Positions 1 to 64,000 of a stretch of 64,000 nt of DNA are shown piece by piece. The DNA is from Bryopsis sp. KO-2023 (taxonomy: Eukaryota > Chlorophyta > Ulvophyceae > Bryopsidales > Bryopsidaceae). The notes under the pieces are model-generated. The model worked only from the letters and a program-made list of their open reading frames with translations. It was not told the origin of the DNA and did not search any database. Made by a program: the position numbers and the translations under genes. The stretch's first letter is position 1. Every line of letters begins with the position of its first letter. The stretch is from the NCBI GenBank assembly GCA_030272585.1, contig BSYQ01000001.1, forward strand, positions 1,798,001-1,862,000, given 5' to 3'.

Positions 1-1611
1 ATTAATAATTAAATGTGCTTCTATTTTTAGGAGGTATTCGCCTCCTTTTATTGTTGTTGAATTTCCTGCTTCTTTGCAGTTCTGTAAAAGCTCTTCCCCT
101 CAGCATGAGAACAGTCTAATCAACCATCAAACTTTTATAGACTTCCTGGCAAGGGTGTCTCTCAGCACATCTCTGATAAACTAGAACTGATTTGTCTGCT
201 TTAAAGTGAAAGCCCAATCACCCGAACGATGCAGGAGTTAATAAACGGGAGTTAGCGGTGCAAACAGATGTAATTGATGTTTGTTTGTTTGTTTGCAAAC
301 AGATGTGGGAGTGGTGTGGTGATGCATGTAGAAAGTAGTGCATGTAAAGAGCAGGATGGGCTTACAACACTCGATTCATCAATCGATGAAAGATATCTTT
401 TTGTCGCAACTTTTGGCCCCCTGGATTTTTCCCAATCATCACTCACTCACTCACTCCCAGGGGGATATGTGTACATACAACAATACATATCAGAAGTAAA
501 ACTCATGGATCAGTCCAAGAAAATTTTTCAAAAATTCTATAATTGTTTTCGATTATAGAACTAAAAACGTTCACCCCCCTGCCAAATGAAATGCTTCGTT
601 CAATGCAGCTCCAAAAAACCATTAAAAAAACACAAACGTCTGCACCGATCACCAAAACGACTGCCGATCTGGGCTTGGATCCCAAAAAAAGACACCGATC
701 ACCATTCACTAATCTTCCTCCCCCCAGATACAAGAAATTGTACTTTTCCGGGAAACAATCCCAAATCCCATGAAACAGAACGGCTGGTAGTCGTCCTGTA
801 CTGTGAGAAAATACACCCTTCCAAAAACCCAGATTCTGGGGTGGTGATCAAAACCATCAAAACCAACAAAACACTTCATTCTTTCCATATGTAACTCCCC
901 CCCCCCCCCCCCCCACCCCTTGCAATAAACAACAGACTTTGTCCTTTATGCCACGTGGAAAGCAAAAAAGATCACCCCTGGCAGATTAAAAAACCACGCA
1001 CACACAAATGGAATTTCATTGAAACACCACGAAAGTCCAAATACATTTCTTGTTCTTGTGGGGTTGTTTTTTTTTCCTTTTTTTTCTTTTTCCCTTCTCT
1101 ATCCCAATCTACCCCCCTACTACCCCAGAAAAAAAATTGGATTACGCCATGCATAAAAGAAATAAAAAAAGTTACGCACACGCTTCTTTTTGAAAGCACC
1201 AAAAAGTATATACACAAAATAACACGAACAAGCCCCGTGATGAAGAAAAGCGATGAAGAAAGTGACAATATTGCCTCTTTGCCCTTTCCTCCATTACTAA
1301 GTACATGCATAACACCCCCTCCCTCCAATTTCTTTTCCCCATTTTCCCCTTTACATTTCTCATTTCGAACTCCAACCCTACTGTGCCATTGCAAAACATA
1401 ACATAAGAAAGAAAAAAAGTCCCCTTGCTCTAAGGGTCGGTGCTGTACTGTTGTTTTTTCTCTTTGCCTTTTCCCCTAAATTTTGTAAATTTCGTTTCTT
1501 TCCTGTTAAAAGGTAGTGCTTCTTTTGTTCCTTTGTCCCCCTTTTTTATTTTCCTTGAACTTCCTCCCCCCCCCCCGGCTTCTTTCTGCTTTTTCCCCTC
1601 ATGAGCAGTTT
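1..1611. other. Intergenic, no gene seen; 3' flank of synaptotagmin
   Basis: I see no convincing gene here. The open frames overlap on both strands and consist of low-complexity translation. The stretch holds a short TTTG repeat near 276-296, a long C run near 897-914 and several T/C-rich tracts. Its right end is the 3' flank of the minus-strand synaptotagmin gene, so part of it is probably 3' UTR. Confidence 0.6.
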
Positions 1612-4600
1612 TTACAATACATCCCTCATATCTGGGAAAGGAATGAATTGCATGTGCAACTCGATTTCCCCATGCTCCGTTTCCTCTAATTTAAACCAAC
1701 CCTTCATCACCCCCTTGTGACCTTGCGAGTCTGTCGATTTCGCGATGTCCGAAATGGGCAAGTACAGCTCCCCCATGAAATCGTCCGATTGGGGGCCGTA
1801 ATCCTTGTCGAAAACTTTGATCTTCAGCTCTTCGTCTGTGTTTACGTTCCACCATTCGTAGGTGAGGTGGAATTCCGGGTTCAAGTTTTGCTTCGAAACG
1901 TAGGTTTGATGTCCTTCGGACTTGATCTTGAGTTTGATGTATGGGTCGGACGTTCCGCTGGCATCTTTTGCAACCAAGTTTCGACATCGCAGAAGCTGCA
2001 GGAGGAATCAAGCAAATTACTCATCCCGACATGAACCCCCCCATTTTCCCCACCCACACCCCCAGATACATCGATGCTGATTCTGTCTTTCCGACAAAAC
2101 ATGTGCCATTGGTCGAGTGGAAATGTAACATTTGCTCGCTCAAAGCGACCCCCACAAAACTTTGAAAACTGGACATGCACACTCCGGGAAAGAAAAAAAG
2201 AAGCGAAAACAGAAACAAAAGACATGTCTTTCCGAACCTTGACGATCACTGCCCCGAACATCGCGGAAGAAGGCTTCAGCGACGCAAACGGCTGGTAGAT
2301 TGTCCTTAGCCTGATTTGCCCGCAGCCAGATCCCGGCCCGAGGTCACCAGCCCACTCCCCCATCCCCAAGTCATACCATTCATCCACGACAGTGCCAGGA
2401 TGTCTCGAAATCTGTTGAATGGGCACCTGAGCTCTCCCCAGTAACTCCTCCGCCCCAACAGATTCCTTGATGTTCTTGATCACATTGAACCCCTTGACCA
2501 AGCTCCGAGCGTTGAACATGTCGATATCATACACATTCACTCTGAAGAACTGCGATCGAGGCTCCTGGACGAACAGATACTTCGGCTCTTCGTCCCATTT
2601 GGGGTTCAAATTCTGTTTGATGACCTTGGATTTGAACCTGCGCTTGGCTTCAGTGAAAACCTCGACCACGGGATCGCTGGAGCCTCCCATATCGGCAGCG
2701 GGCAGATCTTTTGCCTCCACGATTTTGACCATCAAGAGTCCAACCGAACGGAGTTCTAAATGATCGAGCGGACCAGTGTCCTCTTCATACTGCAAAGCGT
2801 CGAAAACAAAACTTGAATTCAGCGAACATGCAAGGGAAAAGAATCCTGTCAGGGTGCTCGCAAGGAGGTCAAATACGAGAAACCTCCGAATTCGTGTTTT
2901 AACGTTCGAGAAGATGCTATTTGTCAGAACCAACGCTTTCCAGCATTTTGAAACTGTGAAGGCATCCAAAAAAAATCACCAACCGACCGACGTACTCCAA
3001 CTGGCTAAAACATCGATGTTTTGTTTTTAAAAGAGAGTCTTCCCCTGCAGCCCTCACCATGATTGGCACAACGTATCTCTGTGGCCACACGAGCATATTC
3101 ACGAGCGTATCGTTGATGAAAGGATACAATGCCTTTTTCACGGTGTTCCCGATCGCACTCCCACCCAGAGCTTTCCCGACATCGATTTTGAACTTCATCA
3201 TCGGAGGTTTGACCAAAGACACGACCACAGCCCCGAAGCAGGGGGGCGTCGGAAGAAACGGCTTGAACATAATTCTGACTGTTCCGACCACACTGATCTG
3301 ACTGATGGTCGGGGCCATACGAGTCACATCCCTGAAAATCAAACACCAAAAATTAAATCAAATTGCGAGAATTTTTGTCATTTTTTGGAATTTATTTAAA
3401 CTCCCAAGACCTTGTACACCAGGTCCAGTTTTGGGAGATTGAGCGGGATCAGATCTAAGGGGTAGAATGTAATTTCATTTTTGGGAAATCAGCAGTGATG
3501 GAAAAAATCATCACCGAAAATGGTGGTTTTTTAAATCTTTCAAATCTTAAAATGAATTGTCGAAAAAATTCTAATAAATTCCAGATATATTTCGACTCAT
3601 ACCAAAAAAAAAAGGAATATGAATTTCCTGCAGATTTCTTCCTGGTTTCTATCTTTGGGGCAAATGTTTGTTCTTTTTATTGTTCACACCCCCCTAAAAA
3701 AAAAACATTTTAAAAAAGATGAAAAGTGAAGAAACAAATCTCAAGCAAACATAACAATTTGAAATGTGGCCTCAAGCAATCATTCCAAGACAAAAAATAA
3801 AAAAGAGTACAAAAAAAATGCCAAAAAAAAAAAGTAAAAAAAGTAAAACATACCCAGGGAGGTTTGGCTCGATTGATAGTGTGATGTTTGAATCACCACA
3901 CCATCTCAAATCCACGTTCATGATAACCTCATCAGCTGCCTCCTCAACGTGCACCCCTAGTTCATTTTTTCAAAACCCAAAAGGATTATATTACTAAGTT
4001 TATAAGTTGTGGTCGATCAGCGCCACATTTTATCATTTCTTGTTTCCTCCATATCACTCCATTGGAAAAAAGAAGCGACCAAAAAATATTAAAAATACAA
4101 AAAAAATACAATAGTCAATCTCATTCTTCATTATAAAAAAAAGGAGATGAAAGAAGACTGAAGCACTCCATACCTTCAACTCGAAATGGCACATCTCCAA
4201 AGGTCAGCTTTTTGAAGCCAATGAATTTGAAAATAGGAGGCCGCACGTCTTCCATTACAGGCTCAACCAGATCCTGCAAAAACACCCAAACACCATGAAC
4301 TCCAGCATGCATACGCATGTATATAAAACCCCCTCCCAAAAAAAAAAAATAAAAAATAAAAAAAAATAAAAGAAAAAAATTACACCATTCCCCTCATGTT
4401 GTATGTTTGCACCAGTGGGATTCCTTATAATAATATTCAAATTCAAGCACAGATATTTTCCCTTACCTTGATGTGTTCACAAATAGCTTTGTCATAGAAT
4501 GGCCACATTTGGCTCAGTATCTTGTTCAACCACTGGTTAAAAACAAAAAAATAACAACATTCAGACGATGTTCTGGCAAACCAGGGCCGATTCCAGTCAT

Positions 4601-5627
4601 TTGAACAGCTTGGTATTTCAACATTGAAAAGAAAAACCTTCTTGTAAAGTGGATGAAATTTGCACATGTTTTGACCCATCGATATTGCAATGCAACCATA
4701 TATCCTCATGCATCTGTATCGTTGCAGAATAGGGCATCCATTGAAAAAGTCTATCGTAGAAGTTGTTCGAGAGAACTATATTTGTTCACACACATAAGTT
4801 TCATGATTGGATTGAATGTTCTGAAAGACACAAAAGAATCCTCTGAGGAGCAATAAAAAGTGAAAGAAAATTCACACCTCCACTTTGTCTTTCTCACGAT
4901 AACTCAGCCAGGTGGGCGGGTCGCCCATCAGCGCAGCGAGCCCCTTGACGCCTGGATTCAGGCGAAGCTACACCCAAAACGAACGGGGATCTCAACAAAG
5001 AAGGAGTTTGAAATGGCGCAGGTTGAAAGTCGTCGGGGTGCGACTCTTATTGAGCTACTGCCAAGGAATTGCGCGCACCATTTCACCAATCGCTTGCTTC
5101 TCGCTTCTATTTTTGAAGTAGAACACCACTGTGCATAATCCCCCAACGAATCCTGCACCGATGAACGTCGACAGTTCCCAGAACCCAGGTGTCAGCAATT
5201 TGATGAGAATCATGCACAGGACGACACCCACGCCTGCGAGACCGTGCAGAATCTGTTCTGCGTGCACGTGATACTTCGCAGGCTCGAGATTGTCCGCCTC
5301 CCTCTCCTCGGCCACTTCGGGTTTTTCTTTGGGAACGTCGTCCATTTCGGGCTCCGCTTCTACGAACGGCGATTCCTTGACAGGGAGCGGTGATTCTGCA
5401 GCCTTCATCTCCGGCGCCGGGTCCGGGACCGGCCCGGCGAACGCCTTTAGTTCGTGTGACGCAGGTGTGACAACGTCCGAGCCCCGTACGGGTGCGCGCG
5501 CACCGTTTGTAAGCGAAGTGACACTGGTCTCACAAACCGGACCCACTGGGGTCCCTGGAGGACCGACTGACTCGCTCGACGGCTTCTTCTTCTTCCTCGA
5601 AAATAGTCTCTTCCTTAAGGAGGGCAT
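1612..5627 (-). CDS. Plant-type synaptotagmin / extended synaptotagmin (TM-SMP-C2-C2)
   Basis: Eight exons chain in frame to about 705 residues: 5627-5079, 4967-4878, 4532-4467, 4273-4174, 3956-3854, 3331-3058, 2789-2238 and 1995-1612. The order is a basic, Pro/Ser/Glu-rich N terminus, a hydrophobic hairpin (about residues 110-155), an SMP lipid-transfer domain starting at 'WLNKILSQMWPFYDKAI', and two C2 domains. The second C2 has the Ca2+-binding type acidic loops ('AKDASGTSDPYI', 'FDKDYGPQSDDFMG'). The first has an acidic loop 1 ('DMGGSSDP') but an enlarged loop 3. Family knowledge: such proteins tether ER to plasma membrane and move lipids at contact sites. The start is the ATG opening 'MPSLRKRLFSRKKKK'; an upstream in-frame ATG at 5699 exists. 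The exon 1 donor GTGCGC is weak but keeps the phase. The start faces AAE19 about 200 bp away. Confidence 0.9.
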
Positions 5628-5826
5628 GGTAGCAGCAGCAGCGAACAAAAAGTTCACAGGTCGCGAGAAAAAACCAAAGTGACTTTTGTCACGAGCCACG
5701 TCCTATTGATTACGTGCTTTTCCGACGTGGCCTGTCCAATGCATCGGCAGCTACGGCTAGGGTTGATGTGGGTTTCGCTTCTGCGAGTTCGGTTGGTGAC
5801 GCGACCGATCGACTTGGCGAAAGAGC
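5628..5826. promoter_or_regulatory. Shared upstream region of divergent synaptotagmin and AAE19 genes
   Basis: About 200 bp separates the chosen start of the minus-strand synaptotagmin gene from the plus-strand start of the acyl-activating enzyme. Both 5' UTRs and any promoter elements must lie here or inside the neighbouring genes. I see no clear TATA box. Calling it a bidirectional promoter is inference from position alone. Confidence 0.45.
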
Positions 5827-8800
5827 ATGGGTAGGGAGCTCTGGGACCTGGTGACCTCCGCCAACGCAAGAGGAGGGGGCACAAAGATCTGCGTCGCTTC
5901 ACTTGGGGAAGGCGGCTCTGTGACCTTCAGGGAATACGCATTCGAGACCCTTGTTCACAAGGTGGATTTGCCGGACATGGCTTACGCAAACGGCGACCCA
6001 TCAACTTTCCGATTCGTGGCGGAAGATAGAGGGGCCATTCATTAGATTTCGTTTCCGCAGGTGTCCGCGCTCTCTTCCGCGATCGACGCAGTGAAGCCTG
6101 TTGCTTCCGACGAGACCCCAAGAGTTGCGGTGCTGATAGAGCGCTCCTTTGAATACGTCGTCGCAGTTTTGGCTGCTGTCAAGTCAGGGTAAGCAACAGG
6201 CATTGTTCTTGGTGATTGAATGACTGCGCGACATCAACCACGTTAGTGATGGCTGGAGGCGCGCACTTCCAGGTGCGCCTTCGTTCCAGTTGACTGCAGC
6301 TGGCCCAGCAGCCGTCTATCTCATGTATGCGCGGCGGTCGAAGCATGTGCAGCCATCGTAACTTCAAGAACAAATTCTGCTGGGATCGATTCATTCCGAC
6401 ACATCTCAACTATCCTGGACGCCGATGCCCTCGAGCAAGGTCTCCGCGGCAGAAAGCACGTTCGCCGCCGCAAGCGCAGGAACCGGAATGCTCCTCCACA
6501 TTGCTACGTTATGTATACATCGGGGTCCTCTGGGGTTTCGAAGGGGGTTCTGGGGACAGCTGACGGCCTCATCAATCGTTACCGCTGGATGCAAAGTATC
6601 CACCCCTTTCGAGAAGACGACTTTGTTGCGTTCACCACTTCAACTTGTTTCGTCGACAGTCTTTGGCAGATGTTTGCCCCTCTGTTCTCAGGCACGAATA
6701 TGTTGATCGTACCTGACCAAATTTTACACCAGCCAGAGACCTTCGCCCAGCTCGTTCAAGACGTCGCAGTGACGCACCTGGTACGAAACTGTTCTCCTGT
6801 GTTTGTGGTGGTTCGGTGGAGTGGTTTTCTTATTAGATCGTGTGCTCACACGGACTTCAACAATATATTCGGTTCAGGTCGGCGTTCCCTCCCTTCTGCG
6901 GTATTGGAAAGATAGTTTGAGCCAACGCCAACAGAGTTTAAAGCTACGCCTTATAGTTTCCAGCGGTGACTTCCTCCCCCAGGCGCTGTCGGATGGGTTG
7001 CTTGCTTGCCTTCCAGCTGATGGCGAGCTACTGAATCTATATGGTGGGAAGTGTGAGCTGGTAACCGAACCACCTTCGCATCCTCACCCCTTCCAGTTTG
7101 TGGTGAAACCTTTGTTTGTGTGAATGCGTGGAAAGGGTGCACAGAAGTGTCAGCGGATTGCACGTTTCATAGTGTGAAACCGCCGCTTGATGGAGAACAT
7201 CGCGCCTTGTCCACAGTAGCGGCAGGGATACCCATATCCAACACTATCGTAGCTGTTGTTCGTCACCACAGCCAATCCGCACTCTCAGGAGATCAGAATG
7301 TGGCGTTGTTTCAACCCGTTGAAAGAGACTGCGAAGGAGAAATTTGGGTGGGGGGAAGAGGACTTGCGACGGGATACCTGGGCAGGTGCACCTCTTTGTC
7401 CACATCAGCATTCGTGACGATCAGCAAATCTGAAGTTATCGGTGCACTGGACCAGGAATTTAGCGTCGTTTTCTCAGACGGCTATGACCTTGAAAGTGAA
7501 GTGCGTTTCTTTCGAACCAAAGATCGTGGAAAAATCTCCAAGCTGGGTGAGCTTTTCGCTGAAGTTACGCTTCCTGCTGACGAAGAGCCTTGGATTTGAG
7601 CTGAGTGGGGAGAACACTGTGTCTCAAATTTATGATCCTGCTTCTGTCGCAGGAGTTTTGTGGGTTCTGGGACGCCTTGACTTCCGTTGCAAGAGAAATG
7701 GCATGTGGATTGATCTTCACGAAATAGAGATGGCTGCTGCAGAGCATCCACACGTCTTGGAGGCGGCGGCGCAATTGTTACCAGCGGATGGAGTTGGCCA
7801 GGAACTACATATCTACGTTATACCAGCCACCCAGTCTGATAAAGCTTCAAGGATTTTTGAGAATGAAGCTGACAGTGTGGAGGCCTGCTTTTCTCATGCA
7901 CTTTTTCTGTGGCTAGGTGAGCGGCTACCTCAACATGCACTACCTAGCAAAGTGTACGTCGTCCAGGATTTCCCCAGGACATCAACAGGTAAGGTACAGA
8001 GAGCTGCACTACAGCCGCCATCGTCGAGCAGCAGTGCACACAGGATGAATAAATCCAATGAAATGCGACAGAGGGTAGCCGAAAGGGAAGGTCCCGAAGC
8101 AAGGGTTTTGACAATATTTCGTGAGGCGCTTCAGCATGTGAAAGTGGAACCGAGCAGCAACTTTTTTCTCCTCGGGGGTACATCCGTCGCAGCTGTAGAG
8201 GTCGCGCACAAATTGTCGCTGGATCCAGCGATGATTCCAGCGTTCCCAACGCCTCGATCTTTGGCAAGAGCAATGGCCGATGGAGAAGGTTTACCGACTC
8301 CGCCCTTGGGACAGCTCGGACGTAGCTCTGCATCCCGCATGCATGAATTGGAGATTCACTGCAAAGCGTCGGAACGCGAACAAACGTGTTGGAGTATAAT
8401 TCGACGAGTTTGCAGTATGGAAACGCAGTCTACAAAGGACGGTGTGAATGAACCAAGCGAGAAGAGGCCGAGGATAGGGGTCCAGGGGAATTCGACACTG
8501 ATTTTGGAGACGGTGCTTGCGAGAAAACCAGCCGGGCGCCCTGATAACACACGTGCAAAAGTTCCGTCTGTGACAGGTTACCTCGCGAACTGGAAAGAAG
8601 GAAAATACGTTGAATGCCACGCAGCATGCAGTTCAAACCGTATATTGATCATGAAAAAAGATGGCCAGACAAGGTGGGAGAGAGTTGATCAGCTGCCAAG
8701 TGCAGCCGATCCCAGACCTGCACAAAGGGAAAGTTCGAAAAACTTCGTGGAGCTTTGGTCGTCCAAGTTGTCTCAGTGTGTTGATGCATCTCCTGCGCTT

Positions 8801-9997
8801 GTACTCTTTCTGGAAACACGGACCGCATACTCCAGGGAAGGCCTGGCAATTGGATGCTGTCATGGGGGTGCAGTGGGTTGCTTTGACCTCTTCGATGGAT
8901 CTGACGTTTGGTCCACACAATTGGATGGCAGAGCTGATGCAGGCCTCGCCGTTACTGGCGACTTATTATTCGTCGTGGTGGCGTCCGTCGACCGTGTGCT
9001 TTTTCTTCGTTTAGTCGATGGCGGCTCTATATTCAGTGTAAATGCAGGAGGCGTCGTTAATTCCGCTCCTGTCGTGGACCCATGGCAGGGCCTCGTTTGG
9101 TGTACCTCCCACGGCAAGCAGATCATCGCCGCCACCCCTGAGAATGTCTCCGTCAGGTCGGAGTCCATTTGGAACGCATATTTGCCAGAGGAAGAAGTCA
9201 TTGAAGGTGGAATCTGACGCAAATGTCCATCCTTCCTGCAGGTTTACCACTGAGTCCCCCATCTCAGCCTCGGTTTGCTTCGACGAAAGCCGGAAAAGGG
9301 TGTACGCCGGATGTTTGGATGGGAAAGTCATAGCGTTGGAGGTGTCCAGTGCGCGAACAAACACTGGTGTTACAGTTGCGTGGACCTTCGATTGTGATGG
9401 ACCAATCTTTGGGTCGGCTGATGTGGACCCCATCTCAGGCTTGGTGGTGGTTGCGACAGTTAAGGGCAGTGTTTACGCGCTTTCCTCCCAAGGCAAGTCT
9501 AAGCCAACAGTGAGTTGGTTTTCACGTACACGCATTATCTTCCGACAGAGCCAGGACTCCCTACTTGCAACAATTCGTTCGCATTCCGTGCAGGTCGCTC
9601 CGTCTGGTCGCTGAAGGCAGAGGCTCCAGTTTTCGCACCGGCTGTGTTGCTTCATGACCACGTTTTTGTGACATCCCAGACTGGCGCATTGCTGCTGATA
9701 AAACTACACACAGGGGATATCGTGTGCCGTATTGAAGCTCACACCGTGCCTATTTCCAGGCCACCCGTTTTTTTGGCGAGCAAGGCTGCGGGGTCGGGTA
9801 TCGAGTGCGTGATTCTGTTGTGTTCAACGGGCGGGTTGTTGACGGCACTCGCGCTAGGTGGTCAGGATTCCGTCAGTGTTTCCATTCTTGCATCGAGCCG
9901 ACTCGAGTATGAAGTGTTTTCTGGCCTGCTGGCGCTCAGAGGTTTCGCTGTATTCGGATCAAGGGGCGACCGCCTCCATTGCATAGAACTGGTTTAG
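5827..9997 (+). CDS. AAE19: AAE19/AASDH-type acyl-activating enzyme with carrier domain and PQQ-like propeller
   Basis: Eight exons give about 1168 residues in phase: 5827-5961, 6061-6188, 6273-6780, 6878-7043, 7136-7546, 7653-9156, 9242-9492 and 9594-9997. The adenylation domain shows the P-loop 'YTSGSSGVSKGV', 'LYGCTE' (formed across a splice), 'FRTKDRG', 'GRLDFRCKRNGMWIDLHEIE' and the catalytic-Lys motif 'PRTSTGKVQRAAL'. A carrier domain follows with 'FFLLGGTS', whose Ser would take phosphopantetheine. The C-terminal third is a run of beta-propeller repeats of the PQQ-dehydrogenase type ('VYAGCLDGKVIAL', 'VTSQTGALLLIKL'). This order matches animal AASDH (beta-alanine-activating enzyme) and Arabidopsis AAE19; the substrate here is unknown. 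The intron at 9493-9593 appears to be GC-AG. The exon 6 donor (AG, then GTCGGAG) is weak. The A-domain motif usually written TGD reads TKD. Confidence 0.88.
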
Positions 9998-10707
9998 ACT
10001 CCTGCTTCGCCGCCCTGTGACTCGAAACGAGCGACACTCTTTTTCACTTTTCAGTAATGCTTTCCAAGATCACCCCAACAAGAAACAGTCCATCCCACCT
10101 CCAATTTCCACCTCACCTCAACAATGCATCATAGAACTGGACGGAGGGAAGCCTACCAACCCCTGACACACGTCTTGACGAATGTCCCTCGTGTGATGTG
10201 CCACATCGGGTGCTGATGGAAGCCCATGCATTCTACGGAATTCTTTTGGGGAAGAAAAAAGAACTCGCGCGGGTTGACCAACCGTTGGCTTATTTTGCCG
10301 ACTGAGTTTGTATTTAACACTCGGAACATAAAGGTAGTACTTCGCTGCTCTTCACGGCGCCAGCCTGCAGGGACCACAGCAACGCCACGTGTGCTGGGAC
10401 AAAAAAATCCCCTTCAAACTTTCCTGCGGAGTTTTACCTGGAATTGAGTGAGGGCTTGCGTCACGAATCGAACCGTCAGGGATTGCCGAAGATAAATTCG
10501 TTCCGAACAAGGGCGAGCGAGCGGTCCGTTGTTTTGCCAAGCTACCCCGCTTCATTTTCGAGCTGTATTCTACCTTTTTTTCTTCCATTTTCGTTGGCTC
10601 CACGAGTCCAAGAGGCTTGGAGCCGGGACTGTACCGCCAGTGAGGTCGGAAGGCATCCGTGGGGTAATCGCCCTCACCAGCTTTACTGGCAGGGGGGGTG
10701 GAAAGAA
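9998..10707. other. Spacer between AAE19 and the LysM gene
   Basis: About 700 bp between two genes on the same strand. It must contain the AAE19 3' end and the 5' leader of the LysM gene. An open frame begins at 10444 in frame with the LysM start, so a longer N terminus is possible, but its residues show no recognisable domain. Confidence 0.4.
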
Positions 10708-12724
10708 ATGGCGAACAATGAGGAGATTCAAGCGGAGGTGGAGGAGGACTCCCGAGAGGCAGACCTCTCTTCCGAATGCTCGACCAGCCTTTCCCCAAGA
10801 GCTGATGTTGCTTTCCACAAGGTGATTCTTTATTCACCTCCATAGTTTGAAAACAAAAAACTGACCAAACAACCAAAAAAAAACACTGCTTGAATAACAG
10901 CTTGAAATTTAGTGTTGGAAGCGAAAGGCTGGATTCCCTACTCCCCGTAACTAATGAAAGAAAGATGAGGGTTTTTTTTGGGGGGGATTCACGTTGTGTT
11001 TCTGTTTGATTGGAGCAGGTATCAAAACATGACACCCTCGCTGGCCTAGCAATCAAGTATGGAGTCACGGTGAGGATGTAGTTTCTAAAGAAAGTTTAAA
11101 AGATAGCTTATCAAGCTTTTTTTAATATATACATATTTGCAACTGCTAGCACAGGAATCTCCTTTCAAGGAGACCTGGGAAACCTGGGAAAGCACTGACA
11201 TTAGACGCAAATTTACCCGCATAATTTTGTTTCAAATGCACATTTTTATGTTGAAAAATATGGTTTTTTTATATCTTTGTATGGGTTGTCCTTCCCCCCT
11301 TGGTTATAATGGAGCCCTTGAAATCTGGAAAGTCGAGTTAATGCAGGACTGTGTCTGTGGCTAATTTTTATTTTTTCTGTTTCTAGGTTTTTGATATCAA
11401 GAAAGCGAATGGCTTGCTTTCTGATGTAGCAATGTTTGGAAGGGAAACATTAATTATTCCTTCGCAACAATCCTCAAAAGACGAATCGAGTGACAGGTAT
11501 TTGCTGATTCACCTTCTCATCGACAAAAGAAAAAAAATTGAGAACCCTAATTCCCATCAGAAAAAAGAGGTTGACCCTATTTAAAGAAAAGACAAAAAAA
11601 AACAAAGCACGTAGACGTAGGAAAGTGATGTCGAGAAGTAACTAAATTTCTGTATCTCTGGTCAAAAGGCGAAGGCAATTAATGCTTGAGATTTCTGAAG
11701 CATTCACGTATGACCACAACCTGATTTTACTTTTCACAAAAAAAAACTTAGATGTGAAACCAATAAAAAATACAAATATAATGAAAAAAAATCTACTCTG
11801 AAAAAAAATTAGCACTGGTGTCCATTTCAACTCTCCACATACCAAAAATAGGGATTGTTTGGGAAAATAGAAAAAAAGTTTTTTTTTTTTTTTTGGGGGG
11901 GGGTATTTTCCTTTACCCAGATTAGGGAATTGATGTACAGAACGCAACTGTGTCAACGCTCTGGTGAACAAGGTGTTTCTGGATGTAGAGAAGCGCTCGC
12001 ACGGTTTGTGGGGAACCTGGGGAAAAAGAAAATCGAGGGCGGCTGGACCTCGAACACACATCTACCACTGGCAGGTCCTTCTTCTTCCACCGAGCCGCTC
12101 GGTGCCCAGGCCAACAGTGGTGAGTATCTCCCCGCTTGGCTTATGGATTATCCCCCCCGGATCTGACCCCCAGTCAGACACATGGGTTCATGCTGTTGAT
12201 CGCTGTCTGATTTGCGGCTGCCAGGGTTTCTCTCTGTCCTGCACGAATCCAAGCCACGGCAAGAAATCGAACTTCGTGAACATGTTGGCTATGCGGGAAG
12301 TCAATCTGGGGTCGAAGACAGTCTGCTCCCCGAAAGGGTCAGACGACGAAAACGAGACGAAGGCACTGGGGAAGTGTATGGACGCGGTCAAGAAATCCCT
12401 TATGGTCCAGCCGACATCGGACGCCCACCCGCTGGCCCCAGTCGATCGAAGGAGTTCGCCCCCCTCGGACCATCGTCTGCTCCCAACAATGGCGATGGTT
12501 ACTTTTTCGGATTCTTCAAGGGACTGAGTTCATCCTCCCAGGGAGAATCGTTGTTCGAAAAGATCAAACGTGTAGCGAATTCACCGGCGCTGGCCGCCCC
12601 TGCTGGGGGTTTCTCTATAGCAGGGTCCATGACGAGGCCAGGCTCGGAATTGGGCTCTATTAGACAGAGTTCATTTTCAAGCGTGGGGAGTGGAGCCCCG
12701 AAGGCTTGCCCGAAAACTGACTGA
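10708..12724 (+). CDS. Intracellular-type LysM-domain protein
   Basis: Five exons close in phase to about 317 residues: 10708-10821, 11019-11069, 11387-11496, 11941-12119 and 12225-12724. One LysM domain spans three exons: 'VSKHDTLAGLAIKYGVTV' joined to 'FDIKKANGLLSDVAMFG' and 'RETLIIPSQ'. There is no signal peptide; the N terminus is acidic ('EEIQAEVEEDSREADLSSE'). This resembles plant LysM-only proteins of the At5g08200/At5g23130 type, whose role is poorly known, rather than LysM receptor kinases. The C-terminal half is Ser/Gly/Pro-rich with a small conserved-looking block, 'GESLFEKIKRVANSPALAAP'. The third intron holds a long T-run followed by a G-run just before the acceptor region. Exon 4 rests on phase agreement and is the least certain part. 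Confidence 0.75.
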
Positions 12725-14232
12725 AGAAACAATTAGCTGTTTGGGGATTCTTCCGTTATTTTTTTGGCAAAATGGCATCGAGAATGCAATGTGGTTGGTG
12801 GGGCCATGCTGCTGGGGAGAATGAGACGTATCGTCGAACAAGATTTTTCTTTATTTTTCTTTGTGGGTGTGTGATTGTAGAGGAGGGGGGGCCATTGCGC
12901 AAGTGATCATCAAAAGGGGGGGGGGGAGGGGAACTTAAAGCAGCTGGGGCTTGAAAAAAGAGAGAAAAAACAAGGTTGTGTGTGTGAGTAGCTTAGGGAA
13001 AATCATTCCATTGTTTGTTGGAAGGTAAAGAAAAAAAAAAGAGAAAAAAATAAAGGATTCTCGATGTAATTGAATTCTGTGGTTCGAGACTCTTTGTTTT
13101 TGGAAATGGATGTACGTATTCCATTTCCCTTTTTTTTTCTTGATTATTTTCACGAAATATGTGAATATCGTGGTGCAAAGAAGCAGCCACAGTAGACAAG
13201 GCCAGTGGATGGACATAAATTGTGTAAAAATGGGTCAAAGGTAGACTCTGTAGAACAAGCTTGGATAGCCCGGAGCTCGGCTCTCTGGGAAACGATTCTT
13301 TCTTTCTTCTTTTTTAAAAAGATTCAATTTTTGTGAATCGAGGTGCTTAGGTGCAGTGAATAGAGAAGGGAACCTGAAAGGGTAGGCTTTTAGACCTTGG
13401 AGATGTTGGGGTTGTAGCTCTCTGGCGTTTTCTGTTTCGAAAGACTTGCAAGTCGATGTGCAGGATTGGATATACATACCAAGGGTGGGTTTTGAAGAAG
13501 TTAAAAATCAGACGCTCAGAACTCGTGGATCTCTTCCACAGCAAGATATATGGAGGTTGGGTTGAGTAAATCTTGAAAAAAAATCACCCCTAGCTTAACT
13601 TTTTGCCCAATTTGTAAATCAAAAACACTGGCTTGGAAAGAGGAGACTGTGCTACAGAAAAACTGGGCAGTTGCACTACACGGAAAGGATGAGGTGCACA
13701 CGAAGTCACCCTGATCTCCATGAGAGTCTCTGCCAAGTAAAAACGGTGGTTATAGAAACATAATGCCACGGAAAACCACATTTGAGAAAGAAAAACGACA
13801 TTAATAAACAGTTCCAAGAGCCCAGATTCTCGCACACGTCCCCAATCAACCTTTTCACACCCATCCCCTCCACCCTTAAAATCTTAAGAGAAAAACTGAA
13901 GCATCCCACGAGCGATATCTCAATCGCATCAAATCTACCATTTTCAGTGCTCTGGTATTGTAAGGTTGTCGAGGAGCAAACGGAGCGAATACAGAACTGT
14001 GTATCCTTACAACAGCTTCGGGTTTTTCGTCCCCCTTCGACCCAGCATCAATTGAAAAGAACTATATATGATTTAAAAGCTCTACCAACTAAAAACCCAA
14101 ACACCCCCCTTCCCCTCTCCCCCCCCAACTGATCCCACCCCCACTTCACCAAGTCAAAGACCTTCCGATTTGTCTTTCAGAGTCACGGCGATGCTCTGAA
14201 TGCAGAGTGGCAAAACGTAACGGAAAGACTCC
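12725..14232. other. Convergent 3' flanks, no gene seen
   Basis: This 1.5 kb lies between two converging genes (LysM and U2AF65-like). It holds A/T-rich tracts and a G-run near 12917-12926. Open frames on either strand are short and give no recognisable protein. It most likely contains both 3' UTRs. Confidence 0.5.
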
Positions 14233-17200
14233 CTAAATGATCGCAGCAAATACCTCTTGAGACACGAACATAACAGCCACAGGTCTTCCTTGGAATGGTT
14301 GGCCATTCAACCCCTCTCGGGCTCTCGTGGCTGCCGTCGCATCCGAAAACTGAACGAAAGCCTGGATTTTCAACAGTTCCCCGTAAGTCATTCCCTCTCA
14401 CTGTATTGCTCATCAGCAGGATAAAACAGGACACCCTCCATCAGAGAAAATGTGAATACATACGAGGGGGGGGAGGGAGTGCTTACTTTTCCGTAGAAGC
14501 CTGTCTGAAACAGAGCTTGGGCCATTTTCGGGTCTGCCGGTCTCGGGATTTTCAGTTGGATGACCGCTCCATGTTTCACACACTCGTTACGCAGATCCGC
14601 GATTACCTGCAAAAAATGCACCGGTGCTTGACCATCCCATCATCTTTCCCCACTTCCGGACCACAAAATCCACATGACAGACATTCAAGAGATCAATAGG
14701 ATAGCGATTCAGTACCCCATCGTTTTTTCTGTTTTTTTCTGTTTTCTTTTTTTACCACCCCACCACCACCACCACTCCACCATTCGTTCACCAACGCATC
14801 GGTACCTGGAGCCCTGGAATGTCAACTTTTTCCCCTGACGTTGGCAAATCGACCAAAAAACAATGAAAAACAGTGGGACTTTGCATTCCAGAGTATGTGT
14901 GAGAGTGTTCCAGGGGCGGGCAGCCTCACAAGCTCAGGCAAATCGACAAACCGTCCCGGCCACATACGGAGTGGGAGAGTGTCTACTGGGTGCCTATATA
15001 TCCAGGACGGAGGGGAAAGGTCTCAAAAAAACAATACGGCCATCTCTCAGCATGAAGATTGCAGGAAAACACTGGATCCGTCCAGTGGTGCCGCAACTCT
15101 CCAACAACTCTCTGGGGTTATTTCTTTACGGGCTTTTTTCTTTTTCTTTTGTCTCTAGAGTGTGAGGCAGACGGCCGATGGAACCTCACAGAGCAGAGGT
15201 GTCCGCGAGTTGGGATGCATCTTGCTCCCCGACCACCACCCGACCGACCGAAAACTGGAATGCAACCTTTGAAAAAACCTCACCTTTCGATAAGTGGTGT
15301 CACTTGTGAGTGTGTCCAGTGCAACCAATCCTTCGATGCAGATGAATGCAGAGGCTGGGGATGCAGCGAGAGCCGATCCAGTCAACATCCCCATCTGAAC
15401 CATCCCCATGCCAGGCGTTGGAGGGGCAGGTCGAGCAATCAAGTTGGATGCTGCGATGTCCGAAGATTGAAATGCAGCGAGAGCTGCAGCAGCCGCCTGC
15501 GCCGCAGCTGCAGCCTTTCCAGGGTCCACGTATCCACTCGGCCTCCCCACCGATATCGATTGACCAAAAAGCTGCACCTGACCGCTCAATTGCAATGCTG
15601 CGGTGGCCATCTCAGGCGTCCGAAGCTCCACGAATGCATATCGGCCATCCGAATGCATGGACACGCTCACCACCGGCTCCATGCCAGGCTGGGCAGATTC
15701 GGGGAAAACCGCAGAGAGTGCGGAATTGAACAGCTGACGCAGGGCTGCTTCGGAAACAAGGCCAGGGACGAGGTTCCCAACGTAGACCTGATTCGAGAGC
15801 GGGTCGCTGATTGAAACACTGAAAGAAGACAGCATTTTTGAAACCATAGAGAAGGGATGTTTGATTAATACAAATGAAAGGAGAGAGATTTTTCCCTACA
15901 CTATTGCCACTGTTCAGTTTTGGTGATACTACTATTCCACAGGTTGTGCGAATGTGAATCGTCATTTGATGGGCTAGCAATGGTATTTGCAAAAATGTTG
16001 AGTTGAGTCATGCAACGCTTGGTTGCCCTAACTCCGCACCTGACGAGTGGGGCATGGCAATGGAGAGAACCCCTACAAACACCCAGGGAAAATTGAACAT
16101 CGATAATGTATTCATTGATTGACATTGCACCCAAACCCAATTCGCCCATTAGGAGTTTTCTTTTTTTTTTTTTGGGGGGGGGGGGGAAGTAAATTCCTAT
16201 TTATGAACTCCCAAGAAAACCAACAGAAACAAATCATTGAGTTGGCCCATCAGTGATTTCCGCAATGATTTGCGCTCGACGCATAATTTTTTCGATGTGA
16301 ACGTTCTTTCTGAGAAGAAAAAGAAATTGGTTTCGTCCTGTGGCCACCCACCTCTCGACCTTTGCCGATAGCTTGAGCAGACACAGCTTGCTGTAAAATC
16401 AGTTGCCTCGAGCGCAATTGCTCTTGCCACTGCCTCAGCGCCGCTGTATCAAAACGCCAAGAAATCAAAGAAATCCCTTGGGCACTGTACCGGTAAAGTC
16501 AGCTCTGGACGCTTTGTTTTGTTTTGCTTTTGCTTGCAAGGGAATCAAAGTTTCAACTGACCTTCATCTTGATTGGGGTTGTCCCCACCCTGCTGATGCA
16601 CATGAGCATCATTGCTACTTCCACCTGCACCAAGAAATCAATTCGCATCCCGCCAAAAGGTTTAAACTAAGTAAAAAGCTTCCGAAAAAAAGCTCCAATA
16701 AATAAATAAATAAACCTCTGAAGAGGATAAAAACAAGTTTCTCAACCGTGGCCTTTCACAAGTTTTTTTTTCTCTTTCTCTCTCTTTAGTTTTGGATTTT
16801 TTTTCACCTGGAATGGCAGCCTCCTGCCTCCGACGGGGAACATAACCACCATAGTCCCCACTCGCACTTCTGCTCCATCTCCGTGCCCTCCTCGAACCCC
16901 TGGAAGCGCTCCTCGTGCGACGCCTGCCTCTTGACCGTGAACTGCAACACCGACGGCTTCCTGTCAGACTATCAATCACTGTCCCAAAGGAACCCTCTTG
17001 ATAAAATAATGGCGCTTGGCGCTCACCGTCTTGTCCTTTTCCTCGAGCGTGTTTTCAATGGAGAATACCTCCTGCTCCTGTGGTTGCGAGAGAGGGAGCG
17101 CGACCGTCGACGTCGACCGCGCCTGGACCCCGAGCGAGACCTCGACCGGGATTTCAGTCGGTGGGAACTACGGTCATCCTTGTGACGACCCCTATCCCGC

Positions 17201-17796
17201 CCACGTCCACGAGATTCCCGACGACCATCCCTTCCACGGTCTCTTTCTCTATCACGCTCTCCTCGACGCCTTCCCCTATCCACCTTTTGATCCCTCTCCT
17301 TCGCTCGGTGCCTGTCCCTGGACCTGTTTCGATCCCGATCCCGTTCCCGTTTCATATCTTTATCTCGACTTTTCCTTTTGCTTCTATCCTCTCGATCAGA
17401 ATTATTCTCATCGTGTCCAGGTTCCTCACTCCCATCCTTCGCTTTATCGTCCACGCAGGGCTCCGCATCGACTCCATTGTCATCCTTTACTCCAACTTCA
17501 GTTTTGGGAGGGGAATCGCTCGTTGTTTTCACACCAACACCACCCTCCACCGGTTTCTCAACGTCCTCCTCGCCAACTCCCACCTCAACGCTACCATTCA
17601 CGTCTCGAATTTCTTCAGCCTCGGGTTGGGCGCTCACGCCATCGGCTACGCCATTTTCACTCACAACATCAACGTCATTCTCCTTTCGCTGGAATTCTTC
17701 GCCCTCTAGCAGGCGCCCCTGTTCAGTGCCCTCCTTCACAACCATATCCTCCCTAATCCCACAGTCATTGGGGAGGGGCTCGCTTGGGACTTCCAT
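14233..17796 (-). CDS. U2AF65-like splicing factor: RS region, one RRM, C-terminal UHM
   Basis: Seven exons chain in phase to about 612 residues: 17796-17027, 16968-16808, 16624-16562, 16443-16352, 15787-15284, 14606-14487 and 14361-14233. The first 310 residues are an acidic segment followed by a dense Arg/Ser/Asp region. A spacer ('LRQWQEQLRSRQLILQQAV') leads to an RRM starting 'VYVGNLVPGLVSE' with 'GRYAFVELRTPEMATAAL'. An Ala-rich linker then joins a C-terminal domain of the U2AF homology type ('VIADLRNECVKHGAVIQLKI', 'ATRAREGLNGQPFQGRPVAV'). The function inferred from the family is 3' splice-site or protein-ligand recognition in early spliceosome assembly, in the nucleus. Unusual points: U2AF65 has two RRMs before the UHM and only one is seen here; the Arg-X-Phe signature reads Gln-Pro-Phe. 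It could be a divergent U2AF65 or a separate UHM family. Confidence 0.82.
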
Positions 17797-18560
<764 letters not shown>

Positions 18561-19728
18561 ACAAATCAGTGGAAACCTGGGAGAGGTTATTCAACCAGAG
18601 TAAAATCATGACTGGCTTTTCTTCGCTGTTGAGGGTTACGACTCCAATGTTGTTTCTTGTGGATTCCTGTTGGGTTGGATGGTGCAAGGATGCTGGGGAA
18701 AAGGAAGGTGCCCTGGGTTTGAGCAGATGAGACCTCCAGCAGTACTTGGTGGACAGCTGTCAGTTCAGGGTGGTGAACCTTGTTTTTTGAGCCGAGGGGC
18801 CTGTAAAAATTCAAATTCAATTGCTCTCTATGTGCGGAGATGCTGGGAGGAATTCTGTAAGAATACTTTTGCCACATTCTGCTTATTTCATCAGACCACA
18901 ACAATTTACAACTCTTGGCCCTCCAAAGAAACCCCTTTGCCCATGTTGAGAAAACCATGTTGATGGGAGAACACAACAGCCCACTTTCCATAGAGCTGAT
19001 GCAAACTCCAGGAATGGGGACCGATCCAACACAATGAGGGGACTTGTACTTGCCACCTTTCGTGCATGTGATGAGTCACCTCGAACCACTGAAGTGTTAG
19101 GCGTTATTTCCCATAATTCTCCCACACGATTTCCTGTTTCTGGCGTCTGAACTGCAGACACAAGGGTCAGTCGTGAACACCTCCGCGCTCGACAATAGGC
19201 AACTAGCACTTTCCAGCGAAGAAGCCGAGCAAATTTCAGGAGTGAGGTGCGTCACAAGTACTTCGGGCTGTCGTACCGGAGAGTGTAGTGTTCAGGGGTG
19301 GAACGATTGTAGTTTCGTTCGATCGGGCACCTGCCGGTTCAATATACACGCGGAGGTGATTCTCTCTATATGTGGGGAAGCTGTATCTTGTAGGGATGTG
19401 GTGGTGTGAAGTTTAGCAGTGAATGAGTGGAGTTGAAACAGGAGAGGGGGGGGGGGGGAACGTGGGGTGGTTTTCTACGGGAAAAGGCTGGTTTGCTGCG
19501 GTCAATGAGAGGCAAAGATCCAAACGCGTCAGAAGCGTGATCGAAACGCCTGCGCCTGTTAGACTTCACGTCCAGTCGCGGGGGCCTGGCTCTGGTGTTT
19601 TTTTTTTCGGATCGCTGTCAAATCCTGTGCTGGGTTCGAAACTACTGTGTGAATATTTCGGGTCGATGAAATAGTTAAACACCCTGACCCCTGCTTTGGT
19701 CTGTGTTCGATCTTTGCAGAAACGAAAC
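18561..19728. other. Spacer before the SAP-SPIRAL1 gene; probable 5' UTR intron
   Basis: No gene is supported. The minus-strand frame at 18587-18991 has no recognisable domain and lies in the HINT 3' flank. A good acceptor (TTTGCAG) sits 9 nt before the ATG of the SAP-SPIRAL1 gene, so its 5' UTR is probably spliced, with the first exon somewhere in 19100-19600. A T9 run lies near 19599 and a G-run near 19446-19458. Confidence 0.4.
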
Positions 19729-20659
19729 ATGACTCAATTTGGTGTTCCCGATGATGTCGACGCTTTCCTCCGCCCCATCCTGCTTAAAGACTGTCGAGTC
19801 CAGCTACGCGCAAGAGGCCTCTCTCCCGCGGGCAGCAGAGAGGTTCTCGCGCAGCGGCTGAAGGAAGCCATGGTCGCGACGGGAGATTAGTAAGTGATCC
19901 CTCCCTTAAGTATTGAGGTGCAGCTTGGCCGCAGATTTCGTCACAATGCATCCAAAAATAGGATTTCAAAAAAACACAATTTTGTTATGGGAAATAGTAA
20001 TTCTGGAAGAGCATTTTTTCCTTCTATTTTTTTTTTTTTGTTGTTTCAAATTGTCCGGAAAGAACATTGAGTTGGACAATGCACCCTCCTGCTTGAGGTG
20101 GATCAGCCATTCACTCCACAGCAGTGCCCATATTTTTTTCAGAGCATTCGACCTCCCCCCCCAAAATTGACACCCTACACATCCTCGTCCTTTCAGCACA
20201 TTCAAGACGGCGGAGGGTGAGGTCGACGTGGCCCTCACCGAGTCTGCATTCAGAAGCCAAGAACCTCTAATGTACCAAGAGAGAAACAACTACCATCGCC
20301 CCGAAGGACAAAACGTAGGAAACTTTTTGACCGACCGAAATACCTCCAAAGTCCTTGCCCCTCCCGGAGGAGGTTCTCAAGTTTGCTTCGGCGAAGAGGA
20401 GCCACAGAAACCACCACAGCAAAAACCAGCTCGGCAAGCTGCACCCCCCCCGGTGTCAAACACACCCCCTGTGGCCCCCCCTGTCGCCCCGGCATCCGGG
20501 GAGAGGGCTGGACCTGGCGAGAGGGCTGGAACTGGTGACACTCAGAACAACTATGCCAGACCTGGTGGGATGCAGAATGTTGGTAATTTTCTCACCGACA
20601 GGAGTTCTTCCCGGGTTTTGGCCCCACCTGGCGGCCAGTCCAATGTCTTCTTCGGTTGA
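19729..20659 (+). CDS. SAP domain fused to two SPIRAL1-type repeats
   Basis: Two exons, 19729-19889 and 20197-20659, join in phase (a Tyr codon is split) to a 207-residue protein. Residues about 8-52 form a SAP helix-extension-helix motif: 'LKDCRVQLRARGLSPAGSRE' then 'VLAQRLKEAM'. After the splice come two copies of a SPIRAL1/HN1-type block: 'NNYHRPEGQNVGNFLTDRNT' with 'SKVLAPPGGGSQVCFG', and 'MQNVGNFLTDRSSSRVLAPP' with 'GGQSNVFFG'. A Pro-rich spacer with the repeat 'GERAGPGERAGTGD' separates them. SPIRAL1 proteins stabilise cortical microtubules in plants; SAP motifs usually bind DNA or RNA. The joint function is unknown. The block spacing (repeat near each end of the SPIRAL1 part) matches SPIRAL1. 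Confidence 0.85.
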
Positions 20660-22089
20660 AAGCTGTATATGGAGGGTGAAAAAACAAAAGGGACGGGACA
20701 TTTTCGATTCTTGGGTGCGAAATAATAGTGGGTGAGAACAGATGTGGTGGGGAAAAAACAAAAGAGGGGAAAAAAGAACAGTCCTGTATTTGCTAGGTAA
20801 AAATGGTTTTATTTTTGGGGGGCATTTCGTGGGGGGGTGGGGACGGTGCTACAAAAAATGGTCGAGTTTTCTTTCAAGAAAAAAAAAAGAAGATTACCTC
20901 TGGGGGGAAAAAAAAGAAATCAAGGTAAAACAATTCAACACTGTGGTTGCTTTTATTTTCTTTTTTGAAAAAAAAAAAACTGAAAACTTTGTGGGGGGAG
21001 AAAAAGACAAAACAAGAGAAAAAACAGAGGGAATTGCCAAGAGTGATGTGGTCTGTGTGTATATACCTGGAGTGCAAACCGAAAAGAACAATATCAAGTG
21101 ACTTTTGGGGAAGTGGGATGGTGGGCCTGATTGTATTCCAAGTGGTGGAAATCAAGGGAAAGAAAATAGGCTCTCTCGGAGGGGAAATTGCCCTGCTCAG
21201 TTTCTTAGTTTGTACATGGGCTAGGTATAGCTGCCGCTGTGGATAAGGGTGTCAAGGTAATAATGAAGAGATGGGAAATGACTTTCGTATGTGATGTATC
21301 TGTATCCGAGTCCTCTTGCGAAAAAAAAGAAAAAGGAGTGCCTGCGTTCGATCAATGCTTTTCTCCACGAGAACTTGGAATGATTTTTGTCGACTTGACT
21401 CTGTTTTTTTACCATTTTTTTTTTTTTTTGGTTTGCAAGCTCATTCTGTCGGAAAAGAGCGCTTCGTCTCATTATCAGCAACTGTTTGACTATTGTTTAT
21501 TTTTTTTTTGATAAACATGACCTTGTAATGGAGTCCTCTGTGGTTTATACGAAGGGTAGGGTTTTTCCTCTGAAAAAAAAATTGACGAGACAGACATGGA
21601 TTATTTTATAGAGTAAAACAAAGATTGACGCAAGGATCATCTCAGCGCCTGTGTTTTGTTTTTCGAGTTCTTTTTTTCAAAATGCATCGATAAATCCCTG
21701 TTTCATGAATGTTTCATGAATCACCCCCTCTTCATGAAATAAGTCATGAGAATCCCTTGCGATATTGTTGATCAGGTAGCAGTGAGCAAGAAAGAAAACA
21801 AAGAAATACACTGTCTTTCTCACTGTCTTTCTATTTTCCCAATGGGAAATCCCCATCAAAATGAGGCTCCTAGGACAGACAGACAGAAAGAGAAAGACAG
21901 GTTTTTACTTCAACCTCTCATCATAGACACAAGCCTTTTTTGGGGGACTCACTCATCTCCAGTCAACAGCAGGTTTCCTCAGAAAAAACTAAATGATCTT
22001 CCTTGCCTTCAGTTATTATTATTATTATCTCCACAGAGAAGCGACAGGCAAACAGGAATTCATTATCATTACATCCGCTGTTCTACACC
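20660..22089. other. Convergent 3' flanks, no gene seen
   Basis: This 1.4 kb between converging genes is dominated by G/A-rich tracts on the plus strand (20740-21110) and T runs. Short direct copies of TTTCATGAAT lie at 21700-21722, close to a related inverted copy near 21735. No open frame gives a recognisable protein. It probably holds both 3' UTRs. Confidence 0.5.
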
Positions 22090-25000
22090 CTATCGCTGTG
22101 CACTTTGTTCAAGCTGCCTCCTGATAGTTTCAAATCTCATTCCAAACGCATCCCTCTCTCTTTCAGTCTTCCCGACTTTAACAGCTGCCCTGTCGATGCA
22201 CGCCAAAAGCTCCGATCGCTCCTGCAACAAATCGACACAATGACAATAAACTCGATGCTCTTCTTTCCATTTCGATACTGCTGAAAATAGATAAGCACAT
22301 TATGCGTGTGTACATGTGTTCTCTCCCCCCCCCCAAAAAAAATGCTGACCTGCTCATGTTCTTCCTCTCTGATTCTAGCTTGTTCCGATACTGCTTCTGC
22401 GATGGATGCCCGTTGTAAGGCCGCCTCTAAAGCAGACCTCATATCTGCCTGGCTCCGTTGCATCGACGATATTTGTTTCCCGAAATCCCCCTCACCCCTC
22501 TGAATCGTTCTGAGCTCCTCTTTCAGCTCGGCCACTTCATTTTTGAGAGCCTCTTCGATTTCAGCCCTCTCAGCTACAATCCTTTCGCATCGATTCGAGA
22601 GCTAGAAAAGAAATTCCACAAATCACTCTCAGTGGTTCTTGGTCGAAAACCCAAAATATATATATATATATATATTATATATTTTTGTTCCTTCAAATGC
22701 ACACCATTGGTGCTGAAAGCTTCATGTTTGGATACCGATAATATTCTGGATCGCTCCATGACTGTCCCTTGAAAAGACGATTGCTCAGCAAACAACAGTG
22801 AAATCATTAACTACTACAGTCAGGTATGTCTGTATGTCTGCTATTGGTGTTCCAAAACTGTTGCGACAATTGGCTCTGAACATCGCCCCACAGACAATGA
22901 CTAAGCAGGGTAAATCGGCACACACCACCAGGGCTTCTTCCTTCCATCTGACGACCAGAGCTTCTCGAGAATCCATGATCGCCTGTGCCTCATCCAGCTG
23001 CCGTCTGTTGATACCAACGAGTTTCTCCATTTTCGAAGTCAGCGTGATCACCTCTTTCTCGTGTTCCAGCCGCATTCGTTTCATTTCTTGTTTCTTCCCG
23101 GACTCCATCTCTTCCCTAGCTTTCTTGCATGCAGAGTGCTGCCTCAAGGAAGTGTCCAGTTGATGTTGGAGCCTGGTCACCTCCAATTGACCATCTCTCT
23201 GCGACACTTGCAGGTCCGCCGCTTTCTTTCGCAGCTCCTGGATATTGGCCTGACAAAATCACCACAACAGACCTGCAATGCTCAGTTCGCTCTTTCAGAC
23301 GCTAAGATTGAATTATCTTCAACACAAAAAATCTGCCCTGAAGCATCAATCTGGTTATTGATGTTTGGATAGTCCTGTCAGTAGGCTTCTTCCCACCTCA
23401 AGGTGTCGTTTTTCAGATTCCCATTCCCTGCCTCTTCGTTCTGCTGCTCTCTCCACACTGGCCAGCTTCTCGACAGCTTCTTGCCTGTCATACTCCACCT
23501 GCTGCAGCCGTTGCATTTCTTCGACCCCAGAAACAGTGATTCCTGTCAGGCTGCATATCACTTTAGACCCTGACAAGTCTTTCTTCAGTTCCTCATGTTG
23601 CTCCTCCAGAAGCCTCTTTTCGTGAATCAAGGACTGGTTTGATGCTTCCATGTCAGACAACTGAAAAAGGAAAGCAGCACGTAACCCCATGTCAACGCTC
23701 CAGCAAACCCACTCTGGTTAAGTGACACATCGAAAAGACATATTTCTTTTGATACATGAGAAATCCTGCATTTTTTATTTTTTTTTGTAGTAGGACGAAC
23801 CTTATGTCTTGCCCTGCGTGCCTCTTCCTCAGCTTGCTCCAGTTGAACCATCAAGCGATTGGAGTGCTTGCTGTGGGCTGCCTGCAATTCAGCATGCGCC
23901 TCCTGTCTGTACACCTTCAGCTTTTGGTTAAGACTCTCGACTTCATGCCTCAACTCGACCTCCTTGCGGATAGCAGCATCCCGAGTGCTCTTTGCATTCT
24001 CAGCAGCATCAACAGCTTCTTTCACCCGAATGAAGGACTGAACCCCCCCCCACACACAAAAGTCCCTTTTACGCATTTCTCTTGACCATCGAAACAGGTC
24101 ATTTTAAGGAGTTATCAAGCTGCCTGGGTTCCTTGGGGAGAAGTCTGGGTATATTACCTCCGAATCCTTTGTTTGATATTCTTTGAGGCTTGATGAGGTT
24201 ATTCTGAGAGCTTCGTGGAGTCTGACCGCTTCGCCGTGACTGGCATTCAGCTCAGCACGCAGAATGGCATTGTCTTCTTTCGAATTACTGAACTCCACCT
24301 GCAAAACATGAATTGTAAATCAGTTTTTCCATGCAAATGTTAGAAGCATGGTTCTGCTTCTGGACTCTTTGATAGAAATTCTGCTGTAAAAAAAAATGTA
24401 CAAGGCTATGCCTCAGAATAATCTAAGTGTGAAAAACTCTTCAAAGCTGCAGCTGCCTCAAAAAATTTCACCTCAGATACCCACGATATACTACCCCCCA
24501 CGAGTAGTCGTACTCTGGCAAAAACACAATTCCACAAAAGACGGAAAGAATGAAAATTACGGTTACCTCGGCTCTCTTCAACTTGAGTTGAGCTTCCCTC
24601 ATTCTTGCCAATAACCTTTGCACATCATCGGCTTCGGAATCCTTTTCTTGGTCGGTCTGACCTGCTCGATGCTTCAGCATTTCATTCTCCTGTTTGATAT
24701 TGTCAAGCTCTGTACGTAACTCACCCATCCGCCCCTCGGCACCGCCCAGCTGCTTCTTGGAGCACTCCATCAAAATGTAGGTATCGTCACGCTTATCCTG
24801 AAAAAAAATTCGAAGCGAATCTCAAATCCTTTGACCATGAAAATGAATTGACCATGAGCAAATTTTTTGCCACTTTTTCCAACTTTTTTCTTTTTTTTTT
24901 TTTGGGGGGGGGGGGGGAGGGTACCTTGTACTCCTTAATCTCTGCAGCCTGGCTCTTCATTTTCGAAACGAGCTGCACGTTTTCCAGCCCCAGTTTCTTG

Positions 25001-26965
25001 CTCTCCTGCTGCTCCTCACAAAGTCGTTTGTCCAAAGCTGCCACCTGCCGTTCCAGCCCCTCCTTCCTTTCGCTCAAAAGCTCGTTTTCTTGAGCAAGGA
25101 GCGTCAGCCGATTCACGACTTCACTGGCCTCACCCACAACACCAGCATTCCCAGACGTGTTTTTCTCCATGAAATCCATGGATTCTCGAAGCTGCTTCCT
25201 CAGATTTTCATTCTCTTTGACGAGGATTTCGGCCTGTTTCTTGGCGGCATCCAGAACTTCAGCAGACTCCTCAACACGGGAATTGAGTTCGCCTATTCTG
25301 ACATCGTAAGCCCCCAGCAATGGGCACATCTTGTCTGACTCAGCCAGCCAAGCAGGAGGAAGCCCAGCAACATCCCCAACATCCTTCCAAAGTTGAAGAA
25401 CAAAAAAGCCACGCTCAGCAAAAAGTTCATGAAAAAAAAGGGTGGTTTTCTGAACATTCCTGTGGCTGATCATCCTGTGGAAATGGCGAAAAGTAAAAGA
25501 GAAAAAAACACACAAGTGTTCTACCTGTGTTGACGAACTTTGTGGCACTTTCCCACTTGAAGTCTGACATTCCTCCAATGCATCCGAAAGCCGCCTCACA
25601 AGGTCTTCCAGAAACCTATGATGTGGAAAAAAAAAGATTGACGGGTTGGAAAGCAAGATTTGCAAACCACACCCCACATCGCTTACCGCCCCAATGCAAT
25701 GACTAAGGCAAAATATACACAGAAACATGCAAGAACCTTGAGCGTTGCATCAGCCAGAAGCACCCTCCACACCTGATTCTTCCTTTCAAATCTCGGCGCT
25801 CCTCGTTTTCGTCGCCCCCATTGCTGCTCGCGGCTTTGCTGTCATTCTCACCAAAAATTGCTGCCTGAAATTCCTCCTCATCGGTGAGCAACGTCACAAT
25901 ATCACTACAAGTCTTCAACACCTTCTGGCTGGTATTGGTTCCAGCTTTTCCCTCGGAATTATCGCCACCCAGTCCAGGGGGGACACCCTCCTTCGAGCGA
26001 GGCTCCCCACCACCACCACCTCCTGAATCTAATCCAGGTTGTTTCTCAGATGTGGGTTCTCCTGTGACGCTCATGGGCGACATTAACCCCATCGATTGGC
26101 CAAACCCCAAGCTGCTTGATAGCCCTGGACCTTCCGCTTTTGGAGTTCTAGGTGGAGTGGTGCTGCCTTCCTGGTTTGCATACCTGTTTCCAGCTACGAA
26201 CTGGGCATGGACATTTAGAGTCAGCCCCAGCTCAGTGTTTTCGGTGGTGGTTCCAGTCCTTGGGATGTTTCTGCCTGAAATAGAAGTTTGAATTCGGTGT
26301 GTACCTGGACCCACTTCTTTAAGGCACTTTGGAGGTCATAGACAGCCAGGCCAGGAGCTTTGATTCGAAGAATCTGGGGACCCCTGGTGGTGTTCAGCTG
26401 GACGTCCAAACAATCGGGCTCTCCAGCGTGGTTGCCCCTCGTACAGGATTGCTTCCATCGCTGTAGAGAGCTGTACGTCGAGTGAATGAACACCTTCACG
26501 GTAAGGACACAAAAGACGTCAACGAATGACGACTCTGGAGACCTGCGTGAGGGTTTACACTTGCTACACTTCCTGAACTCCAGGCTTTGACCGAAAAAAA
26601 AGTGAGAACTGCTTTGTTTGAATGCTGTGGAAACGATATCGGGGTCGCGCGTCGGAATGGATTAAGAAAAGTGCCAGAAACAGGTCATATGCCCACACTG
26701 AGTTGAATTATTGCATCGGGGATTTCGACACGTCCCCAACGTACTAGGGAGAGTCTTCCCCCACCCCCGCTTGGGTCGTCTTATCTCGAACTCGCAACAG
26801 AAACGGAGAACTCCACGAAGACGTCAAGCACATATTTCACGGCGAACGTCAGCGCACCTCACCGTCGGGTTGCAGAAAAGTGATGCCCTCGCCGTTCATC
26901 TTGAGCGTCATTGGCTTCGAGGCGCCCGAGCTGGACACCAGCTCCACGCTGAAACAGTCCTCCAT
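22090..26965 (-). CDS. Long coiled-coil protein with small N-terminal globular domain
   Basis: Twelve exons chain in phase to about 950 residues: 26965-26858, 26493-26305, 26200-25773, 25615-25525, 25383-24925, 24797-24567, 24298-24158, 24037-23801, 23660-23397, 23249-22929, 22601-22350 and 22221-22090. The first 100 residues form a globular module ('MEDCFSVELVSSSG', 'VFIHSTYSSLQRWK', 'VYDLQSALKKWVQ') with the alternating pattern of a PH-like fold; that is only a suggestion. A Gly/Ser/Pro-rich linker follows, then about 700 residues of heptad-rich coiled coil (for example 'ELRTELDNIKQENEML', 'DMRSALEAALQRASIAEAV'). I cannot name the family. The shape fits a Golgi, centrosome/basal-body or cytoskeletal scaffold. 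An AT repeat and C/G runs lie in its introns. Confidence 0.8.
22655..22682. repeat. AT dinucleotide tract in an intron
   Basis: About 28 bp of nearly perfect TA repeats in the intron between exons 10 and 11 of the coiled-coil gene. No function is evident. Confidence 0.9.
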
Positions 26966-27884
26966 CTTCCCCGCAACCTCAATCCCCCGGTTGGAGGAAA
27001 ACCTCAAGCACTTGCAACGCACGCTCCGTGCTGATTATCGGGGTTCGAAGTGGAACCTGCCCCGCATAGTCGAGAAAACAGCCACGGCTTTGGGCGAAGA
27101 GGTGTCATTCATTGGATTGAGCCAGAATCTAGTCATGATATGGGCCGGAGAAAACGAAAAACGAGGAAGAAAGAAAAAAACTGGGGGGGGAAATGATCAA
27201 AAGAAACCAAACTGCCACTCAAATTGACATGTGTAATCAACTGCCACTCAAATTCTGTAGACTTTTCTCCTTTGATCAAGGCCAGACGTTTGTGTGCATC
27301 TTGGGAGTTTTGTTTGTGGCCATGTGTAATCAGCATGCAGTATGTTGTGTGTGCAGGAGCACATGAACAGCAATTTTAGAGTTCAATTTCTTGAACACAA
27401 GAAAACATGCAACAGAAAATCAACACCCCTGGGCTGAGAATTTATGAATCGATCTGAGGAACCTCAACAAAGAAAGCCCTGAGTCTTCGTTGTGCCCTTT
27501 CCTTTGAGGTCCCAAGAATAGAGTTTCATCTGATTCAACCAAAAAGGCTTCCCAAGTGTGAACAGATTCCTAGATTCTTTCAACCAGAGTTGAATGTGCT
27601 GATGTTCAGGATGTACATCATATTTTCCCACAAAAACAATGACAAGCTTGTTTTAAGACTCAGTGGTTCTCAGTGTTGGACACTGACCATTTGAGCACTG
27701 ACGCATTATTTTCATCAAAGGGAAAAAATGGAAAAGAAACATTGCTTCATAAAGGTTTGGGGGCCCAGGTTGAATTTGACCCCCCCAAGCACCATTTGAT
27801 TCTCTTTCTTAGTGGTCCCCATTTTTTTTTTAATAATTTAATTCAACTTGTGGTGTTTCAAGAACACTGGCTGGTTTCCGGGGG

Positions 27885-28292
27885 TCAGCAAACAGATCCA
27901 CTGAATTCACCAGATGAATGATGTTTCATAGTGGATGATGAAAGCGCCGCCGCTTCAATGAGTGTGGCAGCGGAATATCGCTCTTGATCTGGAGTGCAAC
28001 ACCCCTTCAGCTCCCCACACAGTTCCGTAACGCTTGCAACTTTAGAGGCTTTTTTTGTCTTCGCTTCGACACCCATCAATTCCACCTGTTTCGGCAAGTT
28101 TTTTGAAGGTTTTTGAGCCATGTCCCAGAAGCGTAAAAAGAATTGGTTGGGAATATCTCTGCGAGGTTCATGGTCGCGTGTTTTTGTTTTCAGGTCGCGG
28201 CCGGTTTTTGAAGTCATAGCTTGCACACGTGTGCGAAGAAAACTGTGAAACATCGAAGCGTGTCCAAAGAAATAGGTGGAAGCGTCATACAA
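27885..28292 (-). CDS. Weak candidate small hypothetical protein
   Basis: An uninterrupted frame of up to 135 codons. The most protein-like part begins at an internal Met, 'MAQKPSKNLPKQVELMG', and runs about 78 residues through 'TKKASKVASVTELCGELKGC' to 'HHSSGEF'. It has no recognisable domain, no signal peptide and no supporting homologue that I know. It lies alone in a spacer. It may be a lineage-specific gene, an exon of something larger or chance. Confidence 0.2.
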   Translation of the reverse strand: MYDASTYFFGHASMFHSFLRTRVQAMTSKTGRDLKTKTRDHEPRRDIPNQFFLRFWDMAQKPSKNLPKQVELMGVEAKTKKASKVASVTELCGELKGCCTPDQERYSAATLIEAAALSSSTMKHHSSGEFSGSVC

Positions 28293-28780
28293 CCACGGTC
28301 GCTGCCAGATGTTGGTTATTTCTTAGCTTGAGGCCAGCGTTGCGAGCGTCGACCGGCGTCTCGCCGCGACTTTCATCCGCGGGGAGGGTGGTATCACCCC
28401 GCGACGCGCGTCAACCTATGAAACTTCAGCCACACAGGAATCTTTTGTGACCGTGATTATTACCGAATTTTGTACGCATCGTTCAAGAGCTTGGTTGTGT
28501 GGCCTGTGGGAAATTTTCGAGAAGCGCCGATACACAGGGAGCAGTAAACTACGGGAATCGGAAATCAAGCTACCACAGAATCCACATGTAAACAAGCTTA
28601 CATATCTGCTGTTGTACAATGCAACAGTAGTAAACCGCAACGCCACAACACTCGACCTCATAACACCAACACCCGACTCCACTTAGGCCGAAGTTTGTAG
28701 CAACTGAGAAAAGAAGACAGCCGGGTCCAGTTCGAAGAGAGGCACTCCAGATACACAGCGATCCCCGCCCCATAGCGTCC

Positions 28781-29050
28781 CTATCTCCAGAAGGTGAGCG
28801 GCTCCGTGGAGCGAATGCGTGTTCGAAACGCTTCCCGCGAAACTGCAACTTTGTATGTGAAGAGAAGAACGGCCGAGTGGTCTGGGGTTTCCTTTCCGTT
28901 TTTGAAAAGGGGGAGAAGTGAAGCACGTATCCACTCCAAGCGGAAGCACAACGGCTCGCGATAAAAGAGCTGTTGTAGTTCGGGGGCAAGTTCTGTAGGA
29001 ATCCGGTAGAGATTTGCCACGCCGATTACTCTAAGCGTTATGCAATCCAT
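28781..29050 (-). CDS. Weak candidate small hypothetical protein
   Basis: A complete frame of 89 codons starting 'MDCITLRVIGVANLYRIPTE' and containing 'LQQLFYREPLCFRLEWIRAS'. Its composition is mixed and not low-complexity, unlike most chance frames nearby. I recognise no domain, and an overlapping frame of 139 codons exists on the same strand, which weakens the case. The plus strand here is the far-upstream region of the hnRNP gene. Confidence 0.2.
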   Translation of the reverse strand: MDCITLRVIGVANLYRIPTELAPELQQLFYREPLCFRLEWIRASLLPLFKNGKETPDHSAVLLFTYKVAVSREAFRTRIRSTEPLTFWR

Positions 29051-29734
29051 TTGATGGGACCTATTTTCCGATTATGTTACCATGATTGAAGCGCGAGAGG
29101 GGTCACGAGGAAGAAAAAGTGTAGCCGCTGCGTAGCAACATTCAAAACAACCGACCGCAACGATCGAGTTCAGGAAAAGAGCACAGCTTTGAGAAAAGAA
29201 CAACCACACGCATAGCTCGAAGCGGTCGTGAATAGGGATATCGTGATTGCTATTGCTTTTAAGCAAACAGGCCGTAGCGTCAGGCTAAGCAAACAAGGCT
29301 CTGATACTTGTGCTGTGATTCGGCAAGAAACGTCCAAGCGTAGTTGCATAGGCGCGAGTCGATAAAAAAGCAGATCAGAGTTTGGACCATTTAGAGGTCA
29401 GTTGTCTACAGGTACCGCAGTCGCGGATCCCGTCTTGTCTACGGTACTTGATGCTGTTTTATGGTTTCCTACGTGTCGTGAGACGGAGCGAGTTGTCTGA
29501 AGTGCTGTGTTACCGCATCGGGTCGAGGGTCATATCGCTCAGTTTCGCTGTTTTTTTCAACGGCCCGTGTTGTTTATCCTAAGAAGGCAGTCGGGGGGTT
29601 GTTGAATCAAGCAGTTTTCTTTTCCTGTTGTGGGGTTTTCCGGGCAAGTCGGTCCCCGTCCTCTCTCTGTTTTATTGAGGACGCCTTTGACGTAGCTTTA
29701 CTCATCCAGACGAGGTGGTTGTGCTAGGTCGAAG

Positions 29735-31158
29735 ATGTATGCGAACCAGAACTGGAACGGAAGTGCAGGACTGATGGGCATGGGAATGGGGCTGTCCAAC
29801 AATGTTAGTCCTTTGGGCGGAAACTTCCGAGGGTTTGCTCAGCGTACCCCAGCAAGGCAAGCAACAGTCGGGGGGGTTCGCCCGGCAACTTTCACGGAAG
29901 GAAAGCTCTTTCTTGGAGGGTTGGACAGCACCACCACGAAGGAATCCCTCGTCGCGTACTGCACGCAATGGTGAGCAATCCTCAACCGTCGTTGTCCTGC
30001 ATTTTTTCTTCTTTTTGTTTTGCTGGACTGTCTTTGGAGAGTGGGTTGCAACTGAGGTAGTTGCATTGTTTTGGAAGCTGGACTGAGATTTGTTCATTGC
30101 TTGATTGTAGGGGCAACATTACGGATGCAGTCGTTATGGAAGGTCGCGGATTTGGGTTTGTCACTTTCGAAGACCCGAGCAGTGCTCAGGCATTCCTTGA
30201 GGTAGGCAGCAGAATCGACAGGAAATATTTCCTGCCTTTGTTGATGTATTGTCCACTGTTCTGCTGCAATTCCTTTAATGGGTGAATTCTATTGCTGATA
30301 TTCACTTTTTTTTTTTGCAGCAACGAAGCCACACAATAGATGGCAAGAGTGTCGAAGCTAAGGCAGCAGTCCCGAAGGGAGTCGGCTCCGGCAGCAATCT
30401 CACAAAGAAACTCTTTGTTGGTGGAACTGGAGAGTTGACGGATGATGATTTTCGGGAGTATTTTTCACAATATGGAGTTATCCAGGATGCAGTGGTGAGA
30501 TTCCTCAAAAACAACTCCATCGGTCCTCGACTTCTTGATTCTTGTCTTTTCAGGAGGGGGTTGCTGTTGTTTTCTTCATAAAATTACGAACGGAATTTCT
30601 GCATTTCATGAAAATTGGGACTCCACAATTCTGATTGGTTGTTTTCTTCTATAATCACACTTCAAGCGAATTATTGCTTATTATTAAAAAAAAGACCTGT
30701 TTGAGTGTAAGTGTTTTCTTGTTTCTACATCAATACAGATCGTTAGGAAGCAGGATGGTACTTCGAGAGGGTTCGGCTTTGTCACCTTTGCCGATGAAAT
30801 GTCTGTGGAGAAGTGTCTTGTCGTCCAGCATGAGCTCAAGGGCCGAAAGGTGGATTTGAGGCGCGCAGTGCCACGAGAACAGATGGCAAACCAGCAAGGG
30901 TTCGGCCTCGGGAGCAACTTGTCTGGAATTCGTGCAGGATATGGGTTGAGTGGATTCGGCGTTGATCTCGGAAGCAGTTATGGCATTGGAACAGGTTTTG
31001 GGCAGTCAAGCATGGGAACTATGGGATCTATGGGATCGATGCCCACGATGCCTTCAATGGGGTCAATGGGATCAATGGGTTCAATTGTGTACAGTAACTA
31101 TGGGGCAAGATCCCAGCAAGCCAGGTCTGGACCAACTGATAGGTTCAGGCCATACTAG
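29735..31158 (+). CDS. Two-RRM hnRNP A/B / Musashi-like RNA-binding protein
   Basis: Four exons in phase give about 306 residues: 29735-29970, 30111-30201, 30321-30494 and 30739-31158. RRM1 has RNP2 'KLFLGGL' and RNP1 'RGFGFVTF'; RRM2 has 'KLFVGGT' and 'RGFGFVTF'. The N terminus is Gly/Asn/Met-rich and the C terminus is a Gly/Ser/Met tail with near-perfect repeats of Gly-Ser-Met. This is the plant RNP1 / animal DAZAP1-Musashi layout. Such proteins bind mRNA in nucleus and cytoplasm and affect splicing, export and translation. RRM1 is compact: the loop between RNP2 and RNP1 lacks the usual basic stretch ('DAVVMEGRGFGFV'), whereas RRM2 keeps it ('IVRKQDGTSRGFGFV'). The start is the first ATG of the frame. 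Confidence 0.92.
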
Positions 31159-34100
31159 ATGACAAAGGTAAGAAGGAAGGCAGTCTTTTTTGGTGTTTTG
31201 GCTAGGAATTTTGGATAGGTGTTTTGGCACGGAAAACCTACTTTTTTGCTCTAGAAGGGATTCTTCATTTTTTTTAATATTGCAGTAGATGCTCTCTTGA
31301 AGTATTAAATGTCTGACATAAGAAGCTGCAGATCCTGTTGGCGGGTGCCGACGTTTTTTGGGGAGGGGTCTGTGTTCACACTGATTTTTGGTTGTCAGTT
31401 TTGGTTATTTTTATAATTCCTGACTTATGTTTTTGTGTGCTGATTTTTAGGGTGAAGGATATTATGACGGTGTAAAGGGGGTGAGGGCAGCATCAGGGCG
31501 TGGAATTATTGTTTGGGAAATGGGTCGATTGAACGTATTGTAATGCAACAGCAGTGGCAAGATTGATTGCAAGGAAGACGAACAAATGTGAGAGACATGT
31601 GTGGCCATTATGCTCGGCCTTCGATTTGGAGCATATATAAGCTGATAGTGAGAAAAATACAACGAAAGCAAGGAAAAAAAACCACGAAAACTGAGTGAGT
31701 GAAAAAAAAAGAGAGACAGAGCAATCGTATTTGTCCTTCCCAAGTTTGAAGGATTAAGAGAGAACATCTTTTAAAAAATATTGAAGAAAAAAAAGAAGGA
31801 AAAAAGGGCAAGACCGACATGTGGTGCATGGGCCTGGGGGTTTGGTTTGTTTTGATGGGGGGAAAAGGCCAGAGAGAGAGAGGGAGAGGAATCCTTTGTG
31901 GAAAAAAAGAAATCGAGGTTCTTTTTTTTGGTTGTTTCGAAGGGGGGTTTGTGTGCGTGTTGTATGTGAAAGATATTCAAAAACAAAAAGGAATGGGGGG
32001 GGGTTTGGGAAAATGGAAAATAAGGTGAGAGAAAAGGGCAAACTGCAACGAAAAAACCTTTTGTCGGGGGGTTTTTTACCAAAGAAGGAAGTTATCACAA
32101 TTCTTGGTTTTTTGGAAAGAAGATGAAAAGAAAAAAAGAGAAACAGAACTAATGAAAAGCAGAAGGGAGGATGGAAAGAAAAGAAAAAGAAAAAAGAAAA
32201 AAAGGGTCTCTTTGATTTGTGTGCATGGTAGTCGGCGAAATGCAGGAATGTTTTGATGGCCTTGATAGAGTGTGGAGATAAAAGAGAGAGAGAGAGAAAA
32301 AAAATATATCAAAGGAAAGGGAAGAGGGAATAAGCAAATTGCAATCGAATTTCAAGGGCTGGTGGTTGGCGTATGTGGTTGGCTACCTTTTTGTTTTTTT
32401 TTTTCTTTTGCCAATTACCTTCTGTAATTTTGATTGGTTTCCGGCGGAGGCACCGCAGCAATATTTTTTTTTTTCGACTTTGGAAAAATTAGGAGAGCAA
32501 TGAAAAAAAAAAAAGAGGATTGTTAGGACAATTTATTTTTCTGGTTTTTTTTTGTTGCTGCGTTTGCATTTTTGCCGAAGCTAGCAAATTCCTGGTGCCA
32601 GGTCGTTGGTAATATGCCTGTGCCGTTTTGACTGTGGTTGGAGATTGTTCTGGGCACTGCTTTGTTGATGGGTGTGTGTGCGGACATTTGATTTGTGGCA
32701 TTTTAAAAGAAGATTTCTCTCTGAAGGGAGGAATTTATGTGTAAATAGTTTGTTGCAGCAACTCGGCTGACCATCAGAGTCGGCAGTTCCGAGTTTGCAT
32801 GCATTTCCTGCCTCGTTCCACCCCAAGGAATACATTAAAAAACCCAGGTTCTTTGCAAAAAACGAACCAACCCAGCAATGGAAAAATCAACAGAAGCAAC
32901 CATTCTCAACCCACATGCCACAACCAAATCATCCTCACAAGTAAACCTAATTCTTGATCACACCCTATCCATCTGAAGTAAAACATCACTCCAATTTTTT
33001 TTCATCACTACAGCTGTGGTCTCGATTGCCCTGTAAAATCTCTTTACAGTTTGTATTGTTTCAATAAGGTCCATTTCCATTTCTCCAACATTCACTCATA
33101 CTTCTACATGCCCCACCACATGGTGGAAACTCATGTAGGAACGAAAAGAAAGTGTGGTTGGGAAGGGAAAAAAAAATGAAAAAAATGATCAGTTAGATCC
33201 ACGAAAAGGAGAGGGGGCAAGAATTATGTCCAAGAGCAAAGAAGGAAAACTTGACAATTGCAATAAGGAAAAAGGGGGGAAAAAAACATGGGAGGTGATG
33301 GATTATGATATGGAAGGAAGAATCATGTGGTAAAATGGGGAGGGGATATTTCAGTAAAGCTGGGGGGGGGGAAGGAAAGTTTAATCCAGGAAGTTTAACA
33401 AAAGCTTGAAAAAAAAAGAAGGGGCTGAAAAATGAGGGAGGGGGGAGAGATTGCTTGTCAGACTGGAAAAAAATGCCTCAGAGACTTGATGGTGAATATC
33501 AGGAGTGAGAAATATTGCAATGGTTTGCTGTTGTTTTTTTGGGGGGAGGGGGGGTCAAGGTACTTCCTCAATTTGTTTCAGACAAGTGCAAGGAATGTTG
33601 ACCATTACTGTGCAGTGATTTTCTCTTTTTGGGGAGCTCCCCATAGCTGTGAATCTTTCACCAGTGAAAAACCGCCTAAAAAACACACTTTTTAAAGTGT
33701 GTATTCATACTGAAAAACTGTGTTTTGTTGTGTATTTTTCGGAAATTGTGTGTCTGAAAAATTGTGTAACACAATTTAAATAGTGTACTCTTGACCGCTT
33801 TTCGTGTATTTAATTGTGTATTCTAAGGGTTTTAATTGTCTATCTCGCTGCATTTACTGGAAATTGTGTATGTTCCTGATGTCCATGAAAATGTGTATTT
33901 AGAGTGTGTATTCTTGTGTATAGTGACCGGAGATTTGATGGACACGGGAAATTGTGTATTCAAGTGGGATTGTGTATTTCTGTAGGCCAACTTGTATAAA
34001 AATCCCCACAAGTTGGCCCAAATTTCACAACTGGGACAAAACATCCTCAAGGAAATAGAAACAAGAGGTTCCGGTAGGTTTAACCCGCCTCGTTCTCTTG

Positions 34101-34253
34101 CATTTCAAGTTCATCATCTGGAGGGTAGAGCTATTTTTGGACCAATCCTATGACTCACTCGTGTGTACAGAAACATCAGATTCGTTGCTCGCCTCCCCCA
34201 TCGCAGCAACTCACGGAGTATCAAGCAACGACGACGCTTTTGAGCAATTGATC
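31159..34253. other. Long spacer, no gene seen; contains a repeat tract
   Basis: About 3.1 kb downstream of the hnRNP gene, A/G-rich on the plus strand from 31660 to 33480 with GA runs (32284-32300) and G runs (33363-33372, 33541-33554). A degenerate repeat tract lies at 33695-33985. Near 34190-34253 the sequence becomes the 5' leader of the next small gene, with a possible acceptor (CATCGCAG) at about 34206. No protein is supported. Confidence 0.5.
33695..33985. repeat. Degenerate array of TTGTGTATT-like units
   Basis: About a dozen copies of a roughly 8-10 nt core, TTGTGTATT with variants, occur in one orientation over 290 bp (for example near 33698, 33730, 33762, 33804, 33814, 33863, 33890, 33908, 33951 and 33970). 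The spacing between copies is irregular, unlike a simple microsatellite. Confidence 0.6.
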
Positions 34254-34511
34254 ATGTCTGCTCCAGCCAGCCAAATTCTTCCTCCCATCATCGGCGGTAT
34301 GCTGCTGGCCGGGTGCGCTTGGCAAAGTCAAAGGATGGGCTTTTGGGCAGCGATCAACAACCCGAGCACATTCACCAAGGAATGGGAATTGGCCACTGCT
34401 GCGCGGAACGCCCAGAAAGAGCGTGAGAGCATGCCTGACGAGCCAATCGCTCTGAATCCGTTCAAAAACAACTACCCCGCCTCGTTCAAGAGTTCCAAAG
34501 ACTTGGAGTGA
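34254..34511 (+). CDS. Small protein with one hydrophobic segment, family not recognised
   Basis: An 85-residue frame from 'MSAPASQILPPIIGGMLLAG' to 'KNNYPASFKSSKDLE'. The first 35 residues hold a short hydrophobic helix ('ILPPIIGGMLLAGCAW'), followed by a polar tail ('KEWELATAARNAQKERESMP'). The size and shape fit a single-pass subunit of an organellar membrane complex, but I cannot assign it and that idea is inference. The frame is open further upstream to 34098; I prefer the internal Met because a plausible acceptor (CCCATCGCAG) lies 48 nt before it and the upstream residues look non-coding. It lies alone between the hnRNP and hydrolase genes, on the same strand as both. Confidence 0.5.
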   Translation: MSAPASQILPPIIGGMLLAGCAWQSQRMGFWAAINNPSTFTKEWELATAARNAQKERESMPDEPIALNPFKNNYPASFKSSKDLE

Positions 34512-35277
34512 GTCGGGCAACTGGATGGGAAGAAAAAGAGTGACAGAACCCCTCTCAAGGGAGCAGACTGTGGTGGTTGTCTGATAGATAAGCCAGAAGG
34601 GGTGGTTTTTCTTGGTGGAGGAGATCTGTTGTATCTTACAGACAGCTTTAATGTGCTGAATTCTGCCCATTGAATTGACACTGCATCCTGGCTCGATCGG
34701 AAGAGATGTCAAGAATTAGGATTTTCAGATCCTCCAGTTGAAACCTGAGAAGAAAGAAAACTGTTTTCAGTGACCATTGGTGAAAAGGAGCTGTGACTTA
34801 GTCATATGAACTGGAAGGAAAGATCATTGGATAGTTTAATTGTATTTTTTTTTTGTCTTGTCCTTAAGAGAAGGGGGGGGGGACCTTTTTTTGTTGCCTT
34901 TGGAAATGCATGTGCTCTTGGATGTCCCAATCTGAGGTCTCTTGGTGGTATAGAGAGTTTTAGCCCAATCACTTCAGAGGCAGCTCAGTGTGTTCATTTT
35001 AGCACCCAGTCGCCCTTGGTGGATATAAATGCGCTTATCTTTGCATGTGGATTAGTCATGGCATCCCGTTGCTCGAAACATTCATCCAGGATACTTAATT
35101 AACAAGTATGCACAGAGAGCTCAAGCACCATGTTTGGATCAAAACTTGGGAACAACGAAAACAGGACAAAAAAATACGATTCTCTTCGAAATCCTCCTTC
35201 ACTGCACTGTGTCATGCAACACAAACAACAAAAAAGGAAAAAGGTTATTCAAAAGCAAGCACCACTCTTTTCCTGTG
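34512..35277. other. Spacer before the DUF1749 hydrolase gene
   Basis: About 770 bp without a supported gene. It holds a T9 run at 34844-34853, a G9 run near 34874-34882 and a plus-strand open frame continuous with the hydrolase start. No RNA gene was recognised. Confidence 0.45.
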
Positions 35278-36852
35278 ATGCCATCCTCTCTGGTGGATGT
35301 CCGCCAGTTGTCAGCGCTCCCACGAACCCCCAGACCAACGATCGCAAGATTTTCACCACCACGCCCAATGCAGGTGTGTGTGTTTGTGTGTGTCCGCCGT
35401 TCGGAATCCCTCCTCAACCCCCTCGCACTCGCTGATATCTCCGCTCCTGTGACAGGGTGCATTGTTTCGTTATGGGGAGGAATCACCGCAGTTGGCTTTC
35501 CAATCGAACCTCCACACAAGCCATGTGGTGTTGGTTGGCGGCCTGACGGATGGATTGATCCCTGTTCCTTACACTGAGCTTTTGTCGACCACACTGGATA
35601 GCATGGGGTGGTCTCTTGTCCAAGCACAACTATCATCTGCTTACCAGGTACTTTACCCCTCCCCCTCGAGAAACTTGAAAATTCACCCAACTCAAATTCG
35701 TCCCCAGTGTCTTTTCCAAAGGTTGGATAAGGGGGGAGGGATATATTCTTAGTTAATACAGTCGGGGCAAATCATGTCGTAGTGACCACCAGTGCAGACA
35801 ATCGATATCTATGTTCTCAGGGTTATGGAGTGGGGTCTTTGGACAGGGATGCCAAGGAGCTTGCTGAGCTGGCAGCCCATTTGAAAGCGGAGCGAGGGTG
35901 TCAACGAATAGTGATCATAGGACACTCTACTGGGTGTCAAGACTTGGTCCGCTATGTTAAACAAAACCATGGAAATGGGGATTTGCCACCCCTGGCAGGA
36001 GCCATTCTCCAAGCCCCGGTAAGCTGTTTCAAACATTCCTTCCAAACCCAGTGGAATCTTCTTCATGTCGGCCTCGGCGGCTTTGGAAAAAGACTCTCCA
36101 AATGGAATGGGGGGAGGGGGCACCTCGAGCATGTTGTGTTGTTCGATGCTTTTTTCCTCAGCTGCCCAAGCTTTTACACGGTGATGTTTTTTTTCAACAG
36201 GTAAGTGACCGAGAGGATGCTGAACGATATCCTTCTACGATAGAACATGAGGAAATGGCCAAGAAACTCGTGTCGGAAGGCAAAGGGGAAGAAATTGTGA
36301 TTCGAGATTTTGTCACTAGCATCGGTACTCCGCTGACTGCCAACAGATTCATGGCTTTGTACAGCCGGAAAGGCGACGATGATATGTTCAGTTCTTACTT
36401 TTCGGAGCAGGAGTTGAAGGTGTGAATGGAAGAATGTCCCCACAACTCTGTATTGCGCCAACATGACTGACTGATTTCTATTTTTTCTGGCGAAGACATA
36501 TGGATACCTTGCTCCGTTTTTCAAAAAGTCTAATCGACTTCTTCAAGAAAAGGCACTGAGTTGGCTAGCTTGATTTGGTGTCGAACCTGTGCGGAATGAA
36601 CATTTGTGGAGATTTGTTGGTGTGCAGGAGCTGCTACAGCATATGAAATCCACTCGATCTCTCGTTTTGGTGTCAGGAAAGGAGGAGTATGTTCCGGAAT
36701 GGGTGAATGTTGTAGACCTGGGCGGCAGAATAGCTCAAGCAATGGGACCTAATGCAATTTTGAAGGTGGTTGATGATGCAGTGCACAATCTGCAGGGTCA
36801 TGAGCAACAGGGGGTGACGATCATGGCTGAGTTTATACGATCGCTGGGGTGA
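35278..36852 (+). CDS. Alpha/beta hydrolase, DUF1749 (UPF0613) family
   Basis: Five exons, all in phase 0, give about 309 residues: 35278-35373, 35456-35647, 35821-36018, 36201-36419 and 36628-36852. Core features: oxyanion region 'VVLVGGLTDGLIPVPYTELL', nucleophile elbow 'GHSTGCQD' (Ser), an acid region 'VSGKEEYVPEWV' and a candidate catalytic His in 'DDAVHNLQGHEQQG'. The block 'DDDMFSSYFSEQELK' is typical of the DUF1749 family known from fungi and plants. The substrate is unknown; the fold and triad suggest an esterase or acyl-transfer enzyme. No signal or transit peptide is obvious, although the first 32 residues are rich in Arg and Pro. Exon 4 begins with GTAAGT directly after the acceptor, an odd arrangement. 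Confidence 0.88.
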
Positions 36853-37543
36853 AAAAAAGAGGATGCTGTGCTGGATTTGAGGAATTTTAGGTTAATCACT
36901 GAGATATGGAGTTGTGGTGGTAGCCAGGTAGCAGTTTCCTTTTAGTAATGTGATGAAGGACCCAGAATCAAGCGTCGGGGGAAATAGATAACCAATTTTT
37001 TTTCTCTTTTTGGCTGGGTTTTGAAGCCATAGGTGCAGTGCCAGGATTATATCAAATGGGGAAAACGAATTAGGCATTTCCGAGTGGTTCAAGATTTGAC
37101 TTCTGATTCTTTTTTTGTGGTGGATGGAGAGAAATCTTCCCTTTTTAAACGCTGAAATGTTTCAAACCTGCAACAAATTTGATCTTGTCAGATTTCGTTT
37201 GCGTCGAGGTGTAAGTATTTTTCTGTTGTAAGCAGTGAGTTACAGCAGCCAGGTCAATAGTCGAGGATCGACTGTTCGATGGAAAAATTGAAACACACGT
37301 CTGGACATCGACTTGCCCAACAAAGCTTTCATTCAAACCCACCGGGATTTTTCTATCCTATTGCAATTTTCATGAGATATCATTAATCTATTTTTAGTTT
37401 CCCCTTTCAACACTCATATCTATCCTCAGAAAGAAAACAAAATTCCTCTTTTTAAATCATAAATGATTCGGAACTGCCGAAAAAGACGAAGAACGTTTTG
37501 AGAACACAGGATTGACTTGCCTTATCTATAAAAAGAAAAAAAC
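36853..37543. other. Convergent 3' flanks of hydrolase and bL35 genes
   Basis: About 690 bp between converging stops. I see only short frames and A/T-rich sequence, consistent with two 3' UTRs. Confidence 0.5.
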
Positions 37544-38524
37544 TCAAAACGTTCTGGATCGGTAGTTCAATTTTTTGAGCACGTAGTGATAGCCTTTGTG
37601 CAACATGACTTTCTTTTTGAGTTCCCTCCTTTGCCGCCCAGATTTCGAAAATCTCTTGTGCACGTAACCTGCGGCGAATCGCTTGTATCGACCCTTTCCA
37701 TTCATACGAAAACGATTTTTTAAACATCTGTGCAGAAACAAACCAAAAAAAAAACTCACACAGAGGGTGAAATAAAACAGAAAGTGATTACAGATCCATC
37801 GGTGTGCAAGCAATTTTTGCATCCGCAGATGCAATTCGAAATAATACTCAAAATGAAGGTTCTCTTCAAAGAAGAAAACGACCAAAACCAAGCTGTGAAA
37901 TAAAAGCCACATACATTCTGGAGGGGAGAAAAAAGGAAAATTGGATTTCATGGTTTGCCTTATCGGTACACCAGTTTCTGAATTTCTAAACGGTAGGGCC
38001 CTAATAGAAGCTAGCTATAGATTAGCTCACATAATGCTTTTTCTTTTTCTTGCAATGCAAGGCTCCCCAAAATACATCGAACACAATATCCAGAGTCTTT
38101 CTGTGAAATCTGCAACAGTGTCTTTTTCTAGTACAGTTTTGTTTTTCAACCTTGTGAAATGCAAAGTAACTCACGAAGGCGTTTTCATTTTGGGCTTCGC
38201 TGGCCTTTTGTTTGCCATTCCTCTTGTTTGCTCCCCAGACAACAGAGACGTCAGCTGATCGTCATCGAACAGTGAAAAAATCCGGGCATTACCCCTCTGT
38301 TCTCGAAGCAAATCTCCAGAACGAGAAAAACACGCTAAGCTGGCGAACCCAGCGACGCTGTCCGTGGCTTGTCGCCACCGAGAGTCGATAGGTATCGACG
38401 TCGCGAGCTCATTCTGAAGGTTTCCACGGAGAAGGGCTGGCGTGATAGGTATCGCTGTGCTTTCTGATAGAATCCCCGACGCTAAGCGAGTCAACTGGGC
38501 CACCCTCCCTATCCGATAAATCAT
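37544..38524 (-). CDS. Organellar large-subunit ribosomal protein bL35 (probably mitochondrial)
   Basis: Two exons, 38524-38175 and 37727-37544, split a Ser codon and give about 177 residues. The C-terminal part is a bL35 domain: 'KPKMKTPSCLKNRFRMNGKG' across the splice, then 'RYKRFAAGYVHKRFSKSGRQ' and 'KKVMLHKGYHYVLKKLNYRS'. The first 105 residues are a leader rich in Arg, Ser and Leu ('MIYRIGRVAQLTRLASGIL'), consistent with organelle import. bL35 binds 23S-type rRNA in the large subunit. Bacterial bL35 is about 65 residues; the extension is usual for organellar forms. Mitochondrial rather than plastid targeting is favoured by sequence divergence but not proven. The start faces the LTD-FAS1 gene. 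Confidence 0.82.
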
Positions 38525-39329
38525 AGCACGGGAAGAAGGCGTTGGGCGATCGCGAGCACCAGGAGGTTCAGGGCGGAATCAATCATTTGCAGTTCATTCT
38601 ACATTTGTTTTCATTACGGCTGTCAAAAGACTTGTGCACGCTTTCACTTCAACACCACTTTGTCGGGGACTCCTGCCGCCTTCGTGTGTAATTGGCTGAT
38701 CGTTGCGGACAGCAGAGACACGTTCTTTTGGGCCTCAATCCTGTTCAAAACCAGATTGGGCTAGGTCCTGTTCTCTTCGATTATCAGAGCCAACTTTTCT
38801 TTTGTTTTCTTGGTGCATCCTTTTCTGCCAAAACGCTATCTATCCTTTCAGATGCATTGTCGGTTGGGCACTGCTTTTCACTGTGGCTTGTTCTGTTTGT
38901 TTGTTTGTTTGTTTGTTTGTTTGTTTGTTTGTTTGTTCGTTCGTTCGTTTGTTTGTTCGTTCGTTTGTTCGTTTGTATGTTCGTTCTTTTCCACTCTGGC
39001 TGCAGTCACAGAAACTTTGTTCGAAGTGAAATACTAGAGGGCTGGTGAAATGTCTTGGAGGCCACAAGTTGCCAATGTATATTCTCAGTGAGCACGGAAA
39101 GAGCGGTTCAATAATCTTGTCCAAGAACTGAGCTCCCAGAGTTGTGCCACTTCATCACGACGGAACTGGGTCGTGCGTGAGTTCTACCCTGGCTTTGAAC
39201 TCGACGTGAACCTCACTTCGTTCGTTCCAATCGATCGTGAACATCTGGGGGACTTAAAGGGAGTCCGAGAAGTGTGGCTTAGATATTTTGGTGTAGAACC
39301 CACCGCGACCCAACATCGAAAAAGCAAAT
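38525..39329. promoter_or_regulatory. Divergent upstream region, bL35 and LTD-FAS1 genes
   Basis: About 800 bp between two divergent starts. It contains a (TTTG)/(TTCG) microsatellite at 38895-38986. An open frame at 39173-39403 overlaps the start of the next gene in another frame and is not supported. Confidence 0.4.
38895..38986. repeat. TTTG/TTCG tetranucleotide microsatellite
   Basis: About 92 bp of consecutive TTTG units interrupted by TTCG variants, with the interruptions concentrated in the right half. All three plus-strand frames across it are open, which produces artificial Leu/Phe/Val/Cys and Phe/Val/Arg/Ser translations. No gene function is implied. Confidence 0.95.
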
Positions 39330-41437
39330 ATGCGGCAAGTTCTTCTAATGAGGGTAGCCTTTTGTGGCCTTCTGTTCGCGGCGGCAGTCTCAGGACAGTT
39401 TGAGTTCGGGAACTCCTTCGTTCAGAACGCAAATCTCTTTGACGAGGTATGTGTAGCCGATTCTCTTTCTAGAATGGGTGCAGATATTGGCATTGATTGT
39501 AGGTCCACAGTCTGGAGCACTTGTTGAGCTTTTTGTTTGCGCTCTTGCAGGCCGAATTCGTCGATCTTGGAGTCCAACTACAGTATGGAAATACAAGAGA
39601 GCTTGAGGGCCAGACGCCAGCGAACGTAGTTTTGGATCGCATCGTCTCTTTCCCAGCAAAGGGCGAAACAGACCTGATTGTGCTACGAAACCTGGGGGGC
39701 AAAACAGCTGATCTCACCGACTGGACCATCAAGGATGGCGGCCGGAACGAGAAAACCTTTAAATTGACGAGAGAGATGTGTGGCGACCTGGTGATTCTGC
39801 CAGGAGGTCAAGCAGTTGAGTTTCGCCCTGCTACGGAAGAAAACCCCTGTGGCTTTGCTTTTGGGATCAGCTACAGGTGCGACGAAGTCTGCTTTTAAAA
39901 ACTAATTGGTGATTAGAGACTTGCGGTGTGTTGAACGATGGAATATGCGTTGTTCTAGGGATACCATCACTGTACTGGACAACGACGAAACCATCGTGAC
40001 CAGCGCTTCATGGGATAAATCTGAGCGTGGCACGAGTTTCCACCGACTGCCAGGCGATTTCAAGAAAGTGAAGGAGAACACAAATGTACTGGGAGTTCTT
40101 GAGTCCATTGGAGGCTACGACCTATTCCTGGAAGCGATCGAGGTATGATGCGTGTGCAGAGGAGCTGCATTCTATTCAAGAATTTTTGGGGGAGTGCAAG
40201 TCCTAACAAGCGTGTGTTGTGTCCTCAGGCCGCAGGTCTCACTGAACAGCTCTCCGCAGCCTCTGATCCTGCATATGAGGGACCTACTTTCGCGGCGCCG
40301 CCACTCGCCGAGATAATCCCTGAGTTTCCATGGTGGTTTGGATTCAGTGTGAACAGGTCTGCGCTCCCTCCTCCCCCACCTCCGCCTCCCCCTCCTCCTC
40401 CTCCAAAGGAAGGTGTCCCAGAATCTGGACCTTACACGGTGAGAAACGTTGCTCAGAGTTGTAGCACAATCTTAAAAAATTGCGTCGTTGGGTTTCATGC
40501 AATAACCATTATTTGTTTCTCTTCCAGCTTTTGGCTCCAAGCAATGAGGCTTTTGAGGTTCTGCTCACGAATTTGGGCGGCTTCGGACAGACTATCAAGA
40601 AAAAGGATTTCTTCAAATTCCCCGAACTGAAAGATATCATGCTCTACCATATCCTTCCTGGCGCTTGGACCTCGGAATTCTTGCTGAACGACACGAGCAT
40701 TCTTACCTCAAAAGCTGTCGATGTCACACCCTTTATTGACCCACCAACCACTGGTAGGTTACAAAAAGACAGTGAGAAAACGCACTTCCAGCCCCCAAGA
40801 CAGAGCGCGATATGGTCCACTCCCGAATGTTGGCATGTTAGTGCATGTACAGAATTGCAATTCTTATGTTCGTTCTGTTTCCTTTTTGTTTATCAGAGGG
40901 GAAGGTGATGCTCCACGACAGTTGCCTTGACAAGCCCACTCCTGACGAATACGACTGCCAGGCGCAAGTTGAGTTCGATAAATGCTACGATCCATTCATG
41001 ACAAGTCCCTTTGGCGCCCAATGGAAAGGGGGATTCTGCGAGAAGACATGCATGAGATGCACTTGCGACGAAGATGCTGGGAGTTTCTGCGCTGAGGTGC
41101 GACATATTCTTGCTGTTTTAACCATCTCTAAAAGTGTCCAGACTGCGATTCATTTGCTCCAGGGAGAGGCTGTTGGTAAAGTGTGGGATGTTGGTGGGGA
41201 CGGATTCTGGTGGTGGATGATTGAAGGTGGGCTGTGTGGGTGCAGGTTGTGACCTTGGATCTGATGGCTAAGAATGGGGTTGTGCACCTCATCGATCGCG
41301 TCTTATTCCCACCTCCAAAGTTTGAGAAGGTTATTCCCGACCCAACCGTGGTAGCAAAGCAACCAAAGGGCAACTTGAGCACCGAAGATGTGAGGACAGT
41401 CTTGACAACCAGGAAGTCTAGGAGCACACAGGGTTGA
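39330..41437 (+). CDS. Secreted LTD + FAS1 protein with Pro-rich and ShK-like insertions
   Basis: Seven exons chain to about 484 residues: 39330-39446, 39551-39876, 39959-40142, 40229-40438, 40528-40753, 40897-41096 and 41246-41437. A signal peptide ('VAFCGLLFAAAVSG') precedes a lamin-tail domain ('DLIVLRNLGGKTADLTDWTI', then 'DDETIVTSASWDK' region). A fasciclin domain follows: first helix 'YDLFLEAIEAAGLTEQLSAA', H1 motif 'YTLLAPSNEAFEVLL', 'DIMLYHILPGAWTSEFLL' and H2 motif 'NGVVHLIDRVLFPP'. Two pieces interrupt FAS1: a Pro-rich loop with a run of 13 Pro, and a six-or-more-Cys module (residues around 'GFCEKTCMRCTC') spaced like an ShK domain. FAS1 proteins act in cell adhesion and extracellular matrix; a cell-wall or matrix role is inferred. 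No GPI signal is evident at the C terminus. Confidence 0.83.
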
Positions 41438-42046
41438 TTTGAATGTAGATGGAAGAGTGGCATCTCAACAGCCCATATGAATGTTTTAGGAGACTGTTTT
41501 AACAGCAATTTTTTTTTATCGATTCTCTCTCGAACAGTCCCAACCTTCAATCTTCATATATTAAAGGTTGAAGTCATTGTCTACGCACAATAAAGAATCC
41601 GTGTGAAGCTGCCTGACACTAATAGAAAAGGTGGAACGATCCACGCTTGCATCAACCCAATATTATCCTCTTGAGCAGGTCTAATCCACCAAACCGAAGA
41701 TTTACCCATTCTGTTCCACTCCACTCCACAGAGTCAGCAGGGCTATTGTTTGACAAAACCACGACTACGCTTCACACTTAACTGTTGTTTCTTAATTGGC
41801 CATTCTTGCTGCTGGGGACCCGCCCTCCCCCCCCCCAAAAAAAAATAGTATTTCGAAACAAACCGGATGCACGAAGTTACGATGAGACTAAAAAATAGGT
41901 CCCAGAGAAAAAGTCAGCGTGGAATCCATTCACATAATTCTTCTTCTTCTCCTCCTTTTTTTTTGCTCCATTCCCTGTTTTTGGTTTTCGTTTTTTTTGT
42001 TCCCTAGAGGCATCCATTATGATGACGACCTTTCAAACCTGCCTTA
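41438..42046. other. Convergent 3' flanks of LTD-FAS1 and CBR genes
   Basis: About 600 bp with no supported gene. A C-run followed by an A-run lies at 41822-41846, and T-rich tracts occur near 41950-42000, consistent with two 3' UTRs. Confidence 0.5.
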
Positions 42047-43575
42047 TTAGAACTTAAATTTCTGGTCCACGGTGTAACCCATTTCGTCGAGGGTTGTGTT
42101 CATGGCGTCTGTCATGGGAGTAGGTCCGCAAGTCAGCATCATTATATCCCCAGATGGTGCAGGGCAATGCTCTTTTATCATGTCCTTTGAAATATAGCCC
42201 ACCCCTCCTTTCCAATTGTCCGGCGCCTGAGACCAAAAACACACAGTTCAATCAGACGCTGGTGGGGAATCTTGTCAGCAAAACAAAACAACAAAACAAC
42301 AGCCTTCCTCAGTTTGATCATGCATGGGGTACCAAGATTTTAGGGAATTCATGACATGAACGTTGCTGTTGAAAAACATTCTCCATTCTCTTTTTGCACC
42401 CATTCCGGAAGGGCTCCTTTCATTTTTAACCGTCATCTAAGACAGACTTCCTCTGAGTATATATGATCTGATTTCTGAGCTATGCTGGGACAAACTTCGG
42501 AACGAAACAGCTCCTCAATGGTTCGATTAGTCTGTCGCCCCTATACCCATTTTGCTCACCGATTTCTCAATGACATAATACACATCGAAACGCATGGGAT
42601 GCTTCGCCGTCAATCTGTCCAGGTCTCTTTGCAGGAGAATATCATCCGGTGTGACGTTTGCGTATATCATCTGAATGCGCGTTTTATCATTTGGATCCGA
42701 CAGAATGTGGGTCAAAACCTGATACATTGGAGTGATGCCAGTGCCTCCACACAGCATACCTGCACATTGAACACAACGTCTCTGTAATGGAATTATAGAA
42801 AAAAAATACAGTTTTTAAATTGAAAGGAAAGAATGTGAAGCAAGAAGAGAACACCATCTTGTTGCTGATAATTTTTTCGAAAACAGTACATGAAAAAAAC
42901 TACATGGTTACTTTTTGGACAAAAAAATGGTCCCAAAAAAGAAAAAAAAACCCACAAATGCACACACACGCTTTTCGTTTCATTTCGACATCACTCCCCA
43001 ATATTTCTCAGTTTGCTTTTGCTTTTTTGGGGGAAAAAAAGGGGGGGGGGGAGGTTGGATTCCTCACCTAATGTTTTCTTCATGTTTCGCCCGTAGGCAA
43101 ATTTTCCTTTGGGCCCCTTAACAAATATCCTATCGCCCACATCCAGCTTGTCGATGTACTGTGACATCACCCCCTTGGGATACACTTTAATAACGAAATC
43201 CACGTGCCCGGTGACCCCCACATCCGAAACTGGAGTGTATGGTCTGTAAAAGTCCTTCCCTTTGTTATCCGTGAACTTGAACACGACGTGCTGCCCAACA
43301 GGCAGCCCCAGTTTTTGATTCTCTTCTGGCAGCTTGAACCTGAGGAACAGCGTGTTGTAGTTCACGTTCTGCTTCATCTGCAACGGGAGATCTTGGTAGG
43401 CGTCGGGGTGCAGGAAGTCCGACGGAGCCTTGGTCACGAAGTAATACAGCTGGGCGACGGAAATCACAACCACAGCGATCGCTAGGACAACCCAGTTGTC
43501 CTCCATAAACGTCACCAGCCACTGATCCAAAGAACCAGCTTCCATATCTTCCGCTCCCATGATTGGAGAGTGCAC
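42047..43575 (-). CDS. CBR1: NADH-cytochrome b5 reductase
   Basis: Three exons in phase: 43575-43068, 42759-42560 and 42226-42047. The length is about 290 residues from the Met at 43560 (295 from 43575). An N-terminal membrane anchor ('WVVLAIAVVVISVAQLYYF') precedes the FAD domain with 'FYRPYTPVSD' and 'GVMSQYIDKLDVGD', then the NADH domain with 'GMLCGGTGITPMYQV' (first Gly formed across the splice) and 'LTCGPTPM', ending in Phe. The enzyme passes electrons from NADH through FAD to cytochrome b5 for fatty-acid desaturation and sterol synthesis at the ER or outer mitochondrial membrane. The usual Cys-Gly-Pro-Pro-Pro-Met reads Cys-Gly-Pro-Thr-Pro-Met. Intron 1 begins with long C and T runs close to the donor. 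Confidence 0.95.
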
Positions 43576-44237
43576 CGACAGCGAACGTATCCGTCAGCAA
43601 GAACGACCGCGCGCGCGTAGGCAATTGGGTCGGTGCGCGTTTGGAGGGGCTTTCTTCTTCTTGGGAGGCGGACCTGGGTGCCAGCATGTCTGACATGAAA
43701 TCAAACCATTTCCGCACGAGACGGTACAATTCCTTGTACATAAAGGTGTAGAACTGACAAGCTTGGGCTTCCAAGGGCTGGACATGGGGCTATTTTTTCC
43801 GTGGTTTTCGCGTCTTGTGTGAATTGTGGGCAGCGGCATGCACGAATAAGAATGCTCAGAAAACCCAGCACCGCTCCACCAACACAACAGGCGAAACGAC
43901 GTTTCGCCGAAAAAAAACGGTTGCAAAAAATTGTGTTCAAGGTGTCTGCAGCTCGTTGTGTCAGATTCGAAACGAACGAAGAAGAATATGCGGGTCACTA
44001 CCTTGTCAGCGCCGCTCAGGCGCTTAAAATTCTGACAGTATCTCTTGCCAGCATGGATGGTAACCCTCGGACGGGAGGTCTGCCGCGGAAAGATAACCGT
44101 GTTCGACCGCTGCTGGGCTGGTGTTAGCGTCGACACGCGTGGAATACAATGCTGGCGAGGTAGTGTCGACACAAAAGAACGTCCCCGCAGTGAGGTGCTA
44201 GATTTCCGTCACAAACACTGAGATAACTTGGGATCGA
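43576..44237. promoter_or_regulatory. Divergent upstream region, CBR and Ycf45/SPD1 genes
   Basis: About 660 bp between two divergent starts. A plus-strand open frame (43801-44127) reads like a basic leader but does not connect in frame to the ATPase, which has its own good start at 44238. I treat it as 5' flank. Confidence 0.4.
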
Positions 44238-45733
44238 TTGGCCAGCTTCGCCAACGTGGGCGCTGGCACCGTGGCTCCAAGAGGCTGGAAAAGAAGCGAA
44301 GTTTGCTGCGCTCGACAGTCGAATTTCAAACAAAAAAAGAGTCGCAAGTCCGATGTGGAACGGTTGCGACACTTCTCGACAGGGAATCCCGGCCGGTCGA
44401 TGAAAGCTCACACCCCAGGTTTGTTGTGCCCTCATCCCCCGCCTAGCGCTCGAAAAAAAACGGACCAGTGTTTCAGCGCAGCTTCCTTTCCAACAGGGGA
44501 CCACTTTATCGAAGACGGAAGCGTGGTCGTGCATGACGACCTGGACGCTTTGTTGCAGGTTGAGACGACGTCTATAAATTGGCCGACGCCTTTATTTGCG
44601 CAGAGTCCAGTCCTCCATCGCACTCCAGACGAAACTTTGTAGCTGACTTTCGATCAGGAAACACACCCGTTCCCTTTCTTTTTTTCCCTCTTGTTGGCAC
44701 ACTCCTGATTGATTCGGGTGGGGCAGCTCACGGGATGATGACGTAATATCAAGTAACTGATGTGGTCAGACTTTGAGAACTTGGGTGTATGTGTTTATGC
44801 AGGTGCTCCCTGAAGACATAACGGATCCATTAGTGAATCATCCCAAAAGGGCCAGTTTGATCGAGGTATATCGAAAAAAGAAAAAAAGGCAAAAATTGAA
44901 ATAAAGAAAAGAAAATAGAGGATCTTTGCTTTCTGTGCATCCAAACAATTAAAACCATGCAGCTGGAAAATGAAACAATGGCTGATGGGATCAGGAAGAT
45001 CAACAGCCAATTTGGTGCATTGCAGGTGGTGCTTGATCTGGGCCGTAAGCCTGAGGCTCGATTTGCTTTCGAAAGAGGCGGTGAATATCTGAGGGATCGT
45101 GAGGTAATTCCAGTAATGTATATCTGTGTATGTATATATTTTTTACATTTAATATTCTTGTCGATGCAATGTATATCCACAGTTTTATGTTTATGGGTTG
45201 ACTGGATGTTTGTTTGGCACAAGGATAAATTATCTACCTTTTGTATGAGAACACCTTTTTGTAAGGTCAAGATCAGCTTGTCGAGAAGCAACTGTTTGAA
45301 ACACCTCATTTTAAAAGTTGGGAAATTTCAAGATGAAGGTGTCGTTGTGCCGATGAATGAATGTACCTGGAAGGCATGAACGTGGAAGGCTTTTTTTTTC
45401 CAGATCAGCCGCGAAGATCTGGAGAAAGCTGAGCACGCTGTTGGTCAATTCGGTCGAGACAACAGGGCTGGCATTCCGAGAACACTGCATCGCATCAGTG
45501 CCATTCGCAATCGAAAGGGGGTGACGATCGGCCTCACGTGTCGCGTTGGAAGGGCAGTCGTTGGCCACATAGACATGATAAGAGACCTGCTGGAAGGAGG
45601 TAAATTGCAGATTCAACTAGTCGTTGGGTTGGAAATCTGGCGGAAGGCAGGGTGAACATCTCCGTTCAGGAAAAAAACAGCCAGTCAGTTTCCTTGGTTT
45701 GAGCTGTGATGTTGTTGACAGCTGGGATTGACC

Positions 45734-45779
<46 letters not shown>

Positions 45780-47329
45780 TCCATTGGTGCAGAACCTCAA
45801 TCGATGCTATTTCTGGGACCCCCTGGAGTTGGGAAAACCACAGTGATTCGTGAAATGGCAAGGGTACTGTCCGACGGTCTGAGGAAGCGTGTGGTGGTGG
45901 TCGATACATCCAATGAGATCGGTGGGGATGGGGATGTTCCTCATGCTGCCATCGGAAGTGCCAGACGAATGCAAGTCAGCGATCCCACCAAACAGCATCA
46001 TGTCATGGTGGGTGCGAAATCCTCCTCCAATTGCATCTCCAGCGCAGTGTTTGTGCGTTTCAATAACAAGATTCCACGTACAAATCCCGTTAAGCCTTTT
46101 CTTTTGGAAGGGAGGGGGGGGGGAGAAGTGTATGAAACAACTTTTTAATCGTAATCCTATAATATAAAATAACTAAAAAAAATAAAAGGTCTAATTTTAT
46201 GAAAATACGTGCCTCTGTAAAAAAAATTGTAATCAATCTGTATCTTTTACTTGGTAATCAGGTGTGTAAACATTACTCTACAATACATTGCGTTCCAATT
46301 TTCTTTGGCGTTTTTTTGTTCAAAAGAAGCCGCTGGATAGTTGCGCTGATTGGGTTTTTTTTTAAACTGTCTGGTGGTGCTGTGGTTTACAGATTGAGGC
46401 TGTCGAGAATCACATGCCTCAAGTGGTGATTGTGGATGAGATCGGGACAGAGGCCGAGGCGCTGGCATGCAGAACCATTGCTGAGCGTGGAGTAACTCTG
46501 GTTGCAACTGCTCATGGACAGTTGTTGGAAAACCTGATCAAAAATCCAACGCTATCAGACCTTATCGGTGGAGTAGAAACAGTCACTTTGGGGGATGATG
46601 CAGCCAGGGCTCGACGAACGCAGAAAACGGTAGGGAAAACTGTGGACTCGCTTGTTTCTATGGATTCGATAGGAAACCCGGCAAACACAAATACCATATG
46701 GAGGGAGGGTTGCACTCTGGGATGAACAGCACTCGATTTGTGAGTCGGTCTACTATGAGAACGGTTGCTCTTGGCTGTTTCGATGCCTTATCATTCCGAC
46801 CAACAGGTGTCCGAAACAAAGATTCGAAAGCAAGAATTGGCCAAGCAGTTTCTTGTGAACTGTATACGTAGGTTCTGGAGCGTCGGGCGCCCCCCACTTT
46901 TTCAATCGTCATTGAAATGAGGGATAGATCGTTCTGGGTCACCCACTGGGTGGAGGAATCGGTGGACTCCTTATTGCTGGCGAATTGCCCTTTGGTTCAG
47001 GTGTGGAAAGAATCGAATGCCTCTGTTTGTCTTGTCTTGTGTGCTTTTTGCAAATATCTGTACAATTTCTGCGCAGCATCCCATGGTTTGCAGGGTTTGC
47101 CCTTGGAAAGAAAACACACATGCATTTATCTGATTGTCTGTTTTTGTTTCAGGTGCGGCGAAGGGATCCGACGGACAAGAGGGTGATTGTAGAAGAAGTG
47201 AAATATGATACATGTGATTCTCTGGAATCTTTTGCGGAAGCTTCCAACCAAGGAGCAGCTTCCAGTGGGGTGGGGGATTTCATGGAGGCCTACCAGGATG
47301 TCAACAACTTCAATGAGATTGAGGTGTGA
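44238..47329 (+). CDS. SPD1: Nuclear Ycf45/SPD1-type P-loop ATPase, plastid-targeted
   Basis: Eight exons in phase give about 471 residues: 44238-44558, 44803-44865, 45026-45103, 45404-45599, 45793-46007, 46393-46629, 46872-47000 and 47153-47329. The first 85 residues are basic, with many Ser/Thr and few acidic residues ('[20 protein letters not shown]'), as in a plastid transit peptide. The core shows '[10 protein letters not shown]', '[20 protein letters not shown]', '[18 protein letters not shown]', Walker A 'GPPGVGKTT', Walker B '[13 protein letters not shown]' and 'VTLVATAHG'. This is the Ycf45 / SpoIIIAA-like family; ycf45 is plastid-encoded in red algae, and Arabidopsis SPD1 is the nuclear plant form needed for plastid development. 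The biochemical role is unclear. The C terminus is acidic and Asn-rich. A TG repeat abuts the acceptor of exon 5. Confidence 0.9.
45736..45776. repeat. TG dinucleotide microsatellite in an intron
   Basis: About 20 perfect TG units within the intron between exons 4 and 5 of the Ycf45/SPD1 gene. It ends 16 nt before the acceptor, so it occupies the place of the polypyrimidine tract. Confidence 0.95.
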
Positions 47330-49126
47330 AAGGGCTCTGGGCAACATAGTTTTTGTACTGTCGCATCTCGACCGAATGGACCAACGTATTGCAGATCGAA
47401 CCTTGAAGGAAATCTGTTTCCCTGGCATGCATCCTGAAACTTTCAAGCGATTTGAAGGGTCCTTCCTGTTCAGAAAGCAAAAATATCATATGCCTTCCTC
47501 CTGAAGAGAATCTGGCACCATCGATCAATCGTGCAATTTATCTTAAAGGATTTGATGAAGCTGAAAGCTGCAGCAGTGACTGCCCTGGAGTTCTGCAATT
47601 CCTTTTTGAATTCATATCTGCAATATTTCTGCCTTCAGGAAGGGGTGCATGAGTAGTTTTTGCTGTGGTTTGCGCTGCAGGACTTTCCATTTCCAAGTGA
47701 ACCTCAGGGCTACAGCATGAATGGTAGCAGTCATCAGGGGGGGAAGAGAGGAAAAGGCAAAAAATAGAGCGCAGGTTCTATGCAGGTTTTATTCGTTTCG
47801 CATGGCTGAGGCTTCTGTAATTCTCTTGTACATCATGCAATCCTCATGCATTGTATTCTACTGGACAGCCTTGTGGCAAAAAAAAAACCGAAAAAGGAGC
47901 CCTAGAGAGTCTGCAATCTTGTACGAATCTTTGTGGGGTCCTCCTCCAGGAAAACATAGTTTTCTGGCTAATTGTCAGACATTCTATTGAAAACCCCCAG
48001 AAAACAATGCAAAGCTCTGTGCAGGAATGCACTAACAGTTTTTTCTGCCACATGTCGATTGTTTCAGGATTTTTAAGATATTGTTTCGTCCGGACCGATC
48101 TGTAACAATATGTTAACTAAAGGACTGGGATGCAAACTCGAGCAAGAGGAGGTTACCCTTTTAAGTCTAGTCTCAGTATGTGCAATTCATAAAGAGTATT
48201 TTTATCTGAATAATAAAAAAAAACTCTTCACTGTGAATTATTTCTACCAGTGTTCCTTGTTATTTCACCCCAAACACATTTCCAAGCGATCGGCCATCAA
48301 TCTCAGACATTCCCCGCCCCAGGAAATCACACTTATTGATCGAAAGAAGGTGGTCTCTTTTTCTTTTTTCTTTTTTTCAAGCATTCACTGCTGTGTACGA
48401 GTCGTTCCCCCCCCCCCCCCTTGTCTTTCTTTATCCAGACCTCTTTCCCTGAATTCCCACTGACAGGATTATTCTCAAATTTGCTTATAACCCCCCTACC
48501 TGCAAGTGCACCCCCATCCCACCGATAAATAAAACAACATTCCAACACTGCATTTATAAAAAGAAAAACACCACAATATCAGGGAGCCCGACTTTCAAAA
48601 ATCTCACCCTTCGCATTCAAGAACCTCTACCCGCCAAAATAATGACACACTTCCTTTTTTTTCTTCACAGTGCTCAAAAATTCCCACCCACCCCTTTCCC
48701 CCCGTCAGCCCCCAAAATCGTTCAGCACCAATCCAATGAGCATCTCTCAATTTTCCCTCCAAAAAACCTTAGAAAATAAAAAATAAAATACAGAAAAAAA
48801 AACTAGCAAAGCGATCATCCGAGCCTATTCCAGTCTCGTCTTTTTCCTTTTCCCTCAGAACATTTTCTATAAAAGCTCCACAACTGTTCTGTAATGTACA
48901 CAGCCCTCCCATGGAGTGGCCAGTTCCCAGCGAAATCGCCAGAAATAGTGAACTTGACACTCTTGATGGTCCCAACCTTCAATCCGATCAAGGTCAATCA
49001 GTCTTCTGTTTCATATCCTTTTCAAGTTTTTTCCTTTCTGTTTTCCCGAGTCACCCGGTGTGGGGTGGTTCAAACTCGTCCAGCCGTCGGAAACTGGGAT
49101 CGCATCTTTTTTAATCTCTTTTTGGT
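47330..49126. other. Convergent 3' flanks, no firm gene
   Basis: About 1.8 kb between converging genes. It contains a C12 run near 48408-48420. On the minus strand, 48815-48997 encodes 60 protein-like residues ('TLIGLKVGTIKSVKFTISGD') that could be a missed terminal exon of the neighbouring coiled-coil gene, but I find no splice model that proves it. The rest looks like 3' UTR. Confidence 0.4.
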
Positions 49127-49805
49127 TCAAGTCGAAGACAGGCTGGAGTACTTGGCTCCATCTATCGTACAGTGCTTGAACACGCCGCAGACGTTGTCCA
49201 ACATCCGAAACATCCACGGCGTTTTCATTTTATGCACCAATGACCTGAGTTCTTCGAGCTCTCTCGAAATCGACCTCAAGCTGTCCCCCAGGTGTTCGTT
49301 ATCGTCGCGATTTTTCTGCTGCACGAGCGTGCGCTGGGTTTTTTCCTGCTCCAGACTCTTGTGAATCTCACCGAACTCTTTCTGCAAGCACTGCGCTTGT
49401 TTGTCGACCTGCTCTTGCATCAACATCAGGTGCTGACGTTCGCGCGACACCTCCGACGCCAGCTCCTCGGAGATGTTATCCAGAACCGCTTCCAAGCGAC
49501 CCTCCAAGTGCGACAGAGAATCGCGGACGTAGCCCTCGACGGAGTCGGGGCTCGTCAGCTCAGGATCGCACATGAACAAACTCGGGTCGTCTTCCGGATC
49601 TCTCTGAGAAACCAAAACGAGACGCACAACGCACAAGACAAACATAAGCCAGCCGTGCGCGTGGAATTCCGCTCTTGAATCCGAAAAAGGATGGGTCTCA
49701 CACTAAACGTACCAGAACTTGAACGGGGGCGTGCAGCTGAACGTCCGTCGGGGAGCACGAGTCGTGAAATGGTGGCTCCTCCACAGAGACGTTTTTCGTT
49801 TCCAT
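49127..49805 (-). CDS. Small coiled-coil protein, possibly SF-assemblin-like
   Basis: Two exons, 49805-49713 and 49603-49127, join in phase 0 to about 189 residues. The N terminus is 'METKNVSVEEPPFHDSCSPT'. After residue 55 almost everything is amphipathic coiled coil: 'LSHLEGRLEAVLDNISEELA', 'EVSRERQHLMLMQEQVDKQA' and 'DSLRSISRELEELRSLVHKM'. The length and pattern recall striated-fibre assemblin, a flagellar-root protein, but no diagnostic motif is visible. The last 30 residues are doubtful: another frame over the same bases reads 'GQRLRRVQALYDRWSQVLQP', which looks more like protein, so a further splice or a longer C terminus is possible. Confidence 0.55.
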
Positions 49806-50389
49806 CCTTGCTAAGAAAACAGTTCTTCAAACACGGCGCGGTGCTTGGGGTACACTCGGCGCGAACGAAAAGAGAGGCAATGCCAGGCTTTACAAACAAT
49901 GCTTTCGACACTCAAGGACTCGTCCGAGCTCTGACTCGCCTGTTGATGGTACTTGATAGAAAGCTGACGCTTCCGTACAGTCCCAATGTTGCTGCTTGCC
50001 AAGGTCGGACTGGCAGAAGTCGGGAATCTGTCAAACGGTTTGCGGTTCTGGGTAGTTTGGACCTCACAATTGGTGGGCGGATTCCGAACTTGTGGATGAT
50101 TGCTGCTCAGGGCATCTCCTTGATTGGGCTTTAAAAATTGAGGTGGCTTTTGGAAAGAGACAACGTGCCCGAGGGAAGAAGAACTTAGTTGATTGAAAAG
50201 TGTGACCCTCCATCCTAACACCTTCACTATCCATGACCAGGCAGGGGCTTGAGGGAGTCGACCTAGCATCCTGCTGGCAAAAGAGGTAAAGCCTCCGGCT
50301 ATTTCCACACAAATCAAGGATCGGTCTGACAACATCATTCAACCCCAAAGCAATCTCCCCTGGCTGGAACGAACTGACAAATCCTTGCT
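49806..50389. other. Spacer between CWC22 3' end and the small coiled-coil gene
   Basis: About 580 bp between two minus-strand genes. Frames are open on both strands (for example 49811-50338) but none has recognisable domains. It most likely contains the CWC22 3' UTR and the promoter of the coiled-coil gene. Confidence 0.4.
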
Positions 50390-53300
50390 CTAAGAAGACG
50401 CAGTATCTCTTGAATCTGAGTCTGACGATGAACTCGAGGAAGAACTGCCACTGGACGAGGATGACCCAGAGCTGGAGCTCGACCCAGAACTGGAGCTAGA
50501 TTCGCTCGACTCTGAACTGGAGGATTTTTTCTCTGCTTCAGCTGCTAGTCTCTTTTCTGCTTCTATCCGGGGCAACTCTTTCAGGAGCTCCCTCATCTTG
50601 TCGGTGAGGCCACCCAGACCGATGGAGGTGAAAAAGTTGATGGAGAATCGCATGTTGGCCGCAGTGTCTTTCGGGAATATCTGGTCGTACCATTCTGCAT
50701 GCTCCGGCATCTGCAGACGCTCATTCATCTTGATCAAACCGAGGATTTCCGAGAGCTCCTGGAAAACAAAAACAAATACGAAATGGGTAAAATGACTCCA
50801 CATCCGGCAACATGCACCCCTGAATTCAGAAAAAGAAAAAATATCGAAAGTGGCGGACGATTTACACTCTGTTTCATTATGCAGTGCTCGAACCCCACCT
50901 GGAAGAGAATCTTGATGAAAATTCTGGCAGATGATGTCGTGTCTTCTTCGGTCAATCTGATGCAAGAGAGCACTGACCAAGAAATCGCATCCGTGGCCAG
51001 CAGGTGGGCGGACAGCTTGGCATTGTTCCTGAGCTTGTTGGTTTCCAGTCTGTGGATGATGGAGTACTGGAAAGTGAAACTCTCCTCGAACAGCAGCCTG
51101 TACGCTTCCCCCATCATGGCAAATCTTTGAGCCAACAGACCGTAGTATCGGAGGTAGGTCCGCTCCTGACTGCAACACTCGATGATCATCGCGGTGATTT
51201 CGCACTCCTGACCTGGAAAATCCCAACACACATTTGCCAATTTTTTTTTCATTTTCAAAAAAGAAATGAAAGAATCAAATGGGGTTTGTCCCTCCCCAAA
51301 AGGAAGAAAAACACAAACATAAAGATTCAGAGCAGTTGCACATTTCCTCAGCACAACGGCCAACCCACCAGGTTTCAGTTTGATGGACAGCAGCTTGTGG
51401 CCGGCCTCTTCGAAATTCAAACTGGACATGATGGTGAGATAGATCGTACGCCTCAAATTCACGATATCTGTGTCCGTCATATCTTGAATTTCCATTTTAT
51501 CTTCATCATCATCATCGGATGAGTCATCGGATGAGTCATCAGATTCTCCTTCCCCGTCCCCATCCCCGCCAGCTTCTCCGTCACCCTCATCATCGTCCGA
51601 GCTCTCGCCTAATTGAACAATAGCATATTAGTTTTTCCATGCGGACATCAATTCTTTGTCCCCTGGGGAAAGGAGGTGGGAATTCCCTCTCTGGAGTGCT
51701 GTGCATATGCAAGAGAAACGGGTGGTCGGAACAATGCTCCAACGACAATAATCTAGTTGAGGAAAGAGACGTGCAACTTACCGAGAATTTCCTTCTTGAT
51801 GGTTTCGTACTCTTTCTCGCGCTGTTCGATGTCTGGGTCGAACTTGAACACGTCCAAGTTGGTCTCCGGCTGGAGCTCATCCTCGAGAGTGATTTCGTGG
51901 GTGATTTGGTCCTCTTCCTCCACGAGATCCAACTCCGATTGAACAGCAGGGAAACCAGATTTTTCGAATCCTGCTTTCCGAATCGCGAAGAGACCCTCGA
52001 TCATGAACTGGACGCGTTTGTCGATTTCTCCCTCGTGCAAAATTGCCCTCAATCTCTCGAAAATGCTGCAAAAAAGGTCAAAAAGGAAAAATGAACCGTC
52101 ACGGCTGATGTTGAAAAAAATACAAGGATATGATCCCCAAGACACCATCATGTTTTGGTGATTGAAATCTGCCACTCATGCAATCACCACAAAAAAGAAA
52201 CAACTTCATTGATGTCTCTCTCGCTCCTCCCCCCCCAAAAAAAATATATATATATTCAAAAATTATTTGTATTATTTAATTATTTATTTTATTTGAATAA
52301 TTAATGAATGAATGTTTAATTTACATCAGGCAAACTTGCCCAAAGAAGGCCATCCACAACGAGGTGATTTAGCCCTGCCCTTAGTAAGAATCCAGCTCAA
52401 TAAAGTCAGCTCTAGAATTTATTTAAATAAATACAGAGATTTATTCATTTTATAGCTTTTTGAATTTTGAATTTTTCTTCTTTGAATGTGACAACACTTT
52501 TGAATTCTCATTCTTGAAATTAAAGAGAGAAGAAGCCTCACCTATGGAGCCCTTGAGGAGAAAGCTCCTGAAGTGCCGCTCCGACTTCTTTGGTAACAGA
52601 CACAGCCACATCGACACCATCGTTGGATGGGTTTTCCAGCAACACCATCAACAATTCCAGAATCAGCAGTTCGTGCGCGACGCCTTGATTCATCAAATGG
52701 GCCAGAAATTGGGTTGCCGCTATGCACACCGCCTTCTCGTTCCGCCTGTATCCTCTCTTGAACTGTTTCGGCGAAGAACACATAACCCCCTTCTAGTTTC
52801 GCACTGATATTCTCATTCTGAAGGAATCAATATTTTTTACCAGGCCTTTTTTTCCACATGCAAAAGATGCCAAAAAAATCCAACGGAAAAACACATTTAT
52901 TTTTTATTTTTTTTTGGGGGGGGGTGAAAGGGTGTTGGGAGAAACATGTCGTATTAAGTTTCTATTCTATTTTCGACTTACTTGCAGGATGACCCTTTTC
53001 AACAGGAGCTCCCCGATTTCTGGAAACTTTGTGTTGACGACAGCAACCAGGGCGGAGTACACCGGAGTGAACGGGGGCGATGCCATTTGGGATTTCATCA
53101 CCGCTCGACAAAACAGACCTCGGCCCCGAACAAGGTTCTGCACAACAATGGACACCATTATTATTATTATTAGACATTCATAATTTCAAAGCATCCCTAT
53201 GAAACAATCAATCTGTACAATCGGCGAAAAAAACAGGGTTGTCCTGTGGCGATACCAGCGTTTGTGCAAAAACATGGAATTCACTATATCAAGAAACAAG

Positions 53301-54645
53301 GAGCAAAGCCTGTGCTTTCTTGTGCAAATTTTGTATAATTTCTTTTTTCATGTGCAATATTTCATTCAGAGATTTCATCAACCATGGGAAAATAATGACA
53401 AAAGAAATATCACCTCTGAAAACAACTCAGGCAGGATGCTTCTCATATTGGCTGCATTGACTTTATTGATTATTCCGTTCAAACTTTTCCTCAGAGCATC
53501 CCAAGTCAACCTCTGGTAATCCTGGCCCGATTTGTCATCGCATTCCTGCATCATTTGGGCAAGCCTGAACGGCGGAATATAGACACCACCAAACACTCCC
53601 TTCTGAAATCCTTTCAAGGTTTTCACAGTCTCCGCACCCAACGGCCCCGATGGATCCTCGTTTTTTACACCATCCAATTGTCCAGGCTCCAACCTGACAA
53701 TAGAAAAACAAAAGCTTGACTACTTCAGTAACAATAATTTTAGTCCACCTTAAAAAATCCGTACTCCAAAAAAATATATTTCTTAAATGCATCCCGCATG
53801 GAATCAAACTCCCATGCTCTTTGTCTTGAAATAATGTTCCCGAGGAAAAGCCAATGACTAATACTATTTCCAAAATTAGGTACATTGAGAATGAAAGCCC
53901 CACGCATCCTGGCTCTGATGCACAGATGAGAATAATTTCAACCTCAAAATGGATTATTGGTTGAAAATCAAAGCATCCTTAAGCACCATCTCAGAAGCCT
54001 TCAATTCTCAGGTACACCCTTTTCCGATATATTTTTTTTCAGGGGGCAAGGGGATTTTCATCAGCAGCGTTGTTCCAGGCAGGAGAAATTATCCAGTGCA
54101 ATGTGCCAACACCTTTTGGATTCCCTCCCTGATGCTCGCCTGTCGCTTCGTTCTGATTCTCTCCCCTGTTCTGCATATCTCCCTGACCCGTTCCTTCGAC
54201 CATTTCTTTTATCACCACCACGACGCTCCTGGGACCTGTCAGACTGCTCCGAACTCCCCCTCCGATTGGACCTTCTACGCCTATCGCTGTGATCATCATC
54301 TCTTCGTTCAGGACGCCTCCTCTTTCGTGAGGAATATCTGTAACTGGCACACCTCATCTCATTGTCCCACATTCCGGGGGTTAAAAACCGTGAAAGATGA
54401 CCCCTTCCTCGATGCCACTAGAGAGGGGAAATTGTCCCCCATTTTTTCTTTACAAAAAAAAGGAGGTATTAGAGCAATGTGTTTTTAATTTAACAGGTAT
54501 CTATTGTTCGGTACCTTCTGTGCGGCGAGGCACTGCTGTCACTGATCGATTTTTCCCTCCTGCTGCGTTTCCTCCTGGAGCGCTCCGCACGGGGCGAGGC
54601 CGACCTAGAGAGAGATCGACTTCTGTGAGCAGTTGAGCGTCCCAT
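50390..54645 (-). CDS. CWC22: Pre-mRNA splicing factor CWC22 (MIF4G + MA3)
   Basis: Nine exons chain in phase to about 739 residues: 54645-54515, 54337-54113, 53693-53414, 53137-52982, 52762-52542, 52065-51782, 51608-51369, 51212-50899 and 50758-50390. An Arg/Ser-rich N terminus (about 120 residues) precedes the MIF4G domain: '[20 protein letters not shown]', '[20 protein letters not shown]', '[20 protein letters not shown]' and '[20 protein letters not shown]'. An acidic Asp/Ser linker leads to the MA3 domain ('[20 protein letters not shown]', '[20 protein letters not shown]'). The C terminus is poly-Ser with Gly and Asp. CWC22 guides eIF4A3 into the spliceosome for exon-junction-complex assembly and is needed for catalytic activation. 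The domain order is as in human and yeast; the RS N terminus matches the metazoan/plant form. Confidence 0.95.
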
Positions 54646-56939
54646 GCGAGTCCAGCTTTGTGAATTCCGAAGCGTCATCGGCTGAGGTCTTATGATGTTC
54701 GAGCTTGCTGTATCGTACACACACGAGTGTCGATGTCTGACGGAACAGAGATGAAACAATAAAATGAAACGAAACACGTCAATCCAGTTGGGTGTTTGGA
54801 GAACAAGCCCAACCCAACGAAAGAAGGAAAGGGGATAGAGGCAGGGACAAACGATGACATTCCACAAAGAGGATTTTTCCCTCAACCCCTGTGCTTCTCC
54901 CAGGAAGAAAAGCTAATTACAACCTCCAGTGCTCTGATGTCACATTTCCTGAAAGATTACCACAAGGGGGCAGGAAATCCGTTTCTGGGGAGAATATGAC
55001 AAAAAAAAACAAAGAAACAAAACCTTGTTTCTTTGTTGGTAAAGAAGAAAGCAATTTCTGGTGTGTTGGTGAAATGAACCGTTGTTGTCGGAGTGTAAGC
55101 TATTCTTGGGTTCAGCAGAAAGGGGGACACACCCTCTGGAATGTAGATTTCTGATGGTCTGCTGCGAAACACCCCGTGAAAAAGAGCTCCCGTTCGAACA
55201 AAGAAACCAAACAACACAGGGGGCGGGGTAGAATCTGGGGGGTGTTTCAGATGGAAGGCAAATTGCTTGGACCCGAGAGTTCTCCGCTTCCCGTGCGACT
55301 TAGGTGTCTTAGCTGCGTAACAATCTTGATGCTTTTTTTGCGCTGAGTGGGCTGGCTGAACACAAACGTTTTTAATCATCGCCATCGCGAGAGAGGCTAA
55401 CTTTGCTTTGACTTTTTGCCCATATTTTCCTTGCTCCGTGACAATATTTTGTTGCTCTGCTTCTCCGCTCGTGACTTGACCCTAGGTTTTGGGCGTGTGA
55501 AGATCGAAAAAATAGGATTTTACGAATGAGGTGTTGAAAGGTCAGTGGGAGTGGCCGGCTTGGTTTGCAAGGAAACGATAGAGGCGGTCGATAGCCGCAA
55601 CGCCGATCAAGTAGACAGTTCCGTAAGACCGTAAAGACAAGCCGAACAGTTTCGTTTCTTTACTGAACTGGACGGCACTTCCGAAACTGGCGGGCCCGTG
55701 AAACACGGTCCACGGCTTGACCCGGTGTTTGGTTTTCGGGGGCGCTGCGAAGCAGCTGTGATTTCATGGTGTACGTCGATCGTGTTCAGCCTTCGCATCC
55801 AGGGTGGCAAAGAACTTGGACGCGCGTCGAGCGCAGGGAGCGGGGTCAGGGTTGGTGGTTTGGGCGTTTGCGCTGCATTACTCTGACGCTACTACTTGTT
55901 CGGAGTCGGATCTCTACATGTCTGACCTGTCGATTAGTCGGGGGGTTATCCGTTCGTTGAGTGTTTTACTTTTCCTGAGCGATGCCCTGGCGCTTCCGTG
56001 AAGCCGATTTAGCAAAAAGAACTGGCTTGGGGACGGGACTGTGGTTCTCTTATCTCAATGTGGAAAAAACTTGCATCGCAAGCTAGTGGGGGCGGTTGGC
56101 CTCAGAGGCAAGGGGGGGTAGGGCGAGCGTTGGTGAAATTTCTAGAAGCGTTTTCTTTCCGTGTTGGGGGCGATGACTTGTCCAATCCTGCCACACTCCC
56201 GACACTGGTGGTGGAATCGGTGAGGTAATGATGTACTTGATGGGATATTTCCACGGCGCCGCCCTTACACGTGCTATTAATTTATTCGTCGGGAAGCTAG
56301 CATGCCCGACATGGCGACGGGCTTATAGGTGGACATCCATACTCTCGGACCTCACTGACGAGAAAGGGGGGTGAGCTTTCGGAGCTCAGCTGGGCTTGGG
56401 CTGCAACAGACCCACCATTCGCGCGTGGCTTTGAAGCTGAAGCGCGAGCGAGTTCGATAGGGCGGGCTCTACGTGGGGTCCAACGTTGCAAAGAATAGCG
56501 AAACATAGTTACTAACTTAGGTGGGGAGCGGGGGTCCTGGTTTGGTGGAAGGGCTGGGGCGGTTTTCTTTCTGGATTTTCGTGTTTCTTGCTAGACTGCC
56601 GTTTGAGATGGTGGATCTTGCGCAATGCGTGTGCGTTGGCGCGTTTTTCACCTCCTTACAGTAGAAGGGGTCGACGAGGTTTACAACCGTACGTGGAGGG
56701 TCGATGTTGTGACACGTTTCAATTCGTTGCCTTACTCGTTCCAAGGGTTGGATCCTTTGTCCAAAATATCGCTTAGAAGCTGTTCGGGTGGGAATGCGTT
56801 ACCGCGTCGAAAACGCCACCGCGAGGTGGAAGGAAAAAGACAGAAGTTCTCCTTGTAGAATACAGGTCGCAACGTTTTCGTTGACTTGGGTTATGCTCTC
56901 TGATGCCGCGCAGATTTGGGGAGGTACAGTTGAGGAAAG
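54646..56939. other. Divergent spacer between CWC22 and U-box genes, no firm gene
   Basis: About 2.3 kb containing the upstream regions of two divergent genes. From 55400 rightwards the G+C content rises. A minus-strand frame at 54957-55385 (142 codons) starts with protein-like residues but becomes Phe-rich low complexity. No RNA gene or repeat was recognised. Confidence 0.4.
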
Positions 56940-59900
56940 ATGTCATTGGAGCTTCATGCAGCTCTTGGCTTCCTTCAAGCCATACATTACAGCGCCAAAG
57001 TGGCGCGGGTGAATACGGCGTGCTGTCGAGCGCTGTCGCGCGCGGTCGGGAAGATCCGACCGGTGCTGGAGGAAATCGACATGGCAGAAGCGGACGGCAC
57101 GGAGCTGTTGTCGCTCGGTGAGCGCGCGCACACGCAGGGCGATCGTACTTCGCGACTGGACGCGCTCCAGTTTGCGCCTGTTGTGTGCTCTGCAAGCTCA
57201 AATTCGACGGTTAAGCTCGTGTGGGATGTTGTCACAGTCAGTGGAAAGGAAAAAGAGTCTCAGGGACGGGATATTTTGTCCTGTCGCGACAATGTTGGTG
57301 TATCCCAAGCTAATGGGCCAAGCAGTGGAAGCTGTTGGGGTGTGTTGTAGTTCTGATTTTTTCTTCACATCCCTCTCCCCAGCATGCAAATTGTGGCCTC
57401 TCTGATTTCATTCAGCAGTTAGCATTACAAATCCCCAACCACCCCCTTTCCCCCAAAGTCGAGATTGGTTTCCCTATATAGGCCATGTTCATCCTTTGCG
57501 GGAGGGTTGTTCTTCACTGGGGGTTGGGAGTTTTTTCCAATCACTGCTCCTTGGGTGGAAAATTCTGTTTTTGGGGCTTTGGACCATTCTCAGTAACTTC
57601 CACCCCTGCTCGCAGTGACTGGACCCCAAAGCTCCAGGTTTTATCTCTCTTTGTATAGAAGTCGAGGATTGCAGGCCACTGAGTTGGGAGGGGATAGAGT
57701 GCTTAGGTCAAAAGTCGCGATGCTTGTGTAGAGTTGACAAAAGAGCAGCTATTGTGTGGATTTTTGAAAAAGCAACGATTAGTGAGAATGTTGGGTTTGC
57801 ATGCAGCTACTCTTGCGGCTGCCCTTGAAAATGTACACATCATGATAGTACGATTTTCGGCGATGGGCCAGCTGCAAGCAGTTTTGGGATCAGAAGCAAT
57901 GTTTTCGCGGTTTAGCCAAGCATGTCAAGGAGTTGCGAAGGCTTTGGAGGGCTTGCTTGAGGGAGAAACGAAGGTTTTACTAATTTTTTTCTTTCCTGCT
58001 TTTATTTTATTGTTGTTGGGGGGGGGTCAACTTGGTTATGCTGTTTTGCAGTGAATTGAAATGACTTTTCTTATACCCGTTGCTGGGGTGCTTGATATTT
58101 TTAAATCCTTTCTCGGATTTCTGGACTGCTTGCTTTTTCTTTCTTTGAGTCATTGTTTTATAGTTTTCCAAGGTTTTCTTTTCCATGTCAACTGTGAGGG
58201 GAAAAAACCCAGAAAAAATCGTGTTTTTTTTTTTGTTTTTTAAAGAAAAACCACAGCAGAGCACAGCGCCCAAAGTAGAAAAGGTTGTATCAGAGGGTCA
58301 ACCGTGAGTTGGAAGAAAAAAATATAACATTCTTTTTTTCTCGTGTCTTTTTTGTGCTGCAGTGCTTATCAGACTGCGAAGAAGACATTCGCAGAATATG
58401 TGTCCAGCTGCGTGGCCTGAAATATGGTGGGTCAACATCAGATAGGCAGCTGGCCAGTCAGGTCAGAAATGCGGCACTTCAAATCATCAGGGGTGAAACA
58501 GAAAGGGTTGTTGGGCACAAGGATATTCGAAATATGCTGTATGGCGTGTGCCGATATGCAAGAGAAGATATGGCGCTTGAATTACAAGGGCTGGAACGTG
58601 AGCGATCAAGGGCAAAAGCTGAAAAGGATGAACTGGAAGTTCAAATTCTTCAAGAGGTGGGCATTCTGAATTCCGAGACAGAAACAGTGAAATAACCAGA
58701 AAAAGAAGTTAAAGAATCGATAGCGGTGGATTCGATTATTCTAGAACAAACAATTTGAATTTTTGTCAAATATCAGCACAGCGCTTGCAGGCAGGCATTA
58801 TTGGCGCAGTATTTTTTCTTTCCCTGCTTCCAACATTATCGTTTCCATGTTTTTTTTTCTGATTTTGGTGTTTTTCTGCTCGAGTGGAGTGGTCTGAGAG
58901 TGCTGATTCTGTTATTTGGGACAGGTTATTTTGGCACTCGAGGGAAAGGCACCGGCGGCTGTGTTCCCCAGCCGCCCGCAGCCTCCTGTGGAGTACCTCT
59001 GCCCCATCTCCAAGATGATAATGTCCGACCCCGTTGTACTTGTAGAAACCGGGCAGACATATGACAGACACTATATCGAACAGTGGTTCAGGATGGGGAA
59101 CCGCACCTGTCCGATAACCAAACTAGCTGTACGGGACTTGCAATTAACGCCAAATTATGCTCTTAAGAGTCTGGCGAGCACCTGGGTCGAAGTCCATGGA
59201 GGGGACGGACAAGAATCTGAGCCTGATGGGGTTGAACAACAACAGTTCGGTCAAATGAATACCTTTCTGAGGGCACAAAATAAGAACGAGGCCTGCATTA
59301 ATGGAGATACATTCGGCAAGCCTGGCATGATGAAAGGCGAAGGGGCCGAGAAGGGCAACTTCCATTTGGGAAATGTTCCGGTCATGGAGGCCGAGGCCAT
59401 GCTCCGGAGCACTTTTTTTGGCAAGTTGGGGTTTCTGGGGAAGGGTCTTACTGGGGTTTCTAAAGGGGTTTTAAAATTGGGGGGGACTGTGGGGAAACCG
59501 GGTTACGCGGAGAGTTTCAACGGCAGCGTCAATCAGTCGCTGTTGAAAAAGGGGGAGGGAGATATGGAAGGGGACGGGCAGAAACAGACGGATCCGATGC
59601 CGGCACGGGATGCTCTGGAAGAATTGAAAACTTGTCTGAGTAGAGAGACGCGGAGCTGCGATTTGCCACGACAGAACAGCAGCATCAACCCGATCGCGGA
59701 TGGGGCACCTGACGAGGATGCCGGAGAATCGACCAGCACCGAAATCTTGAACGACGGTGATGGCTTGCCTCCGAGACCTCCGCGATTATCGTTGGATGCT
59801 GGGTTCAATGGCGGGTCGGCTGCGGCGAGGTGGAGGTCGACAGTTAATCCCAGTGGGAACCCTCAATCCGACATGTCGAGGATGTTACAACAACGATTGA

Positions 59901-62900
59901 ACAATTTGACTAGGGGTACCATGTCCAAGCGGGGAGAGTTGCAAGTTTTGTCAGATGTCATATCATCAAGCAGGCAGTCATTGGAGTTGCACAGAAGGCC
60001 AAGGAGTCCATCGGATCCCATTTACGACAGTGAGTGACCCCTTCTCTGTTTTTGTTCTTCTGCTGCTCCCCTCCTTTATCCAGTAATATGAGTTGTTCTG
60101 ACAGGAGTTCGAGGATTGCCTTGATGAATATGCAGGCAGACATGCAGCAGGTTGAGATATGTTTTGTGCAAATTTCTTATCATAGGCGAGGATCCTCCAT
60201 CGTCAAGCCATGAAGTGAATCCTCTTCCAGACCCCAGCATGAGTGGATCGTCATGCACAACTGCCATTCTGGATAGGGACGATCCTGATGTCAATCCAGC
60301 CATGGCAGGCTTCACGGTCTACCGTGTCGGAATGGACGGAAGTTGCGACATGGCCGATGGAATGCCAGGGGGATTCAATTCCGATGCGATCAGTCAAGCT
60401 TCGTTCCCGTACCATCCCTGCAGCATTTCTTGTTGCAGTGACAGTTCGATCGAGGAGATTGAGTACTTGGAAAGTGAGAGGGACGATGCAAGGAGTGAGA
60501 TTTGGATCGACAGCAACGAGTTTGATGCCTCCAGCATCGCCAGTCTGTCGACCATAGCCCCAAGCGGGATAACCATCACTCCTTCCATTTCCTTCAAGCT
60601 GAGACAGTCGCGTCGTCCCTCGTTCAAAGCTTACAAAGGAGGGGACGGGCTGAACGGGGCCACGAATTTGCTGTTTGACGAGGCAGAGAGTGAATGTGGG
60701 GAAGGAGATGATATGAACGTCAGCACACCAGTTTTGGTCGAAATGGTGCAATCCGGGGATGCGGATGTGGCAGTCGCTTCGGCGAACGAACTGGCACTCA
60801 GGGCATACAGGGACCCGAAAGTATATAGCATTGTTCAGGACTCCAACTTGATCGAGAGGCTTGTGGCGATGTTGGCAGAGGGAAGCGATGCGGGGGTCGC
60901 GGCTGCAAGAACTCTTGGAACGCTCGGGGAGAGTCAGGTGTTGCGGGTTGAGATCGTCAAGTCTGGCGCTTTCCCCGTCCTTTCGGAAATGACTCGAATC
61001 GGGAGCTCCAAGACTATGGATATTGCATCTTGGGCGATGAATCAGCTGTCCAGGGAGAAGGCCCCGTCCGGTGCAAGATCTCTTGCAAGCATGAGTGTGG
61101 AGGTGTCAACCCCCATGCTGGTGCAGATGCTGTTGGCTGGCGAGCCCGACGTGCAAGCCTGTGGTGTACTTGATCTGAAGGAGAGACTCTTGAGGTTACC
61201 TCAGAATTTTGAGGATTTGACCAAGCCAGATGCTGTCTGGACGTTGGTCGATATGCTTGAGCACGATGTCGTTGATGTCCAGCTCGCAGCCGCAACATTG
61301 TTGAGTCTTCTAGTGTTTCGAAGTCAGGAGGTGCATCAGCAGGTAGCCACTCGGGCAGGCACTGTAATCAGGCTGGTCAGATTGGTGAAGGATGGGGACG
61401 ACAGCTGTGCGGCGGCGGCTGCTCAGGTCCTTAGAACTCTGGCACACAGCAATTCAGGTGCACGGGAAGAAATGCTGAAGAGGGGCATCGTGCCCGCTCT
61501 TGAGCACCTCTTGGGCTGTCCCACACCTGAGGCTGGCGCCAGGGAGGTGGCTGCATGGTTGTTGGGAATTCTGGGATCCCACACGGAGGAGTCGCAAGAT
61601 TTAATTCGATCAGGCGAGGCAGTCTACCTGCTCCAGAATTTGTTCGAGGTCGGTCAGCCGCAAGAGATTGTGGCGGCTTCCTGGGCGCTGCAGAGCATCT
61701 TGTCGGACCCCGAAGAGCTCGGGGAATGCGAGGTGTCCATCCCACTCGTGATTGAATCCTTGCAGTCCAGCATCGACGAAATCAAGGTGGCGTCCGCATG
61801 GGAGCTGTGTCACTTGGCCAACGGCAGTTTCTGGGTGCAGATGGAGATTTTTAATTCAGGGGGTCTTCAGACTCTTTTGGACTATTTAAAGGCCAACCCT
61901 GCCACGGAAGGCAGCCAGGCAGCCTTGGTTGCTCTTGCCAAAATGGCAAAGGACGTACCTCCGGTCCCTGCCGCCATATGCAGGGAGGGAGGGGTCCCCA
62001 TTCTTGTTGGATTTTTGAGATCAGTTGATGATGTGGAGAAGCATCTTGCTGTCGAGGTGCTTACAGTTTTGGCGGACAGGTGTCCATTGCATCAGCCTGA
62101 GGTGGTCACTGAGGGCGCCGTTTCAGTTTTGGCTGAAATGCTGAACGACGCGGAACCCACTGCCTGCATGGCTGCTTACAATGTCCTGTCGAAATTGGCG
62201 AACAGTGAAATGTCTGCAGTAGTTGGGTCGATGGCGTCCATCAGTGCACCAATCCTCCTGAAAACGCTGGAGGGGCCCAACCCTGCTCACAGCAAGGAGG
62301 CTGCTGCCAGAGTCGTTGATTCGATCGCATCGACTGCGGAAGGAAAGGAGGTGCTTCTTAACCATGGGGGGATGCCCCTACTTATGAAGGTAATCCACAG
62401 CAGCCCAATCGCAAAATTCAGCAGAAATATATTGTCTATATATGTATATACTGTCTTCAAAAAGGAAACCTTGGAAATCTGAGCGCAGTGAATGAAATCA
62501 GTTGTTGGGCCTGTCAGAGATTGCAGAGGGTATTTCTTTTTTTTCTGGAATTCAAGTGTGTGTTTGGGGGCATTGCAGGTGATGGAAAATGGTGAAACAT
62601 ATGAAATCAAAAAGATGGCTGGAAACGCAGTGACGAAGCTGGCCAAGAAGGACCAAAAAGCCCATGTGAATCTGGCTGGATCAGGGGCTTTCGGCACTTT
62701 GGTGCAGTTGTTACAGTCAGCCAGTTCGCGCAGGAGAACGGAAGTGTTGCAACACGACGTGAGTTGATACAGAAGTGGGATTTGTGTGTTTGTGTGGAAT
62801 TGAGTTTTACAAGAAAGAATGTCAGACAAGCTGGGCACCACGAAAGTGCCCGCGCGACTTTTGGCTGTGTGTGTGTGTGTTTTCTCTGCTCCAGCCCGAA

Positions 62901-63580
62901 AATTATGATTTGACCGGGTGGATAGTGAGCTGAAATGTACGTGCAATGTTGGACAGGCCCCTGGAGACCTCGAAGATCAACCGCTTGATGCGCAATCTCG
63001 GTCCGTGGGATCTTTGCAAGCGTTGCAACACCTCCAAGCTTCGACTGCTGGTCAAAGACAAGGTGGAAGTTTCAAGACCTTCCACAACACGATGGCCCCG
63101 ACGTTGTTGTCCCAGTCGCCGCTCCCTGTTGTGCCAGAGTCGGCCGCCGAGGAGAGCGACTGCGAGGGCTCCATTTCCTGGGAAGGTTCGGAGCCTCGTC
63201 GCAGTTTGGACGATACCGCCAGCCATGGCAGTGGGGGCATGAGTGCCCTCCCTACGCACGTGACGACTCCGCTGCCAGCATCATCGGCAGCGTCGAGGCT
63301 GCGTGCTCTGCCTGGTTTGGCTGGCATCAGTGCAGCACTGGAGAATGCCCAGGGCCAAGCAAGCTCAGCAAATTCCACCGAGTCGAATGACAGCGAATCT
63401 GGGGAGAAGGTGAAAGGGTTGGTAGACATCCTGCGAATGGGGAGCGGGTCAGGAAGAGAGCAGGCCGCCGCAAGACTTCGCAGCCTGGCTCAGGGGGACA
63501 AATTAACGAAACTCGAGCTGGTTAAGGCGGGGGCCGTACCGCTCATGGTGGAGCTCCTTCAATCAAAATCTTTCCATTAA
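56940..63580 (+). CDS. Very long U-box E3 ubiquitin ligase with armadillo repeats
   Basis: Seven exons chain in phase to about 1608 residues: 56940-57117, 57732-57973, 58363-58656, 58925-60029, 60186-62389, 62579-62758 and 62957-63580. The first 235 residues are helical like the plant U-box N-terminal domain ('ALSRAVGKIRPVLEEIDMAE', 'CLSDCEEDIRRICVQLRGLK'). A complete U-box follows: 'VEYLCPISKMIMSDPVVLVE', 'TGQTYDRHYIEQWFRMGNRT' and 'CPITKLAVRDLQLTPNYALK'. Next is a linker of about 500 disordered residues rich in Ser, Gly and Asp, then roughly a dozen armadillo repeats ('LVEMVQSGDADVAVASANEL' onward), a Ser-rich spacer and a last ARM-like unit ('VKGLVDILRMGSGSGREQAA'). Such PUB proteins transfer ubiquitin from E2 to targets bound by the repeats. 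Plant relatives are usually 400-1000 residues, so this one is unusually long. Confidence 0.9.
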
Positions 63581-64000
63581 TGCGCCTGTTTAATTTTGCG
63601 CTGATCGAATTTTTGCATCTCGTGCAGACGATCGATGCCTGTTGCCCGAGACGATATAAAATCAAAAAAAAAAAAGAAGAAGAAGAACTAGTGTAACCTT
63701 GCAATTTGATAGTGGAGGTTTCGGAGGGTGAGGGGGGTGGGGGTTGGGCAGGGAGGGCTGGGTTTTGATTTTTGGGAATGAGGGGTTGGGAGGGGGGTTG
63801 GGGGGGGAAAAAAAGGTTTGGGGGTGAGAAAAGAAAAGAAAAAAAAATGTGGGGTTGGGGAAGGGTGCCAGTTCTGAAGGTGCATCGGAGTAATCCTTGC
63901 GCCTGGAACTTTCAACCTGGGGTGCTTTTCTTTGGAATAAGACTCAATTGCTCGAGTCTTGGGCGGTCCTGGGCCGTCGATGCGGTGTCTGTGATTGAAA
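63581..64000. other. 3' flank of the U-box gene
   Basis: About 420 bp after the stop codon. It holds an A-run (63664-63675) and G-rich tracts (63730-63850). No gene is seen before the window ends. Confidence 0.5.

Follow-up and report, generated by a model that had tools for sequence, protein, structure and literature searches.

A candidate green-algal gene that joins a SAP motif to two SPIRAL1-type blocks

Two plus-strand segments, 19729..19889 and 20197..20659, in the window (the whole 64,000-nucleotide stretch of DNA that was analysed) form, in silico, a two-exon candidate gene that encodes an open frame of 207 residues. Coding exon 1 (19729..19889) begins at the ATG at 19729 and supplies the first 53 residues and two bases of the split codon 54; it carries a SAP motif, with residues 20-47 as the Pfam stretch. 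A phase 2 intron of 307 nt follows (19890..20196, plus strand, GTAAGT...TTTCAG). Coding exon 2 (20197..20659) then encodes an acidic joining stretch (residues 54-78), a first SPIRAL1 block, a proline-rich linker, a second SPIRAL1 block and, at 20657-20659, a TGA stop codon. The donor context is ..GGAGATTA/GTAAGT, cut at 19890, and the acceptor context, with the intron ending at 20196, is CCTTTCAG/CAC; the codon split at the join, TA/C, encodes Tyr54. A preliminary description of this DNA had proposed these exon coordinates and an in-phase join through a split tyrosine codon, and both are right. Unspliced, the 53 codons of exon 1 run into a TAG (19888-19890) exactly at the GTAAGT donor, and read-through would be stopped immediately.

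Six GT dinucleotides in 19760-19896 and 15 AG dinucleotides with exon starts in 20122-20284 define 90 possible donor-acceptor pairs, 17 of which leave a frame open through both SPIRAL1 blocks. The proposed donor is not unique; all 17 joins begin at the ATG of the SAP exon and retain both blocks. Donor 19890 gives an open frame only with the acceptors at 20197 and 20257, the latter resulting in a protein of 187 residues. In the remaining 15 open pairs, the donors (19798, 19843 or 19873) match the consensus at 3-4 of 9 positions, whereas 19890 does so at 6, and the acceptors are at most 64% pyrimidine, compared with 86% for 20197. The 19890/20197 join is thus one of several possible, and it has the best sites among the 17 open joins. 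In tubulin-type genes of this genome, six introns could be fitted under the requirement of a GT or GC donor and an AG acceptor. They are 145-641 nt long, a range that includes the 307 nt found here; three of them, lying in copies that share under 50% identity with the query, are less certain. The six donors are GTAGGT (twice), GTACGG, GTAAGC, GTTTGC and GTTTCT, and none is GTAAGT. On both strands of the window together, GTAAGT is scarce, with 7 occurrences found versus 34.5 expected from base content, and its presence at the very end of an open frame is less likely to have arisen by chance, but is not proof. From these features of the sequence, the two exons are presumably joined by splicing in the cell. 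As a separate observation, TTTCAG, TTGCAG and CTGCAG all occur above expectation on the two strands of the window.

Upstream, on the same strand, a HIT-domain open frame ends at 18560, and downstream there are minus-strand frames that are coiled-coil-like by eye; nothing in these surroundings points to a function. Elsewhere in the window, a long coiled-coil-like frame at 24796-25749 (minus strand) has a weak match to CENP-H (E 0.0038, 17.5 bits, cut-off 29.9) that may reflect the coiled coil alone. The plus-strand region 6250-9214 has matches, in order, to AMP-binding, AMP-binding_C, a phosphopantetheine site and an ACSF4-type beta-propeller, and is probably a gene for a beta-alanine-activating enzyme. 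A U-box followed by ARM repeats identifies 58907-62479 (plus strand) as a plant-type PUB ubiquitin ligase gene.

Within exon 2, SPIRAL1 block 1 (20285..20392, plus strand) has the sequence NNYHRPEGQNVGNFLTDRNTSKVLAPPGGGSQVCFG and is identical at 23 of 33 positions to Arabidopsis SPR1. Block 2 (20546..20656, plus strand), NNYARPGGMQNVGNFLTDRSSSRVLAPPGGQSNVFFG, forms the C-terminus, and the two are separated by a proline- and alanine-rich linker (20393..20545, plus strand). When folded without an alignment, exon 2 has a mean pLDDT of 52, and the linker, with its low-confidence fold, is probably disordered. After omission of a single block 2 Met codon from the alignment, the two blocks have 28 of 36 residues in common, at 20 of which different codons are used, and the nucleotide differences at codon positions 1, 2 and 3 number 9, 6 and 26, respectively (NG86 dN 0.22; dS not computable). 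As the identical residues are encoded by different codons and the differences are mostly at third positions, the blocks have been under long-standing selection on the protein sequence. A degenerate 29-base motif pattern has two matches in the window, both at the blocks, versus a chance expectation of 0.00 (100 shuffles). Aligned locally with SPR1, the whole protein scores 132, whereas none of 2000 shuffled sequences exceeded 65. The block core is also similar to animal Jupiter/HN1. Exon 2 matches Pfam JUPITER (PF17054) in two stretches with 22.7 bits (E 8.5e-5), which is below the family cut-off of 27; the full protein scores 21.4 bits, and a six-frame genome search gave 14.7 bits (E 0.95) at this locus. 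The block core RNTSKVLAPPGGGS, aligned with the JPT1 sequence RNSSRVLRPPGGGS, scores 86, with shuffled sequences reaching at most 72 in 2000 trials.

Exon 1 alone matches Pfam SAP (PF02037) with 26.6 bits and E 4.6e-6, above the cut-off of 23.9, in a scan of 24,736 models in which the next family has an E value of 0.14. The match was also recovered in a six-frame search of the genome with SAP, at window positions 19786-19869 and again over the cut-off (26.1 bits), where it is the weakest of the 12 matches listed. Scored as part of the full 207-residue protein, it falls to 23.1 bits (E 5.5e-5), just below the cut-off. A pattern written after the sequence had been seen recognizes both features of a SAP core, its Gly-x-basic turn and its hydrophobic spacing. 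SAP domains have a helix-extended loop-helix fold; single-sequence folding of the SAP part predicts helices at residues 8-28 and 33-50 (mean pLDDT 70, pTM 0.39). With this model as the query, Foldseek returned 16 matches at E≤10, none of them at E≤0.001, and hence no significant structural match. NCBIfam gave an E value of only 0.14. A sequence search of the PDB gave three weak matches; the best is to the SAP domain 1zrj (E 0.28), and pTAC3 (E 1.5), which also contains such a domain, is third. We conclude with good, although not perfect, confidence that exon 1 encodes a SAP motif. The fusion of such a motif to two SPIRAL1/HN1-like blocks, as recognized in the preliminary description, is supported by the profile, frame and substitution evidence.

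A second SPIRAL1-type locus was not found in the 91-Mb assembly with block 2, JUPITER or Arabidopsis SPR1 as queries, a search in which intron-split copies could be missed. The SPR1 query gave three further matches, with E values of 0.5-1.5, and their alignments resemble low-complexity noise without the GNFLTDR core. Two contig collections, viral_contigs and genome_contigs, neither of them made up of eukaryote genomes as such, were also scanned. With the full-length protein as query there were 35 and 599 pattern stretches, respectively, and with the SPIRAL1-block profile 11 and 48, none of which was confirmed; two motif patterns had no match in viral_contigs. A full-text search of 5.39 million papers found none that has 'SPIRAL1' together with 'SAP domain', and literature searches for 'SPIRAL1' with 'HN1', for 'SPIRAL1-like' with 'diatom', and for Klebsormidium with SPR1 of streptophytes likewise found nothing. 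The SAP-SPIRAL1 architecture may be common in green algae and yet undescribed.

The SPIRAL1 and SPIRAL1-like proteins of land plants (SPR1, SP1L) share with the predicted protein the C-terminal sequence NNYxRxxGQNxGNFLTDR....APGGGS, present here twice, and also a small size. The 207 residues of the algal protein start with a SAP motif, whereas SPIRAL1 family members are described as having an N-terminal GGG(Q)SSLxYLFG repeat as well as GGG/PGGG motifs (PMC9959322). SP1L genes have one intron (PMC9959322), as is predicted here for the coding region. The GGGQSSLxYLFG repeat is absent from all 207 residues, and the blocks end in SQVCFG and SNVFFG, rather than the SSLDYLFG of SPIRAL1. In plant SPR1, the N- and C-terminal parts are reported to bind microtubules independently (PMC6892981). 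Animal Jupiter/HN1 proteins (JPT1, JPT2) have the RxSxRVLxPPGGGS core in common with the blocks and the Pfam JUPITER family is detected here; the match is, however, below the family cut-off (22.7 versus 27), the core is preceded by a SPIRAL1-type NNYxRxxGQNxGNF half, and JPT1 is not known to have an N-terminal SAP motif. Drosophila Jupiter is a microtubule binder, as reported in PMC3375142.

A search of the PDB with a three-block SPIRAL1 profile, in which two of the blocks are from this locus, gave no match below E 0.1, and the full protein had a sole PDB match, at E 7.9. The first and third of the three matches to the profile were the C-terminal tails of the dihydropyrimidinase-related proteins CRMP5 (4b90_A, E 0.16) and CRMP4 (5nks_A, E 0.71), in which an R-x-x-x-[RK]-[IV]-x-APPGG-x-S-like element resembles the SPIRAL1 and Jupiter blocks. 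At these E values the resemblance to CRMP is a lead, with homology only putative; a number of microtubule proteins may have a short R-x-x-x-[RK]-[VI]-x-x-PPGG-x-S element in common.

The domain layout, an N-terminal SAP motif (residues 20-47 here) followed by a part that binds microtubules, putatively so in the algal protein, is that of vertebrate NuSAP1. NuSAP1 is longer than the 207-residue protein, and the protein described here is not basic overall. It also has no KEN sequence, whereas NuSAP1 has a KEN box (PMC10650578). The SAP motif at the N-terminus of NuSAP1 is proposed to serve chromatin, with a separate domain for microtubules, and separate mutations are described that loosen the attachment to chromatin or to microtubules (PMC10650578). 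Membership of the NuSAP family was rejected, as a Pfam scan of the full protein to E 10 gave SAP and JUPITER only and no NUSAP (PF16006). By analogy, NuSAP is nevertheless the nearest working counterpart and a known precedent for a SAP-plus-microtubule protein, one that the preliminary description did not name.

The reading that we favour, at roughly even probability, is that this single locus encodes a SPIRAL1/Jupiter-type binder of the microtubule lattice with a SAP tether by which microtubules are linked to chromatin, nuclei or RNA. The gene would direct synthesis of a mostly disordered, 207-residue microtubule-associated protein. Its two C-terminal Pro-Gly-Gly blocks, with a flexible linker between them, would bind the lattice, as suggested by SPIRAL1 and Jupiter, and the N-terminal SAP helix pair, on its acidic stretch, would tether nucleic acid or possibly protein. 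Such a protein could bring chromatin, nuclei or RNA to microtubules and so work much as NuSAP does, with a different microtubule module. Both the microtubule binding and the cellular role are proposed from these resemblances.

What the SAP helix pair holds is the point on which the nearest alternative differs. The fusion would be real, with the SAP part binding a protein or dimerising, and the product would stabilise or cross-link microtubules and have no nucleic acid role, in effect an algal SPIRAL1 with another N-terminal half. As the computed charge of the SAP part is only about +0.5 at pH 7, barely basic, and the whole protein has a pI of 6.6, strong binding to nucleic acid is not obvious, and with the N-terminal SPIRAL1 repeat absent, the SAP motif occupies the site of the first microtubule-binding end of SPIRAL1. 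The exon 1 score, which is above the SAP cut-off, together with the turn and the spacing recognized by the post hoc pattern, argues the other way and is consistent with nucleic acid binding by the SAP part, as we infer. We regard the alternative as possible, although on the unlikely side.

Two separate products, with the SAP exon part of a different transcript and a short SPIRAL1 protein that starts at Met79 under its own promoter, are improbable. This arrangement would account for the position of Met79, directly before SPIRAL1 block 1, and for exon 1 running straight into a stop codon at the donor. The start context of Met79 is, however, the poorer of the two, with C at -3 versus A at -3 for the ATG at 19729, and the neighbouring frames either have already ended, at 18560, or lie, by eye, on the minus strand. 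In the joined frame, moreover, no stop codon interrupts the 24 codons before Met79, and these resemble coding sequence. In a codon-usage test with 2413 training codons and with stop-free placements in the window, real coding sequence among them, for comparison, they score 6.1 bits, a moderate value equalled by 3.4% of placements. Exon 1 has a weak score of 2.3 bits, equalled by 16% of placements, and the intron scores below zero in each of the three forward frames. The power of the test is low, because the SPIRAL1 blocks themselves score only -0.4 and 0.3 bits, and it neither proves nor disproves exon 1. It is likewise improbable that exon 1 resembles SAP by chance and is in fact a short N-terminal exon of another kind: the sub-threshold score of the full protein (23.1 versus 23.9), the weak codon score of exon 1 and the Foldseek result would fit, but the E value of the exon alone is 4.6e-6 over 24,736 models, with the next family at 0.14, two helices are predicted and the weak PDB matches include 1zrj (E 0.28) and pTAC3 (E 1.5), both of which contain a SAP domain.

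The preliminary description had also raised the idea of an early streptophyte form, from a time before the SAP and SPIRAL1 domains separated. This idea is unsupported, as PsaD encoded in the assembly is identical at 104 of 104 residues to chain D of PDB entry 6igz, from Bryopsis corticulans (PMC9931709). The other single-copy PsaD chains all score below the 224.8 bits of 6igz_D, and a streptophyte origin was rejected on this basis; the land-plant chains among them score about 180-185 bits. The top whole-chain score belongs to 9vfj_D, a chain with three PsaD repeats that each score at most 139 bits. The assembly has two PsaD copies on one contig, one identical to 6igz_D over the 104 residues and the other different at 2. 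The window thus very probably derives from Bryopsis, a coenocytic chlorophyte, or from a close relative of it, and not from a streptophyte.

Returning to the lattice binder with a SAP tether, its most far-reaching form would be a green-algal, NuSAP-like linker of chromatin or RNA to microtubules, with SAP placed before SPIRAL1/Jupiter repeats, that evolved independently of animals. In a giant coenocyte, this protein, the only one of SPIRAL1 type found in the genome, might tie nuclei, chromosomes or mRNA particles to long microtubule arrays. The proposal in this form is tentative and, taken as a whole, unlikely. SPIRAL1 is familiar chiefly from land plants, as a very small protein that regulates cortical microtubules. 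A SPIRAL1-type protein of a coenocytic chlorophyte, with a SAP motif where the N-terminal repeat is usual, would place the family deeper in the green algae, connect it through its sequence with animal Jupiter/HN1 and provide a second, unrelated case of the SAP-plus-microtubule layout of NuSAP. The protein is a candidate, small and testable, for the attachment of nuclei or RNA to microtubules in a giant multinucleate cell.
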